From an uncultured Clostridia bacterium (lineage in GTDB: Bacteria > Bacillota > Clostridia > Christensenellales > Borkfalkiaceae): DNA of 64,000 nt. The position numbers and the translations under genes are program-made. Location of the stretch: assembly GCA_947626935.1 (NCBI GenBank), contig CANQUD010000002.1:17587-81586 (forward strand), in the 5' to 3' direction. Each line of letters opens with the position of its first letter. Within the stretch, counting starts at the first letter, position 1. Shown here in pieces: positions 1-64,000 of this stretch. The notes below the pieces were generated by a model, which searched no databases, had not been told where the DNA came from, and saw only the letters and a list, made by a program, of their open reading frames with translations.

Positions 1-2
1 TT

Positions 3-1580
3 TTGGAGTGCATCGACTTTGTCCTCGGCGCAAAAGCCGACAAGGGCATGGTGCGCTACGGCGAGAGCGAATGCCTCGTGCGGGCGGAATTCTCCTATTC
101 CGACCCAGCCGTTTGCGAACTTTTGACGGAAATGGACTTTGAGGCGGACGAATCGCTCGTCATCACGAGAAAACTCAACACGGAAGGCAGAGGTTCGTTG
201 AAATTGAACGGCTGCCCCGTCACTGCCGCCATGCTCAAGCGGATCACCTCGCTCCTCGTGGACGTCCACGGGCAGAGCGAGCATTTCTATTTATTGAAGG
301 AAAGCAACCAGCTCCATCTCCTCGACACGATCGCGGGCAGTCCCGTCGCCGCGGCAAAGGCGGACGTTCGGGAATTTCTCGCCGAGAGAAAGTCTATTCT
401 CAATGACCTGCAGCTACTCGGGGGAGACGAGGGGGAACGCAGCCGCCGTCTCGATATCCTTCGGTTCCAGATCGATGAACTCGAGCGGGCAGACCTCAAG
501 GAAGGAGAGGAAGAGTCCCTTGTTGTCTCCCGAGAAAAATTCCGCAACGCCGAGAAGATCAAGGACGGTCTATCCGAATCGAGGGAATATCTCCTCTCCG
601 ACGGGGGATGCTGTGACTGTCTGCGGGGAGCCGCACATGCGCTCCGCGCTCTTTCGAGATATGCGGACAGCTATTCCGCGCTTGCCGAACGGCTGGAAAA
701 CTCCGCCGCGGAGATCGAGGATGTCGGCGGAGAGATCGAGGGGGAACTCGATTCCCTCGACGTGGACGAGAGAGAAGCCGAGCGCGTCGAAGCCCGCCTC
801 GACGAACTAAAGAGTCTCAAAAAGAAGTACGGCGGATCCGTTTCCTCTGCGATCGCTTTCTTGGAGAAAGCCAAAGAAGAGTGTTCTCTCCTCGAAAACA
901 GCGCCGAACGGTACGAAAAACTGACGGGTGAACTTGCTCGGGTGGACGATCGGCTTTTTGCGGCGTGCCTCAAACTGACAAAGGCAAGGAAAGAGGCAGC
1001 CAAGGACTTTTGCGGACGGGTAACGGACGAACTTACGACGTTGAACATCGGCACGGCGAGATTCGAGATCGAATTTGACGATTACTCCCGCGAGGACGTC
1101 GGAAAGGCGACCGCCGAGGGACTTGGCGGCGTCAAATTCCTGTTTTCCGCAAACAAGGGGGAGCCTCTGAAGGAACTCGGAAAGATCATCAGCGGCGGCG
1201 AGATGAGCCGTTTCATGCTCGCCGTCAAGGCGCAGATGTCGGGAGTGACGAGCCTCGGCACGTACATCTTTGACGAGATCGATGCGGGGATCGGCGGAAA
1301 GACGGCAAAAGTCGTCGGGGAAAAGTTCTGCAAGATCGCAAAGGCGACGCAGATCATCGCCGTTTCCCACCTCGCACGCATCGCTTCCTTTGCCGACCGA
1401 AATTTTCTCATCGAGAAGAAAGAAGACGGCGAGAGAACGTGTACGCAGATCCGTCTGTTGGACGGTGAAGAGAAAAAAAGAGAGGTTGCACGGCTCATCG
1501 GCGGAAATACGGGAGAAATTGCCCTTCGCCACGCAGAGGAGCTATTGCAGGAAGCGGAAGAATACAAAAAATCCCTCTGA
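3..1580 (+). CDS. recN: DNA repair protein RecN, 5'-truncated by window edge
   Basis: C-terminal SMC-like ATPase motifs (ISGGEMSRFMLAVKAQM, TYIFDEIDAGIGGKTA, IAVSHLARIASFAD); neighbour of spoIVB as in many Bacillota. Confidence 0.92.
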   Translation: MECIDFVLGAKADKGMVRYGESECLVRAEFSYSDPAVCELLTEMDFEADESLVITRKLNTEGRGSLKLNGCPVTAAMLKRITSLLVDVHGQSEHFYLLKESNQLHLLDTIAGSPVAAAKADVREFLAERKSILNDLQLLGGDEGERSRRLDILRFQIDELERADLKEGEEESLVVSREKFRNAEKIKDGLSESREYLLSDGGCCDCLRGAAHALRALSRYADSYSALAERLENSAAEIEDVGGEIEGELDSLDVDEREAERVEARLDELKSLKKKYGGSVSSAIAFLEKAKEECSLLENSAERYEKLTGELARVDDRLFAACLKLTKARKEAAKDFCGRVTDELTTLNIGTARFEIEFDDYSREDVGKATAEGLGGVKFLFSANKGEPLKELGKIISGGEMSRFMLAVKAQMSGVTSLGTYIFDEIDAGIGGKTAKVVGEKFCKIAKATQIIAVSHLARIASFADRNFLIEKKEDGERTCTQIRLLDGEEKKREVARLIGGNTGEIALRHAEELLQEAEEYKKSL

Positions 1581-1597
1581 TGCCATTGCGGCGGTCC

Positions 1598-1626
1598 GAA
1601 TAGAAGTTGACAGCTTACGCAAAATA
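1598..1626 (+). promoter_or_regulatory. candidate forespore (sigmaG/F-like) promoter for spoIVB
   Basis: GAATA (1598-1602)-N17-CAAAATA (1620-1626), close to the sigmaG consensus GHATR-N17/18-CATNHTA with one mismatch in -10. Confidence 0.4.
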
Positions 1627-1669
1627 ATCTCCAAACGGAGGTTTTCATGCGTAAGCTGAAATTTTTTTT
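1611..1669 (+). promoter_or_regulatory. terminator-like hairpin enclosing the SD and start codon of spoIVB
   Basis: CAGCTTACGCA (1611-1621) is a perfect inverted repeat of TGCGTAAGCTG (1648-1658); inner CTCC/GGAG stem covers the SD; T8 at 1662-1669. Confidence 0.6.
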
Positions 1670-2657
1670 CGCGGGTTTTGCGCTTCTCCTCGTCTTTGCC
1701 TTCTTTGGCGGGACGTCGATGCGGGCAAACGCCGCTTCTGATGAATATTATCTCGGAGGAATGACGGCAGGGTTTTCCCTCTCCGCGGGCGGCACGGAAG
1801 TCATCGGACTCTCGGAGATCGCGGCGGAGGACGGCATCCACCGTCCCGCCGAGGAAGCGGGGATCAAGGTCGGCGATCTCATCTGCGCCGCGGACGGGAT
1901 CAAAATCGGAACGATCTCCGATCTCAACCTCGCGCTCGATCGGAGCCACGGCAAAGAGATCAAGTTTACGATCAAACGGGACGGGGAAAGCGCGGAAGTC
2001 GGTATCACACCCGTCAAGGACGGGAAAAACGGGAAATATAAGATCGGAGTCCTCATCCGAGACACATTAACAGGCATCGGCACGGTAACGTATATCAAAA
2101 AGGATACGCTCGAATTCGGCTCTCTCGGACATGCGGTCTGCGATGAGAACAATCGGTCGCTTGCGATCTCCGATCCCAAGGTCTACCTCTGCAGCGTCAT
2201 CGGCGTCAATAAGGGAAAGCGCGGCAAGGCGGGGGAGTTAAGAGGACTTTTCATCAACGATAAGACGATCGCCAAAGCCGAAAAGACGGGGGAAACGGGT
2301 CTTTACGGGACTTTTGAAAGGGGATATGACTTCTCGCATACCGAAACGGTCAGGATCGCGCCGTTGTCCGAAGCGACGATCGGCAAGGCAGTCATCTACT
2401 CGACGATCGACGGCGTCTGCCCGCAGGAGTATGAAATTTGCATTGCAAAAGTGGATGAGAACAACAAGGAAAACAAGAATTTTGTCATCAAAGTGACAGA
2501 TGAAAAACTCATCGAAGAGGCGGGCGGCATCGTACAGGGCATGAGCGGAAGTCCGATCGTGCAGAACGGCAAGCTCATCGGAGCGGTGACGCACGTATTT
2601 TTGAACGACCCGACGCGTGGCTACGGCATCGGCATCGAAAATATGATAAAGAATTGA
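1647..2657 (+). CDS. spoIVB: SpoIVB peptidase (S55), PDZ-containing
   Basis: PDZ region plus GMSGSPIVQNGKLIGAVTHVFLNDPTRGYGI, characteristic of SpoIVB; GGAGG SD at 1637. Confidence 0.93.
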   Translation: MRKLKFFFAGFALLLVFAFFGGTSMRANAASDEYYLGGMTAGFSLSAGGTEVIGLSEIAAEDGIHRPAEEAGIKVGDLICAADGIKIGTISDLNLALDRSHGKEIKFTIKRDGESAEVGITPVKDGKNGKYKIGVLIRDTLTGIGTVTYIKKDTLEFGSLGHAVCDENNRSLAISDPKVYLCSVIGVNKGKRGKAGELRGLFINDKTIAKAEKTGETGLYGTFERGYDFSHTETVRIAPLSEATIGKAVIYSTIDGVCPQEYEICIAKVDENNKENKNFVIKVTDEKLIEEAGGIVQGMSGSPIVQNGKLIGAVTHVFLNDPTRGYGIGIENMIKN

Positions 2658-2677
2658 AATTTTCGCGATCGAAAGAA

Positions 2678-2701
2678 GATCCTCTTGCGAGGGTCTTTTT
2701 T
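2678..2701 (+). terminator. intrinsic terminator after spoIVB
   Basis: GATCCTC-TTGC-GAGGGTC followed by T6. Confidence 0.8.
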
Positions 2702-2750
2702 CTATTAACAAAAAAATCCTGAAATTGATGACTCATATTTTCGCAATTTC

Positions 2751-2779
2751 TTGACAAAACGACAATATTTTGCTAAAAT
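2751..2779 (+). promoter_or_regulatory. sigmaA-type promoter
   Basis: TTGACA-N17-TAAAAT. Confidence 0.6.
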
Positions 2780-2898
2780 ATGAGCGATATGAAAAGTTAT
2801 GATATCGGCGACTTTTCAGAAACATCATCCTCGGGAATCCTTAAAAGATTATGCTGAAAGGGTGAAATCATGTTGAGAGACGGTTCATATCATAAGGT

Positions 2899-3495
2899 AT
2901 GGACCTCTTTTTTCTGAAAAACTTCTTTTCCCGCATTTTCGAACGGAAAAAGACCTTGATCGTCCTTTCTCTCCTGCTCCTCGTGTTTACGATCCTCGGG
3001 GCGTGCTTTGTCACGTCCGAGGCGATCTATGAATATCATCTTTCCGTCTGCGACGGCTTCCTGCTCGATATCTGTTACTCGGATACGAACGTCTTTCTCA
3101 TCTTTCTCGAGCGATTCGGCGGGTGTGCGCTCCTCATTCTTCTTGTCTTGGTCGGAAGCGTGCATCCCGCTGCGCTCATCCTTCCCGTTGCGGTCCTTGT
3201 CTACAGAGCCTTCACGTTCGGGGGAAGTCTGTATGTCTTTTTTGACTATTATGGGCTTTCGGGCGCCATGGTCGTGCTCATTCTCTACCTTCCGATCCAT
3301 CTCTTGACGGACGCGCTGCTCGTCTTTGCGGCGACGGTCGCTTTTGCACGGGCGTTTCGCTCCTGCGACCTACTTTCCGACCTGAAAGATCTCTTTTGGG
3401 ATTTTTTGACCTTGTTACTCCTTGCTGCAGCAATCTATCTTGCGGAAATGTTCCTGCTCCTCGCCTTGTTTCATCCGATAGGTAAAATTTTGTAA
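2899..3495 (+). CDS. multi-pass membrane protein, possibly SpoIIM-like
   Basis: ~198 aa with several hydrophobic segments; located next to sporulation genes; family assignment tentative. Confidence 0.4.
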   Translation: MDLFFLKNFFSRIFERKKTLIVLSLLLLVFTILGACFVTSEAIYEYHLSVCDGFLLDICYSDTNVFLIFLERFGGCALLILLVLVGSVHPAALILPVAVLVYRAFTFGGSLYVFFDYYGLSGAMVVLILYLPIHLLTDALLVFAATVAFARAFRSCDLLSDLKDLFWDFLTLLLLAAAIYLAEMFLLLALFHPIGKIL

Positions 3496-3529
3496 GCGTA
3501 TTTTGGGGAAACTTTCACAAACTGTTTGC

Positions 3530-4675
3530 ATGAAGAAGTTGATTTGCGGCGCTGCCGTGCTTGCGGCAGGCGTCCTGATGTTGGGAAGCGGCGTGCACGT
3601 TTCGGCACTCGAGACCGAGCCGAATTGCAAGGCGGCATATTCGTGCGATTACGGAACGGGCACGGTGATCTATTCAAAAGATGAGGAAAAACGTCTCCCG
3701 ATCGCGAGCATGTGCAAGATCATGACGCTGCTTTTGTCCTTCGAAGCGGCGGACCGCGGGGAAATTTCCTATGACGAAATGATCACGGTGAGCGAAAACG
3801 CCGCAAGCATGGGGGGATCTCAAGTCTTTCTCGAGGCGGGGCTTTCCTATTCGGCGGAAGAACTCCTGAAGTCCATAGCGGTATGCTCTGCGAACGATTC
3901 GTGCGTCGCCATGGCGGAAAGGATCGGCGGAAGCGAGAGCGCATTTCTCGAGAAGATGAACGCAAGGGCAAAAGAGCTGGGGGCTGAAAATACTCTCTTT
4001 GCGAACTGTACGGGACTTCCGAAGGATCCGCAATACTCTTGCGCGAAGGACGTTGCCGTCATGCTGAAAGAACTTTTGAAGCATGAAAAGTATTTCGAAC
4101 TGACAAAAATCTGGCTCGAGGACTTTCATCATCCCGACGGAAGAATTATTCAGATGACAAATACAAATAAGCTCATCCGATTTTACGACGGATGTGACGG
4201 CGGCAAGACGGGATATACCAATGAAGCGGGATCCTGCCTTGCAGCGACCGCAAAGAGGGGGGAAACCCGCATCATCGCCGTCGTCATCGGTGCGGAAAAC
4301 TCCAAACAAAGAAATGCGATCGTCTCCTCGCTCCTCGACGAAGCTTTCAACAGCTATGAGAGCCAAACGATTCTGGAAAAGGGCAAAAAGCTCGAGGAAG
4401 GCGTATCTGTCCTCGGAAGCAGGGTAAAAGAGGTCGAGATCTGCGCGGAAGAGAATCTCACCGTGTTCGGAAAAAAGGGAGAAACCCGAAACTTTACAGT
4501 CGAATATCAGATAGAGCCGCTCCGTGCGCCGATCGAAGCAGGGACAGAAGCGGGGGAAGCTGTTCTGTATCGCGACGGCATCGAGATCGGACGTGTAAAG
4601 CTCGTTTCGATGACGGAAGCGCCCGCTTTGAACTGGTGGGACGCCTTCCGAGAGACTGCGAAATCATGGAATTGA
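3530..4675 (+). CDS. D-alanyl-D-alanine carboxypeptidase (DacF-like, S11)
   Basis: signal peptide; SMCK, SAND (CSANDSC) and KTGYTNEAG motifs of penicillin-binding carboxypeptidases. Confidence 0.88.
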   Translation: MKKLICGAAVLAAGVLMLGSGVHVSALETEPNCKAAYSCDYGTGTVIYSKDEEKRLPIASMCKIMTLLLSFEAADRGEISYDEMITVSENAASMGGSQVFLEAGLSYSAEELLKSIAVCSANDSCVAMAERIGGSESAFLEKMNARAKELGAENTLFANCTGLPKDPQYSCAKDVAVMLKELLKHEKYFELTKIWLEDFHHPDGRIIQMTNTNKLIRFYDGCDGGKTGYTNEAGSCLAATAKRGETRIIAVVIGAENSKQRNAIVSSLLDEAFNSYESQTILEKGKKLEEGVSVLGSRVKEVEICAEENLTVFGKKGETRNFTVEYQIEPLRAPIEAGTEAGEAVLYRDGIEIGRVKLVSMTEAPALNWWDAFRETAKSWN

Positions 4676-4682
4676 CAATTTA

Positions 4683-4706
4683 ACATAGTACTATGTCAGA
4701 CATAAT
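4683..4706. repeat. dispersed palindromic element, copy 1
   Basis: ACATAGTACTATGTCAGACATAAT; matches the other copies in this window. Confidence 0.7.
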
Positions 4707-4736
4707 AGCGAATTCTTCGCCATTGTGTCTTTTTTT
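4699..4736 (+). terminator. intrinsic terminator formed partly by palindromic element
   Basis: GACATAATAGCGAA-TTC-TTCGCCATTGTGTC followed by T7. Confidence 0.65.
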
Positions 4737-4737
4737 C

Positions 4738-4766
4738 TTGTAAAAAATTTTTCCGCGTGCTATAAT
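4738..4766 (+). promoter_or_regulatory. lysA promoter
   Basis: TTGTAA-N17-TATAAT. Confidence 0.6.
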
Positions 4767-4783
4767 AGATGTCGGGTGAAACA

Positions 4784-6112
4784 ATGAACGAAAGAGAAAC
4801 TTTGAAGGTCAATGCAAAGGGGCATCTTGAGATCGGCGGCGCGGACTGCGTCGACCTTGCAGCCGCGTTCGGGACGCCGCTCTATGTGTTCGACGAAGCG
4901 CACATTCGCAAGATGATGCGCGTCTACCGTGACACTTTGCAGGAGAAATACGGCGGAAACGGACTTGTTTTGTACGCTTCGAAGGCATTTTCGTGCGAAG
5001 CAATGTATTTGATCGCGGCACAGGAGGGACTTGGAGCGGACGTCGTTTCGGGCGGGGAACTCTATACGGCGATGCAGGCGGGATTCCCCCCCGAAAAGAT
5101 CTATTTCCATGGGAACAATAAGCTTTTCAGCGAAATTTCCTACGCTCTTGACTGCAAGATCGGCTGTTTTGTGGTCGATTCGCTCGAGGAAGCGGACTTT
5201 CTCGATCGGGAAGCCGAAAAAAGAGGTCTCGTGCAGAGCGTTCTTCTCCGCATCAATCCCGGAGTCGAAGCGCACACGCACGCTTTCGTCCAGACGGCGA
5301 CGCCCGACAGCAAATTTGGATTCTCGGTCTTTGACGGATCGGCAGAGAATGCGGTTTCGCACCTTCTCGGCAAGAGACATCTCTCTCTCAAGGGTTTCCA
5401 TTCCCATATCGGTTCCCAGATCTTTGAAAAGAACTCTTTCGTCCTTGCCGTTCAAAAAGTACTCGATTTTGCGAAATTCATCAAAGACAAGTACGATTTT
5501 GAGCTGAAAGAACTCAATATGGGCGGGGGATTCGGCATTTGGTACACGGACGACGATGCCAAGATCCCCGTGAGCGGCTACGGAGAATATTTCTCCGCGC
5601 TCATCGCTGCCGTCAAAGAGGGGTGCGCGAAGGACTCTCTTCCGCTTCCCCGCATTCTCATCGAACCCGGGCGCTCGATCGTCGGCGAGGCGGGCATCAC
5701 CCTCTACACGGTCGGCGCGATCAAGGAGATCAAGGGACTCAAGAAATACGTTGCCGTCGACGGGGGAATGTTCGACAACCCGCGCTATTGTCTCTACCAG
5801 TCGAAATATACCGCCGTACTTGCAAACAGAGCCTCGGAAAAGCCCGAGGAACTCGTCTCCGTTGCGGGGAAATGCTGCGAGAGCGGCGACCTCATCGGCG
5901 TGAACATGGCTCTCCCGAAGGCGAAAACGGGGGACATCATGGCAGTTCTTTCGACGGGAGCTTACAACTATTCCATGGCGAGCAACTATAACCGCAATCT
6001 CATTCCGCCCGCGGTTCTCGTAAAAGATGGGACGGCAGAGTACATCGTGAAGCCGCAAAGCTATGAAGATCTGGTGCGAAACGACGTCATTCCCGAAAAA
6101 TTGAGGAAATAG
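4784..6112 (+). CDS. lysA: diaminopimelate decarboxylase
   Basis: PLP-binding YASKAFSC, HSHIGSQI, GGGFG, EPGRSIVGEAG, CCESGD motifs; ATG at 4784 has an SD (GGGTG), 4769 lies too close to -10. Confidence 0.95.
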   Translation: MNERETLKVNAKGHLEIGGADCVDLAAAFGTPLYVFDEAHIRKMMRVYRDTLQEKYGGNGLVLYASKAFSCEAMYLIAAQEGLGADVVSGGELYTAMQAGFPPEKIYFHGNNKLFSEISYALDCKIGCFVVDSLEEADFLDREAEKRGLVQSVLLRINPGVEAHTHAFVQTATPDSKFGFSVFDGSAENAVSHLLGKRHLSLKGFHSHIGSQIFEKNSFVLAVQKVLDFAKFIKDKYDFELKELNMGGGFGIWYTDDDAKIPVSGYGEYFSALIAAVKEGCAKDSLPLPRILIEPGRSIVGEAGITLYTVGAIKEIKGLKKYVAVDGGMFDNPRYCLYQSKYTAVLANRASEKPEELVSVAGKCCESGDLIGVNMALPKAKTGDIMAVLSTGAYNYSMASNYNRNLIPPAVLVKDGTAEYIVKPQSYEDLVRNDVIPEKLRK

Positions 6113-6135
6113 AACCACAATATCTTGATGAATTG

Positions 6136-6166
6136 AGCGGAGATTTCACAAAATGTCCGCTTTTTT
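6136..6166 (+). terminator. intrinsic terminator after lysA
   Basis: AGCGGAGATTT-CACA-AAATGTCCGC followed by T6. Confidence 0.7.
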
Positions 6167-6167
6167 C

Positions 6168-6196
6168 TTGCTTTTTTCTGACGAAATTGTTATAAT
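6168..6196 (+). promoter_or_regulatory. promoter of the M50 protease gene
   Basis: TTGCTT-N17-TATAAT, -10 ends 8 nt before the ATG. Confidence 0.55.
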
Positions 6197-6204
6197 GGAT
6201 AGGT

Positions 6205-6930
6205 ATGATAAATAGCGATAGGATCATAGAACTCCTCGCAAGCTTTCTCGCAGTCATCGCCGTGTTGACCTGCCATGAGTTTGCCCATGCGTTCGTTGCC
6301 TATAAATGCGGGGATCCGACGGCGAAGCTCTACGGAAGGCTTTCGCTGAATCCCTTGAAACATTTCGACATCATCGGCTTGATCTGTTTCACTTTGGTCG
6401 GATTCGGCTGGGCAAAGCCCGTTCCGATCGATCCGAGCAATTTCAAGCGATATCGTCTGGGATTGGGGCTTACCGCAAGCGCGGGGATCGTCCTGAATTA
6501 CATCATGGCGTTCTTCTTTTACCCGCTCTTTCTTTTGGCGCTCAATTTTATGCCCGATATTCCCTTCCTGACAAGCTTTTTGACGTATTTGCTGTATTTG
6601 CTCTACGTCTACAGCCTCAGCTTTTGCGTGTTCAACCTGCTGCCCTTCTATCCGCTTGACGGATTCCGCATCGTTGACGCATTGAACAGGCGCCGCGGAC
6701 GCATTTACCGCTTCCTCCGTCAGTACGGGTACTACATTCTGCTCTTCCTGATCGTGGAAAGTTTCCTCTGCCGTGCTCTGGAACCGTTTATCTCTTTCAT
6801 GGGATATATGAATATCTTGGGTTGGGTCATGGATTTTGCGCAGAAGATCTTCGGCTTTCCCATCCTTGCTGTATGGGGATCTGCGTTCGGTGTGCCTTTC
6901 AATCAAATTTGGAGTACTCTTTTATGGTAG
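6205..6930 (+). CDS. site-2 protease family (M50) membrane metalloprotease
   Basis: TCHEFAHAFVAYKCGD (HExxH) and NLLPFYPLDGFRI motif; multi-TM. Confidence 0.87.
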   Translation: MINSDRIIELLASFLAVIAVLTCHEFAHAFVAYKCGDPTAKLYGRLSLNPLKHFDIIGLICFTLVGFGWAKPVPIDPSNFKRYRLGLGLTASAGIVLNYIMAFFFYPLFLLALNFMPDIPFLTSFLTYLLYLLYVYSLSFCVFNLLPFYPLDGFRIVDALNRRRGRIYRFLRQYGYYILLFLIVESFLCRALEPFISFMGYMNILGWVMDFAQKIFGFPILAVWGSAFGVPFNQIWSTLLW

Positions 6931-7721
6931 ATCGCGATAAATTCGAATCGGTCGTCGACTATACGACCGTGCTCAATAATTTTGAAGGACCCTTGGATCT
7001 TTTACTCTATCTCATCAACCGAGAGGAGATCGAGATCAAGGACATCTTTGTCTCGCAAGTGACGGAGCAGTTCCTCGACTACATGAAGGGACTTCCTTAT
7101 CTCGATGTCGACAAGGTGAGCGACTATCTCAACATCGCCGCCTCGATCATTAAGATCAAGGCGCAATACCTTGTCCCGAACCTCGACGACGACTTCGAAT
7201 ATCAGGAAGAGATCGACGATGAGAAGGATCGGCTCATTCAGGCGCTCGAAGAGTACAGGCTCATCAAAGAGGAGATGGGTAAGCTCAAGGAGCTGGAAAC
7301 GGTCGGTTACTATTTCAAGGAACCCGATAAGGACGTCGGAGAGACCAAGACGGTATTCAATCTTGACTCTTTGACCCTTGACGGACTCGTCACCGCCTTT
7401 CAGACGTTAATGCTTCAACGGGAGAGCAAGCGGGGGAACAGCGAGATCAGGGAGATCCCGCGCGACGAGTTCACCGTCGAAGAGAAGGCGGCGTATATCA
7501 TGGAAAGCCTCGAGGACGGGCAGTCCGTAAAGTTCGAGGAACTCTTTACAGAGGACTACACGAAGGCTGAGGTCGTGACGACCTTTCAGGCGATGTTGGA
7601 GCTTCTGAAGATGCAATTCCTGCTCGTAAAACAGGAAGTGGCGTTCGGAGAGATCATCATTTCACTCAACCCCGACAGAAAGGAGGAAGAACCCTTTGGA
7701 GAAATTGACGACTATAATTGA
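6924..7721 (+). CDS. scpA: segregation and condensation protein A
   Basis: NFEGPLDLLLYLINREEIEIKDIFVSQVTEQFLDYM; followed by scpB; overlaps preceding stop. Confidence 0.94.
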   Translation: MVDRDKFESVVDYTTVLNNFEGPLDLLLYLINREEIEIKDIFVSQVTEQFLDYMKGLPYLDVDKVSDYLNIAASIIKIKAQYLVPNLDDDFEYQEEIDDEKDRLIQALEEYRLIKEEMGKLKELETVGYYFKEPDKDVGETKTVFNLDSLTLDGLVTAFQTLMLQRESKRGNSEIREIPRDEFTVEEKAAYIMESLEDGQSVKFEELFTEDYTKAEVVTTFQAMLELLKMQFLLVKQEVAFGEIIISLNPDRKEEEPFGEIDDYN

Positions 7722-8439
7722 GGCGATCTTATTTGCCTCTGGGAAGGCGGTCGCGATCGCCGATATTGCCGAAAAATTGGCTGTTTCCGAGGGAGAAGTC
7801 AAGCGCTCTCTCAATGAGTTGCGGGAAAGATTCGGGCAAGAACAGGGGATCCAGCTGCTCGAATTTAACAAAAAGGCGCAACTTGCGACCAATCCCGTCT
7901 ACAAAGACCAAGTTTGGGCGGTGCTCAATCCCATCCGCGAGAAGGAACTTACGCGGACCGTTCTGGAATGTGCAGCCATCATCGCGTACAAACAGCCCAT
8001 CACGAGGAGCGAGATCGAGCTTTTGCGCGGCGTCAACAGCGACTATGCCGTAAATGTTCTCCTCGATCTGAAGCTCATCTATCCGTGCGGAAGGAAAGAT
8101 GCGATCGGTCATCCGATCCTCTTTGCAACGACCGATGAGTTCTTGAAGCGCTTCAAGCTCAATACGCTCGAGGATCTCCCCGACTACGACCAGCTCATGG
8201 ATGCCATCCGCAATGCGACGATCGACGAGAGAGACAGCTATCTCTATGCCCGCGAGGACTACGTCGCGGAAGAAGATCCCGATGCGCCGACGGTCACGGA
8301 CACCGAAGAGGGGTCTGCGCACGAAAAGACGCCCGAGAGAGAGCCGAAAGCGCCGCCGAGAGAGGAAGTCCGTGACGGCTACGAGATCCCCGACTTCCTC
8401 AAGGGGCTTGACGACAGCGACCTTGTCAAGATCGGCTGA
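7696..8439 (+). CDS. scpB: segregation and condensation protein B
   Basis: AILFASGKAV..., YKQPITRSEIELLRGVNSDYAV; TTG start with AGGAGG SD. Confidence 0.94.
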   Translation: MEKLTTIIEAILFASGKAVAIADIAEKLAVSEGEVKRSLNELRERFGQEQGIQLLEFNKKAQLATNPVYKDQVWAVLNPIREKELTRTVLECAAIIAYKQPITRSEIELLRGVNSDYAVNVLLDLKLIYPCGRKDAIGHPILFATTDEFLKRFKLNTLEDLPDYDQLMDAIRNATIDERDSYLYAREDYVAEEDPDAPTVTDTEEGSAHEKTPEREPKAPPREEVRDGYEIPDFLKGLDDSDLVKIG

Positions 8440-8454
8440 AGTTTTTCCGAAAAT

Positions 8455-8483
8455 AAATATTTCTTTCGCATTCGCCCATATTA
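8455..8483 (+). promoter_or_regulatory. candidate forespore (sigmaG/F-like) promoter for ytfI-like/ytfJ
   Basis: AAATA (8455-8459)-N17-CATATTA (8477-8483); -10 matches CATNHTA, -35 matches GHATR at 4/5. Confidence 0.4.
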
Positions 8484-8503
8484 CAGTCATGGGCGAATTT
8501 TTT
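8470..8503 (+). terminator. intrinsic terminator after scpB overlapping the next start codon
   Basis: ATTCGCCCAT (8470-8479) / ATGGGCGAAT (8489-8498) perfect 10-bp stem followed by T run to 8503. Confidence 0.65.
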
Positions 8504-9070
8504 GTATGGTCCACGTTTGCGGGATGTGTTTTGACCTTTCTTCCCGTTTTTCTGTGGCTCGACGCCTATGTGGACGTACAAAAGAACAGAGCTTGGTTTT
8601 CCCTCTCCGCATACAGGCATCTGAAGTTGTTCGGCGGATACGGACAGCTCGACAGAGAGGGCATCGCCGTGCACATCTCAAAGAAGAAAGCCGTCTTCGT
8701 CCCGTACGACAAGATGGCGGACACAAGAAAGAAATTTGAGATCACAAAGGGCTTTCAGCTCTGGCGGTTCCGCCAGACCGTGGAAACGGGCGGGGCGGAG
8801 AGCGTTGCGGGGATCCTTGTCGCCGCGGCGCTTCAATCGGTCGGCGGTGGAGTCTTTGCCTATCTTCGGACAAGACATCCGTTTTTATCGTTGAAAAACG
8901 ATACGCTCCTCGGCGAAGAGGCGTGTTTGAAGATCTCATTTGAGACGGCGACCGTGTTCAACGGGTTCGTGATCGGCATGGCATTGGGGAAAAAAATATT
9001 GGAGGCAATTATAAATTGGATAAGAAAAAAAAGATCGACAGCATTCTCGAAAAGACGGCAGAACAGCTGA
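8489..9070 (+). CDS. YtfI-like (DUF2953-type) protein
   Basis: N-terminal TM plus conserved position between scpB and ytfJ; family assignment from synteny. Confidence 0.5.
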   Translation: MGEFFVWSTFAGCVLTFLPVFLWLDAYVDVQKNRAWFSLSAYRHLKLFGGYGQLDREGIAVHISKKKAVFVPYDKMADTRKKFEITKGFQLWRFRQTVETGGAESVAGILVAAALQSVGGGVFAYLRTRHPFLSLKNDTLLGEEACLKISFETATVFNGFVIGMALGKKILEAIINWIRKKRSTAFSKRRQNS

Positions 9071-9405
9071 CAAGCCTCATCGACGTCAATACGATCGTCG
9101 GGAAACCGATCCTGACGGCAAGCGGGGCACAGGTCATTCCGTTCACCAAGGTTACGATGGGGTATCTCTCGGGCGGTGGAGAATACGGAGAAGTCAAGGC
9201 AGTGAAGCTCGACGAGACCTATCCCTTTGCGGGGGGCGCGGGGACCGTCATCAACCTCAAACCGGCGGGTTTCCTCATCGATGACGGCGTCGAATGCCGT
9301 GTCGTCAAGCTCACGAACGACCCGATCGACGGACTCATCGAGAAAGCGGGCGAGATCGTCGGGAAGATCATCGAAAAGGTCGGGCAGGAGAATGAAAAAG
9401 TTTAA
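9016..9405 (+). CDS. ytfJ: YtfJ/GerW-family sporulation protein
   Basis: TSLIDVNTIVGKPILTASGAQVIPFTKVTMGYLSGGGEYG; TTG start with GGAGG SD. Confidence 0.88.
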   Translation: MDKKKKIDSILEKTAEQLTSLIDVNTIVGKPILTASGAQVIPFTKVTMGYLSGGGEYGEVKAVKLDETYPFAGGAGTVINLKPAGFLIDDGVECRVVKLTNDPIDGLIEKAGEIVGKIIEKVGQENEKV

Positions 9406-10393
9406 GATTTTGTCCTTCGTTCTCATGGCGACTGTTGTAGCTTCTCTGCTCTCTGTCAAAGATGAGATCACGCCACAGGCGGTCGGCGTCGCAAGAGGGG
9501 AGTGTGTCGTCGAAGTCTCTTCCCGCCGTATTCTTCACGAAAAGGACGCGTATTCGATGCTTCCGATGGCAAGCACGACGAAAGTTCTGACGGCAATTCT
9601 CATCCTCGACGACTGCGACATCGATGAAGCCGTCATCGTTCCGAAGGAAGCCGAGGGAGTGGAAGGATCCAGTGTCTACCTACGTGCGGGAGATACCTAT
9701 ACCGTCCGTGAGCTTCTCTATGGGCTGATGCTGCGTTCGGGGAATGACTGCGCCGTGACCCTTGCCCTGCATCACAGCGGAAGTATTGAGACCTTTTCGG
9801 AAAAAATGAATGAAAAAGCGGCGCTTCTCGGGGCGGAAAGGAGCTATTTCGTCAATCCGCACGGACTTCCCGACAGCCGTCATCACACGACTGCGCACGA
9901 CCTTGCCCTGATCTCTGCCTACGCAATGGAGAATGAGACCTTCCGCGAGATCGTCTCATGCAAGTACTTTGAGCCTCGCAACTGGCAGAACAAGAACAAG
10001 ATGCTCTTTCGCTACGACGGGGCGGTCGGCGTCAAGACGGGCTTCACGGCTGCCGCGGGAAGATGTCTCGTCACCTGCGCCGAACGAAACGGCATGACAC
10101 TCGTCTGCGTCGTCCTGAACTGTCTGCAGATGTACGAACGCTCCGCCGAGCTTCTCGACGAATGTTTTGAGGCGTATCAGATCTACCGTCTCTGCGACAG
10201 CTCCAAGCCGTGGGAGAACTTCGCCGTCCGATGCGACTTCGACTATCCGCTGAAGAAAATTGAACTGCGGTCTTTGCGCTTTTCGGACACATTAAAAGAC
10301 CCGCTGCCGACCGAAAAGGGGGAAGTTGCGGGTCAAATGAATATCTACCTTCAAAACAACTTGCTTTTTTCACAGAATTTGTATATCATATAG
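9392..10393 (+). CDS. D-alanyl-D-alanine carboxypeptidase (S11)
   Basis: MASTTKVLTA (SxxK), RSGNDC (SxN), VGVKTGFTAAAGRC (KTG). Confidence 0.9.
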   Translation: MKKFKILSFVLMATVVASLLSVKDEITPQAVGVARGECVVEVSSRRILHEKDAYSMLPMASTTKVLTAILILDDCDIDEAVIVPKEAEGVEGSSVYLRAGDTYTVRELLYGLMLRSGNDCAVTLALHHSGSIETFSEKMNEKAALLGAERSYFVNPHGLPDSRHHTTAHDLALISAYAMENETFREIVSCKYFEPRNWQNKNKMLFRYDGAVGVKTGFTAAAGRCLVTCAERNGMTLVCVVLNCLQMYERSAELLDECFEAYQIYRLCDSSKPWENFAVRCDFDYPLKKIELRSLRFSDTLKDPLPTEKGEVAGQMNIYLQNNLLFSQNLYII

Positions 10394-10430
10394 GAAGAAA
10401 GCAAGGAGCGCAGAGCATTCTGCAACACAA

Positions 10431-11144
10431 ATGCGGATCAATAAATTTCTTGCCGAACAGGGCGTCGCCTCGAGGAGAGGCGCCGACGGGATCATCGCCG
10501 AGGGAAGGGTGACGATCAACGGAAAAACGGCAAAGGCGGGGGACGATGTCTCTCCGTCCGACGAGGTCGCCCTCGACGGGAAGCTGCTTTCCCACAAAGT
10601 CAAGTTCGAATATTATCTTCTCAACAAACCGAAGGGCTTTGTCTGTACGGTGAGCGACGAAAAGACCGAGCGACCCAGAAAGACGGTCATGGACCTTCTG
10701 CCCGCGGGCGCGGGAAAGGTTTTCCCCGTCGGAAGGCTCGACTACAATACGGAAGGACTTTTGATCCTGACCAATGACGGGAGCCTTGCCTACCGTTTGA
10801 CGGCGCCGCAGAACGAGATCCCAAAGACCTATCTCGTGAAGGTCAACGGTTCCGTCACGTCCGCCCAGCTCAATCGGCTTCGGGAAGGTGTGGAGATCGA
10901 AAAGGGGATCGTCACGAAGAAGTGCCGCGTCAACGTCATCGAGACAGACAAGGCTTACACCAAGCTCCATGTCACGCTGACAGAGGGGAAGAACAGGGAG
11001 ATCCGCCGCATGTTTGAAGCCGTCGGAAAGCCCGTTGAATTTCTGAAGCGGATCAGACTCGGGGATCTGACACTGTCGGGTCTCGACCGCGGCGCATGCC
11101 GCAGTCTCTCCCCCGAAGAGGTATTCTATTTGAAAAATCTGTAA
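10431..11144 (+). CDS. rluB: 23S rRNA pseudouridine synthase RluB-like
   Basis: S4 domain MRINKFLAEQGVASRR, VGRLDYNTEGLLILTNDG, EGKNREIRRMF. Confidence 0.9.
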   Translation: MRINKFLAEQGVASRRGADGIIAEGRVTINGKTAKAGDDVSPSDEVALDGKLLSHKVKFEYYLLNKPKGFVCTVSDEKTERPRKTVMDLLPAGAGKVFPVGRLDYNTEGLLILTNDGSLAYRLTAPQNEIPKTYLVKVNGSVTSAQLNRLREGVEIEKGIVTKKCRVNVIETDKAYTKLHVTLTEGKNREIRRMFEAVGKPVEFLKRIRLGDLTLSGLDRGACRSLSPEEVFYLKNL

Positions 11145-11175
11145 AAAATGACTCGCCGCTCGGCGAGTCATTTTT
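11144..11175. terminator. bidirectional intrinsic terminator
   Basis: AAAAATGACTCGCCG-CT-CGGCGAGTCATTTTT between convergent genes. Confidence 0.9.
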
Positions 11176-11181
11176 AGAATG

Positions 11182-11776
11182 CTATTCAACGACAGGGCTA
11201 TAGGGTTGAAATCCGACCTTCAGGATATCCTCGAAATCGGATTCGATCTTGCCGTAGTTTTTCGGATATGCAAAATAAAAATATGTGGATTTCTCTGTGC
11301 CGTCCGAAAACCAAATCGTGATCGTTTCGCTCCCGCCGTCGTGGACAGTATATCTTGTCTCATACTCGTCTTGCCATGTATAAATGCCATCTGCAATGAT
11401 GGTTTCAAGCAAAGTTACGCCCTGCTGTTCGGTAAATTCTACGACAAGGGACGGGTGGTTGAAACGTTCTTTCAGCTTTTTTTCATAGCTCTCGGGCGTC
11501 TCGTCTTCGGGATATTCCCCGTATTCTTCCAGATAGTGCTCATAGCTCTGCCGAAATTTCTCAACCAGGCCTTCGATGTCGGCAACGCAGTCGTCCGTGA
11601 CGGTCCAAGCCGTAAAATCAAACGTGCGCGTATCGCGATAGGGGACGTCCGTCATTCCTTCCGTCGTTTCCACGACGATCCTGATGACCGTTTTTTTCGT
11701 CGAACTCGGTGGAGGGGGTACAAGCGGCGAGCAAGAGCGCAAAAAGGCAGAAGAACGGAACAAAAACTCTTTTCAT
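11182..11776 (-). pseudogene. lipoprotein gene with single-nucleotide frameshift
   Basis: ATG at 11776 with AAGGAG SD gives MKRVFVPFFCLFALLLAACTPSTEFDEK (lipobox LAAC); the rest of the protein is in another frame (ORF 11182-11763); the frames can be joined by a 1-nt change near the A7 tract 11692-11698. Confidence 0.7.
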
Positions 11777-11839
11777 TGCGGAACTCCTTATTGTTACAAC
11801 GATCTGAAGGAATGTTTTGTCCCGTTTCGTCCGAATTTT

Positions 11840-12448
11840 TTACCGAAAACTCCGCATGAGTCCGATCACTTTTCCCAAGATGCGGACGCTCTCCTGATTT
11901 TCGGGAATGATGTCCTCCATGGTGCTGTTTTCGGGGTGAAGCACGATCTTTCCGTCCCGCTTGTAGAAGCGCTTCACCGTCGCGCCGTCCATCGTACCGT
12001 CATCAAACATTGCAATGACGATCTCGCCGTTTTCGGCATTTTCCTGACGCTTGACGATGATCTTGTCGCCGTCATAGATGCCCGCGTCGATCATCGATTC
12101 CCCGTGCACGCGGAGAAGGAAGAGGTCGTCGCCCTTGAATTCCGCTTCGGGCAGGGAATAATAGCCCTCGTTATTTTCCACGGCAAGAATGGGCTGACCT
12201 GCATTTACGACGCCAAGGAGAGGCGCCCGAACGACGGAACTTCCGCGCACGACGACGGAACGGTTCTTCTTACTCGACTTGTCGAGATAGCCTTGATCGC
12301 GCAGGCGGTTGATATAATCGTACGCCGTCGCGGTCGATTTGATGTTCAAAGCGGCGCAAATGTCGCGGACAGAGGGGGGGAAGCCGTTATCGTCATTGTA
12401 TCGGCGGATATATTCAAAGACTTCCATCAATTTGTCGTGCTTGATCAT
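11840..12448 (-). CDS. lexA: LexA repressor
   Basis: wHTH (NGFPPSVRDICAALNIKSTATAYDYINRL), LGVVNAGQP cleavage site, HGESMIDAGIYDGD catalytic region. Confidence 0.95.
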   Translation of the reverse strand: MIKHDKLMEVFEYIRRYNDDNGFPPSVRDICAALNIKSTATAYDYINRLRDQGYLDKSSKKNRSVVVRGSSVVRAPLLGVVNAGQPILAVENNEGYYSLPEAEFKGDDLFLLRVHGESMIDAGIYDGDKIIVKRQENAENGEIVIAMFDDGTMDGATVKRFYKRDGKIVLHPENSTMEDIIPENQESVRILGKVIGLMRSFR

Positions 12449-12493
12449 CTTTCACCTCTCAAACCGATTATATCATAAATGAAAACAGAATGC

Positions 12494-12505
12494 AAACAAA
12501 TGTTC
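12494..12505. promoter_or_regulatory. LexA (SOS) box
   Basis: AAACAAATGTTC, one mismatch to GAAC-N4-GTTC, in the lexA / small-gene divergent region. Confidence 0.65.
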
Positions 12506-12525
12506 CATGTTTTCGGAAAATTTTG

Positions 12526-12554
12526 TTGCATTTTTTTCGTCGCCGTGTTATACT
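12526..12554 (+). promoter_or_regulatory. promoter of the small Cys-rich gene
   Basis: TTGCAT-N17-TATACT; ATG begins 6 nt after -10. Confidence 0.6.
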
Positions 12555-12560
12555 ATTTTT

Positions 12561-12746
12561 ATGGAAACAAAAATGTGTGTGCTGGACGATGAAAAGGAGT
12601 GCGACGGCTGCATGGAGTGCATGGTGTGCGACCTCGACCCGTCCAAGCCCTGTGACAACTGCGGAAAGTGCCTCGACATCAAAGACTACGCGACGATCAA
12701 GATCGACAAGATCATCATGGACCCGAATTACGGAAAAAAGGAGTGA
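12561..12746 (+). CDS. small Cys-rich (putative metal-binding) protein
   Basis: METKMCVLDDEKECDGCMECMVCDLDPSKPCDNCGKCLDIKD..., CxxC-rich; divergent from lexA. Confidence 0.72.
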   Translation: METKMCVLDDEKECDGCMECMVCDLDPSKPCDNCGKCLDIKDYATIKIDKIIMDPNYGKKE

Positions 12747-13932
12747 ATTTTTCGGCGTAGATCGACGGGATGACGACCTTGACCTCTGCGCCGCCGTCCG
12801 TATAGGTAACGTTTTGTTCTGTACAATAGGATCGTATGGCGCTGTATTGCGCCATTTTTTCGTATGGGATCGTCAATGTCGCCAATACGAAATTGTCTCT
12901 CAACTTCTCAAAGATGCGCCGTTTGAGTGTCTCAAGCCCTAAATCGTTCGCCGCGGAAATGCAGACCGCATCCTTGGGGAAGGCTTCCGTGCTTTCGACA
13001 AGGTCGCATTTGTTCATGACGACGAGATAGGGGGCGGAGAAACCCATTTCTTCCAGCGTAGAGAGGGTCGTCTGAAGCTGCATTTCGTAGGCTCCGCTCC
13101 CGTCGCAGACGATGAGCGCAAGGTCGCAGTTCATGGCGCTCTCGAGCGTCGATTTGAAGGCTTCGATGAGATGATGGGGGAGACTCTGCAAAAAACCGAC
13201 GGTATCGACGAGCAAAAAGGGGACACTTTCGATCTCGAATCCCCTTGCCGTGGGATCGAGTGTCGCAAAGAGAGCGTTCTTGACGAACACATCGGCGCCC
13301 GTCAGATGGTTCAAGAGGGTAGACTTTCCCGTATTCGTATAACCGACGAGCGCGATCGTCATGACACGGTCCTTTTTTCTGCGCTCGACCTGCATCGCAC
13401 GGCGTTTTTCCGTCTCCTTGAGCTTCTCTTCGAGGGAACGGATGCGGTTCCTGATGTGCCGTCTGTCCGTTTCGAGCTTTGTTTCCCCGGGACCGCGCGT
13501 CCCGATCCCGCCTCCCAGTCTTGAAAGCGCTTCGCCCTTGCCTTTGAGGCGGGGATACAGATACTTGAGCTGGGCAAGTTCGACCTGGATCTTTCCCTCG
13601 CTGCTCTCGGCGCGGAGAGCAAAGATGTCGAGGATGAGCGTCGTTCTGTCGATGACTTTCCTGTCGTCGAGCGCCTTTGAAATGTTGAGCGTTTGGGAAG
13701 GGGAGAGTTCCCCGTTGAAGAGCACGGTGACGTCCAAGCCATCGAGCCTTTCTTTGAGTTCCGCAAGCTTTCCTTCGCCGATATAGGTGGCGGGATTGAT
13801 CTCCCGTATGGTCTGATAGATCGTCCCCGCGTATTCCGCGCCCGCGCTCTCGATCAACGAGACGATCTCCTCGTGAAGGACCTTTGTTCTGTCGTCCTCG
13901 ACGGGTTGAATGACATAGATGGTTTCGCTCAA
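12715..13932 (-). CDS. hflX: GTPase HflX
   Basis: GIGTRGPGETKLETDRRHIRNRI, GYTNTGKSTLLN, DTVGFLQSLPHHLIEAFKSTLES. Confidence 0.95.
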   Translation of the reverse strand: MSETIYVIQPVEDDRTKVLHEEIVSLIESAGAEYAGTIYQTIREINPATYIGEGKLAELKERLDGLDVTVLFNGELSPSQTLNISKALDDRKVIDRTTLILDIFALRAESSEGKIQVELAQLKYLYPRLKGKGEALSRLGGGIGTRGPGETKLETDRRHIRNRIRSLEEKLKETEKRRAMQVERRKKDRVMTIALVGYTNTGKSTLLNHLTGADVFVKNALFATLDPTARGFEIESVPFLLVDTVGFLQSLPHHLIEAFKSTLESAMNCDLALIVCDGSGAYEMQLQTTLSTLEEMGFSAPYLVVMNKCDLVESTEAFPKDAVCISAANDLGLETLKRRIFEKLRDNFVLATLTIPYEKMAQYSAIRSYCTEQNVTYTDGGAEVKVVIPSIYAEKFTPFFRNSGP

Positions 13933-14996
13933 TCGTCATCCTCCTCTGAGCGGTGCAGCTTGACCTTTCCCGCGACGGAACGGCGGTTGTCCTCGGTGAT
14001 CGCAGCATAGTGCTTCCGCGTCGTATTGACGTCCTTGTGCCCGAGAACGTCCGCTACGATATAGATATCCCTTGTTTCATGGTAGAGCGCCGTACCGTAG
14101 GTGGAACGGAGCTTATGGGGGGTGATCTTCTTGAGCGGCGTCACGATCTTGGCATATTTTTTTACGAGATTTTCGACTGCACGGACGGTGATCCGCTTGT
14201 ATTGCATGGAAAGAAAGAGGGGAGCGGGGGATTCTTTCGGGATCTTCGGGTCTCCTTTTTTCTGTTCCATATACGCCGCAAGCGCATCGGCAACTTCGTC
14301 CGAGAAGTACAAAATTGCCTGATTTCCGCCTTTCCGCGTGACGATAAAGGAATTGTTGTCAAAATTGATGCTCTCGTTGTTGAGTCCGACAAGCTCGGAA
14401 ATACGGATGCCCGTACCCAAAAAGAGGGTCAGAATGGCAGTATCGCGGACCATCGTTCTGTCGTGATAGGCGATCGCATGGTGGGAAAGCCCGTTTCCGA
14501 ACTCTGCAGTATTCAACATCTCATCGATCTCATTGTCGTCGAGGCGGATGATCTCCTTGTCATGAAGTTTGGGAGTGGGGACCTTCGCCGTATTGTTGAC
14601 GCCGATGAGACCTTTGTTGAAGAAATATTTGAAGAGGGAACGGACGGTCGAAAGCTTGCGGGCTTTGGCGCGTTCGTCACAGGAGAGACTCTTGTCTCCG
14701 AATGTATAATGGGAGAGGTAGGAAAGAAAGATCTCGATGTCGGTATCCGTGACCTGTTCGAGATCTTCAAGCGTAATTTCCTTGGGAGCTTTGCTCTTGA
14801 ATCTGCGCTTGGAGAGAAAATCGTAAAAGATCCTGAGGTCGTAGGCGTAATTGAGGCGGGTGAGGGTGCTGGTGCGTGTCTCAACGCCGCGGAAAAAATC
14901 CTCGCAGTAATCGGGAAGCTCCTCAAGAAGGGCATCGATCCGCTCGAGGTTATGAAGATTTCGCTCTTGATAGTAGTTGACGCTCTTTTTTGCCAT
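13929..14996 (-). CDS. tyrosine recombinase (XerC/D-like)
   Basis: GTGIRISELVGLN, PHKLRSTYGTALY, DVLGHKDVNTTRKHYA (R-H-R-Y type). Confidence 0.88.
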   Translation of the reverse strand: MAKKSVNYYQERNLHNLERIDALLEELPDYCEDFFRGVETRTSTLTRLNYAYDLRIFYDFLSKRRFKSKAPKEITLEDLEQVTDTDIEIFLSYLSHYTFGDKSLSCDERAKARKLSTVRSLFKYFFNKGLIGVNNTAKVPTPKLHDKEIIRLDDNEIDEMLNTAEFGNGLSHHAIAYHDRTMVRDTAILTLFLGTGIRISELVGLNNESINFDNNSFIVTRKGGNQAILYFSDEVADALAAYMEQKKGDPKIPKESPAPLFLSMQYKRITVRAVENLVKKYAKIVTPLKKITPHKLRSTYGTALYHETRDIYIVADVLGHKDVNTTRKHYAAITEDNRRSVAGKVKLHRSEEDDD

Positions 14997-15381
14997 GTCA
15001 GAATTATACCTCAAAGGGTGGGAAATGTCAACGGAATGCGGTGGGTGACACACAGGGAACTATTCGCAAAACACCGATTTTACGAATAGTAAGAGGGCGG
15101 AAATTGGGAATTTAGCCTAAAATTACGGACTTCATCCGTATTTTTCGGAATTTTCGGATAAAATGTTCATTTGAATATGTACAGGAAATTTTGAGAAAAT
15201 TCCTAAAATTTTGTCCGAACGTTTTATGGAATTTTTCCGAAAACTCGGTACGATCCTTTCGGAAAAATGTATTTCTATCCCAAAAATGTCTGCACAATGA
15301 CATGATCCCGAAGCGTTTTTTCGGCAATTTTTCCCCGAAAATCACCGTTTTGCCTCTGAAATTCCCTCTGAAAAGTCCTTA

Positions 15382-15421
15382 ATACTATGTCAGACATAGT
15401 TATTATGTCAGACATAGTATT
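15382..15421. repeat. dispersed palindromic element, copies 2a/2b (tandem)
   Basis: ATACTATGTCAGACATAGTTATTATGTCAGACATAGTATT; forms a near-perfect 18-bp stem. Confidence 0.8.
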
Positions 15422-17240
15422 GGGTCAAGATCCCGTAAGAACAGGCTGAAATGGAGATCTTGCCGTCAAAAATCTTTTCGGAGAGCAGTTCTTTCCATTC
15501 TCCCGCAAATTTGAGATTGTATTCGCACGAACTGCGGTTCACATAGACGACCACGCTTTTTTGACCGATCTTTCTTTGATAGACAATGCAGCCTGTATCT
15601 GCGAAAATTTCCCGATAGCTCCCCTCTGCAAAAATTTCTCTCAATGTTCCCGTACGGAGCTTGCCGAGTTTTTGGTAGAATCCGTGCAGTTCGCCGTCGA
15701 TATTGTCCCAAGGGAAACATCTGCGGCAGAACGGGTCCTGATATCCTTCCATACCCGCTTCGTCGCCGTAAAAGACGCACGGGACTCCCGGCAAAGTAAA
15801 CTGCAAAACGGCAGCCATCTTCAAAAGTTCCTTGGCTTTTTCGCGCTCTTCGTTGCTCATCCGAAGGACCGCCATTTTCTCTTTATCGTCGCATTCCTCG
15901 CCGCCGAACACCGTCAGAATTCTCGGGGTATCGTGGGAGCCGAGGATGTTCATGAGACAATCGAGCGTCTGTTTCGGATAATTGTCGAGGAGCATGGCGA
16001 TCGTCTCGCGCAGGAGATAGGTCATTCCCGTCCGTACAAAGTTGATGATGCCGTCCTTCAGAGGATAATTCATCACGCTGTCAAGCTCATATCCCTGCAA
16101 ATATTCCCGTCTGACGTCGTAGGAGATCTTGTTGGAAGCGTCCTCCCAAACTTCTCCGATCAAAATTGCATCGGGATCTTCGCTCTTGACGGTCTCCCGC
16201 AGCTTTTTCAGGAAGAAGTCGGGCAATTCATCGGCAACATCGAGCCGATATCCGCCGATCCCGTGACGGAGCCAATGTTTGAGAACGCCGTTTTCGCCCA
16301 TGATATACTCTTGATAGGAAGGTGATGCCTCGTTGACCTCGGGCAAGATCAGGATCCCCCACCAACATTCATAGAGCATGGGAAACTCTTTGAACGTATA
16401 CCAATCGGCATAGGGAGACTCTTTGGACTGGTAGGCGCCGAGCGTGGGATATTTCCCATATTTGTTGAAATACTTGCTGTCGTCGCCCGTGTGATTGAAA
16501 ACACCGTCCAAAATGATGCGGATCCCGTCATTTTCGGCTTCTTTGACGAGGCGGTCGAACTCTTCTTCCGTCCCGAGCAGGGGATCGATCTTCATGTAAT
16601 CGCCCGTGTCATAGCGATGATTGGAGAATGCCTCAAAGATCGGATTGAAATAGATGACCGTGACGCCGAGGTCTTTGAGGTACTTAAGTTTTTCTCTGAC
16701 GCCGTTCAAATTCCCGCCGAAAAAGTCATTGTTGAGGATCTTTCCCATCTCATTCGGGCGGAAGGACGGCATTCCGCCCCAGTCGGTGCGGAGATATCTC
16801 CCTTCGGCAAGCGGATGATCTCCTTCGCCCTTGAAAAATCTGTCGGGAAAGATCTGGTACATCACGCCGCCCTTGAACCAATCGGGCGTCGTGTAATCTT
16901 CGTCAAAGACGGTGATCTGCCAATCATTTTTGCCGTCGAATGCGCCTCTGCGCAGTTTTCCGCACATGAACCGTGCGCCGTCCAGTTCAAAATGATAAAA
17001 ATACAGTCCCGTCGCGTGAAAGCAAAGGCGGAGCGAGAAACAATTTTCTTCCCGTTCCATGGGGAAAAACTTTGCTTCTTCGCCGTTTTTCCATAAAACC
17101 AGCGTACAAGTTTGAGCGGAGAATGAAAATTCTCCGCCTTCACGATTCGTATAGAGATGAAGCGAAAGCTCGCTGCTGCGCGGGATCGCCCCGAGAACGC
17201 TCTTGCAAGCGCTGTCAAGTGGATCGTAGTAGAAACTCAT
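15408..17240 (-). CDS. GH13 alpha-amylase / neopullulanase-type glycosidase
   Basis: YQIFPDRF, DGVFNHTG, GYRLDVADELPD, GEVWED, LGSHDTPR motifs. Confidence 0.92.
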   Translation of the reverse strand: MSFYYDPLDSACKSVLGAIPRSSELSLHLYTNREGGEFSFSAQTCTLVLWKNGEEAKFFPMEREENCFSLRLCFHATGLYFYHFELDGARFMCGKLRRGAFDGKNDWQITVFDEDYTTPDWFKGGVMYQIFPDRFFKGEGDHPLAEGRYLRTDWGGMPSFRPNEMGKILNNDFFGGNLNGVREKLKYLKDLGVTVIYFNPIFEAFSNHRYDTGDYMKIDPLLGTEEEFDRLVKEAENDGIRIILDGVFNHTGDDSKYFNKYGKYPTLGAYQSKESPYADWYTFKEFPMLYECWWGILILPEVNEASPSYQEYIMGENGVLKHWLRHGIGGYRLDVADELPDFFLKKLRETVKSEDPDAILIGEVWEDASNKISYDVRREYLQGYELDSVMNYPLKDGIINFVRTGMTYLLRETIAMLLDNYPKQTLDCLMNILGSHDTPRILTVFGGEECDDKEKMAVLRMSNEEREKAKELLKMAAVLQFTLPGVPCVFYGDEAGMEGYQDPFCRRCFPWDNIDGELHGFYQKLGKLRTGTLREIFAEGSYREIFADTGCIVYQRKIGQKSVVVYVNRSSCEYNLKFAGEWKELLSEKIFDGKISISACSYGILTQYYV

Positions 17241-17249
17241 TGCTGTGGA

Positions 17250-19676
17250 TTATTTTGTAAGGGGTTTGAGATTCCAGATCTTGGTCGCATAATCGCGGAC
17301 GCTTCTGTCGGCGGAGAAATATCCCGCAGCGGCAATGTTGTTGAGCGATTTTCTGTTCCATGCGAGTTTATCGTTGCGATAAAGCTCCGTCATGGCATTC
17401 TGCGTCTGCGCATAAGAATCATAGTCCGCAAGACACATATACGGGTCGGCGACGGGTGCGTTGCGCAGGAGATAGTTCGCGATGTCGGCAAACGAAGACC
17501 CGTTGAACCCGACGATGAGCGATTCGATGATCTGCCGCATCGCATAATTCTGGTTGTAATAGGCGCTGGAATTGTATCCGCTGCTCCAGAGCTGCTTGAC
17601 TTCCTCGGCTTTCAACCCGAAAATGAAGATGTTCTCCGCACCGACGCGCTCCGCCATTTCGACATTTGCACCGTCCAAAGTGCCGATCGTGAGCGCACCG
17701 TTGATCATGAACTTCATGTTCCCCGTGCCGCTCGCCTCTTTGCCTGCAAGCGAGATCTGTTCGGAGATCTCCGATGCGGGCATGAGCTTCTCGGACATGG
17801 TAACATTGTAGTTTTCCATGTAGACAACGTTGAGTTTTTCGTTGATCTTCGGATTCTTGCGGATGTCCTCGGCGAGGAAACAGATGAGTTTGATGGTCTG
17901 CTTCGCCATATCGTATCCTGCCGCAGCCTTTGCGCCGAAGATGTATGTCTTGGGAAGAACGTCGAGATCGGGATTTTCGCGCAGAGCGTTGTACTCGGCG
18001 ATGATATGGAGCACATTCAGAAGCTGGCGCTTGTATTCGTGCATGCGCTTCGCCTGAACGTCGAACAGGGTGTTCGGATCGACGACCGCACCTTGATAGC
18101 TCTTGGCATACGCCGCAAATTGCTCTTTTTTGATGCGTTTGATCTCTTCGAGGCGCTGCAGAACGCTCGTGTCGTTCTCGAATTTGCGGAATTCCGCAAG
18201 TTTTGCGGCATCCTTTGCATATCCCGTTCCGATGCAGTCATTGAGAAGTGCGCAGAGTTCGGGGTTGGACTGGTTCAGCCAACGTCTGTGCGCGATGCCG
18301 TTCGTGACATTGGTGAATTTCTCGGGCGTGTACTCATAGAAATCGTGGAAAATGCTGTCCTTGATGATCTCGCTGTGGAGTTCGGAAACGCCGTTGACGC
18401 TGTGCGACCCCATAACGCAGAGATTTGCCATGCGGACGGTATTGTGGGACAGGATCGCCATGCGGGAGATCTTGTTCCAGTCCCCGGGAAATCTGTGCCA
18501 GAGATCGTCGCAGAAACGGCGGTTGATCTCCTTCAGAATGCCGTAAATACGGGGAAGTCTGCGGGCGATCAAGTCCTCTGCCCATGTCTCGAGCGCTTCC
18601 GCAAGCACGGTATGATTCGTGTACGCGCATGTCGCCGTCGTGATGTTCCATGCGACTTCCCAGCCGAAATAGTTCTCGTCGACGAGAATGCGCATCAATT
18701 CGGGAATGGCAAGCGCGGGATGGGTGTCATTGATATGGATGGCTGCCATCTGCGGGAGCAGATTCAGGGATCCGTACCGACGCTTGTGGTCGGCGACGAT
18801 ACATTGCAGCGACGCGGAGACGAGGAAATATTGCTGTTTCAACCGCAACGATTTACCTTCATAGTGGTTATCCGAGGGATAAAGTACCTTGGAAATGAGC
18901 TGGGCGTCGCTGTCGTCCCGCATGACCGCCTCGTAGTTTCCCTGCGAGAAGAGCTGCATGTCGAACTTTTGCACCGCGCGGGAACGCCAGAGACGGAGCA
19001 CGCTGACCGCTTCGGAATCGGCACCCGAGACCATCATGTCGCAGGCGATCGCCTCCACCTCCTTGGCGTTGTGGTAGACGGTCTCCATGCCGTGGTCGGT
19101 CCACTTTTCCTCGAGTTCCCCGTCAAAACGGACGATGAACTGCTTGTCGGAACGCTGTGTCAACCACGCTTCGCCGCCCGGGAGCCAGACATCGGGAAGC
19201 TCCATCTGCCAGCCGTCGACGATCTTCTGTTTGAAGAGTCCGTATTGATAGCAGATCGAAAAGCCCATCGCGGGATAATTCTGCGTCGCGAGACCGTCCA
19301 AAAAACATGCCGCAAGCCGTCCCAAGCCCCCGTTTCCGAGTCCTGCGTCGGGTTCCTCTTCATAGAGTTCCTCGAGCGTGAGACCGAATCCCTTCAGCGC
19401 TCCCGCGATCGGTTTCTCGATCCCGAGATTGTAGACGCTGTTCTTGAGGGACCGCCCCATCAGAAATTCCATGCAGAGATAATAGACGCGCTTTGCCTTT
19501 GCCGCCTTGATCTTGAGATGGAATTTCTGCCGTTTTTCGAGCATGATGTCCCTGACGCTCATGACGACGGCTTTGTAGATCTGTTCTCTTGATGCCTCTT
19601 GTGCACTGACGCCGAAATAGCGCATCAGCTTTCCCGCAATCAGACGTTCTGCTTCCTGCTCTGTCATTTTAGCCAT
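17250..19676 (-). CDS. glgP: glycogen/maltodextrin phosphorylase
   Basis: GNGGLGRLAACFLDGLAT, NLCVMGSHSVNGV, EASGTGNMKFMINGALTIGTLDGANVE. Confidence 0.96.
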   Translation of the reverse strand: MAKMTEQEAERLIAGKLMRYFGVSAQEASREQIYKAVVMSVRDIMLEKRQKFHLKIKAAKAKRVYYLCMEFLMGRSLKNSVYNLGIEKPIAGALKGFGLTLEELYEEEPDAGLGNGGLGRLAACFLDGLATQNYPAMGFSICYQYGLFKQKIVDGWQMELPDVWLPGGEAWLTQRSDKQFIVRFDGELEEKWTDHGMETVYHNAKEVEAIACDMMVSGADSEAVSVLRLWRSRAVQKFDMQLFSQGNYEAVMRDDSDAQLISKVLYPSDNHYEGKSLRLKQQYFLVSASLQCIVADHKRRYGSLNLLPQMAAIHINDTHPALAIPELMRILVDENYFGWEVAWNITTATCAYTNHTVLAEALETWAEDLIARRLPRIYGILKEINRRFCDDLWHRFPGDWNKISRMAILSHNTVRMANLCVMGSHSVNGVSELHSEIIKDSIFHDFYEYTPEKFTNVTNGIAHRRWLNQSNPELCALLNDCIGTGYAKDAAKLAEFRKFENDTSVLQRLEEIKRIKKEQFAAYAKSYQGAVVDPNTLFDVQAKRMHEYKRQLLNVLHIIAEYNALRENPDLDVLPKTYIFGAKAAAGYDMAKQTIKLICFLAEDIRKNPKINEKLNVVYMENYNVTMSEKLMPASEISEQISLAGKEASGTGNMKFMINGALTIGTLDGANVEMAERVGAENIFIFGLKAEEVKQLWSSGYNSSAYYNQNYAMRQIIESLIVGFNGSSFADIANYLLRNAPVADPYMCLADYDSYAQTQNAMTELYRNDKLAWNRKSLNNIAAAGYFSADRSVRDYATKIWNLKPLTK

Positions 19677-19707
19677 AATATATAAAGTCTACTCCTGAAA
19701 AAAGTGT

Positions 19708-21255
19708 TTATCTTAAGAGAGCGAGATACATTTCCTCATAATAATGTGCCGAGGATGCCCAGCTGAAGTCCGTCGTCATTGCCTTGTGAACGAGTTCTTT
19801 CCAGACTTCGCGGTTGCGGTAGACCCCGATCGCCTCATTGATGACATAGAGCATGTCATACGCGTTGTAGTCGTGGAAGGTGAAGCCGTTCCCGCCTGCG
19901 CCGAAGGGTGTGATGCTGTCCCTCAACCCCCCCGTTTCGCGCACGATCGCGACCGTGCCGTAGCGGGAAGCGATCATCTGCGAGAGTCCGCAGGGTTCGC
20001 TCTTGGAAGGCATCAGGAAGAGATCGGCGCCCGAATAGATCTTCCTCGAAAGATCGGAATTGAAGGAAATGACGGAGACGACTTTCCCGGGGTACCTTCT
20101 CGCAAGGTCGGAAAAATATGTCTCGTAGGAAGAATCGCCCGTGCCGAGCAGGATGAACTGCATATCCTGCCGAAGCGCCTGCTCGATGACCTCTCTGACG
20201 AGATCGAGTCCCTTGTGGGTGACGAGACGGGTGATCATGGCAAGAATGGGCGTGTCGGGCTTGACGGGAAGGTTGAGCATGCGCTGCAGTTCTTCCTTGC
20301 AGACGGCTTTCCCGTCCATTCGGTCCGCGCTGTAGTTTTCAAAGAGCGAAACGTCGGTCGCAGGGTCGTAATAGTCGGGATCGATGCCGTTCAGGATGCC
20401 GCGGAGCTTGAATTCGTTCCTGCGGATGATCGGATCGAGTCCGTGCGAATAGTACGGATCCTTGATCTCCTGCGCGTAGGTGGGAGAAACGGTCGAGAAG
20501 CATTCGCAGCACTCGATCGCCCCCTTCATGAGATTGATGCAGCGGTCATATTCCACAAGATTCTGGAAATGATAGGAGATCCCGAAGAGGTCCTCGAGGA
20601 TATCGAGGGAATATTTTCCCTGATACTCTATATTATGAATGGTAAAGACCGCGCGGATGAACTGGTACTCTGGACGGAAACAGTAGATCGTCTTGAGATA
20701 CAGCGCCGCAAGCGCAGCCTGCCAGTCATGGCAATGCATCACGTCGGGATAGAAACCGATGAAGTTCATCGTCTCCATGACGCCGCGGCAGAAGAACGCG
20801 AACCGTTCGCCGTCGTCATAGTAGCCATAGCAGCCGGGACGCTTGAAATAGTACTCATTGTCGAGGAAATAGAAGGTGACGTTGTCCTTTTTATACTCGA
20901 AAATGCCGCAGTACTGATTTCTCCAAGAGAGCGCGACGTAGGTGTTTCCGAGGAATTTGAAGTCCTTTCTGAAATCTTTTTTGATATCCTGATAGAGCGG
21001 GACCATGACGCGGACGTCATATTTATCCTCTCTTGCAAGCGCTTTGGAAAGAGACCCGATGACTTCGGCAAGTCCCCCCGTCGCGATGAACGGCGACGCT
21101 TCCGATGCGACAAACAAGATCTTTTTCTTCGCCTCCGCCGTCACTTCCGCAGGTTCCGCCCTGATCGGCTCCTCGGCTTTCCCCAAAACTTCCACATCGG
21201 GAAGATCGGGCGTCCGCTCCTTCTTTGTTCCCCTCTTTTTCGTTGTTTCACTCAT
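19708..21255 (-). CDS. glgA: glycogen synthase (GT5)
   Basis: FVASEASPFIATGGLAEVIGSLSKAL (KxGGL-like), NGIDPDYYDPATD, MPSKSEPCGLSQMIASRYGTVAIVRETGGLRD. Confidence 0.95.
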   Translation of the reverse strand: MSETTKKRGTKKERTPDLPDVEVLGKAEEPIRAEPAEVTAEAKKKILFVASEASPFIATGGLAEVIGSLSKALAREDKYDVRVMVPLYQDIKKDFRKDFKFLGNTYVALSWRNQYCGIFEYKKDNVTFYFLDNEYYFKRPGCYGYYDDGERFAFFCRGVMETMNFIGFYPDVMHCHDWQAALAALYLKTIYCFRPEYQFIRAVFTIHNIEYQGKYSLDILEDLFGISYHFQNLVEYDRCINLMKGAIECCECFSTVSPTYAQEIKDPYYSHGLDPIIRRNEFKLRGILNGIDPDYYDPATDVSLFENYSADRMDGKAVCKEELQRMLNLPVKPDTPILAMITRLVTHKGLDLVREVIEQALRQDMQFILLGTGDSSYETYFSDLARRYPGKVVSVISFNSDLSRKIYSGADLFLMPSKSEPCGLSQMIASRYGTVAIVRETGGLRDSITPFGAGGNGFTFHDYNAYDMLYVINEAIGVYRNREVWKELVHKAMTTDFSWASSAHYYEEMYLALLR

Positions 21256-21286
21256 GGATCTCTCCCCCTTAACGGATCGATATTTG

Positions 21287-22402
21287 TCAGAGCATTCTGC
21301 CCTTGGCAATGAAGTAAGGCAGGGCTTCGCAGCCTGCAAGGTGCCGTCTGTCACGGATGACGACGTTCTTATCGGTGATGACGCTGTCGAGTTCGACGTT
21401 CGTTCCGATGACCGTATCCTGCATGATGATGGAATTCTTGATGACGCTCCCCTTTCCGACCTTGACGCCGCGGAAGAGAATGCAGTTGTCGACCGTTCCC
21501 TCAATGACGCAACCGTCCGAGATCAAGGAGTTCTTCACGACTGCTCCGTCGATATATTTGCTCGGAGCGGAATCGCGGACCTTCGTATAGACGTCGCGCG
21601 CACCGAACAGTTCGTCCCGAACATCCCGTTGCAAGAGTTCCATGCTGTGGCTGTAATAATTCTGAAGGGAGCTGATCGTCGCGTAATATCCGCCGAACTT
21701 GTACCCGAAGATGCGGAGCGTGTCGACATTCTTTGCAAGGATGTCCCGTCCGAAGCTGGAAAGCCCGCGCGTGACGGCGTCCTGAATCGTGTTGATGAGG
21801 AATTCTCTGCTCATCACCATGATGTTGACGTAGAGATCGAATTTGCCGCTCTTGAGTTTCGGGTTGATCTTGAGACCCTTGAGTCTCCCCGTCTCGTCGG
21901 GCTGGAGCGTCATATAGTAAGAGGACTGGGCGGGTTCCGTCTCTTCGTGATAGACCATCGTAATATCGGCGTTCTTCTCTTCATGGAATCTCAAAATTTC
22001 CTGAAAATCCACCCGTGCGATGCCGTCGCAGTCCGTAATGACGACATAGTCCTCATTGCGGTGCGTCAAAAAGCCCGTGATCCCCATGAGCGCTTCGAGG
22101 CGCGTCGTGTAGGGAGCATCCGTCTCGTCCGAATAGGGCGGGAGCAGAATGATACCGCCGTCCTTTCTCGCAAGATCCCAGTCTTTGCCGCTGCCGAGAT
22201 GGTCGATGAGCGACTGATAATTGTTCTTCGTGACGATCCCGACCGTCGTGATCCCCGAATTCACCATGTTTGAGAGGGTGAAATCGATGAGGCGGTATCT
22301 TCCGCCATAGGGAATGGAAGCCATCGTTCTGTGGCGGGAGAGTTCGGGAATGTTTTCATCGTGAATATTCGAAAATATGACGCCTACTGCAGAATGTGCC
22401 AT
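21287..22402 (-). CDS. glgD: glucose-1-phosphate adenylyltransferase subunit GlgD
   Basis: Nucleotidyltransferase with degenerate active site; next to glgC; LbH C-terminal repeats. Confidence 0.9.
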   Translation of the reverse strand: MAHSAVGVIFSNIHDENIPELSRHRTMASIPYGGRYRLIDFTLSNMVNSGITTVGIVTKNNYQSLIDHLGSGKDWDLARKDGGIILLPPYSDETDAPYTTRLEALMGITGFLTHRNEDYVVITDCDGIARVDFQEILRFHEEKNADITMVYHEETEPAQSSYYMTLQPDETGRLKGLKINPKLKSGKFDLYVNIMVMSREFLINTIQDAVTRGLSSFGRDILAKNVDTLRIFGYKFGGYYATISSLQNYYSHSMELLQRDVRDELFGARDVYTKVRDSAPSKYIDGAVVKNSLISDGCVIEGTVDNCILFRGVKVGKGSVIKNSIIMQDTVIGTNVELDSVITDKNVVIRDRRHLAGCEALPYFIAKGRML

Positions 22403-22403
22403 C

Positions 22404-23597
22404 TTATTCTTCCCCCTTGTAATCCTTATCGATGATCTTTCCGCCCGCGACCTTTCCCGCGACGGAAATATTTCTGCCGAGAACGGCGATCCCGTTCCCG
22501 CTTTCCTTGCTTTCGCCGACCTCGGCGCCCTCTTCGACGACGACATTCTCGTCGATGATGGAATACAAGACCTTGGCGCCCTTCTTGACGACAGTGCCCG
22601 CCATGAGGACGCTGTCCTCAACGGTAGCCCCCTCTTCGATGACGACATTGGACGCGAGAACGGAATTTTTGACGTAGCCGTCCACCTCGCAGCCGAGCGC
22701 CACGAGCGAATTGCTCACGACCGCGCCGTCGCCGATGTGTTCGGGCGGTGCGAGCGGGTTCCTCGAATGGATCTTCCAATCGGGATCGCCCACGTCAAAG
22801 ACGGGATCTTCTCCGAGAAGGTCCATGTTCGATTCCCAGAGGGAAGAGATCGTTCCGACGTCCTTCCAATACCCCTTGAAACGGTAAGAGAACATCTTCT
22901 CCCCCGCATTCAGCATCGCGGGAAGGACGTCCTTTCCGAAATCCTTGGAAGAATCGGGGTTCGCGTCGTCCGCGGCAAGGTATTTGAAGAGCTTTTCCGC
23001 AGTGAAAATATAGATCCCCATGGACGCAAGATTGCTCTTGGGCGCCTTGGGCTTTTCTTCGAACTCATAGATGGACCCGTCCTCGCGGGTGTTGAGGATG
23101 CCGAAACGGGACGCCTCTTTCATCGGGACCTCGATGGCGGCGATCGTGCAATCTGCGCCCGTCGCCTTGTGGGCGCGGAGCATCTCGGCATAGTTCATCT
23201 TGTAAATATGGTCACCCGAGAGAATGAGCACATAATCGGGATTGTATTTTTTCATGAAGGGAAGGTTTTGGTAAATGGCGTTCGCCGTCCCCTCAAACCA
23301 CGACTGCTTTTTCTTCGCCTGATAGGGCGAAAGGATATGCACGCCGCCGAACGCGCGGTCAAGATCCCACGGCTGTCCGTTCCCGATGTATTCATTCAAT
23401 TCGAGCGGTTCATACTGCGTGAGCACGCCGACCGTATCGATGCCGGAATTGATGCAGTTCGAGAGCGGAAAGTCGATGATGCGGTACTTTGCGCCGAAGG
23501 CGACTGCGGGTTTTGCAATATTGTTTGTGAGCGCATAGAGTCTGGACCCCTGCCCGCCCGCAAGCAACATTGCGACACATTCCTTTTTTCTCAACAT
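22404..23597 (-). CDS. glgC: glucose-1-phosphate adenylyltransferase
   Basis: [56 protein letters not shown]. Confidence 0.95.
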
Positions 23598-23619
23598 ATT
23601 TTTAACCCCCATAGATATA

Positions 23620-25545
23620 CTACTTTGTTTCCGCCTTCTTTTTGGATACGGGCGGTTCATAGACGAGATAGAGCGTCGTCAGCTTCGGCATCGGGATCTC
23701 GAGCGAATACTGCTTGCCGTGGCTGGGCTTCTTGACGGCAGAAAAGCTCTTTTTTGTCAGTTTCCCCTCTCCGCCGTATTTTTTCTCGTCCGAATTGAAA
23801 ATTATCTTATATTTGCCCCGCTTGTTGACGCCGAGCAAGTAGTCATCCGCATCGATCCCCGAATAGGACGTCAGGCAGATCACCTCGTTTCCCGCCTTAT
23901 CTTTGCGGATGAAGCTCACGATGTTCCTGTCCGCATCGTCGGGAGCGAGCCATTCGAACCCGTCCCAGCTGTCCTCGATCTCATAGAAAGCGGGCGTGTC
24001 CCGATAGAAATGATTGAGAGAGCGCACATATTCGGAGAGCTTCCCATGCATCTCATAGGTGTCGCGGAGGAAGAATTCGATCCCCTCTTTATAGTTCCAT
24101 TCCTTGAACTGTCCGATCTCGTAGCCCATGAAATTGAGCTTCTTCCCGGGGTGAGCCGCCATGTAGCCGAGGAACGCGCGGACGCCCGCAAACTTCTCCT
24201 CGTATGTCCCCGGCATCTTGTTGATGAGGGAACATTTCCCGTGCACGACTTCGTCATGCGAAATGGGGAGAATGTAGTTCTCGGAGAAGGCGTACATCAT
24301 CGAGAAAGTCAATTTGTTGTGGTTGTTCATGCGGAAATAGGGATTGAGACAGAGATAGGAGAGCATGTCGTTCATCCAACCCATGTTCCACTTGAAATTG
24401 AATCCGAGACCGCCCACCGAACCGGGCTTTGTCACAAGCCCCCACGCCGTGCTCTCCTCCGCGATCATCATCGCGTACGGGAAACGCATGAAAACGGCTT
24501 CGTTCAAACGGCGAAGGAAGGCGATCGCCTCGAGATTCTTGTTCTCGCCGTAGATGTTGGGGACCCATTCCCCCGGGCGCTTGTCATAATCGAGATAGAG
24601 CATGGAAGCGACGGCGTCCACCCGCAGCCCGTCAACATGGAATTTGTCGAAGAAGAAGCACGCGCCCGAGATGAGGAAGGAAAGGACTTCTTCCCTGCCG
24701 TAGTCGAAGCGGCGGGTCCCCCAGCTCTTGTGTTCCATCCTGTCCCACTGGCTGCTTTCATAGAGGGGCTGACCGTCAAACTCATAAAGTCCGTGCGCGT
24801 CCTTGGGGAAATGTGCGGGGACCCAGTCGACGATGACGCCGATCCCCTCTTTGTGGAAGCAGTCAACGAGATACATGAAATCATGGGGCGTCCCGAGGCG
24901 GGATGTCACCGCAAAGTATCCCGTTACCTGATATCCCCACGAGCCGTCAAAGGGAAATTCGGTGACAGGCATGAATTCGACGTGCGTATAGCCCATCTCC
25001 TTGACATACGGGACAAGCTCTCTCGCAAGATCGCGATAGGAAAGATAATTTCCGTCGTCATATTTTTTCCACGAAAGCAGGTTGACCTCATAGATGTTGA
25101 CGGGAGACGCAAAGATGTTTTTTTTCTTGATGGAATCAAGATAGGCTCCGTCGCTCCACTTGTACCCTTCGAGATCATAGAGTTTGGAAGCGGTCTGTGG
25201 TGCCGTCTCCGTATGAAAGCCGACGGGATCTGCCTTGAAGAGCTGCCGTCCGTCGGCTGCGGTAATACAATATTTATAGATGTCGTACTGCTTCAGTCCC
25301 GCGATGAACAACTCGAAAGATTCATTGTCGATCATGCGCTCCATGACGTCTGCGTCGGAATTCCATCCGTTGAAATCCCCGACAACGGACACAGAACGCG
25401 CATGCGGCGCCCAGACACGGAAGATATAGCCCTCCTTGCCGTTTTGCACCGCCTTGTGTGCGCCGTATGTTTCATAGATGCGGTCATTCTTTCCGTGGTG
25501 ATACAAATAGAGCGGGAAGTCCGTCTCTTTCATCGAATTGTCCAT
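23620..25545 (-). CDS. glgB: 1,4-alpha-glucan branching enzyme
   Basis: [74 protein letters not shown]. Confidence 0.96.
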
Positions 25546-25612
25546 GTGTGTTCCCTCAATGCGTGACGTCGGAAGATTCCGCCCGTCTCGGGCGATCTTT
25601 TTATCTTATCCT

Positions 25613-25641
25613 ATTATACTATATTTTGCGCGTACTTTCAA
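25613..25641 (-). promoter_or_regulatory. promoter of the glycogen cluster
   Basis: minus strand TTGAAA-N17-TATAAT upstream of glgB. Confidence 0.55.
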
Positions 25642-25680
25642 TACCAAAATTCAAATTTTCCCCGTCTTTTTGAAAAAAAG

Positions 25681-25706
25681 AAAAAACCTCGGCGGGAAAG
25701 CCGAGG
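25681..25706 (-). terminator. intrinsic terminator after murC
   Basis: minus strand CCTCGGC-TTTCCC-GCCGAGG followed by T6. Confidence 0.85.
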
Positions 25707-25714
25707 CAGAACAT

Positions 25715-27037
25715 TCAGTCCCTGATTTTCTTGGCGATCTCATAAATATCGCCGGCTCCCAGCACCAGAACAAGGTCCTTCGGTTTGACGACACTTCTCA
25801 AATATTTTGAAAGCCTTTCGGGTGACGAAACATAGACAGCGGACGGGAGCATTCCCGTAAGCCGCACGGCGCTGCCGTCGAATTCAAATTTTTCCCGTGC
25901 GGCGTACGTGCTGTAGATGACGGGACTTTCCGCCCTCGAAAGCGCTTCGATGAAATCGGGCATGAGGTCGCGTGTCCGCGTGTAGGTGTGCGGCTGAAAG
26001 ACGAGACGGACCTTGCCCTCGCAGATATGCTGTGCCGTGTAGAATGTCGCGGCGATCTCCTTCGGATGATGGGCGTAATCGCAGATGAGAGGCGCGCCGC
26101 AAAAACTTCCCACCCGTTCAAACCGCCGTTTCACGCCGCGGAAGGACTCGATCCCCTCTTTGATCTCTTCCGCAGTCAGCCCCAAAAGCCTCGCGCAGGC
26201 ATAGGATGCAAGCGCATTCATCACGTTGAAGATGCCGATGACGTTGAGATCGATCCGAACGACCGGGATCCCCTTCTCCTCGACCGTGAAGGAATAGACC
26301 TCTCTGTCGCTGCGAAGGGATGTCGCGCGGATGTCGCCGTTGTGAAGCCCGAAGGACAGGACATGCGGGATCGAGCGTGCACCGATATCGTCTGCATTGA
26401 CGACAGCCTTTTCCGACCCCGCCGCAAAGACTCGGTATGCCTCGAGGAGTTCCGCCTTCGTCTTATAGCAATCGGTGTGGTCGCGGTCGCAGTTCAGGAC
26501 GACGCCGATCTCGCTTTTCAGCTCCAAAAAACTGCGCTTGAACTCGCACGCTTCCGTCACGAAATATTCCCCGCCCTCGCTGTGATAATTTCCGAGGTCG
26601 AGGTCCTCTCCGCCGATATGGCAGGTGAACGCCCTCTTCGCCGACTTGAGGATGTGCGCAAGCATGCAGCTCGTCGTCGTCTTTCCGTGGCAACCCGCAA
26701 CGGAGACGACATGAGAGTACTCTCCCGCGATCGCGCCGAGAAGCTGTGCACGGGCAACGATCCGCTTGCCTTTCCGCCTTGCTCCTTCCAGCTGTCTGTG
26801 TTCGGGTAGGATGGCGCCCGTGACGACGACAAGCCCCTCTTCGATCTCTTCCTCTTCTCCGATATGGACGGGAATGCCGTTTTCGCGCAATTTTTGTGTA
26901 AAATGGCTTTCCGCCGCGTCACTTCCGCGCACGGAAAAGCCCTTATCCTTCATGCAAAGCGCAAGTGCGCTCATGCTGACGCCGCCGATCCCGATAAAAT
27001 AGACACCCGAAAAAGACCTGATTTCGGCAAAATTCAT
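25715..27037 (-). CDS. murC: UDP-N-acetylmuramate--L-alanine ligase
   Basis: FIGIGGVSMSALAL, VAGCHGKTTTS, DYAHHPKEIAAT, FQPHTYTRT. Confidence 0.96.
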   Translation of the reverse strand: MNFAEIRSFSGVYFIGIGGVSMSALALCMKDKGFSVRGSDAAESHFTQKLRENGIPVHIGEEEEIEEGLVVVTGAILPEHRQLEGARRKGKRIVARAQLLGAIAGEYSHVVSVAGCHGKTTTSCMLAHILKSAKRAFTCHIGGEDLDLGNYHSEGGEYFVTEACEFKRSFLELKSEIGVVLNCDRDHTDCYKTKAELLEAYRVFAAGSEKAVVNADDIGARSIPHVLSFGLHNGDIRATSLRSDREVYSFTVEEKGIPVVRIDLNVIGIFNVMNALASYACARLLGLTAEEIKEGIESFRGVKRRFERVGSFCGAPLICDYAHHPKEIAATFYTAQHICEGKVRLVFQPHTYTRTRDLMPDFIEALSRAESPVIYSTYAAREKFEFDGSAVRLTGMLPSAVYVSSPERLSKYLRSVVKPKDLVLVLGAGDIYEIAKKIRD

Positions 27038-27170
27038 GCTCTATCCTATGTTTTAGAGCGAATTTTTGTGTTTTTTTGCTAAAATTAACTAAATTTATTA
27101 GATAACTCTTGATGTTTTTAGGAAAATGTGATAACATAATGAGCAGAAAGACATAAGGAGGGAACAACTT

Positions 27171-27458
27171 ATGACGATAGGAGATGTGAGGATACGTCAA
27201 GTGCGTCACACCAACGGAAAGCTGCGGGCAGTCGCCTCGATCACAATAGACGGCTGCTTTGTCGTGCACGATATCAGGATCTTCGAGCGCGAAGGGGCAT
27301 TCTTTGTTGCAATGCCCAGCCGCAAAGCATCTGACGGTAGCTACAAGGATATTGCACACCCATTAAATACAGAGACGCGCGAGTACATCCAGAAGGTCAT
27401 TCTGGAGAGCTACGAAACATTTCTTAAGGAAAACGGCGACAACGAATTTTCCGACTGA
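27171..27458 (+). CDS. spoVG: septation protein SpoVG
   Basis: VASITIDGCFVVHDIRIFE...FVAMPSRKASDGSYKDIAHPLNTETREYIQ. Confidence 0.96.
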   Translation: MTIGDVRIRQVRHTNGKLRAVASITIDGCFVVHDIRIFEREGAFFVAMPSRKASDGSYKDIAHPLNTETREYIQKVILESYETFLKENGDNEFSD

Positions 27459-27462
27459 ACCC

Positions 27463-27493
27463 GAAGAGGAGAACGGAATGTTCTCTTCTTTTT
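27463..27493 (+). terminator. intrinsic terminator after spoVG
   Basis: GAAGAGGAGAAC-GGAAT-GTTCTCTTC followed by a T run. Confidence 0.75.
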
Positions 27494-27593
27494 TTGCCCT
27501 GAAAGGGATTTCAAACAGGTCAAAATAATGGAAATCACGGTTTTTTACAAAGTTTTGTGATAGAATAATGGAACAGATACACGGGGAAACGCC

Positions 27594-28538
27594 ATGATCT
27601 TAAACGTCGGACTCAGAACTGATATCGTCAACCATTACAGCGACTGGCTCTTTCGGCGGTTCCGTGAAGGGTTTGTCTATTCACGGAATCCCCTCTTTCC
27701 CATGCGTGTCAATTCGTACGATCTGTCGCCCGATGAGATCGACGCCGTCAGTTTTTGTTCAAAAAACTATACACCTGTTATGAGCCGTCTGCATGAGATC
27801 ACGGACCGTTTCCGCACCTATTTCTTCTATACGGTCACAGCGTATGAAGAGGACCTCGAACCGAACATTCCCCCGATCGAGGAAAGCGTCAGGACATTGA
27901 AAGAACTTTCGAAGCTCGTCGGCAGAGAAAAACTCGCATGGCGGTACGATCCCGTCCTTTTGACGTCAAAATATACAGCCGAACGGCATTTTGAGACGTT
28001 TGAAAGGCTGTGCGAGGAAATTTCACCCTACGTCTCCAAATGTATTTTTTCCTTTGTCGAGATGTTTGTCTCCATCGAAAAGAACATCAAAGACCTCATT
28101 CCGCTCAAGTCGGAAAGCAAACATTTCCTCGCAAGAGGATTCGCGAAGATCGCCGAAAAATATGATCTTCCTCTGCAGATCTGCTGTGCGGAAAACGGCT
28201 TTGATGTTTACGGAATCAAACAAGAAGGCTGTCTGACGCTCGAGACGCTCGGCGAAGTGAACAACTGCCGTTTCCGAAGCGTCAAGCACACGGGAAACAA
28301 GGCAGGCTGCAGGTGCATCCTCAGCCGCGACATCGGATGGTATGACAGTTGTCCGAGCAAATGTCTCTACTGCAACGCAAACCGCGGTCTCGAGGATGTG
28401 CAGGAGAATTTTGAACGCCACGACCCATACTCTCCCCTGCTCATCGGGCATCTGAAAAAGGAGGATACCCTACTCAAGGGTGTTCAGACGAGTTTTCTTC
28501 TCCACGACGGAAAGCAGCTCTCTCTGTTTGACATCTGA
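27594..28538 (+). CDS. DUF1848 family protein
   Basis: ILNVGLRTDIVNHYSDWLFRRFREGFVYSRNPLFP, CPSKCLYCNAN Cys motif. Confidence 0.85.
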   Translation: MILNVGLRTDIVNHYSDWLFRRFREGFVYSRNPLFPMRVNSYDLSPDEIDAVSFCSKNYTPVMSRLHEITDRFRTYFFYTVTAYEEDLEPNIPPIEESVRTLKELSKLVGREKLAWRYDPVLLTSKYTAERHFETFERLCEEISPYVSKCIFSFVEMFVSIEKNIKDLIPLKSESKHFLARGFAKIAEKYDLPLQICCAENGFDVYGIKQEGCLTLETLGEVNNCRFRSVKHTGNKAGCRCILSRDIGWYDSCPSKCLYCNANRGLEDVQENFERHDPYSPLLIGHLKKEDTLLKGVQTSFLLHDGKQLSLFDI

Positions 28539-28539
28539 A

Positions 28540-28578
28540 ACCAAGCCGCCTGCCGATCTGATCGGCAGGCGGCTTGGT
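28540..28578. terminator. 39-nt perfect palindrome between convergent genes (possible bidirectional terminator)
   Basis: ACCAAGCCGCCTGCCGATC-T-GATCGGCAGGCGGCTTGGT. Confidence 0.55.
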
Positions 28579-28582
28579 AGAA

Positions 28583-29458
28583 TTATTCTTTCACGATCTT
28601 TGCAAGGAAAAACCCTTCAAACAGATCTGTCGGGGGGATGCAGAGCGTTCCTTCCATGCTCGGAAGGTGCGGGATCCCCTCAAATGGTGTTACGGGTTCA
28701 AGACGGGATCTGCATGAACAGATTCCCCGCTTCACGACTTCCTCGTTCTCCCGTTTCAGAACAGAACAAGTGGAATAGACAAGCTCTCCGCCCTTCTTCA
28801 GCAATCGGAGAGCTTTTTTGAGCAGTTTTTCCTGTAAAACGGCACATTTTTCCACAAAGGCGGCGTCGATCCGCGCTTCTCTTCCCTCTGTGACCGTTCC
28901 GCTCCCGCTGCACGGCGCATCGAGCAAGATCTTGTCGAACGCAAATGCGTCATCGAGAAGAAGAGTGTCCGTGCAGATCGCCGTGACCCGACCCGCTCCC
29001 TGCCGTCCGAGATTGAATTTTAACCGCTGAAAGCGATTTTTGTCCCGTTCGCAGGCAGTGATAAGCGCTTTTCCGTCAGAAAGCGCCAAGAGTTCCGTCG
29101 TCTTTCCCCCGGGCGCCGCCGTCATGTCGAGCACGCTCTCCTTCTCCGAGGGTTTCAGATAGAGCGGCGGCAACATCGAGGAAAGACTCTGCAGATAGAT
29201 CTTGCCTTCTGTGTAAAGCTCTGTGTGCCAAAGATCCTCTTCCCTGACGTCCTTCAGAATGAGCGCGTCCGAGTACCACGGCACCTCTTCAAACGAAAAA
29301 CCCGCCTTCAAAAGGGCATTCTTCCCCTCTTCGGCGGTAATTTTTAAGGAATTGATGCGGAGCGTCACGGGACGGATGGCAGAATACCCCGCCTCAAAGG
29401 TTCCGAGAGCATCTTCACCGTGATCGGCAAGAAGGAGAGAGCGCAGAGCGGCGTTCAC
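28583..29458 (-). CDS. RsmB/RsmF-like rRNA (cytosine-C5) methyltransferase
   Basis: VLDMTAAPGGKTTELLAL, DAPCSGSGTV, VYSTCSVLKRENEEVV; GTG start overlapping flavodoxin TGA. Confidence 0.88.
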   Translation of the reverse strand: MNAALRSLLLADHGEDALGTFEAGYSAIRPVTLRINSLKITAEEGKNALLKAGFSFEEVPWYSDALILKDVREEDLWHTELYTEGKIYLQSLSSMLPPLYLKPSEKESVLDMTAAPGGKTTELLALSDGKALITACERDKNRFQRLKFNLGRQGAGRVTAICTDTLLLDDAFAFDKILLDAPCSGSGTVTEGREARIDAAFVEKCAVLQEKLLKKALRLLKKGGELVYSTCSVLKRENEEVVKRGICSCRSRLEPVTPFEGIPHLPSMEGTLCIPPTDLFEGFFLAKIVKE

Positions 29459-29928
29459 TTGATGTTTCCCGCCCATTCGGTAATGGTGCTGTCGGGCGTC
29501 ACCTGCGTCTTTTCGTTGAACTTGACGTTCAGGATCTGCTCGACCTTCCCCCCGCGGATCGCTTTTTTGAAGTCGCTGGGCGTGTGACCGAGCCAACCGC
29601 CGTTCGTGGCGAAGGGATAGACCGTCTTTCCCTTCCAATCGACGGACTTCATAAAGGATTTCACGGCGGGAGCGAACGTGTACCACCAAACGGGCGTCCC
29701 GAGCACGATCGTATCGTATTCCGCAATGTTGACGGCAAGCGGATAGAGCTGGGGAACATACCCGCTCTCCACTTCTTTTTTTCCAAGGCTGACGAGGACG
29801 TCATAGTCGTCGGGATAGTTCTTGACCGTTCTGATCTCGGCAATGTCGGCATCGATCTGCTTTGCGATCTTCCGCGCGACCGTCCGCGTGTTTCCCCCGA
29901 AAGAATAATAGACAACGAGCTTTTTCAT
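29455..29928 (-). CDS. flavodoxin
   Basis: KLVVYYSFGGNTRTVARKIA, IVLGTPVWWYTFAPAVKSFM. Confidence 0.88.
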   Translation of the reverse strand: MKKLVVYYSFGGNTRTVARKIAKQIDADIAEIRTVKNYPDDYDVLVSLGKKEVESGYVPQLYPLAVNIAEYDTIVLGTPVWWYTFAPAVKSFMKSVDWKGKTVYPFATNGGWLGHTPSDFKKAIRGGKVEQILNVKFNEKTQVTPDSTITEWAGNIK

Positions 29929-29946
29929 GTTCGGTCCCCCGATTTC

Positions 29947-30897
29947 TCAATAGAATGTTGCAACCTCTTCCGCTTCGGGAAGGGACGCCGTCCTCTCGGC
30001 GGTATAGACCTTCAGGACGGGTCCGAGTCCGCCGTAAAGTTTATGGTTTTCGATGTCGATGCGGGCGGTAATGACGAGCCAGTCGTTTGTTCGGACTTCA
30101 AGGGACGGATCTCCTTCACAGACGAGACCGCTGTAAGCGATGTCCGCGGCGCAGCAGGTCATGACGAGCCGACCGATGCCGAACGTCCCCGCCTTCATCT
30201 TCCGATCGAGCGCGACGATGCCCTTGAGACGGACCGTCTTTCCGTCGTATTTGTCGGGTTCCTCGCGGATGTCACGATAAAAATAGGCGTAGTCCCTGTC
30301 CTCGATGTTGATGACAGGTGCTTGGAGATCGTACGGAAGCGGATCCTCGATGTCATCGTATTCCGCCCTTCCGCCGATGTACTCATAGACGATATCGGGA
30401 CGGCGGGAAGCCGCTCGGACGATCTTGTGGAAGTCCTCTCTCTTCAGCTCGCCCTTGAAACGGTTGAAAACGACCATATCGGCATATTGGATCTTGTCGA
30501 ACACGAGCTGCCGCATGTTCGTATTGTAGGAGATGAAGGTGTTTGCATCGAAAAAGGTCATCACCTGCGCAATCATCCAACCGTCGGGCATCGCCTCGAA
30601 AAACCGATCGAGGAGCATCATCCCGTTCCATTCGACAACGACGCGCTCGGCATTGTTTTCCTTGGCGATCTTGGTGAGATTGGGAACGTTGAGTCCCTCT
30701 TCATCCACCTTTACGACGGCATACTTGCGCACGGCAAAGCGGGACGGCGTATACTCCTCTTCCCCGTCCTCGCAGACGAGCAACAGAGTTTTTTCGCCCG
30801 AATCGAAGCGTTCGTCCTCGAACGTCTCTTGTATGAATTTGGTCTTGCCTGCATCGAGAAACCCCAAAAACAGGTAGACGGGAACTTCTTTCGGCAT
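29947..30897 (-). CDS. COG0523-like GTPase domain fused to YcgQ/TIGR03943-like C-terminal domain
   Basis: Walker A GFLDAGKTKF, then GKTVRLKGIVALDRKMKAGTFGIGRLVMTCCAADIAYSGLVCEG resembling the YcgQ C-terminal domain. Confidence 0.65.
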   Translation of the reverse strand: MPKEVPVYLFLGFLDAGKTKFIQETFEDERFDSGEKTLLLVCEDGEEEYTPSRFAVRKYAVVKVDEEGLNVPNLTKIAKENNAERVVVEWNGMMLLDRFFEAMPDGWMIAQVMTFFDANTFISYNTNMRQLVFDKIQYADMVVFNRFKGELKREDFHKIVRAASRRPDIVYEYIGGRAEYDDIEDPLPYDLQAPVINIEDRDYAYFYRDIREEPDKYDGKTVRLKGIVALDRKMKAGTFGIGRLVMTCCAADIAYSGLVCEGDPSLEVRTNDWLVITARIDIENHKLYGGLGPVLKVYTAERTASLPEAEEVATFY

Positions 30898-30900
30898 GCC

Positions 30901-31977
30901 TTACCCCAAAAACAATCCCTTGAGCTTCTCTTCGTCGAGCTTGCAACCGATGACGCAGAGCCTTCCCGTGACGGCGGGAGATCCCGTGCGGACATCGGCT
31001 TCCCCGGGGACGAAATCGAAATAGATCCAGTTTTCGCCGCCGTTCACATAGCCCTTTGCGCGGAGAACTTGCCCGTAGTCGCCCGAATCGAGCGCATTGA
31101 GCGCCTTTTGGAGCATTTCCTGCGAAAAGACCTTTGCGGTCTCCGTCCCCCAGCTCGTGAATATTTCGTCGGCATGATGGTGGTGATGATGTGCATGCCC
31201 CTCTTCATCATGATGACAATGTTCATGTTCGTCGTCATCATCGTGATGATGGTGATGGCAATGCTCATGTTCATCATCGTCGTCATCATCATGATGGTGG
31301 TGATGATGACATTCGCATTCGGGGTCGTCACACTCCTCTTCGTCGTGTTCATGCGCTTCCGCGGCAAGTTTATCGAGTTCCGCCTTGAGACTGTCCGTCT
31401 TTTGCATGGCGAGAAGGATATCTTTCCCGTCGAGTTTGTCCCAATCTGTCGTGATGACGGTGACGGAAGTGTGTTCCTTCAGAAGAGAGACGGCTTCCTC
31501 GGTCTTTGTCGGATCGGAAGTGTGAGAAAGGACGATGCAGCTTGCATTTTCCACTTGATCGAGGAAGAATTCCCCGAAATTGCGGAGATAGACCTTGCAC
31601 TTCTTCGCATCGACGACGGTGCAGAAGGCGTTAAGGGCGCTGTTCGGCACATCGGCGCGGCGGACTGCCTTGATGACGTCGGAAAGTTTCCCGACGCCCG
31701 AGGGTTCGATGAGGATACGGTCGGGCGAGAACTGCGCAGCGACCTTTTTCAAGGCTTCGGCAAAATCCCCGACGAGCGAACAGCAGATACAGCCCGAGTT
31801 CATCTCGGTGATCTCAATGCCTGCTTCCTTCAAAAATCCGCCGTCGACGCCGATCTCGCCGAACTCATTTTCGATGAGAACGACCTTCTCGCCGCAATAT
31901 GCCTCTTTGATGAGTTTTTTGATGAGCGTCGTCTTTCCCGCACCCAAAAATCCAGAAAAAATATCAATTTTGATCAT
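30901..31977 (-). CDS. CobW/COG0523 family GTP-binding protein with His/Asp-rich region
   Basis: FSGFLGAGKTTLIKKLI, ENEFGEIGVD, NSGCICCSLVGD (CxCC); His/Asp/Glu/Cys-rich tract. Confidence 0.88.
   Translation of the reverse strand: MIKIDIFSGFLGAGKTTLIKKLIKEAYCGEKVVLIENEFGEIGVDGGFLKEAGIEITEMNSGCICCSLVGDFAEALKKVAAQFSPDRILIEPSGVGKLSDVIKAVRRADVPNSALNAFCTVVDAKKCKVYLRNFGEFFLDQVENASCIVLSHTSDPTKTEEAVSLLKEHTSVTVITTDWDKLDGKDILLAMQKTDSLKAELDKLAAEAHEHDEEECDDPECECHHHHHHDDDDDDEHEHCHHHHHDDDDEHEHCHHDEEGHAHHHHHHADEIFTSWGTETAKVFSQEMLQKALNALDSGDYGQVLRAKGYVNGGENWIYFDFVPGEADVRTGSPAVTGRLCVIGCKLDEEKLKGLFLG
31173..31325. repeat. low-complexity CAT/GAT/GTC triplet tract encoding the His/Asp-rich region
   Basis: Imperfect trinucleotide repetition; encodes HHHHHHDDDDDDEHEHCHHHHHDDDDEHEHCHHDEEGHAHHHHHH. 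Confidence 0.8.
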
Positions 31978-32014
31978 GAGAATGCCTCTGTTTGCTTGAA
32001 AGCCCCGTTTGAGA

Positions 32015-33244
32015 TCAGAATGCCCAGTTCCCGTCCTTGAAGAGCTGTACTCTCTCTCCGCTCTTTGTGACGCCGACGATCTCGAGATCTTTGCTGCCGA
32101 TCATGAAATCGACATGGATCGTGCTGTCGTTGATGCCCTTTTCCTTGAGCTGTTCCTTCGTCATGTCCTCAAAGCCTCTCACGCATTCGTTGAAGCCTCT
32201 GCCGAGCGCCAAATGGCAGCTTGCATTTTCATCGAAGAGGGTATTGTAGAAGAGAAGCCCCGTATTGTTGATGGGAGAATCATAGGCAATGAGGGCGCAT
32301 TCGCCGAGCATCTTCGCCCCTTCATCCATCGAGATCATCTTTTCGAGCAGTTCTTGATTCTTCTTTGCCTTGACTTCGACGACCTTGCCGCCCTCAAAGC
32401 GAATGGAGAAGTCCTCGATGAGTTCCCCCTGATAGGAAAGCGGCTTTGTGGAGTAGACGACCCCCTCCGCTTCCCCCGCCTTGGGCGAAATGAAGATCTC
32501 TTCGCTCGGGATGTTGGGGTTGAAATAGGCGCCGCCGAGAGTCTCTTCCCCGCCTCCGCAGAAATGGCTGCCGTCGATGAGTCCGACTTTGAGATCGGTG
32601 CCGTTCTTGGACTTATACTCCAAGGAAACGAGCTTGAGACGGTCGAGATAGTCACACTTCTCGGCAAGTTCATCGTTGTGACGGTGCCAATCCTTCACGG
32701 GGTCGGCTCCGTCTGCGCGGGAAGCCGTCAAAATGGCATCCCAGAGACGTTCGACGGCGCTGCTGCCTGTCGGAGCATCGGGGAACACCTTTTTTGCCCA
32801 CGCCCTCGAGGGGACGGCGGCGATACACCATTGATATTTGTTCTCCATCTCGTCACGGATGGGCTTGATGACCTTGGAACGGGACATGCGGACAGCCGTA
32901 AATTTCTCCTGATCAAGTCCCTTGAGACCGTCGGGATCGGCGGATTCAAGGTACAGCATAGCGGGAAGCTGCTCTTTTCTGTATTCGAGCTTTTCGATCT
33001 CCCACTTTGCAAAGGATTCCAAGGATTCCTGCTTCTGATATTTATAATGCGTCGTCACGAGAGGCTGGTGGCTCCAATCGACGGTCACTTTTCCCGCGCC
33101 CGCGCGGTACAGTTCCTCGACGACCATCTCGACGAACTCGGGTTGGTCGAGTTCCGCCTGCACGACGACCCATTGACCTTTCTTGACGTTGATGCCGGTT
33201 TTCGCAAGAAGTTTTGCATATCGTCTGAGCTGCAATTTATTCAT
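32015..33244 (-). CDS. M29-type aminopeptidase
   Basis: N-terminal LAKTGINVKKGQWVVVQAELDQPEFVEMVVEELYRAGAGKVTVDW and GGAYFNPNIPSEEIFISPKAGEAEGVV. Confidence 0.9.
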   Translation of the reverse strand: MNKLQLRRYAKLLAKTGINVKKGQWVVVQAELDQPEFVEMVVEELYRAGAGKVTVDWSHQPLVTTHYKYQKQESLESFAKWEIEKLEYRKEQLPAMLYLESADPDGLKGLDQEKFTAVRMSRSKVIKPIRDEMENKYQWCIAAVPSRAWAKKVFPDAPTGSSAVERLWDAILTASRADGADPVKDWHRHNDELAEKCDYLDRLKLVSLEYKSKNGTDLKVGLIDGSHFCGGGEETLGGAYFNPNIPSEEIFISPKAGEAEGVVYSTKPLSYQGELIEDFSIRFEGGKVVEVKAKKNQELLEKMISMDEGAKMLGECALIAYDSPINNTGLLFYNTLFDENASCHLALGRGFNECVRGFEDMTKEQLKEKGINDSTIHVDFMIGSKDLEIVGVTKSGERVQLFKDGNWAF

Positions 33245-33368
33245 CTGAACTATCTCCTTTTTATATTGTTAAAGATTACCTTTTTATTATAACCCTTTTT
33301 TTCGCAAAGTCAAACATATCACAAAAAAAGGTGAAAATTGCTTTTCAAATCGCATTTTTCGCCTTTTT

Positions 33369-33399
33369 ACATAGTATTATGCCAGATATAGTACTATGT
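33369..33399. repeat. dispersed palindromic element, copy 3 (diverged)
   Basis: ACATAGTATTATGCCAGATATAGTACTATGT; arms ACATAGTA/TACTATGT. Confidence 0.7.
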
Positions 33400-33892
33400 T
33401 CCCTTGCTCTCTTGTACGTTTCAAGTCGAGGACGCGCTGGTTGGAAGAGCCGCGGAATTTCAATCGGATGTCCTTCAGCTCCTCAATGAACGGTCCGTCG
33501 ACGAGAACATCGATCTCGGAGAGAAGTTCTCTGACCCCCTCTCCGTTGTCCTCCTTGAGCGTCCCGTTTTCATAGGTGTAACCCGTGTAGCACCAAATGT
33601 CCTTTTCGGGAAATCTCTCGCGGAATTTTCTGATAAACGGAAGGAGCACGGTCCTGTTTTCGGGTTCGAAGGGATCACCGCCGAGAAGAGACAGTCCCGC
33701 GATGTAATCGGGCGCAAGCGCCTCGAGGAGTTCCTCTTCCGTCTCTCCCGTAAAGGGTTTTCCGTACGAAAAATCCCATGCAACGGAATTGAAACACCCC
33801 TTGCAATGCCTTCTGCAACCCGAAACAAAGAGGGAGACTCTGACTCCCTCTCCGTTTGCGATATCATATTTTTTGATCTCTGCGTAGTTCAT
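33377..33892 (-). CDS. nrdG: anaerobic ribonucleoside-triphosphate reductase activating protein
   Basis: VSLFVSGCRRHCKGCFN (CxxxCxxC), LSLLGGDPFEPEN; downstream of nrdD. Confidence 0.93.
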   Translation of the reverse strand: MNYAEIKKYDIANGEGVRVSLFVSGCRRHCKGCFNSVAWDFSYGKPFTGETEEELLEALAPDYIAGLSLLGGDPFEPENRTVLLPFIRKFRERFPEKDIWCYTGYTYENGTLKEDNGEGVRELLSEIDVLVDGPFIEELKDIRLKFRGSSNQRVLDLKRTREQGNIVLYLA

Positions 33893-33915
33893 GCGGTTAT
33901 CCGTTCAGAATGTCC

Positions 33916-36084
33916 TCAAAGGTGCAGGACCCTCTCTCTGATCTCCTGCGTTCTGCCTTGGTTCCAGAACTGCGTTCCGATATAACCGCACGTGCGGCGG
34001 GCAACGTTCATCTTGCTCTGGTCGCGGTTATGGCAATACGGGCATTCCCAGATGTATTTGCCGTCCTCTTCCACCGTGACGATCTCGCCGTCGTATCCGC
34101 AAACTTGGCAATAATCGCTCTTTGTATTGAGTTCCGCATACATGATGTTGTCATAGATGAACTGCATCACGGAAAGGACTGCGGGGATATTATCCTGCAT
34201 GTTGGGAACTTCGACGTAGGAGATCGCACCGCCCGGGGAGAGCTGCTGGAATTCGCTCTCGAACTTCAGCTTGGTGAATGCGTCGATCTGTTCTGTCACG
34301 TGAACGTGATAGCTGTTTGTGATATAATTCTTGTCGGTCACGCCGGGGATGATGCCGAATCTCTGCTGAAGCGCCTTGGCGAACTTGTACGTCGTGCTCT
34401 CGAGCGGCGTTCCGTAAAGGGAGAAGTCGATATTGTGCATCGCCTTCCATTCCTTGCACTTGTCGTTCATGTGCTGCATGACGGAGAGCGCAAACGGCTT
34501 CGCATCGGGATCGGTATGCGATTTTCCCGTCATGTACTTCGTGCATTCATAGAGTCCCGCATAGCCGAGCGAGATCGTGGAATACCCGCCGTACAGGAGT
34601 TTATCGATCTTTTCCCCTTTCTTGAGTCTCGCAAGAGCGCCGTACTGCCAAAGAATGGGCGCTGCGTCGGAAAGCGTGCCCTTGAGCCTGTTGTGGCGGC
34701 ACATCAAAGCCCTGTGGCAGAGTTCGAGCCGTTCGTCGAAGATCTTCCAGAACTTCTCCCGATCGCCGCCCGAGGAGAGCGCAACGTCGACCAGATTGAT
34801 CGTGACGACGCCCTGATTGAACCTTCCGTAGTACTTCGGCTTGCCGTTTTCGTCAAGATACGGCGTCAGGAAGCTGCGGCAGCCCATACAGGTGTAGCAA
34901 TGCCCTTCTCCGTTGCGGTCGACCTTGTACTCGAGCATCTTCTTTTCGGAAATATAGTCGGGGACCATGCGCTTTGCCGTGCATTTTGCGGCGAGGCAGG
35001 TAAGATACCAATATCTGCTTCCCTCACGGACATTGTCCTCTTCGAGAACATAGATGAGCTTGGGGAAGGCGGGCGTCACCCAAACGCCCGATTCGTTTTT
35101 GACGCCTTGGATGCGCTGGTTGAGCGTCTCCTCGATGATCATGGCAAGATCTTCGCGCTCGCGTTCGTTGCGGGCTTCGCCGAGGTACATGAATACGGTC
35201 ACGAAGGGTGCCTGTCCGTTCGTCGTCAACAGGGTCACGACCTGATACTGAATGGTCTGGATGCCCTTTTTGATCTCCTCGCGGAGCCTCTTTTCGGCAA
35301 TGCGGTTGATCGTATCTTCCATGACGGCGACATCCGCAAGCTCCTCGGCGACTTCGGCGCGGATCTTACGGCGGCTGATGTCGACAAAGGGAGCAAGGTG
35401 CGTCAGGGAGATCGACTGTCCGCCATACTGGTTGGAAGCGACCTGCGCGATGATCTGCGTGGCGATATTGCAAGCTGTGGAGAAAGAATGCGGCTTCTCG
35501 ATGAACGTCCCCGAGATCACGGTTCCGTTCTGGAGCATGTCCTCAAGGTTGACGAGGTCGCAGTTGTGCATGTGCTGGGCATAGTAGTCCGCATCGTGGA
35601 AGTGAATGATCCCCTCCTCGTGCGCTTCGACGACGTCACGGGGAAGCAGGAGCCTGCGGGTCAGATCCTTGCTGACTTCGCCCGCCATATAGTCGCGCTG
35701 GACGGAATTGACGGTCGGATTTTTGTTGGAATTTTCCTGCTTGACTTCTTCATTGTTGCATTCGATGAGCGTGAGGATCCGCTCGTCGGTCGTGTTTGCT
35801 TTTCTGACGAGGGCACGGGAATAGCGGTAAGTAATGTACTTCCGCGCAACGGCAAACGCCTTTTGGTCCATGATCTGATTCTCGACGAAGTCTTGGATCT
35901 CTTCGACGCTGACGGCACGGTTGAGATCCCCCGCCAAAGCGGAGACCTTCTCGGCGATCGTATTGATCTGGTCCTCGGAGAGGCGGTTGTCGACACTCAC
36001 CTCATTGTTTGCCTTGCGTACGGCGCTGATGATCTTTTGGACGTCGAAGCTGACTTCCGCACCGTTTCTCTTGATGATCTTCAT
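33916..36084 (-). CDS. nrdD: class III anaerobic ribonucleoside-triphosphate reductase
   Basis: ATP-cone MKIIKRNGAEVSFDVQKI, HCYTCMGCRSFLTPY, RRTCGYIGTQFWNQGR glycyl radical site. Confidence 0.97.
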   Translation of the reverse strand: MKIIKRNGAEVSFDVQKIISAVRKANNEVSVDNRLSEDQINTIAEKVSALAGDLNRAVSVEEIQDFVENQIMDQKAFAVARKYITYRYSRALVRKANTTDERILTLIECNNEEVKQENSNKNPTVNSVQRDYMAGEVSKDLTRRLLLPRDVVEAHEEGIIHFHDADYYAQHMHNCDLVNLEDMLQNGTVISGTFIEKPHSFSTACNIATQIIAQVASNQYGGQSISLTHLAPFVDISRRKIRAEVAEELADVAVMEDTINRIAEKRLREEIKKGIQTIQYQVVTLLTTNGQAPFVTVFMYLGEARNEREREDLAMIIEETLNQRIQGVKNESGVWVTPAFPKLIYVLEEDNVREGSRYWYLTCLAAKCTAKRMVPDYISEKKMLEYKVDRNGEGHCYTCMGCRSFLTPYLDENGKPKYYGRFNQGVVTINLVDVALSSGGDREKFWKIFDERLELCHRALMCRHNRLKGTLSDAAPILWQYGALARLKKGEKIDKLLYGGYSTISLGYAGLYECTKYMTGKSHTDPDAKPFALSVMQHMNDKCKEWKAMHNIDFSLYGTPLESTTYKFAKALQQRFGIIPGVTDKNYITNSYHVHVTEQIDAFTKLKFESEFQQLSPGGAISYVEVPNMQDNIPAVLSVMQFIYDNIMYAELNTKSDYCQVCGYDGEIVTVEEDGKYIWECPYCHNRDQSKMNVARRTCGYIGTQFWNQGRTQEIRERVLHL

Positions 36085-36131
36085 AATTTCTCCTCGTAAT
36101 TTTTCCCGTGATTTTTCCCCGAAGGGTGAAA

Positions 36132-36155
36132 AAGCGTTTCCCGCAGGAAACGCTT
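36132..36155 (-). promoter_or_regulatory. stem-loop at predicted 5' end of nrdDG mRNA
   Basis: AAGCGTTTCC / GGAAACGCTT 10-bp stem, 4-nt loop, T run on minus strand. Confidence 0.55.
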
Positions 36156-36157
36156 CT

Positions 36158-36186
36158 ATCATACACGATATTGAAAAAGATGTCAA
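36158..36186 (-). promoter_or_regulatory. nrdDG promoter
   Basis: minus strand TTGACA-N17-TATGAT. Confidence 0.65.
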
Positions 36187-36195
36187 GTGTTTTGG

Positions 36196-36209
36196 CACAA
36201 TATTTAGAT
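36196..36209. promoter_or_regulatory. NrdR box 2 (weaker)
   Basis: CACAATATTTAGAT; centre 32 bp from the stronger box. Confidence 0.55.
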
Positions 36210-36226
36210 AAAAATTTTTGGAGTCA

Positions 36227-36242
36227 CCACTATATCTTGTGG
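36227..36242. promoter_or_regulatory. NrdR box 1
   Basis: CCACTATATCTTGTGG, close to consensus ACACTATATATTGTGT-type. Confidence 0.7.
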
Positions 36243-36319
36243 TTTCGTCGGTTTTTGGCGAAATATGCGCATGAAACAAAAGGCGCAAATGTTACACGCT
36301 GAAAGCATGAAATTTCGGG

Positions 36320-37243
36320 TCAGAATTCGCTCACTTTGAGATTGCTCAAGATCTCCTCGTACTTGTCTTTCGTGAAGGAGATCGTGCCGAACGTCGTGAC
36401 CGCCGCAGTCCCCGCAGCGACGCCCGCGCGGAGAATATCGGGAAGGTCTGCTCCCTGCTGCATCATGTTCGCGACCGCCGCGACCATCGCGTCTCCCGCG
36501 CCGACCGTGGAATTGACTGCGACATTGATGCTCTTGCAATAATAGTTCTTTGTGCCGTTCGTCAGGATCGCGCCGTCCCGTCCGAGAGAGAGCAGGACAT
36601 TCTTTGCTCCCCTGTCGAGCAGCTCCTTGCAGCCCGAGACCATTTCCGTGCGGCTCTTCAATTTTCTGCCGAGCGTATTCTCAAGCTCTTCGAGATTGGG
36701 CTTGACGAGATCGACGCCCGCCTCGAGCGCCGCAAAGAGCCGTCCCCCTTCCGTATCGACGATGCGGAGCGATTTGGGATCGACCGAGCGGAACAGTTCG
36801 CGGTAGTAGCTGTCGTCGACGCCGCGGGGCAAGCTCCCCGAGATCACGGTGACATCCGCGGATGACGACGAGGACTGGATCATGTGGAGAAGTTCGAGCA
36901 GCTTCTCCCCTTCCACCTGCCCGCCGACATCGTTGATCTCGGTGAGCATGGATCGCTTGTCGATACATTTATAGTTCTCGCGGACCCTGCCGCTGTTCCA
37001 GACGAACGTGAACCGTACGCCCTCGCGGTCGAGCGCGTCGATGAACATTTGCCCGTTCTCATTGTACATAAAGCCCGTCGCATGCGCTTCTCCGCCCAGT
37101 CTTGCGACGCCGATCGCGACATTGAGCGCTTTCCCCGTGAAGGAAAGGGCCTTGGATTTGACCACGTTCACCTTCCCGACGTTCAAAGAATCAAGCTCGA
37201 TCGTGACGTCAACACTCGGACTCATGCAGACAGTTAAAATCAT
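36320..37243 (-). CDS. PfkB-family 1-phosphofructokinase / tagatose-6-P kinase
   Basis: MILTVCMSPSVDVTIELD, KALSFTGKALNVAIGVARLGGEAHATGF, NSTVGAGDAMVAA. Confidence 0.87.
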   Translation of the reverse strand: MILTVCMSPSVDVTIELDSLNVGKVNVVKSKALSFTGKALNVAIGVARLGGEAHATGFMYNENGQMFIDALDREGVRFTFVWNSGRVRENYKCIDKRSMLTEINDVGGQVEGEKLLELLHMIQSSSSSADVTVISGSLPRGVDDSYYRELFRSVDPKSLRIVDTEGGRLFAALEAGVDLVKPNLEELENTLGRKLKSRTEMVSGCKELLDRGAKNVLLSLGRDGAILTNGTKNYYCKSINVAVNSTVGAGDAMVAAVANMMQQGADLPDILRAGVAAGTAAVTTFGTISFTKDKYEEILSNLKVSEF

Positions 37244-37295
37244 TTCATACTCCTTGGCGGGATCTCCCCCCTTTGAAGGTCGCGCCGATTATTTT

Positions 37296-38258
37296 TTACA
37301 TGGAGATCATCTGAAGGGTCTCATAGAGTTCGTAATTGAACTTCTTCTTCATGGAGACGGCTTCGATGATATCCATATCGATGATCTCGTTCTTGTGGAT
37401 GCCGACGACACGGTTGCCGATCCCGTCCTTCAACAGGCGGACAGCCTTGTTCCCGAACTGCGCGGCAAGCATTCTGTCCGCCATGGAGGGCGAACCGCCG
37501 CGCTGGATGTGCCCGATGGTCGTAGCCCGTACGGAATAGGTCGTGATCTCCTGCAATTTCTTTGCGAAGGCTTCCGCCGTGACGGCGCCCTCCGCAACGA
37601 CGATGATGTTGGAGCGCTTGCCGTTCGCGCGGGAGCGGTTGATCCGCATGACGATGTCCTCGAGGTCATAGGCGATCTCGGGGACGACGATGATCTCCGC
37701 GCCCGACGTGATGCCCGCATAGAGAGCGATGTCGCCGCAGTGGCGCCCCATGACTTCCACGACGGAAATGCGTTCGTGCGAATTCATGGTGTCACGCAGT
37801 TTATTGATGATCTCGAGACAGGTATTGACCGCCGTATCGAAGCCGAGCGTATAGTCGGTATACTGCAGGTCGTTGTCGATGGTCCCGGGGATGCCGATGG
37901 TCGGAATGCCGTAGTCCTCGGTGAGGCACTTTGCGCCGCGGAAACTTCCGTCGCCGCCGATGACGACAAGCCCTTCGATCCCGTGCTTTTCCAGCGTGGC
38001 GACCGCCTGCTTCTGCCCTTCGACCGTGAGCATCTCGAGACATCTTGCCGTGCGGAGCACAGTCCCCCCTCTCTGAACGATGTCGGAGACGGACCGCATC
38101 TCCATCTGCCGCATGCTGTCCTCGATGAGACCCGCATAGCCGCGTTCGATACCAAAGACTTCCATGCCGAAATAGATGGCTGTACGGACGACCGCGCGGA
38201 TCGCCGCATTCATGCCCGGGGCATCGCCGCCGCTGGTAAGTAAACCTATCCTCTTCAT
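37296..38258 (-). CDS. pfkA: ATP-dependent 6-phosphofructokinase
   Basis: MKRIGLLTSGGDAPGMNAAIRAVVR, GGDGSFRGA, PGTIDNDL, GRHCGDIAL, GHIQRGGSPS. Confidence 0.97.
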   Translation of the reverse strand: MKRIGLLTSGGDAPGMNAAIRAVVRTAIYFGMEVFGIERGYAGLIEDSMRQMEMRSVSDIVQRGGTVLRTARCLEMLTVEGQKQAVATLEKHGIEGLVVIGGDGSFRGAKCLTEDYGIPTIGIPGTIDNDLQYTDYTLGFDTAVNTCLEIINKLRDTMNSHERISVVEVMGRHCGDIALYAGITSGAEIIVVPEIAYDLEDIVMRINRSRANGKRSNIIVVAEGAVTAEAFAKKLQEITTYSVRATTIGHIQRGGSPSMADRMLAAQFGNKAVRLLKDGIGNRVVGIHKNEIIDMDIIEAVSMKKKFNYELYETLQMISM

Positions 38259-38342
38259 ATCCAACCTCCGTATTCCGAGACCTATTATAACACACCCTTC
38301 CCAAAAAAGAAAGAGGTTTGAAAAATTCTTTTTCGATATTTT

Positions 38343-41300
38343 TCAGACGATCTTGACGCAAGGGTCGGGCAGGAACATCCGGATTTCCGCAAGCAAAGCC
38401 CGCGAGAGGCGGACGTTGTATTCATACCGTTTCCCGCCGTGAAGGATCTTCGCCTTTGTTCCGCCCTGATAGCCCTCGAGCGTCTCGATGAGTTCGTCGA
38501 AATCTTCATCGGTGATCGCCCTCGCATCCAGCCAGAGGACTTCGGGCGTGAGGACGGGTTCGTTCGCTTTCGTCTCCTCTTCGCCGTCCGACGAGAGCGA
38601 TTCGAGCGTATCGATGATGACGACGGGCGCCTTTTCGGAGGGAATATCGATCTTTCCCTTGATGCGGACGACGGCGTCCTGCTTGATGACGGAACGCGTC
38701 CTGTCATAGATCTTCGGGAAGGCAAGGCATTCGACGGAGCCGTACAGGTCCTCCACGGTGATGAACGCCATGAATCCGCCCGACTTCGTGCTGATCTTCT
38801 TGACTGTCGAGATGATCCCGCCCATCACGACAGGATCGCCCGCCTTGACGAGGTTATATGTCCTGTCATGCGTCTCTTCGTCCTCTTCGAAGTCGGTGAG
38901 CATGCCCGTGTTGAAGGTGCAGTCGCGGAATCTGTCCGCATACTTTTCGAAGGGATGCCCGCTGACGTACACGCCGAGAATGGATTTCTCCTTGGAGAGT
39001 AATTCTTCCTTCTCCCATTCGGGAATGTCGGGATAGTTCGCCTTGGGAGTCTCCTCGGAGAGGATATCGCCGAACAGGGACATCTGCATGCTGTTCTTCT
39101 GCTTTTCGATGCTCTGCATCCTGCGCATGAGGTCCTCATACACCGCTGTGTACTGCGAGCGGAAATGCCCCATGCTGTCGAAGGCTCCGCCGAGAATGAG
39201 CGCTTCGACCATCTTTTTGTTGACAAAGGAAATGCAGCGCATGAGGAAATCGGAGAAGTCGGCAAACGCCCCGTTCTTCTTGCGTTCCTCGACGACGCTC
39301 TCCATTGCCGAAATGCCGACGCCGCGCAGCGCACAGAGTCCTATGCGGATCCCGTCCCCTTCCACGGCAAAATATGCCTTGGAACGGTTGACGTCGGGCG
39401 GAAGGATGCGGATATTCTTCTCCTTCATGTAGACGATATACTTTGCGATCTCGTCGATCTTGGAGATGCGGTTGTTGAGAACGCCCGCAAGGAATTCCTT
39501 GGGATAGTACTTTTTCAGATACGCCGTCTGGTAGGTGACGACGGCGTATGCCGCCGCATGGGACTTGTTGAAGGCGTAGGACGCAAAGCTCTCCATCTGC
39601 GCGAACAGTTCCGCGGCGGTCTCGGGCGGAATGCCGTGCGACTGGCAACCCGTGATGTTTCCGTAGACGGGATCCCCGTTCTCATCGTGCCCCACGACCT
39701 TGTCCGTATCGCCGTAGATGAATTTTTCCTTTTGCGCCATCAGCTCGTTGAGGTGCTTTTTCGCCATGGCGCGGCGAACAAGGTCCGCCTGTCCCAGAGA
39801 GTAGCCCGCAAGATTCTGGAAGATCTGCATGACCTGCTCCTGATAGATGATGACGCCGTACGTCTTTTCGAGAATGGGTCTCAAGAGGGGCGTGAGATAC
39901 TTGATCTTGTCTGGTTCCGCCCTGTTTTTCAGATAGTCGGGAATGAAGTCCATGGGACCGGGGCGATAGAGGGAGATCCCTGCGATGAGATCCTCGAGGC
40001 AGGTCGGGTGGAGCTGTTTCATGAACCGCTTCATCCCCCCTTGCTCGAGTTGGAACACTGCGTCCGTGTCCCCTTCGGAGATCAGGTCGTATGCCCCCTC
40101 GTCGTCGCAGTTCTGCCCGAACTCGATATGTACCCCATAGTCCTCATAGATATAGTCGAGGGTCTTTTTGATGTCCGTCAGCGTCGTAAGGGCGAGGAAA
40201 TCCATTTTCAGCATCCCGATGGACTCGACTTCCTTCATGTCGAACTGGGTCGTGATGTCCTCGCCGTTCCGCGAAAGCGGAACATTGTCGGCGATCTTCT
40301 TTCTGCAGATGACGACGCCCGCCGCGTGCATGGACGTGTTCCGCGGCATGCCTTCCAGTTTGAGTCCCATATCGATGACGCGCTTCAGCGTCTCGTCCGA
40401 CTCATAGATCTCCACGAATTCGGGGTTTCGTTTCCCGATTTGATCGTCGAGCTTCTTCTTGGCTTCGTCGAGCTTGCCTTCAAGGTCGGCAAGCTTCATT
40501 TTCTCCTCATCCGTCGTGACTTCCGTGCCGCGCATGGCGCCGAGTGCCGTCTCCGCATCGGCGACCTTACTCCTTCTGCTCTCGATGTCAAGCCCCAAAA
40601 GTTCACGGATCGTCGACTTGCCGTCCATGAGTTTCGTCACTCTGTCGGTGTCCGAATAGGGCACCCGCATGACCCTGCCGACGTCCTTGATGACGGCACG
40701 GGACGCAAGAGTTCCGAATGTGACGATCTGTGCGACGTTTTCGGGATGATAGCGCTTTCTGACATATTCGATCGTCTCCCCGCGCCGCTCCGTACAGAAA
40801 TCGACGTCAAAGTCGGGCATGGAGACACGGTCGGGGTTCAAAAACCGCTCGAAGAGCAAGTCATAGCGGAGCGGATCGACGTTGGTGATGCCGATCGCAT
40901 AGGCGACGATGCTGCCGACGCCCGATCCTCTCCCCGGTCCGACGGGGATATCGTGCGACTTTGACCAGTTGATATAGTCCCAAACGATGAGGAAGTAATC
41001 GGCAAACCCCATCTTGATGATCACAGACAGTTCGTATTCCGCTCTCTTCTTGATCTCATCCGTAAGATCGGGGTAGCGCTTTGGAAGTCCTTCCCATGTC
41101 AAACGGGTCAGATATTCGGGGGACGGCGTGCCGTCGTCTGCCGTATAGAGCGGAATGAGCGTCTTGTCGTAGACGGGAGACCCGTCATCCTTCAAATTGA
41201 ACGGCGTGTCGATCTCGGAGACCTTGTCGGCGATGACGCGGGTATTGGCGATCGCCTCGGGAAGATCGGGAAAGACAGCTGCCATTTCGTCTCCCGATTT

Positions 41301-42020
41301 CATGTAGAACTCGTGCGTCTGCATCTTCATCCGCGTGGGATCGTCGAGCGTCCGCTTCGTCTGAATACACATCAAGACGTCCTGCATTTCCCAATCGTCC
41401 TTTTTGAGATAGTGGACGTCGTTGGTCGCAACGAGCTGGGCGCCGATCTCCCGCGCGATGCGGATGAGGTCGGGCAGGATCTGCTTCTGTTCGGGAATGC
41501 CGTGGTCCTGTATTTCGATATAAAAATCTTCTCCGAACAGGCTCTGCAGATAGAGAGCGAACTCCTTTGCCTTCTCGTATTCCCCCGCCATCAAAAGCTT
41601 GGGAATGCGTCCCGCAAGGCAGGCGGAAAGGCAGATGACCCCTTCGGTATGCTCCTTCAGGACTTGATAGTCGATGCGCGGACGGTAATAGTAGCCATCC
41701 ACAAAGGCGAGGGAATCGAGCTGCACGAGGTTGATATACCCCGCCTTATTTTTGGCGAGAAGAATGAGGTGGTCCGCCTTTTGATCGATGTGTTCCCGAT
41801 AGTCGTCGACGACATAAAATTCGCAGCCGATGATCGCCTTGATTTTGTTTTTCTTGCATTTTTCTGCAAATTTCAGGGAGCAGTACATGTTCCCGTGATC
41901 GGTCACGGCAACGGCGGAGATATTGTTCTCCTTGCAGTGGCGGACAAGATCATCCACCTTCACGGCTCCGTCGAGGAGGCTGTATTCGGTATGCAGATGA
42001 AGGTGTACGAAATCGGTCAC
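38343..42020 (-). CDS. dnaE: DNA polymerase III subunit alpha
   Basis: PHP N-terminus FVHLHLHTEYSLLDGAV, VGPGRGSGVGSIVAYAIGIT, PDFDVDFCTERRGE, YRPGPMDFIPDYL. Confidence 0.97.
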   Translation of the reverse strand: MTDFVHLHLHTEYSLLDGAVKVDDLVRHCKENNISAVAVTDHGNMYCSLKFAEKCKKNKIKAIIGCEFYVVDDYREHIDQKADHLILLAKNKAGYINLVQLDSLAFVDGYYYRPRIDYQVLKEHTEGVICLSACLAGRIPKLLMAGEYEKAKEFALYLQSLFGEDFYIEIQDHGIPEQKQILPDLIRIAREIGAQLVATNDVHYLKKDDWEMQDVLMCIQTKRTLDDPTRMKMQTHEFYMKSGDEMAAVFPDLPEAIANTRVIADKVSEIDTPFNLKDDGSPVYDKTLIPLYTADDGTPSPEYLTRLTWEGLPKRYPDLTDEIKKRAEYELSVIIKMGFADYFLIVWDYINWSKSHDIPVGPGRGSGVGSIVAYAIGITNVDPLRYDLLFERFLNPDRVSMPDFDVDFCTERRGETIEYVRKRYHPENVAQIVTFGTLASRAVIKDVGRVMRVPYSDTDRVTKLMDGKSTIRELLGLDIESRRSKVADAETALGAMRGTEVTTDEEKMKLADLEGKLDEAKKKLDDQIGKRNPEFVEIYESDETLKRVIDMGLKLEGMPRNTSMHAAGVVICRKKIADNVPLSRNGEDITTQFDMKEVESIGMLKMDFLALTTLTDIKKTLDYIYEDYGVHIEFGQNCDDEGAYDLISEGDTDAVFQLEQGGMKRFMKQLHPTCLEDLIAGISLYRPGPMDFIPDYLKNRAEPDKIKYLTPLLRPILEKTYGVIIYQEQVMQIFQNLAGYSLGQADLVRRAMAKKHLNELMAQKEKFIYGDTDKVVGHDENGDPVYGNITGCQSHGIPPETAAELFAQMESFASYAFNKSHAAAYAVVTYQTAYLKKYYPKEFLAGVLNNRISKIDEIAKYIVYMKEKNIRILPPDVNRSKAYFAVEGDGIRIGLCALRGVGISAMESVVEERKKNGAFADFSDFLMRCISFVNKKMVEALILGGAFDSMGHFRSQYTAVYEDLMRRMQSIEKQKNSMQMSLFGDILSEETPKANYPDIPEWEKEELLSKEKSILGVYVSGHPFEKYADRFRDCTFNTGMLTDFEEDEETHDRTYNLVKAGDPVVMGGIISTVKKISTKSGGFMAFITVEDLYGSVECLAFPKIYDRTRSVIKQDAVVRIKGKIDIPSEKAPVVIIDTLESLSSDGEEETKANEPVLTPEVLWLDARAITDEDFDELIETLEGYQGGTKAKILHGGKRYEYNVRLSRALLAEIRMFLPDPCVKIV

Positions 42021-42895
42021 GGTCGTTCTCCTTTGAGGGACATCAATTTATTCAGGCGGCGCTGCAGGGAACTCTTGGAGATCCCGAGGTAGTCCGCAAG
42101 TTCTGTATAGGTGAAGGTAGGGTTTTCGATCCGCGCCTTCAGCGTCTCTTTGAGTTGTGCGGAAAGCGCAATGAGATCGCCTTCCGTCAAGGCAGCGAGC
42201 GCACGGACCTGTCTGGCGCTTGCCGTCAGAGATCGGTCGACATTGCCCGCCATACAGTTCTCGAGACGGTTGCGGTTATTGTTCTCATCGCGGGCGGCGG
42301 CAGTTCTCTCGAGCGTGCGGAAGGAATTGTCCGCTCCGAGCACCGAAAGGAAATCTCCGATCCCCTCTCTGTTCTTACAATATATAACATGCCTGTCCGC
42401 ACGTTCGACGATCCCGCCGAGCAGGTGGAATCTGTCCGACACGTCCATGAAGAGTTCGGCATCGCGAAGGGACGGAAAGACAAATTCGAGATGATACCCC
42501 GTCTTGTTCTCTCCGCGGGGCAAAATACAGCTTCCCCCGCCCAAAAATGCCCCCTTCAGGAAGGCAAGGGCGGTCTCGTCCGTGTCGACGGGTTGCGAAT
42601 AGATCTCCTCCGCCCGTCCTTTTGCCCCCGTTCCCGTGTGCGAGAACGTGAGCTTGTCCCGTCCGTGTTTCGGATCGCGCACGGCTTCCGTCAGCGTCAT
42701 CCTGACGCCGAAACAGCTCTCCGCAATGCCAATAATATATGCCGCAACGGACTCATTCTCGCTTACAAAGGAAAAGCCATCTCCGCTTTCCTCTCCGCTC
42801 GTCATGAGGACGGCTTTGAGGAGCGCAAGGCGGCATTCCCTCTGTTCGGGAACGGTCTTTACGAGTTCGCGCTTGATTTCCGTGGTAAAGCTCAT
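42017..42895 (-). CDS. whiA: WhiA (DUF199) DNA-binding protein
   Basis: SFTTEIKRELVKTVPEQRECRLALLKAV, C-terminal LADYLGISKSSLQRRLNKL HTH. Confidence 0.93.
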   Translation of the reverse strand: MSFTTEIKRELVKTVPEQRECRLALLKAVLMTSGEESGDGFSFVSENESVAAYIIGIAESCFGVRMTLTEAVRDPKHGRDKLTFSHTGTGAKGRAEEIYSQPVDTDETALAFLKGAFLGGGSCILPRGENKTGYHLEFVFPSLRDAELFMDVSDRFHLLGGIVERADRHVIYCKNREGIGDFLSVLGADNSFRTLERTAAARDENNNRNRLENCMAGNVDRSLTASARQVRALAALTEGDLIALSAQLKETLKARIENPTFTYTELADYLGISKSSLQRRLNKLMSLKGERP

Positions 42896-42898
42896 ATC

Positions 42899-43669
42899 TT
42901 AAAGGTGTTCTTTGAACGCCGCAAAGCGGAAGGACGGAAGTCTGCCGTCGATGTTGTCGATCAGATCGAGCGGGACCCCCACGCGCCTGATCTGTTCCTC
43001 GGCGAGAAGGGTGTCTCCGATCCTGTCGACACTGTGCGCATCCGAGTTGATGACGAACCGCACGCCTGTTTGGACCACTTTGTCGAGTTCTTCATCGGTG
43101 AGATGCTGTTTTTTGGAGCTGATCTCGAGATACGTTCCGTAGTCGCGGCAGCATTTTGCGACCTCGACGGCGTCAGCAAAGCATTGGAAGTTCAGGTGCG
43201 TCAGAATGTCGATCGGATTCTTCTCGATACATTTGATATAGGCTTGCGTCGTGTATCGGATGAGCTTTTGGGACGGTTTGATGTGGAGCTGCGTGTCCCA
43301 CCAACCGCGCCAGCCGATCTTTCTGTCTGCAAATGTCTCATACTTCGCCATGACGTGCACGCCCATGAGAAAGATATCGAATACACTGTAGTCCTCTTCG
43401 GTGAAGTCGGTAAGTCCCGAGATCCCCCTCAAATTGCATTCCATGCCGACAAGGACTTTGATCCCCGTCTCCTTCTCCGCCTCGCGGCAATCGCGCACGA
43501 GAGAGGGAACTTCCTTTCTCTTCACGCCGAAAACGACGTGTGAAAAGCCGTGATCGGTGATCGCGACGGCGGAAAGTCCGAGTTCCTTCGCACGGACGGC
43601 ATTCTCCATGACCGTATTCTTTCCGTGCGAATACGGCGTATGCGTATGATAATCAGCAGTGAGTTTCAT
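42899..43669 (-). CDS. PHP-domain phosphoesterase
   Basis: ADYHTHTPYSHGKNTVMENAVRAKELGLSAVAITDHGF; INSDAHSVDRIGD. Confidence 0.9.
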   Translation of the reverse strand: MKLTADYHTHTPYSHGKNTVMENAVRAKELGLSAVAITDHGFSHVVFGVKRKEVPSLVRDCREAEKETGIKVLVGMECNLRGISGLTDFTEEDYSVFDIFLMGVHVMAKYETFADRKIGWRGWWDTQLHIKPSQKLIRYTTQAYIKCIEKNPIDILTHLNFQCFADAVEVAKCCRDYGTYLEISSKKQHLTDEELDKVVQTGVRFVINSDAHSVDRIGDTLLAEEQIRRVGVPLDLIDNIDGRLPSFRFAAFKEHL

Positions 43670-43691
43670 AAAGACTCCGTAAAATTACAGC

Positions 43692-44588
43692 CTATGTAGA
43701 TCGGTGAAAGGTCAACCGCCTGATCTCTTCCTTGAGAAGGATCCCCGTCTTTTTGAGTACGGTCGCCTTCACGGTATCGATGAGGTTGGAAACATCGTCC
43801 GAGATCCCCCCATCATTGATGATAAAATTCGCATGCTTCGGGGAGACGAACGCCCCGCCGCATTGCAGTCCCTTGAGTCCGCATCGCTCGATGAGTTCGC
43901 CCGCACCGCACCCTTTCGGGTTGACAAAGACGCAGCCCATGCTCCTTCCCTTGGGAAGAGAAGCCCTTTTTGCAAGAAAATCTTGGGTCTTTGCGGCGAT
44001 CTTTTCGCGGGACGAAGGCTCGGCACGAAAGACGGCTCCGACGACAAAGATATCTTCCCCGAAGGCGCTCGACTTTTCGCCGAATGCACAAGCCTCGTGC
44101 GAAAACACCTCGATCCGCCCTTTTCTTACGGCGAGGACGCGCAAGATCACGTCGGAAATGTGCCTTTCCTTCACGCCCGCATTCATCACGCAGGCGCCAC
44201 CGACCGTCATCGGAATGCCGACGAAAGGTTCCAATCCGCCGATCTGCTGTTCGAGCGCAAAGCGAAGGAGCGCACCGCCCGTCACGCCCGCTCCCGCGTA
44301 GAGCGTCGTCCCGTCCGAGACCAGTCCTTTCAGCATGTCCGTACGCATGAGGACGGCGTCCTGCTCGCCCTCGGGCGGAAGCGTGTTCGCCCCGGCGCCG
44401 AGCACGGCGTACGGAATGTGTTCCCTCTGCAGAAAGCTCCAGACCTCGGCAGCCTCTTCCGCATCGGAGGGGGAAACGGACAAGGAGACGGATCCGCCGC
44501 AGCCGATCGTCGTCGAGCGGGACAGGGAAAAGTTCCTTTCCGTCTTCAAGAAGGGAAACCTTTCCCTGAAAAGCGCATAGACACCCAA
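43692..44588 (-). CDS. murB: UDP-N-acetylenolpyruvoylglucosamine reductase
   Basis: TIGCGGSVSLSVSPSD, VLGAGANTL, GIPMTVGGACVMNAGV, GRSMGCVFVNPKGCGAGELIE. Confidence 0.93.
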   Translation of the reverse strand: MGVYALFRERFPFLKTERNFSLSRSTTIGCGGSVSLSVSPSDAEEAAEVWSFLQREHIPYAVLGAGANTLPPEGEQDAVLMRTDMLKGLVSDGTTLYAGAGVTGGALLRFALEQQIGGLEPFVGIPMTVGGACVMNAGVKERHISDVILRVLAVRKGRIEVFSHEACAFGEKSSAFGEDIFVVGAVFRAEPSSREKIAAKTQDFLAKRASLPKGRSMGCVFVNPKGCGAGELIERCGLKGLQCGGAFVSPKHANFIINDGGISDDVSNLIDTVKATVLKKTGILLKEEIRRLTFHRST

Positions 44589-44628
44589 TTTATTTTCTCC
44601 TTTATTTTACCATATTCTTTATGACTTT

Positions 44629-45525
44629 TCAACGGGATTTCAGATATTTTTCAAGAAAATTTGCCTCTCTTCCCGCACGGGCGAGCGAGGCAAGCTCCTT
44701 TCTCGCTTCCGCAGAGGCAAAGACGCTCAAAGTCAATGAAGCCGAGCCTTCCGCGGGAGAGAACATGCCGATCTCCTTGAGAGAACCTCTTGTCTCTTCG
44801 GACAACAGCGCCTCGACAAGAGGCAGGCAAAGCTCCCTTTTCTCCCTTGAAAGCACGGAAACGTACTGGTAGAGGTCATCATACTCCGAAAGTTCTTCCC
44901 GATAGACCGTGACCTCTCTTGCCTGAAACCGACAGACGTCCCGCTGCGTTCCCAAAAGATAGCAGAATTCCCCGTTCAGGAATCTGATATAGGCTTCTTC
45001 CGAGGGAAGTTCCTCTCCCTCGATCCCATCGAGCTTCGCCGCAAGGACAGAAAGATTTTCCCCGCCGCAGGAGATCGCCGTCCTGCCCTCTTCCGAAAAG
45101 TCGTCGGAGAGGGAGAAACGGTAGTATTTCCCCATGCACCACGGGACGGCAAGACATTTTCCGCCAAGCTCCCCGCCCCAAGAAGGCTTTGAAAGATCGA
45201 TCGCACGCTCGGCGATCCCGTCCGTTCCGATCCCGAAGGAGATCATGTCGGGGCAGACGCCCCGCGAAAAAGCCTCTTTCACCCCTTCGGCGGTATAGTT
45301 CAAAATATAGTAATAGACGCCTTCCGAGGCAGTTTTTCGCGCGATCTTGCTCAAAAAAGATGTCCGCGACCCCTTTCCGCCCTCAAATGTATCCACATTC
45401 CAGACTTCTACGATCGAAGGTGAAACAGCTTTCCTCTCCTCGTTCTTTTTCGGAAGGAACAAGAGCAATGCGATCACCACAGCGATGAGCAGAAACGGTA
45501 CGGTCTTTCTTACGATCCCTTTCAT
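44629..45525 (-). CDS. membrane-anchored/secreted protein, possibly solute-binding-like
   Basis: N-terminal signal/TM, VEVWNVDTFEGGKGSRTSFLSKIA resembles extracellular sugar-binding proteins; truncated relative to classical SBPs. Confidence 0.4.
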   Translation of the reverse strand: MKGIVRKTVPFLLIAVVIALLLFLPKKNEERKAVSPSIVEVWNVDTFEGGKGSRTSFLSKIARKTASEGVYYYILNYTAEGVKEAFSRGVCPDMISFGIGTDGIAERAIDLSKPSWGGELGGKCLAVPWCMGKYYRFSLSDDFSEEGRTAISCGGENLSVLAAKLDGIEGEELPSEEAYIRFLNGEFCYLLGTQRDVCRFQAREVTVYREELSEYDDLYQYVSVLSREKRELCLPLVEALLSEETRGSLKEIGMFSPAEGSASLTLSVFASAEARKELASLARAGREANFLEKYLKSR

Positions 45526-45566
45526 ATATAATATTGTATTAAAGGGAATGTCCGTACATGCAAGAA

Positions 45567-45675
45567 GGGACGCCGTAGCGTCCCCTCTGCGCCTCTGCCG
45601 CGCACGCGTGTCCGCGGCAGAGGCTCTATTTCAAAGCGATACCGCTTGAAAATAGATTGTGTCACAGACACGCAA
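45567..45675. other. cluster of four consecutive stem-loops
   Basis: 45567-45584, 45591-45624, 45626-45655, 45659-45671; see findings. Confidence 0.65.
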
Positions 45676-45683
45676 TTATGCAA

Positions 45684-45842
45684 TTAACCCTTGCGATCTT
45701 CGAAGCTGTCACAGCAAGTGCAACGTTCCGCATTGCAGGCATTGCCGACGTGGATCTTCGCAAGTTCGCATGCCATTCCGTCACGGTTGAATTTGCATTC
45801 GGTGACGCCGCACGACACACCGCAGTTGATCGTATGTTCCAT
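45684..45842 (-). CDS. DUF1540 domain Cys-rich small protein
   Basis: MEHTINCGVSCGVTECKFNRDGMACELAKIHVGNACNAERCTCCDSFE. Confidence 0.78.
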   Translation of the reverse strand: MEHTINCGVSCGVTECKFNRDGMACELAKIHVGNACNAERCTCCDSFEDRKG

Positions 45843-45948
45843 AGCACCCTCCTTATGAAGAGTATGCGCATCGGTTTGAAAAATATCGGAGATGATATTG
45901 ACAAAAGGCGGAAAAGATTGTAAAATAGAAAAAAAGGAGCGTGACAGT

Positions 45949-46392
45949 ATGAAAGTGATCCTCAAAGAAGACATAAAGGGAACGGGCAAACGGGGCGACG
46001 TCATCGAGGTCTCGGACGGATACGCAAGAAATTTCCTCATCAAAAAAGGGCTTGCGGAAGCGGCGACCCCTGCCGCCATCAACGAAATGAAGCAAAAAAA
46101 GACCTCGGAGGACTTCCACAAGGCAGAAAATGTCAAAGCTTTGAAGGAACTTGCCGCCCAGATCAGCGGAACAGGACTGACCCTCGCGATCCGCGCGGGC
46201 GAAAACGGAAAGACATTCGGGTCCGTAACGACGCAGCACATCGCCTCGGCGCTCGCGGAACTCGGGTTTGATGTCGACAAGAAAAAAGTCCTTCTGAAGG
46301 ATCCGATCAAATCTGTCGGTACCTATGATGTCGAAGTCCGCCTCATGGAAGGCGTTCTCTCCAAGATCAAAGTCAACGTCGTCGCACAATAA
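45949..46392 (+). CDS. rplI: 50S ribosomal protein L9
   Basis: [36 protein letters not shown]. Confidence 0.96.
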
Positions 46393-46413
46393 AAAAGCTC
46401 AAACAAATTTTAA

Positions 46414-46445
46414 GGTCGTCTGAAAAACAGACGACCTGATTTTTT
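46414..46445 (+). terminator. intrinsic terminator after rplI
   Basis: GGTCGTCTG-AAAAA-CAGACGACC followed by TGATTTTTT. Confidence 0.85.
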
Positions 46446-46450
46446 GTCAA

Positions 46451-46476
46451 AATATTATGTCTGACATAATACTATG
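46451..46476. repeat. dispersed palindromic element, copy 4
   Basis: AATATTATGTCTGACATAATACTATG. Confidence 0.8.
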
Positions 46477-46518
46477 CAAAAGTATGATTTTTAATGGGAA
46501 TTTGTCCAAAATCTGCTC

Positions 46519-47991
46519 TCAAGGGATCTTTTTGGGCGTTTCGGAGACAAATTCTTTCAAAAGTTCCGTCCCCTTTTCGAGGGGAATGTTGACGCCCGCG
46601 CCGCCGACGCATCCCCCGAGGCATGCCATTCCCTCAAGAAGATACCCGTCGCGCTTTCCGTATTTGGCGAGCAGGAGAAGCCGTCTGCACGCCAAAAGCC
46701 CCTCTGCGCTGTCGACTTTGAACTCGACATCGGGATAGAGTGTCTTGAGGCACGCCTTGACGGCTCCCGAGACGCCGCCCGCTGCGCCGTATCCTCTCCC
46801 CGCGGCAGTCGCGCCTTCAAACTGCATTTCATCGCAATTTTCGGGTTCGATGCCCTTCGCCTCGAAGATCGCCGAGAGTTCTTCGAACGTGATGACAAAG
46901 TCGACGTCCGAACGCACCTTTTCATCGATCGCTTCCAGCTTTTTTGCGGCGCACGGACCGATAAAGACGACTTTTGCCGACGGATGTTCTCTCTTGATCA
47001 TCCGTGCCGTCGTCACCATCGGCGTCAACGTCTCGGAGATCCCCTCGGAAAGCGTGGGGAATTCCCTCTCCGCAAGCATGATCCACGAGGGACAACAGGA
47101 AGTCATCATGAACGGATGATCTCCCGAGGCGATCTTGCGGGCATATTTTTCGGCTTCGGCGTTTGCGCCGATGTCTGCCCCCGCGGCGACTTCGTAAACG
47201 GAAGAAAATCCGAGTTCCTTGAGCGCGGAGAACAATTTTCCGAGCGACACATTCTGCCCGAACTGCCCCACGCCAGACGGAGCGACTTCCGCCGCAATCT
47301 CATCCCCCGCCTTGATCGCGTTGATGAGCTGAAAGATCTGTGATTTGTCAACGATCGCGCCGAACGGGCAATAGACCATACACTGTCCGCAGGCGACGCA
47401 TTTTTCGGGATCGATGTAAGCCCGTCCGAGCCTGTCCGTCGAAATCGCATTCATTCCGCAATGCACGGCGCAGGGACGGACCCTGTGCACGACTGCCTCG
47501 TAAGGGCATGCGTTCTTACACTTCCCGCACCGCATACATTTCTCCTGATCGATGACGGCGCGTCTGTCCCCGTCGACGGTGATCGCGTGATTGGGACAGG
47601 CGTGGATACAGTAGCGGGCGATGCACTTTCTGCAAAGATCGCTGACTTCGTAGCGATCCTCTTCACACTTGTCGCATGCCGAGGGAATGACCTGCATGAG
47701 CGGCGGCCCATAGTATTTCTCGGAAATATTGCTCTTGTCGAAGCCGCTCGTCAGATGGGACGGCGAATCCTGCGGATTGAGCGACATCCCGATCGCAAGG
47801 CGGACACGGTCGGACGCGATGGAACGCTCACGGTAAATGCTCTCGCGATACCTCGGCTCGTCCGTCGGTGCGAGTTTATAGGGAATGGACTCCAGATCGT
47901 TGATGATGTCATCCGAAAAGAATGCCGCCTTGGCAACTTCGACAAAGACTTTGTGCCGCAGTTCAAAGGATGAACTTTGAAATTTGATCAT
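46519..47991 (-). CDS. [FeFe] hydrogenase, group B-like
   Basis: multiple 4Fe-4S ferredoxin motifs; L1 MTSCCPSWI, L2 GPCAAKK, L3 EGMACLGGCVGGAG. Confidence 0.9.
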   Translation of the reverse strand: MIKFQSSSFELRHKVFVEVAKAAFFSDDIINDLESIPYKLAPTDEPRYRESIYRERSIASDRVRLAIGMSLNPQDSPSHLTSGFDKSNISEKYYGPPLMQVIPSACDKCEEDRYEVSDLCRKCIARYCIHACPNHAITVDGDRRAVIDQEKCMRCGKCKNACPYEAVVHRVRPCAVHCGMNAISTDRLGRAYIDPEKCVACGQCMVYCPFGAIVDKSQIFQLINAIKAGDEIAAEVAPSGVGQFGQNVSLGKLFSALKELGFSSVYEVAAGADIGANAEAEKYARKIASGDHPFMMTSCCPSWIMLAEREFPTLSEGISETLTPMVTTARMIKREHPSAKVVFIGPCAAKKLEAIDEKVRSDVDFVITFEELSAIFEAKGIEPENCDEMQFEGATAAGRGYGAAGGVSGAVKACLKTLYPDVEFKVDSAEGLLACRRLLLLAKYGKRDGYLLEGMACLGGCVGGAGVNIPLEKGTELLKEFVSETPKKIP

Positions 47992-50609
47992 GTTCTGTTT
48001 TTCCGCCCATAGTAGGCATTCAGGTACATTTCTTTGATCTCGGACATGAGCGGGTAGCGGGGATTGGCGCCCGTGCATTGATCGTCGAAGGCGTCCTCGG
48101 TCATTTGGTCGAGCTTTTCGAGGAATTCTTCCTCGGTGTATTTCCCGTCAAGGGCTTCCTTGATCGTCATGGGCTGACCGATCTCCGCCATGAGTTCGCG
48201 GAGTTTCTTGATGAACTCCTCAACGACCGCCTCGTCCGTCTTTCCCGTACAGCCTACATAGCGAGCCGCATCCGCATACCGAGCAAGCGCCTGCGGATAG
48301 GCATACTGCGGGAACGTCCCCATCTTTGCGGGCGCTTCCGAGCTGTTGAATCGGATCACTTCCTCGAGCATGAGCGAGTTCGCCATCCCGTGTGCGATGT
48401 GGAAATAGGACCCGAGCTTGTGCGCCATCGAGTGGCAAACGCCGAGGAAGGCATTTGCAAACGCCATTCCCGCCATTGTCGCGGCATTGGCGACTTTTTC
48501 TCTCGCTTCGGGGTCGGCTGCCCCGTTTTTATATGCGGAAGGAAGGTAGGTAAAGAGCAGGCGGAGAGCTTCCTTTGCGATGCCGTTCGTGAAATCCGTC
48601 GCCATCACGGAAGCGATCGCCTCGAGCGCATGGCTGACGGCGTCGATCCCCGAGCAGGACGTCAACCCCTTTGGAATATCCATCATGAGGTCGGCATCAA
48701 CGATCGCCATATCGGGCAACAATTCATAGTCTGCGAGCGGATACTTTGTCCCCGTCGTCTCATCGGTGATGACGGCAAACGGCGTCACTTCGCTGCCCGT
48801 CCCCGCTGTCGTCGGAATGGCAACGAACAGCGCCTTGTCTCCCATGTGCGGGAAGGAATAGACACGCTTTCTGATGTCGGAGAACCGCATCGCCATGCCC
48901 TCGAAGTCCACTTCGGGATGTTCATACATGACCCACATGATCTTGGCGGCGTCCATGGGCGAACCTCCGCCGACCGCAATGATGACGTCGGGAGAGAAGC
49001 TCTTCATCCTCTCAAGCCCCTTTTTTGCACAGGCGAGCGTGGGGTCGGGAGTGACTTCGAAGAAGGTCTCGTGTTCGATCCCCTCTTCGTGCAAGATCTC
49101 ATTGATCCTTGCCGTGAACCCGCTGTCATACAAAAATTGATCGGTGACGATGAAGGCACGCTTCTTGTGATAGACTTCCGCGCCGAGTTCTTTGAGCGCA
49201 ACGCCCAGACAGCCGCGCTTGAAATAGACTTTATCGGGCGCTCTGAACCAAAGCATATTTTCTCTCCTCTCTGCAACCGTTTTGATTTGAATGAGATGTT
49301 TGACGCCGACATTCTCCGAAACAGAGTTTCCGCCCCACGATCCGCAGCCGAGGGTAAGGGACGGCGGGAATTTGAAATTGTACAGATCGCCGATCCCACC
49401 GTGCGAGGAAGGCGTGTTGACGACGATCCTGCAGGTGCGCATGACACTGCGGAATTTCTCGAGCTTTTCCTTCCCTTCCCGTACGTTGAGGTAGATGGAA
49501 GAAGTGTGCCCGAGACCGCCGTCGCGGATGAGTCTGTCCGCCTTCGCGACCGCGTCGTCAAAGCTCTCCGCTCTGTACATCGCAAGCACGGGAGAAAGTT
49601 TCTCATGCGCAAACGGTTCGGAAAGATCGACGCTCTCCACCTCGCCGACGAGCACCTTGCTCCCCTTCGGCGATTCAAACCCCGAAAGGCGGGCGATCGT
49701 CTCGGCAGATTGTCCGACGATCCTCGAATTCAGACCGCCGTTGACGAACATCGTCTCCCTGACCTTTTCTGTCTCTTCGGGCGTCATGAAATATGCGCCG
49801 CGCTTCTGCATCTCCGCCTTGAAGGCGTCATAGATATCCTTGAGGACGATGACCGACTGCTCGGATGCGCAGATCATGCCGTTGTCGAAGGTCTTGGAAT
49901 GCAAGATCGAGGATGCGGCAAGACGGATGTCTGCCGTCGAATCGATCACGGCGGGCGTATTGCCCGCCCCGACGCCGAGCGCGGGTTTTCCCGACGAATA
50001 CGCCGCCTTCACCATCCCCGGACCGCCTGTCGCGAGGATCATGTCCGACTCCCGCATGATCATGGCAGAGAGCGGAACGTTGGGACGGTCGATCCATCCG
50101 ATAATGTCCTCGGGTGCCCCCGCCTTGACCGCCGCTTCGAGGACGATCCGAGCCGCTTCGATGGTCGAACGCGTCGCACGGGGATGCGGCGAGATGATGA
50201 GACCGTTCCTCGTCTTTAAGGAGATCAAACACTTGAAAATGGCGGTGGAAGTCGGGTTGGTCGTGGGGATCACAGCCGCAAGTACGCCGATCGGCTCCGC
50301 GATGCGCGTAATGCCGAATCCCTCATCGTGTTCCAGAACGCCGCAGGTCTTTGTGTCCTTGTAGGCGTGATAGATGTATTCCGAGGCATAATGGTTTTTG
50401 ATGACCTTATCCTCGACGATCCCCATTCCCGTCTCCTCTACCGCGAGTTTCGCAAGCTTGATCCGCGCCTTGTTCGCAGCCATTGCCGCTTCAAAGAAAA
50501 TCTTATCGACCTGTTCCTGCGTGTAGGTCGAGTAGATCTCCTGCGCAGCGCGGACTCTTGTGAGAAGATTTTTCAACGAATCTTCATCGTTTACAATGAA
50601 ATCCTTCAT
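47988..50609 (-). CDS. adhE: bifunctional acetaldehyde-CoA/alcohol dehydrogenase
   Basis: N-terminal ALDH (ALGVGAGNTPAVID, FDNGMICASEQSVIV) and C-terminal Fe-ADH (GGGSPMDAAKIMWVMYEHP, HKLGSYFHIAHGMAN). Confidence 0.97.
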   Translation of the reverse strand: MKDFIVNDEDSLKNLLTRVRAAQEIYSTYTQEQVDKIFFEAAMAANKARIKLAKLAVEETGMGIVEDKVIKNHYASEYIYHAYKDTKTCGVLEHDEGFGITRIAEPIGVLAAVIPTTNPTSTAIFKCLISLKTRNGLIISPHPRATRSTIEAARIVLEAAVKAGAPEDIIGWIDRPNVPLSAMIMRESDMILATGGPGMVKAAYSSGKPALGVGAGNTPAVIDSTADIRLAASSILHSKTFDNGMICASEQSVIVLKDIYDAFKAEMQKRGAYFMTPEETEKVRETMFVNGGLNSRIVGQSAETIARLSGFESPKGSKVLVGEVESVDLSEPFAHEKLSPVLAMYRAESFDDAVAKADRLIRDGGLGHTSSIYLNVREGKEKLEKFRSVMRTCRIVVNTPSSHGGIGDLYNFKFPPSLTLGCGSWGGNSVSENVGVKHLIQIKTVAERRENMLWFRAPDKVYFKRGCLGVALKELGAEVYHKKRAFIVTDQFLYDSGFTARINEILHEEGIEHETFFEVTPDPTLACAKKGLERMKSFSPDVIIAVGGGSPMDAAKIMWVMYEHPEVDFEGMAMRFSDIRKRVYSFPHMGDKALFVAIPTTAGTGSEVTPFAVITDETTGTKYPLADYELLPDMAIVDADLMMDIPKGLTSCSGIDAVSHALEAIASVMATDFTNGIAKEALRLLFTYLPSAYKNGAADPEAREKVANAATMAGMAFANAFLGVCHSMAHKLGSYFHIAHGMANSLMLEEVIRFNSSEAPAKMGTFPQYAYPQALARYADAARYVGCTGKTDEAVVEEFIKKLRELMAEIGQPMTIKEALDGKYTEEEFLEKLDQMTEDAFDDQCTGANPRYPLMSEIKEMYLNAYYGRKNRT

Positions 50610-50635
50610 ACAGCCTCCGAATCGATCTTGTTTCA

Positions 50636-50664
50636 ATTATATCAATGATTCCCAAAATTGTCAA
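50636..50664 (-). promoter_or_regulatory. adhE promoter
   Basis: minus strand TTGACA-N17-TATAAT. Confidence 0.75.
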
Positions 50665-50742
50665 TATCCACAACAAATTCTTCGAAAACATTCTACAGGT
50701 CTTGTAGCAAGTCAAATACTCAAAATATTTGAAAATGATGTC

Positions 50743-50781
50743 AAAAAAAGGGGCTTCCGCTCCACGAAAGCCGCTTTTTTG
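50743..50781 (-). terminator. intrinsic terminator after valS
   Basis: minus strand GGCTTTCG-TGGAG-CGGAAGCC-CCTTTTTTT. Confidence 0.75.
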
Positions 50782-50807
50782 TATGTTTTCGAGATGACAA
50801 GCGAGGA

Positions 50808-53432
50808 TCAATCGTCGAGGAGATGTAGCTGACGTTCGATCTTTTCCTTCATGTCGAGATACTTGTCCTTCTTCGCCCTCTCGTCGTCGACGAGCTTCTT
50901 GGGCGCCTTTGAGACGAAATTTTTATTGAGGAGTTTCCCGTCGGCGCGGGCGATCTCACCCACGACGCGCTCGAGTTCCTTGGAGAGCCGTGCCTTTTCC
51001 TTTTCAATATCGACAAGTTCCCCGAGCGGAATGAACAGATGTCCGACTTCGCAGACATGCGAGAGTGTTTTCCCGCCCGCGGCGTCGCCGTTTTCGATGA
51101 AATCGATCTCGCTCGCGCCCGCAAGACGGAGAATGGACTGTTTGTTGACGCTGACGAGCCTCTTTTGATCGGTGACAAGATAGAGATGGACCTTTCTCGA
51201 AGGCGGGCAGTTGACATCCACCTTCATGGCGCGGACCGTCTTGATGAGGTCGATGATCCCCTCAAAGGTCTTGGCTTCTTTCTTATAGGATAGCTTCGTA
51301 TTGTAGCGGGGGTAGTCCTCGGAGATGATATTCCCCCTCTCGCCCGGCAGGAAGCTCCAGATCTCTTCCGTGACGAACGGAATGAACGGGTGAAGGAGCT
51401 TCAATGTGTTTTCGAGCACAAAGACGAGGACGCCGAGGGCGGACTTCTTTTTCTCCGCGTCGCCGCCGTAGAGAGCGGGCTTGGAGAGTTCAATATACCA
51501 ATCGCAGAAGTCGCTCCACGCAAAATCGATGAGCTTATCCGCCGCAATGCCGAGATCGTACTTTTGCAGGGAGAGCGTCACCTCGCGGATGGTCGCCATG
51601 AGGCGGGAAATGATCCACCTGTCGGCGGGCTGGAGACGGATCTGCGCAAGAGACGGCACCTCGCAGTCCACATTCATGAGCACAAAACGGGAAGCGTTCC
51701 AGATCTTGTTGATGAAATTGCGGGAAGCTTCCACCTTCGTCTCGGTGAAGCGTGTGTCATTCCCGGGGGCAACGCCCGTGACGAGCGAAAGCCTCAAGGA
51801 GTCCGCGCCGTACTTTTCGATGACTTCCAGGGGATCGACGCCGTTGCCGAGCGACTTTGACATCTTTCTCCCCTGTTCGTCGCGGACGAGTCCGTGAATG
51901 AGGACGTCGTGGAAGGGAACTTTTTCGGTATATTCGATCCCCGAGAACATCATGCGCATGACCCAGAACGGAATGATGTCGTATCCCGTTACGAGCACGT
52001 CTGTCGGATAGAAATAGTTGAATTCGGGGGTCTTTTCGGGCCAACCGAGCGTGGAGAAGGGCCAGAGCGCGGAGGAAAACCAAGTATCAAGGCAGTCGTC
52101 ATCCTGTTTGAGGTCATGGCTCCCGCACACGGGACAGACTACGGGATCCTCTCTCGAGCAGATCGTCTCCCCGCATTTACAGTACCAGACGGGAATGCGG
52201 TGTCCCCACCAGAGCTGACGGGAGATGCACCAGTCGCGGATGTTTTCTAACCAGTTGAAGTAAATTTTTGCGAAACGGTCGGGAACGAACTTTGTCTTGT
52301 TCTTGACAACGGCGTCGATGGCGGGCTTTGCGAGCGGTGCCATCTTGACGAACCATTGCTTCGAGACGATCGGCTCCACCGTCGCATGGCATCTGTGACA
52401 ATGCCCGACGTTGTGCGTGTGCGGCTCCACCTTGACGAGAAGTCCCGACTCTTTTATCTTTTCGACGATGCGCTTTCTCGCCTCATACCTGTCGAGACCC
52501 GCAAATTCGCCGCAAAGGTCGTTCATCGTACCGTCGTCGTTCATGACGTTGATCATGGGAAGATCGTGCCGCAAGCCCACCTCGAAGTCATTGGGATCGT
52601 GCGCGGGCGTGATCTTCACGGCGCCCGTCCCGAATGCGGGATCGACGTATTCATCCGCGACGACGGGGATCTTTCTGCCCATCAGCGGGAGAATCAACGT
52701 TTTCCCGACAAACTTCTTGTAACGTTCATCGGAAGGATTGACTGCGACCGCGGTATCCCCGAGCATCGTCTCGGGACGGGTCGTTGCGATGACGATTTTC
52801 TCGTCGGAACCTTCCACGGGATATGCGAAATGCCAAAAGAAGCCCGCATCCTCGGTATGTTCCACTTCCTCATCGGAAAGAGCGGTCTGACAGTCGGGGC
52901 AGCGGTTGATGATGCGGCTCCCGCGGTAGATGAGTCCCTTTTCATAGAGACGGCAGAACGCCTCGCGCACCGCCTTAGAGCACCGTTCGTCGAGCGTAAA
53001 GGCGAGACGGGACCAATCGCAGGAGCAGCCGAGTTTTTTCAGCTGTCCGACGATCGCGCCGCCGTACCGATCCTTCCACGCCCACGCACGGCGCAAAAAT
53101 TCTTCCCTTCCGAGGGATTCTTTGCTTGTCCCCTCTTCGCGAAGCTTTTCGACGATCTTATGCTCTGTCGCAAGCGAAGCGTGGTCTGTTCCCGGGAGCC
53201 ACAGGGCGGAATAGCCCTGCATGCGCTTGAACCGTATGACGATGTCCTGCATCGTCTCGTCCATGGCGTGTCCCATATGGAGCTTCCCCGTGATGTTGGG
53301 GGGCGGCATCATGACGGTGAAGGGGATCTTGGAAGGGTCCACTTCGGCGCGGAAGCAGTTCTCTTCCGTCCATTTTTCATAGATCCTGTCCTCAAAGTCC
53401 TTCGGATCGTACGTTGTCTGCATTTCTTTCAT
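50808..53432 (-). CDS. valS: valyl-tRNA synthetase
   Basis: [49 protein letters not shown] (KMSKS). Confidence 0.98.
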
Positions 53433-53479
53433 AGGAATACCCGAACATTTCGTTTCACAGAAAAAAGTGAACATCAATT

Positions 53480-53508
53480 ATTATATCCCTTTTTTTCACC
53501 TTTGTCAA
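53480..53508 (-). promoter_or_regulatory. valS promoter
   Basis: minus strand TTGACA-N17-TATAAT. Confidence 0.75.
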
Positions 53509-53560
53509 CAAAAGTCAGCATTGCATACAATGTATTATCCTAAATTTTACGGAGCGAATT

Positions 53561-54556
53561 ATGAAAAAAATTTTTGCGACTCTCGGAGCGGCGCTCTTTG
53601 CCCTCCTTCCCCTCTCCGCTTGCGGCGGGGAACAGAACGACGGACTTACCAAGATCCGTCTCAATGAAGTGACTCATTCCGTGTTCTATGCTCCCATGTA
53701 CATTGCCGATTCCCTCGGCTACTTCGAGGAAGAAGGCATCAAACTCGAGCTTACGAACGGCGGCGGAGCCGATAAAGTCATGACAGCCGTCCTCTCCGGC
53801 GATGCCGACATCGGATTTTGCGGTCCCGAGGCGGCTTTTTACGTCGCAACGGGCGGCACAAGCGATACACCGACCGTCTTTGCCCAGCTTACCATGCGGG
53901 ACGGATCCTTCCTCGTCGGAAGAAAGGAAGAACCGAATTTCAAGTGGGAAGATCTTGCGGGGAAGCAGATCCTCGCGGGAAGGCAAGGCGGCGTCCCCGC
54001 AATGACGTTCGAATACATTCTGAAGGAACATTCGGTCGAGAACTACACGCTCAACTTTGACGTCGCCTTCAACAACATGACGGCGGCATTCCTCGAAGGG
54101 ACGGCAGACTACTGCACGATGTTCGAACCTGTGGCTTCCGAGGTGCAAGCCGCGGGGAACGGACACATCGTCGCGGCGGTCGGATCGGCGAGCGGAGAAG
54201 TCCCCTACACGAGCTACATCGCGAAAAAGTCGTGGATCACGTCCCACCGCGACACCGTAAAGGGCTTCCTTCGTGCAATGCTCAAAGCCGTAAAGTACGT
54301 ACAGGAAGAGACGCCGGAGACGATCGCCGAAGGTCTCGTCAAAGCGTTCCCCGATACGACGAAAGCCTCTCTCGCGACGAGCATCCGCAGCTATCAGGGC
54401 ATCAACGCTTGGGCAGGCGACATGCAGATCACGGAAAAGAGCTACAACCGTCTGCTCGACATCATTGACGAAGCGGGCGAACTGACCGAACGGATCCCCT
54501 TTGCGACCATCGCAGACAATACTCTCGTCAAGGAAGTTTACGAAGAACTCTTTTAA
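53561..54556 (+). CDS. ABC transporter substrate-binding protein (NMT1/SsuA-like)
   Basis: lipoprotein signal (LSACGG), HSVFYAPMYIADSLGYFEEEGIKLELTNGGGADKVMTAVLSGDADIGF. Confidence 0.88.
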   Translation: MKKIFATLGAALFALLPLSACGGEQNDGLTKIRLNEVTHSVFYAPMYIADSLGYFEEEGIKLELTNGGGADKVMTAVLSGDADIGFCGPEAAFYVATGGTSDTPTVFAQLTMRDGSFLVGRKEEPNFKWEDLAGKQILAGRQGGVPAMTFEYILKEHSVENYTLNFDVAFNNMTAAFLEGTADYCTMFEPVASEVQAAGNGHIVAAVGSASGEVPYTSYIAKKSWITSHRDTVKGFLRAMLKAVKYVQEETPETIAEGLVKAFPDTTKASLATSIRSYQGINAWAGDMQITEKSYNRLLDIIDEAGELTERIPFATIADNTLVKEVYEELF

Positions 54557-54578
54557 CCAATGAACGGAAGGCACGCCT

Positions 54579-55316
54579 ATGAAAAACGAAATTCTGCGCT
54601 TTGAAGATGTAACGCTCACCTACCATACAAGACGCGGGGAAACGACGGCGGCTGACGGACTCACCTTCTCTGTTCGGGAGGGTGAATTTGTTGCCATCAT
54701 CGGACCCTCGGGCTGCGGCAAGACCACCCTTTTATCGCTCGCGGCGGGGCTTCTTGTTCCCTCTTCGGGCAAAGTGACGCGGCACGGAAGCTGTGGCTAC
54801 ATGCTGCAAAAGGATGAACTTTTCCCGTGGCGGACCATCGAAAAGAATATCTTTCTGCCCCTTGAGATCAAGCGGCAGAACACGCCCGAACGGAGAGAAA
54901 AGGCGCTCGGACTTGCGGGAAAGTACGGTCTTGCGGACTTTCTGCAGAGCTATCCGCCCCAACTCTCGGGCGGAATGCGGCAGAGGGCTGCGCTCATCCG
55001 CACCCTTGCGACGGAGCCTGACATCCTTCTCTTGGATGAACCCTTCTCCGCCCTCGACTATCAAACAAGACTCAACGTGTGCGAGGACGTCTCTTCCATC
55101 ATCCTCGGTGAGAAAAAGACTGCCATTCTCATCACGCACGATATTTCCGAAGCGATCTCCCTCGCCGACCGCATCATCGTGCTCACAAAGCGCCCCGCAC
55201 GGGTCGCCTTTGAGCACGAACTCGACTTCGGTCTGGAAAAACGTCCCATCAAGAGACGGGAACAAAGGCAATTTTCAAGGTGGTTTGAAGTCCTTTGGAA
55301 GGAGCTGAACGCATGA
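54579..55316 (+). CDS. ABC transporter ATP-binding protein (nitrate/sulfonate/taurine-type)
   Basis: GPSGCGKTTLLSL, LSGGMRQRAALIRTLATEPDILLLDEPFSALD. Confidence 0.93.
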   Translation: MKNEILRFEDVTLTYHTRRGETTAADGLTFSVREGEFVAIIGPSGCGKTTLLSLAAGLLVPSSGKVTRHGSCGYMLQKDELFPWRTIEKNIFLPLEIKRQNTPERREKALGLAGKYGLADFLQSYPPQLSGGMRQRAALIRTLATEPDILLLDEPFSALDYQTRLNVCEDVSSIILGEKKTAILITHDISEAISLADRIIVLTKRPARVAFEHELDFGLEKRPIKRREQRQFSRWFEVLWKELNA

Positions 55317-56119
55317 AAAACGGATTTTCGGAAGAACACAGAAAATATCTCGCGAGAGGAAAGAGAAAGCTCGCGCTCGTCTGGGTGCTGCGGATCGGCA
55401 TTCTCGCCCTGCTCTTGGGCATTTGGGAAGCAGTGACCGAACTCGGCTGGGTCGATCCCTTCCTGACGAGTTCCCCTTCCCGCATCTGCAAGACGATCGC
55501 CTCGCTCTATCTCGACGGCTCCCTCTTCTATCACATCGGCGTCACCCTGCTCGAGACGATCGTCGGATTTGTGATCGCCGTCGTGCTCGGCTGCATCGTC
55601 GCCCTTGCGCTCTGGTGGAGCGATACGCTCAAGCGGGTGCTCGAGCCGTATATCGTCGTGCTCAACGCCCTGCCGAAGATCGCGCTCGGTCCCCTCATCA
55701 TCATCTGGTTCGGAACGGGCAGCGAAGCGATCGTCTTTATGACGGTGCTCGTCGGGATCATCGTCGCGACCCTTCACATGCTGACGGCGTTCATGGAGAC
55801 AGACAACAATAAGGTCCTGCTTCTTCGTTCCATGGGCGCAAGCAAGCTTCAGATCCTGAAAAAGCTCGTCATTCCGTCCTCTCTCCCCGCCTTTATCTCC
55901 ATGCTGAAAGTCAATGTCGGCATGGCGTGGATCGGTTCGATCATGGGCGAATACATCGTTTCACGGGCGGGACTCGGATATCTGATCGTCTACGGCGGGC
56001 AGGTGTTCAAGCTCGACCTTGTGATGAGCGCGACCTGTATCCTCTGCGTGTTGGCTGCGGGAATGTACTTTCTTGTGGTGCTTCTCGAAAAGCTGATCGT
56101 AAAGGATGCAAAGAGCTGA
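55313..56119 (+). CDS. ABC transporter permease (nitrate/sulfonate/taurine-type)
   Basis: EAA-loop region MGASKLQILKKLVIPSSLPAFISMLKVNVGMAWIGSIMGEY. Confidence 0.9.
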   Translation: MKNGFSEEHRKYLARGKRKLALVWVLRIGILALLLGIWEAVTELGWVDPFLTSSPSRICKTIASLYLDGSLFYHIGVTLLETIVGFVIAVVLGCIVALALWWSDTLKRVLEPYIVVLNALPKIALGPLIIIWFGTGSEAIVFMTVLVGIIVATLHMLTAFMETDNNKVLLLRSMGASKLQILKKLVIPSSLPAFISMLKVNVGMAWIGSIMGEYIVSRAGLGYLIVYGGQVFKLDLVMSATCILCVLAAGMYFLVVLLEKLIVKDAKS

Positions 56120-57019
56120 AACAAACAGTCCCGCACCGCCGATCAAGGGATAAAACATTCCGACAATGCCCTTGAGACCGATCCGCGACAGACAAAACGC
56201 CGCAAAGAGCGTACCTGCCTTTGCGGCTGTTTTCTTTTTTCCGTGAAATTTGTCGCACGCGCTGAACGGGACATACAGGGATGAGACGAGGGAAGTCAGG
56301 ATCGCAAGTCCTACGGCGACTGCGAAAAACTTCCCCTTTGCGACCTGCAAAAAAGGCATCTCCGCGCGGACGGCATTCGCGCCTTCACGGCAGACACCGC
56401 CGAGGATACAGACCGCCGCAACGGCGATCAATCCCCCCGCAAACGACGCCGAAAGGACGGGGCGGGTCATCTCCTTTCCCGCATCCGTCAGAACGGGAGC
56501 CATCAGAAAGGCATTCATTCCCGCATAGAGCAGCCAACCGAAACGGGGTGTCTCCTTCCCCGTATCGGAAAAGACGATCCCGCCGCGGGCATAGAAAAAG
56601 ACGAGACAAAGGAGCAGCGGAACGAGGACGGAGTTGAGTTTCGAGACACCTTCCATGCCCTTTCCGAGAAAGTAGCAAGAGACGGCAAGCCCTCCGACGG
56701 ATAGAAGCGGCGAGATCGTCGGACAGAGCGCATCGAGTCCCGCGAGCATTCCCGCGGATGATACGAAGGCGCAGAGCAGAAAGATAAGCCGAACGAGATG
56801 CGCGGCACGTCCGAGGCGGGAAAGGAAGCCCGAATATCCCCCGAATTTTTTTCCGATCCGAAGATAGAGAAGGCACAGCAAAAAGAAAAAAAAACAGGAG
56901 CAAAGGAGCGGGACAAGAAAATTTTTACAGCCGAAAAATCGGACAAGTTCGGCTCCCGTAATGAATCCCGCCCCGATCGTCCCGCCGACGATGAAAAATG
57001 CTCCCCGCAGTACTCCCAT
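55961..57019 (-). CDS. YkvI-like membrane permease
   Basis: RGAFFIVGGTIGAGFITGAELVRFFG and ~10 hydrophobic segments. Confidence 0.65.
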   Translation of the reverse strand: MGVLRGAFFIVGGTIGAGFITGAELVRFFGCKNFLVPLLCSCFFFFLLCLLYLRIGKKFGGYSGFLSRLGRAAHLVRLIFLLCAFVSSAGMLAGLDALCPTISPLLSVGGLAVSCYFLGKGMEGVSKLNSVLVPLLLCLVFFYARGGIVFSDTGKETPRFGWLLYAGMNAFLMAPVLTDAGKEMTRPVLSASFAGGLIAVAAVCILGGVCREGANAVRAEMPFLQVAKGKFFAVAVGLAILTSLVSSLYVPFSACDKFHGKKKTAAKAGTLFAAFCLSRIGLKGIVGMFYPLIGGAGLFVSALCILYDQLFEKHHKKVHSRSQHAEDTGRAHHKVELEHLPAVDDQISESRP

Positions 57020-57027
57020 TGCATTGT

Positions 57028-57043
57028 TCTATGTCAGACAGAG
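57028..57043. repeat. dispersed palindromic element, copy 5 (half-diverged)
   Basis: TCTATGTCAGACAGAG. Confidence 0.5.
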
Positions 57044-57079
57044 GTCATTTATGAAAAAATTTTTGATTTTTTTTGAAAT

Positions 57080-57102
57080 TTTATGTCAGACATAGTACTC
57101 TG
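57080..57102. repeat. dispersed palindromic element, copy 6
   Basis: TTTATGTCAGACATAGTACTCTG immediately upstream of a -35. Confidence 0.75.
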
Positions 57103-57106
57103 CCTA

Positions 57107-57135
57107 TTGACAAAAAATGAAATTTGTACTATAAT
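57107..57135 (+). promoter_or_regulatory. promoter of the PadR-coiled-coil-TM gene
   Basis: TTGACA-N17-TATAAT. Confidence 0.8.
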
Positions 57136-57162
57136 AGGGAAAAAGTGCTAAGGAGGAAGTCA

Positions 57163-59244
57163 ATGGACGAGGATATCACGACGGTAGAGACAGACGACGA
57201 GAGAAATCCCGAAGCCGAAACGGACAACGAAAAGTCCGAAAAGGGCGTCAGTTCCGATCTCATCCGCGGTCACATCAACACGATCATTCTTCGTTCTCTC
57301 TATGACGGCGACAAATACGGCTACGAGATCATAGCCGAGATCGAGCGCAAGAGTTCAGGGCAATATTCCTTGAAACAGCCCTCTCTCTATTCCGCTCTGA
57401 AGCGCCTCGAGAAGGACGGATACATCACCTCATACTGGGGCGGCTCCGTCGGCGGCGGAAGAAGGAAATACTTCTCCCTCACCGATGAAGGCAAAGCGGT
57501 TTCCGAACAGAATCAAGCGGAGTGGGAGTACTCCCGCACCATCATCGATTCGCTCATCTCCGACCGCGACTTCGACTTCAACCAACCCGCTCCCACTGCG
57601 GTAGACATGAGTGTGCTCCGCAAATCGACTTCCCGCGTCCCCTCTCGGGACGGCGACGACGAGAGCGTCGAAGAGTTCAACTTCGAGACGGGCATCGACG
57701 AGACGGGACTGCGCGAACAGCTCGAGGAGACCTACGAGCAAAAGTCCAAGGCGTTAGAGGACGAATATGCGGAAAAGCTTGCCGCGCTCGACCGTGAACG
57801 CACGGACTTCGAAGCGGAGAAAGCCCGTCTCACGGAAGAGATGAACGCCCGCGAAGCCGAACTCAATGATTCCTACACGGCGAACCTTCGGCAGCTCTCC
57901 TTCATTCGCGAACAGCAAGAAGCGCTCCTTCAGGTCAAGAAGGACGAGCTGGAACGGGAACTCGAAGAAGAGCGTGAACGGCTCCAATCCGAGAAAGAAG
58001 ATCGGGAAGAAGCTCAATCGGAAGCGGACGAATCCCTCAAAACCGAACTCGAACTGCAAAAGCAGAAATATCAAGAGGAGAGCGAAGAGCACGCGCGGGC
58101 GATCCAAGATCTCCGCGAAGCCAACGAACAGGCGCTTTCCGAGCAGCGGGAAGCGAGCGAAGCCTCTCTGCGGGTGGAAAAGGAACTTCACGAAAGGAAT
58201 CTGCAGGAGCTGAACGAAAAGCACGAACGGGAAATGTCCGAACTGCAGGATTCCGCCAGACAGGAAAAGGAAGAAGCGGTCCGCAGAGCGCACGAAGAGG
58301 AAGAAAGGCTCCGTGAGGACAGACTTCAAGCCGAGAAAAACCGCTATAACGATCTCCTGAATGAGGAACGCAGCCGTTACAACAACGCCTTGGCGGAAGA
58401 AAATGCCCGCCACGAAGCGCAGATCCGTGACGACCGTCTCCGCTACCAACAGGCGCTCGACGAACAGCTCGCTGCCCTTCGGAGACAGATGGAACTTGAG
58501 ATGGCGGAGCGGGAAAAGAAGATCATCCACCGCAACTACATCTCCCTCGTCGACCCCGCCGCTGCCCAGCCGCAGACGGTCTACGTCCAGCAACCTGCCC
58601 CCGCTACTCCCGTTCAGGAAGCGCCGAAAGCGGAGAGCGAGGATTACCGCAACGTCGTCGGTCGGCTCTATGAAAACAGCGTCCGCTCCAACAACAGAGT
58701 TCCCGAAGATGCGGCAGCGACCCCCGTTTCTGGCATCGACTTCCGCGATATCCAAAAGCGTGCCGCCCGCGACGGACTGCGCGTGGAGACCGTCGGAAGC
58801 GAAACGAAGGAAGCCGCGGTCCATACCGACGAGATGAATACCGTTCATAAGGGAAAAGCTCTGTTCTTAAGCTCCCTCGTCGTGTTCTTCTGGTGCATCC
58901 TCATCGGCGGCATCACGATGGGACTCCGCGCTACCTTGACGATCCCCGTCGCGTACCCCTATCTCATGTGGGGACTCGGACTCATCCTTCTCCTCACGAC
59001 GGGACTCATGTACGCGAACCACTTCGGCGAAAACAGGTTGCGGAAACGTTCCTTGGCGCTCATCAATGCCATTGTCGTCTACGCGCTCATCGTCATCATT
59101 TCGCTGATCGTTGCCCTCTCCGTCAGGATCAATTTCGGAGACATTTCGCAGCTCATGACCTTCGTTCTCCTGCCTGCGATCTACTTCATCGGAGTTCTCA
59201 TCTTCGGAGTGTGCTACTTCCTTCAGGTCAGACCGAGAAACTAA
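57163..59244 (+). CDS. PadR-type wHTH fused to a long coiled coil and C-terminal transmembrane domain
   Basis: HINTIILRSLYDGDKYGYEIIAEIERKSSGQYSLKQPSLYSALKRLEKDGYITSYWGGSVGGGRRKYFSLTDEGKAV (PadR); Glu/Arg/Lys-rich coiled coil; four hydrophobic C-terminal segments; AGGAGG SD. Confidence 0.85.
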   Translation: MDEDITTVETDDERNPEAETDNEKSEKGVSSDLIRGHINTIILRSLYDGDKYGYEIIAEIERKSSGQYSLKQPSLYSALKRLEKDGYITSYWGGSVGGGRRKYFSLTDEGKAVSEQNQAEWEYSRTIIDSLISDRDFDFNQPAPTAVDMSVLRKSTSRVPSRDGDDESVEEFNFETGIDETGLREQLEETYEQKSKALEDEYAEKLAALDRERTDFEAEKARLTEEMNAREAELNDSYTANLRQLSFIREQQEALLQVKKDELERELEEERERLQSEKEDREEAQSEADESLKTELELQKQKYQEESEEHARAIQDLREANEQALSEQREASEASLRVEKELHERNLQELNEKHEREMSELQDSARQEKEEAVRRAHEEEERLREDRLQAEKNRYNDLLNEERSRYNNALAEENARHEAQIRDDRLRYQQALDEQLAALRRQMELEMAEREKKIIHRNYISLVDPAAAQPQTVYVQQPAPATPVQEAPKAESEDYRNVVGRLYENSVRSNNRVPEDAAATPVSGIDFRDIQKRAARDGLRVETVGSETKEAAVHTDEMNTVHKGKALFLSSLVVFFWCILIGGITMGLRATLTIPVAYPYLMWGLGLILLLTTGLMYANHFGENRLRKRSLALINAIVVYALIVIISLIVALSVRINFGDISQLMTFVLLPAIYFIGVLIFGVCYFLQVRPRN

Positions 59245-59252
59245 CCGATCTC

Positions 59253-59289
59253 AAAAACGCCGTCGGATCGATGATCCGACGGCGTTTTT
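59253..59289. terminator. bidirectional intrinsic terminator
   Basis: AAAAACGCCGTCGGATC-GAT-GATCCGACGGCGTTTTT. Confidence 0.92.
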
Positions 59290-59297
59290 CTGCCCTT

Positions 59298-60740
59298 TCA
59301 GTTGTTTTTATAGATCCTCAACCATTCGGGAAGGCGGGCGACGAATTCGGCATTGTCCTGCGTCCGCTTCATCATGTCAAACAGTCCGATCGGATTGTCG
59401 AGGAGACCCCTCTCGCGAAGTTTATAGGATGCAGAAAGTTCCTCCGGCGAAAGGAGAAGGTCCTCTTTCCTCGTGCCAGAACGCTTGATGTCGATTGCGG
59501 GGAAGATCCGCTTTTCCGCAAGGTCTCGGGAAAGGAAAATGTCCGCATTGCCCGTTCCCTTGAATTCCTCATAGATGATGTCGTCCATGCGGCTGCCCGT
59601 CTCAACGAGAGCGGTCGCGAGAATGGTAAGGCTGCCCTGTTCGATGGTATTTCTGGCGGCGCCGAAAAAGCGTTTCGGCTCTCCGATGGCGCCCGCGTCG
59701 AGTCCGCCCGTCAGGATCTTGCCCGTATTTTCCGTCACGTAATTGTACGCCCGCGTCAGTTTTGTGAGCGAATCGAGCAGGATCACGACGTCCTTGCCGA
59801 GTTCCACAAGCCGTTTTGCGTGCTCGATCGTCAGAGTTGCGGCGCGGACATGCCGTTCCGCCCCCTCGTCGAACGTCGAATACACAACTTTTGCCTCGGG
59901 AACGCTCTGACGGAAGTCGGTGACCTCTTCGGGACGCTCGTCGATGAGCAGAACGATGAGTTCGATCTCGCTGTGCTGTTCGGCGATCGAGCGGGCGATA
60001 TTTTTGAGGAGCGTCGTCTTTCCCGCCTTCGGCGGTGCGATGATGAGTCCGCGCTGCCCCTTGCCGATTGGAATAAACAGGTCGAGAAGACGAAGAGAAA
60101 GCTCCCCATTCCCCTTCGAGAGAGCAATTTTCTCGTTCGCATACTGCGCCGTGAGATTGTCAAAGAGAGGTCTGTCTTCATATCGTCCCGCCAAACGTCC
60201 GTTGACTGTCCCGAGCACATCGAAGGCGGGAGAATCGTTCTTGAGACGAGGCGTCACCGTGCATGTGACAAAGTCCCCCTGCCGCAATTTCAGCGAATGC
60301 ACGACGGGTGCAGGGACAAAGACGTCCAAACCGCCGCCGGACGGCTGGCAGTTTTTCGCCCGCAAGAACCCGTAACCCGCGGGCGTCAGCTCCAGAATGC
60401 CGCTGTAGAGGACTTGGTCGCCCGCAAAGACCGTTTCGCGATACTCGGGCGAAGCGACGCCGAACCCGAACCCCCTGCTGCAGTGCTTGTGCTTGATCTC
60501 GTCGAGTTTATCGGGAATGGCGGGATCGAGATAGGTCTGTTTGGGCGGAGCGCCTCTTCTGGAGTGGGTGATCGGTTCGACACGTTCCATCAAGACGTCG
60601 AGAATGCCGTCGACAAGGGAAACTTTGTTGGTCGCGCAGACCTGCGCGACGCCGAGATGCCTGCCGAGAACGCGCAACGTCACGATCGGGAGCGTATCAA
60701 GATAATTTTTGTAATCTGCTTCAAGTTGTTCTTTGTTCAT
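59298..60740 (-). CDS. rho: transcription termination factor Rho
   Basis: [73 protein letters not shown]. Confidence 0.97.
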
Positions 60741-61372
60741 ATTTCTCTCTCCATGACAATGATTTTTTGGATAACGGGAAGGGTGGAACCCGTGAGTTCC
60801 ACCTCATTTCCCCGATAAAACGGACCGCCGAGAGCCTTCAAAAAGGGCTTTTCATCCCCAATATCGACCGTAAGCCCTTTGACGAAGTAATGCATCGGGA
60901 TCACGACGGAAGGAGAAACGGCTTTCACGTACTTTGCCGCCTCGGCGCCGTCGATCGTGTAATTTCCGCCGACAGGCAGAAGCAGGACGTCTGGCTTTCC
61001 GATCTTTCGCACGGTATGCAAGTCGAACCTTTCTCCGAGGTCGCCCAAATGGCAGATGCGAACTCCGTCCATGACGAAGGAAAAAATCAAATTCTTTCCC
61101 CGTTTCGTCCCGTTTGCATCGTCATGAAAGCTCTCAACGGCTTCGATCTCGACCCCACGGACAGAAAATTTGCCCGCGCGGGACAAGATGACGGGATCTC
61201 CCCCCACGGCGCCGACATTGCAATGATCGTAATGGGAGTGGCTGACAGTCACAATATCGCTTTCGAGTCGCGGCAGAGGCAGCCCGATCTCTCCATACGG
61301 ATCGGTCAGAAGGCTCGTCCCGCTTTCGTCACGAAACAAAAAGCAGGAGTGCCCGATGTAGTTTATTTTCAT
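60737..61372 (-). CDS. metallo-beta-lactamase-fold hydrolase (UPF0173-like)
   Basis: INYIGHSCFLFRDESGTSLLTDPYG, TVSHSHYDHCN, LLPVGGNYTIDGAEAAKYVKAVSPSVVIPMHY. Confidence 0.87.
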   Translation of the reverse strand: MKINYIGHSCFLFRDESGTSLLTDPYGEIGLPLPRLESDIVTVSHSHYDHCNVGAVGGDPVILSRAGKFSVRGVEIEAVESFHDDANGTKRGKNLIFSFVMDGVRICHLGDLGERFDLHTVRKIGKPDVLLLPVGGNYTIDGAEAAKYVKAVSPSVVIPMHYFVKGLTVDIGDEKPFLKALGGPFYRGNEVELTGSTLPVIQKIIVMEREI

Positions 61373-61755
61373 AGTTCCTCCGAAATAACTTTGATGTGAA
61401 TTTTAAGGGAAAATTTTTGAATTTGTTCCGACCCGAGATCGTACGAAAGTCTGCAAAAGATTTCGCAATCGGAAAAGAAAACCTTACAAAGACGGGTAAG
61501 AAGCGGGATCTGCGCGGTCTGTCCCCCGACTTCGATCGAAAAAAAAGAATTTCCGACACAAAAATCGGCGTCAAAGGACTGCGACCCGCGCCGTTTCATC
61601 ACGACACGATCCCAAAATAACTGCAGGGAGGAAGAATCGTCCTCGATCGGATATACGACCGTTCCTCCCTCCGCACATCGGTCGAGACTCCCCGTCGCAT
61701 GAAACCGCGACGACTTCCTCGGTGTGCGCGTTAAAATTTCGATCTGCGCTTTCAT
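61369..61755 (-). CDS. DUF1934-like beta-barrel protein
   Basis: short beta-rich protein; tentative family match. Confidence 0.6.
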   Translation of the reverse strand: MKAQIEILTRTPRKSSRFHATGSLDRCAEGGTVVYPIEDDSSSLQLFWDRVVMKRRGSQSFDADFCVGNSFFSIEVGGQTAQIPLLTRLCKVFFSDCEIFCRLSYDLGSEQIQKFSLKIHIKVISEEL

Positions 61756-61808
61756 GATTCATTCTGCCTTTTTTGATCTGTTTATAAACAAATTTTCAAA
61801 AAATTTTA

Positions 61809-61833
61809 ATATTATGTCACACATAGTACTATG
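61809..61833. repeat. dispersed palindromic element, copy 7
   Basis: ATATTATGTCACACATAGTACTATG. Confidence 0.75.
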
Positions 61834-61855
61834 CAAGATGCCTTAAAAATCAAAT

Positions 61856-62485
61856 TCAGAGACATTTCATTGCCCAAGAGTACCCTTTTAACCCCTTTCT
61901 CAAAAGTTGATAGTCGGGAAGGATCCTCTCTACGCATTTCCAAAAAGCTGCGCTGTGATCGAGGTGCCGCGTGTGGCACAGTTCGTGGACGGCAAGATAG
62001 AGCGCAATCTGTTCGGGGACAAATGCCGAGCGGAAACTGTACGCGATCGACCCTTTCGCGTTGCAAGACCCCCACCGTGTTCTCGCGGACGTTACGGTGA
62101 TCTTTTCATAGCGAAATCCGTACCTTTCCGCGACCGTGCTTGTAAGCAGTGACATTCTCTCCCGCGTCAGCTTTTTGAGGAGAGCGATGAGCGCAGTTTC
62201 CCGTTTTTCCTGCGGCAGAAAGACCGTTTCCTCTCCGAGCGCAGGTTTCCCCGCCGCGATCGTTCTCTTCTTGCCGAAAATTTCGATCTCCGACCCGTCG
62301 GAAAGGTCGAGCCGAGGACAATTTTGCTGTTCCTTCAGCCGACGTGTTATCCAGAGACGATGTTTTTCCACAAATTCCGCGATCTTTTCCGCGGGATACT
62401 TCAGCGGCGACCGAACGATCACCGCTCCGTCCCGCACACAGACGGACAACGTCCTTCTTTTGCTTCTGACGACCGTATATTCCAT
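61856..62485 (-). CDS. YgjP-like (DUF45) metallopeptidase
   Basis: TSARTRWGSCNAKGSIAYSFRSAFVPEQIALYLAVHELCHTRHLDHSAAFW (HExxH). Confidence 0.88.
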   Translation of the reverse strand: MEYTVVRSKRRTLSVCVRDGAVIVRSPLKYPAEKIAEFVEKHRLWITRRLKEQQNCPRLDLSDGSEIEIFGKKRTIAAGKPALGEETVFLPQEKRETALIALLKKLTRERMSLLTSTVAERYGFRYEKITVTSARTRWGSCNAKGSIAYSFRSAFVPEQIALYLAVHELCHTRHLDHSAAFWKCVERILPDYQLLRKGLKGYSWAMKCL

Positions 62486-62521
62486 GTGCCGACTCCGCCT
62501 TTCCCCGCACGGGCAACTTTC

Positions 62522-62550
62522 TTGACTTCTATTTTTGATTGTGGTAAGAT
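62522..62550 (+). promoter_or_regulatory. aroA promoter
   Basis: TTGACT-N17-TAAGAT, ATG 7 nt after -10. Confidence 0.6.
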
Positions 62551-62556
62551 AGATGT

Positions 62557-63822
62557 ATGAACGCTCTTCGGATCGAAAAATTGACCGCAAAGACGATCGA
62601 CGTTGACGTCCCGTCCTCAAAAAGTATCCTGAACCGTGCCCTTCTCCTCGCCGCCTTGACGGACGGCGACACCCTTCTGAAATGCAACGGCTTCGGCGAC
62701 GACACGGATTCCCTGCTCAACTGCCTTTTTGAACTCGGGATCAGGATCGAATGTACTCCGCAGGGACTTCTCGTCTACGGAAGAAAGAATTTCAACGAAA
62801 AAGCGACACTCAACGTCGGCAGCGCAGGGACAGTCGCGCGTTTTTTGACGGCGATCCTTGCCTTTCACGGCGGAGAGTATGAACTACGGGCATCCGAACA
62901 GATGTCTCGGCGTCCCATGGGCATCCTTCCGCTCCTCTCCTCGCTCGGCGCAAAGATCGAGCCTCTCGGAGAGAGCGGGCATTTCCCCTTTCTGCTCTCC
63001 TCGGACAAGATCAAAGCGGACAGAGCGGAGATCGAGACGGATACCAGCACACAATACGCAAGCGGTCTGATGCTTGCGGCGGCATTGGGCGAACGTCCCT
63101 TTCGGTTAGAACTTCTCGGCGGGAGAACGGCGGGGAGCTATCTCAAAATGACCGCCTCTCTCATTCGGGCATTCGGCGGAGACTGCACGGCTCTCCCCAA
63201 ACAGAACGGGTTTCTCGTGACTCCGATCTCTGCCCCGCCCAAGGAATTCGACGTGGAACCCGATGTTTCGGGTGCATGTTACTTCTATGCCCTTTCCCTT
63301 CTCTGCAATACGGTCGTCCGCGTGAAGGGGGTTCATTCGGATACCTTGCAGGGCGATATCAAATTTTTGGAGATTTTACGCGGAAAGGGCGTCCGAATCA
63401 CCGAAACAGACGACGGGATCGTCGCCGACGGGCGTTTTGTCCCCTTCTACAACGGGTTTGATGAGGACATCAAGGACTTCTCCGACCAAACGCTCACCCT
63501 TGCCGTCCTGGCGGCGTTTGCCGAATCGCCCTCCATTTTGCGGGACATTTCGCACATCAGAACACAGGAATGCGACCGTGTCAACGCCATTCTCGTCAAT
63601 CTGAACGCTCTCGGCGTTCGGGCTTTCACAAACGGCAATGACATTTTCATCGAACCGTCGCCCGTCCGTCCGTGCAAGATCGAGACATTCGGCGATCACC
63701 GCGTCGCAATGGCATTTTCCCTTGTCGGCTTGAAAGTCGGCGGCATCGAGATCGACGATCCCGTCTGCTGCCAAAAAACTTTTCCGAACTTCTTTGAAAA
63801 AGTGCAAACACTGACAAATTGA
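62557..63822 (+). CDS. aroA: 3-phosphoshikimate 1-carboxyvinyltransferase
   Basis: PSSKSILNRALLLAALTDGDT, GSAGTVARFLTA, RPMGILPLLSSLGA, DHRVAMAFSLVGL. Confidence 0.95.
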   Translation: MNALRIEKLTAKTIDVDVPSSKSILNRALLLAALTDGDTLLKCNGFGDDTDSLLNCLFELGIRIECTPQGLLVYGRKNFNEKATLNVGSAGTVARFLTAILAFHGGEYELRASEQMSRRPMGILPLLSSLGAKIEPLGESGHFPFLLSSDKIKADRAEIETDTSTQYASGLMLAAALGERPFRLELLGGRTAGSYLKMTASLIRAFGGDCTALPKQNGFLVTPISAPPKEFDVEPDVSGACYFYALSLLCNTVVRVKGVHSDTLQGDIKFLEILRGKGVRITETDDGIVADGRFVPFYNGFDEDIKDFSDQTLTLAVLAAFAESPSILRDISHIRTQECDRVNAILVNLNALGVRAFTNGNDIFIEPSPVRPCKIETFGDHRVAMAFSLVGLKVGGIEIDDPVCCQKTFPNFFEKVQTLTN

Positions 63823-63866
63823 ATGAAAGCACCGCCTCAAGAATGCCGCGGCTTCTTTCTTGGAAT

Positions 63867-63895
63867 AGTATAACATAAAATACCCGAAATGTCAA
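63867..63895 (-). promoter_or_regulatory. candidate antisense promoter directed into aroA 3' end
   Basis: minus strand TTGACA-N17-TATACT. Confidence 0.5.
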
Positions 63896-63911
63896 TCGGG
63901 TATTTTGTGTT
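63877..63911. terminator. intrinsic terminator after aroA
   Basis: AAAATACCCGA / TCGGGTATTTT perfect 11-bp stem. Confidence 0.85.
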
Positions 63912-63986
63912 TAGAAACAATCCATGTAGGTTTGTCAAACATATGAGACAGGGTGGGAAAGAAAAAAATCAGTGCAGGAGGCCGTC

Positions 63987-64000
63987 ATGGAGATAGTCTA
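63987..64000 (+). CDS. start of a truncated CDS at the window edge
   Basis: AGGAGG upstream of ATGGAGATAGTC; too short to identify. Confidence 0.25.

Follow-up and report, generated by a model that had tools for sequence, protein, structure and literature searches.

A predicted membrane-anchored PadR protein of Borkfalkiaceae is associated with polar sites clustered around the replication terminus

In Escherichia coli, the MatP/matS system relies on some two dozen short sites that occur only in the terminus region, and MatP connects the terminus with the division site and also interacts with membranes (PMC6538776). In the RTP/Ter system of Bacillus subtilis and the Tus/Ter system of E. coli, the polar sites around the terminus form two opposed groups; A and B half-sites are found within the RTP sites, and a ter site lies within the promoter of the RTP and Tus genes themselves (PMC10331603). 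The KOPS/AIMS sequences show a strand bias that is tied to replication and is strongest at the terminus (PMC5993296), while RacA of B. subtilis binds DNA and tethers it to the membrane (PMC6593407). PadR proteins recognise ATGT/ACAT repeats, and the terminator protein RTP shares their dimer topology (PMC3506622). Here we describe a 693-aa PadR protein encoded in a 64,000-nucleotide stretch of Borkfalkiaceae DNA (the window, by which we mean the whole stretch analysed). The known PadR/LmrR regulators have the same DNA-binding domain (~36-46% identity in structure alignments), but they are compact cytosolic proteins of ~110 aa without stalk or membrane domain, and the preliminary description was right to set the present protein apart from them.

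The gene and its product comprise the following features:

57163..59244, + strand: long PadR gene, 693 aa, with a PadR winged helix-turn-helix, a predicted long helix and four TM helices (open reading frame, Pfam, hydropathy, AlphaFold)
57107..57135, + strand: promoter-like TTGACA - 17 bp - TATAAT (sequence)
57286..57501, + strand: PadR winged-helix domain, aa 42-113 (Pfam PF03551, 2.7e-19; closest solved structures 1xma, 9qbc/9qbd and LmrR)
57706..58551, + strand: long helix predicted for aa 182-463, probably a coiled coil, which would measure ~42 nm as one continuous helix (AlphaFold secondary structure; weak periodicity)
58849..59229, + strand: four-TM membrane domain, aa 563-689 (hydropathy; AlphaFold blocks mostly at pLDDT 86-96)

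The frame starts with ATG at 57163, its stop ends at 59244, and a ribosome site, AAGGAGG, lies at 57150-57156. PadR (PF03551) was the sole Pfam match of the protein, at 69.4 bits against a cut-off of 27. AlphaFold placed a winged helix at 31-132, in the N-terminal domain that the solved PadR structures listed above match, which bears out the N-terminal PadR domain read earlier from the sequence. The four hydrophobic C-terminal segments were likewise recovered, as hydropathy gave four TM segments and the same ones form a confident four-helix membrane bundle at 563-689 in the AlphaFold model. The claim of a ~300-aa coiled coil held in part: helices were predicted at 182-332 and 336-463 (break at 333-335), and a charged region of 293 residues, with no glycine and three prolines, is predicted to be helical, but heptad periodicity was weak (best hydrophobic period 3.72; shuffle p 0.034 without Ala and 0.15 with Ala). 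As modelled, the stalk is likely to be a coiled coil; because its hydrophobic periodicity is weak, it may instead be a single alpha helix. Sequence and model together predict that DNA-binding and membrane domains reside within one protein.

The window's own genome is a Clostridia MAG that, judged by named relatives, stands near Candidatus Gallimonas. Among 103 genomes of the genus Candidatus Gallimonas (Borkfalkiaceae), 101 had a PadR match, nearly all within a long frame. Most genomes of the family encode one long PadR in an open frame of ~400-1100 aa, and the gene at 57163-59244 is the only PadR of the window's own genome. A survey of domain architecture extended the arrangement to all 41 long members examined, from 15 genera: each has a PadR domain, a linker of ~150-850 aa, four C-terminal TM helices and a short tail. 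Because every one of them keeps this order, the layout is not due to chance. One homologue (L053, in G018) has an acidic N-terminal extension of ~290 residues ahead of the PadR domain. Loss of recognition-helix residues, which the preliminary description had named as counting against its reading, is not a feature of the clade of the window's PadR, where the helix LYSALKRLE is near-invariant. Genera g2, g6, g9, g13, g16 and g17 keep the long PadR and have no copy of the site motif described below upstream of it; in most of them the recognition helix is different from LYSALKRLE.

At 73 of the 80 homologous loci, an asymmetric motif, TATGTCNGACATAGTACTATGCAAA, lies 60-290 bp upstream of the gene with no more than 3 mismatches. 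Fifty-one of these copies are exact and all 73 lie on the gene's strand; the reversed pattern, which served as control, never fell below 4 mismatches across the 80 loci. At the same 73/80 loci, the gene has an ATGT/ACAT inverted repeat of the PadR operator kind, TATGTCNGACATA, upstream of it, although its half-site spacing of 3, against the 8-10 described for PadR, makes it only partly typical (PMC3506622). The core TATGTCAGACATA at 57082 had nine matches in the window with at most 2 mismatches, where 0.95 were expected, and in the window's own genome the exact core occurs 15 times and its reversed control not at all. The copies in the window and the position of the terminus are as follows:

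57082..57107, + strand: TATGTCAGACATAGTACTCTGC, a probable binding site just before the promoter of the gene (kept upstream of 73/80 homologues)
57030..57042, - strand: the weaker of two upstream sites, with one mismatch in the core (motif match)
61813..61838, + strand: motif copy right of the terminus (motif match)
46456..46481, + strand: motif copy with 0 mismatches between convergent genes, right of the terminus (motif match)
33378..33390, no strand assigned: weak motif copy, orientation tied; four other genomes have copies in the orthologous gap
15386..15416, both strands: two adjacent exact cores on opposite strands (15386 -, 15404 +), close to where the orientation flips
4692..4704, - strand: motif copy left of the terminus (motif match)
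20000..22500, no strand: inferred replication terminus, cumulative GC-skew maximum at ~21000 (GC skew)

Alignment of the sites gave an asymmetric 26-bp motif, TATGTCTGACATAGTACTATGCAAAA (the site sequence is also written out as TATGTCTGACATAGTACTATGCAAA), and a refined matrix left the Gallimonas motif nearly unchanged and returned TATGTCAcaCATAGTACTATGCAAA for genus g10. A search for over-represented palindromes, made without reference to PadR, ranked TATGTnnnACATA and CATAGTACTATG highest in G146 and among the highest in G137; in G028 it recovered CATAGTACTATG. Because this search found both elements, the motif is, as judged from its sequence, two overlapping dyads (TATG-N5-CATA-N4-TATGC, then AAA) of 22-26 bp. 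Gallimonas preserves the core dyad well, G028 the tail dyad. Many of the ~95 motif hits in G028 are a variant, TATGTCACGCATAGTACTATGC, with the tail dyad kept and the core dyad broken. Contig C7 of G028 (L183-L188) also holds a palindromic repeat, CGCACCCCnnnnGGGGTGCG, with 81 copies in 117 kb, which is probably a CRISPR array.

The motif is nearly absent from the genomes of g2, g6, g9, g13, g16 and g17 (G051 and G058 have a single exact site each), and neither the upstream regions nor the palindrome search yielded a replacement motif for these genera. For g16, we discarded a variant site suggested by upstream regions, ATTCTGNCAGAAT, which is absent or single in g16 genomes, and a palindrome with 27 copies, GGGCTnnnAGCCC, which is a repeat of mixed orientation located elsewhere than at the gene. 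A ~30-bp intergenic-type repeat, AAAAAGTGGGGCTATAAGCCCGTTATCGCC, occurs in 27 copies of mixed orientation at 102-372 kb of G046 C1 and is absent in the first 100 kb.

Near window position 21000, the GC skew along contig C2 of the genome that contains the window changes sign from positive to negative, as is typical of a terminus; the sites to the left lie mostly on the minus strand and those to the right mostly on the plus strand. The strand switch falls near the GC-skew maximum in five other genomes as well, and orientation agreement in the six genomes (two genera) was 18/18, 14/14, 14/14, 8/9, 7/9 and 15/19. The point that best divides the two orientations and the maximum of the skew lay at 119.5 and 119.2 kb in G146 (18/18), 65 and 62 kb in G137 (14/14), 53 and ~50 kb in G156 (14/14; a local maximum), 237 and 224 kb in G102, 33 and 39 kb in G000, and 60 and 40 kb in G028, the weakest case (18 kb off). 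In 5/6 genomes the skew maximum fell inside the flip interval. When GC skew defined the terminus, 76 of the 83 pooled oriented sites agreed (Fisher 2e-15; orthologous sites are not independent), G146 alone gave p 4e-6, and a looser matrix lowered the agreement to 80/93 in Gallimonas. The terminus was placed by GC skew only, in draft MAGs (in G156 by the local maximum), and our search for dif returned weak matches only and no dif site.

The sites number ~5-100 per genome, lie mostly between genes, convergent pairs included, and are arranged with the 3' tail of the motif towards the origin. Of the 19 sites in the 360 kb of G146 that were read, 18 fall within 150 kb of the terminus, and the p values for terminus clustering were 3e-8 in G146 and 5e-5 in G000. 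None was found on dnaA or parS contigs in G000, G009, G027, G028, G042 and G055, and we rejected an origin or ParB role of the sites, as the canonical parS and dnaA sit on other contigs. Canonical parS, TGTTTCACGTGAAACA, was found at one place, in G000 (C14:29130) and in relatives, on a contig without terminus sites.

By gene calls from a simple codon-usage script, not a standard gene finder, 63 of 90 copies are intergenic, against 10.4 expected (p ~1e-38). The sites are partly shared by descent across genomes, and several have been retained in the orthologous gaps of species with ~60-90% protein identity. Such sites could be the regulon operators of a one-component membrane transcription regulator, the terminus pattern being a by-product of gene layout. 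PadR proteins are regulators, and the site lies next to the gene's own promoter, which suggests that PadR regulates its own gene through it. Moreover, 78% of the genes are co-directional with the fork, so that gene-linked sites would show some polarity; we therefore compared only those cases in which gene and fork disagree or gene pairs are opposed. There, site orientation followed the fork in 21/23 cases, and not transcription. Convergent gene pairs held 13 sites and divergent pairs four, at equal background lengths, and this depletion between divergent genes, with an orientation that tracks the fork, speaks against an operator reading. Terminus clustering and absence from dnaA/parS contigs would also be unexpected for a regulon, and we consider this explanation very unlikely. 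The preliminary description had allowed either a one-component membrane regulator or a chromosome-to-membrane tether. We favour the tether, because a local membrane regulator does not need recurrent, mostly intergenic sites, ~5-100 per genome, that are clustered and strand-polarised around the terminus; the sites, their link to the terminus and their polarity are new relative to that description.

Another protein, for example a nucleoid factor, might bind the sites, with the PadR gene merely one site-adjacent locus. Consistent with this, the long PadR occurs in genera without the motif, and two Gallimonas genomes without a PadR match, G117 (95% complete) and G133 (66%), have sites, which reflects either assembly gaps or another binder. 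However, at the 73/80 loci the upstream site is similarly placed and on the same strand, its ATGT/ACAT half-sites are a known PadR signature (PMC3506622), and G006 (98% complete) lacks both PadR and sites. Another binder is in our judgement quite unlikely, and from the association we infer that the long PadR protein would itself bind the terminus sites. Once bound, it could work as a fork trap, an RTP-like PadR on polar Ter sites that stops forks leaving the terminus, with the membrane part serving only for positioning. The polar sites form two opposed groups about the terminus, which is the layout of the RTP and Tus fork traps; a site stands beside the gene's own promoter, as in the RTP and Tus genes (PMC10331603); PadR and RTP dimers are structurally alike (PMC3506622); and the two overlapping dyads recall the A and B half-sites of RTP sites. 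In addition, no RTP (PF02334) exceeded its cut-off in the 41 genomes searched, while the B. subtilis control was positive. By analogy, direction-dependent fork arrest might occur at the sites. Yet up to ~95 motif hits in one genome is far above the Ter numbers of E. coli or B. subtilis, a long stalk and four TM helices are unnecessary for fork arrest, and the better-kept dyad differs by genus (core in Gallimonas, tail in G028) and so points to no single blocking face. We regard a fork trap of this kind as unlikely.

Drawing on the architecture, conservation, site enrichment, terminus clustering, polarity and upstream site observed computationally, we consider it probable that the long PadR is a membrane-anchored terminus-binding protein, and that bound terminus DNA is held at the membrane and the terminus domain thereby organised or retained. 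A PadR dimer would bind polar 22-26 bp sites of two overlapping dyads, and ~5-100 of these would mark the terminus region of each genome, the motif 3' tail facing the origin. A helical stalk of variable length and the four-TM domain would hold the terminus DNA at the membrane, a MatP-like (E. coli) or RacA-like (B. subtilis) role within one integral membrane protein, whose own gene is probably regulated through the site upstream of its promoter. We infer both the tethering of DNA in vivo and a reason for the polarity, which may let forks or translocases pass towards the terminus, or stop forks leaving it. A stalked membrane PadR protein that, on polar sites, ties the terminus domain to the membrane and at the same time imposes one-way passage on the replisome or DNA translocases is possible, though doubtful.

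The long PadR belongs to none of the MatP, RacA, RTP and Tus families; PadR as the only Pfam match on the 693-aa protein speaks against MatP membership, and no PF02334 match on it against RTP membership. Its system is like MatP in having short sites restricted to the terminus region, as expected of a MatP-type Ter organiser. MatP, however, is neither an integral membrane protein nor a PadR protein, and matS, to our knowledge non-polar, differs from the present sites, which flip at the terminus. RacA combines an HTH with a coiled coil and acts near the origin, through DivIVA and without TM helices. The long PadR is like RacA in its proposed role as a DNA-membrane tether and in joining an HTH to a probable coiled coil, but it has predicted TM helices and its probable sites lie at the terminus. 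The polar opposed site groups, the site by the gene's own promoter and a PadR-like dimer topology are likenesses to RTP/Tus, although the long PadR system has more sites and a membrane stalk. In contrast to KOPS/AIMS, the present motif is 22-26 bp long, with ~5-100 mostly intergenic copies. In the literature, we found neither a membrane PadR tether nor a PadR terminator.

We know of no description of a MatP- or RTP-like terminus system from these gut Clostridia, nor of any PadR protein with a role in chromosome organisation. If the proposal is true, one gene would link DNA sequence, replication polarity and the membrane, and this would be one more case in which the use of polar terminus sites evolved independently. 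Given the similarity in fold between PadR and RTP, the family may also offer a model for terminator proteins arising from transcription regulators. The sites themselves are a sequence ruler that places the terminus in draft genomes of this mostly uncultured lineage.
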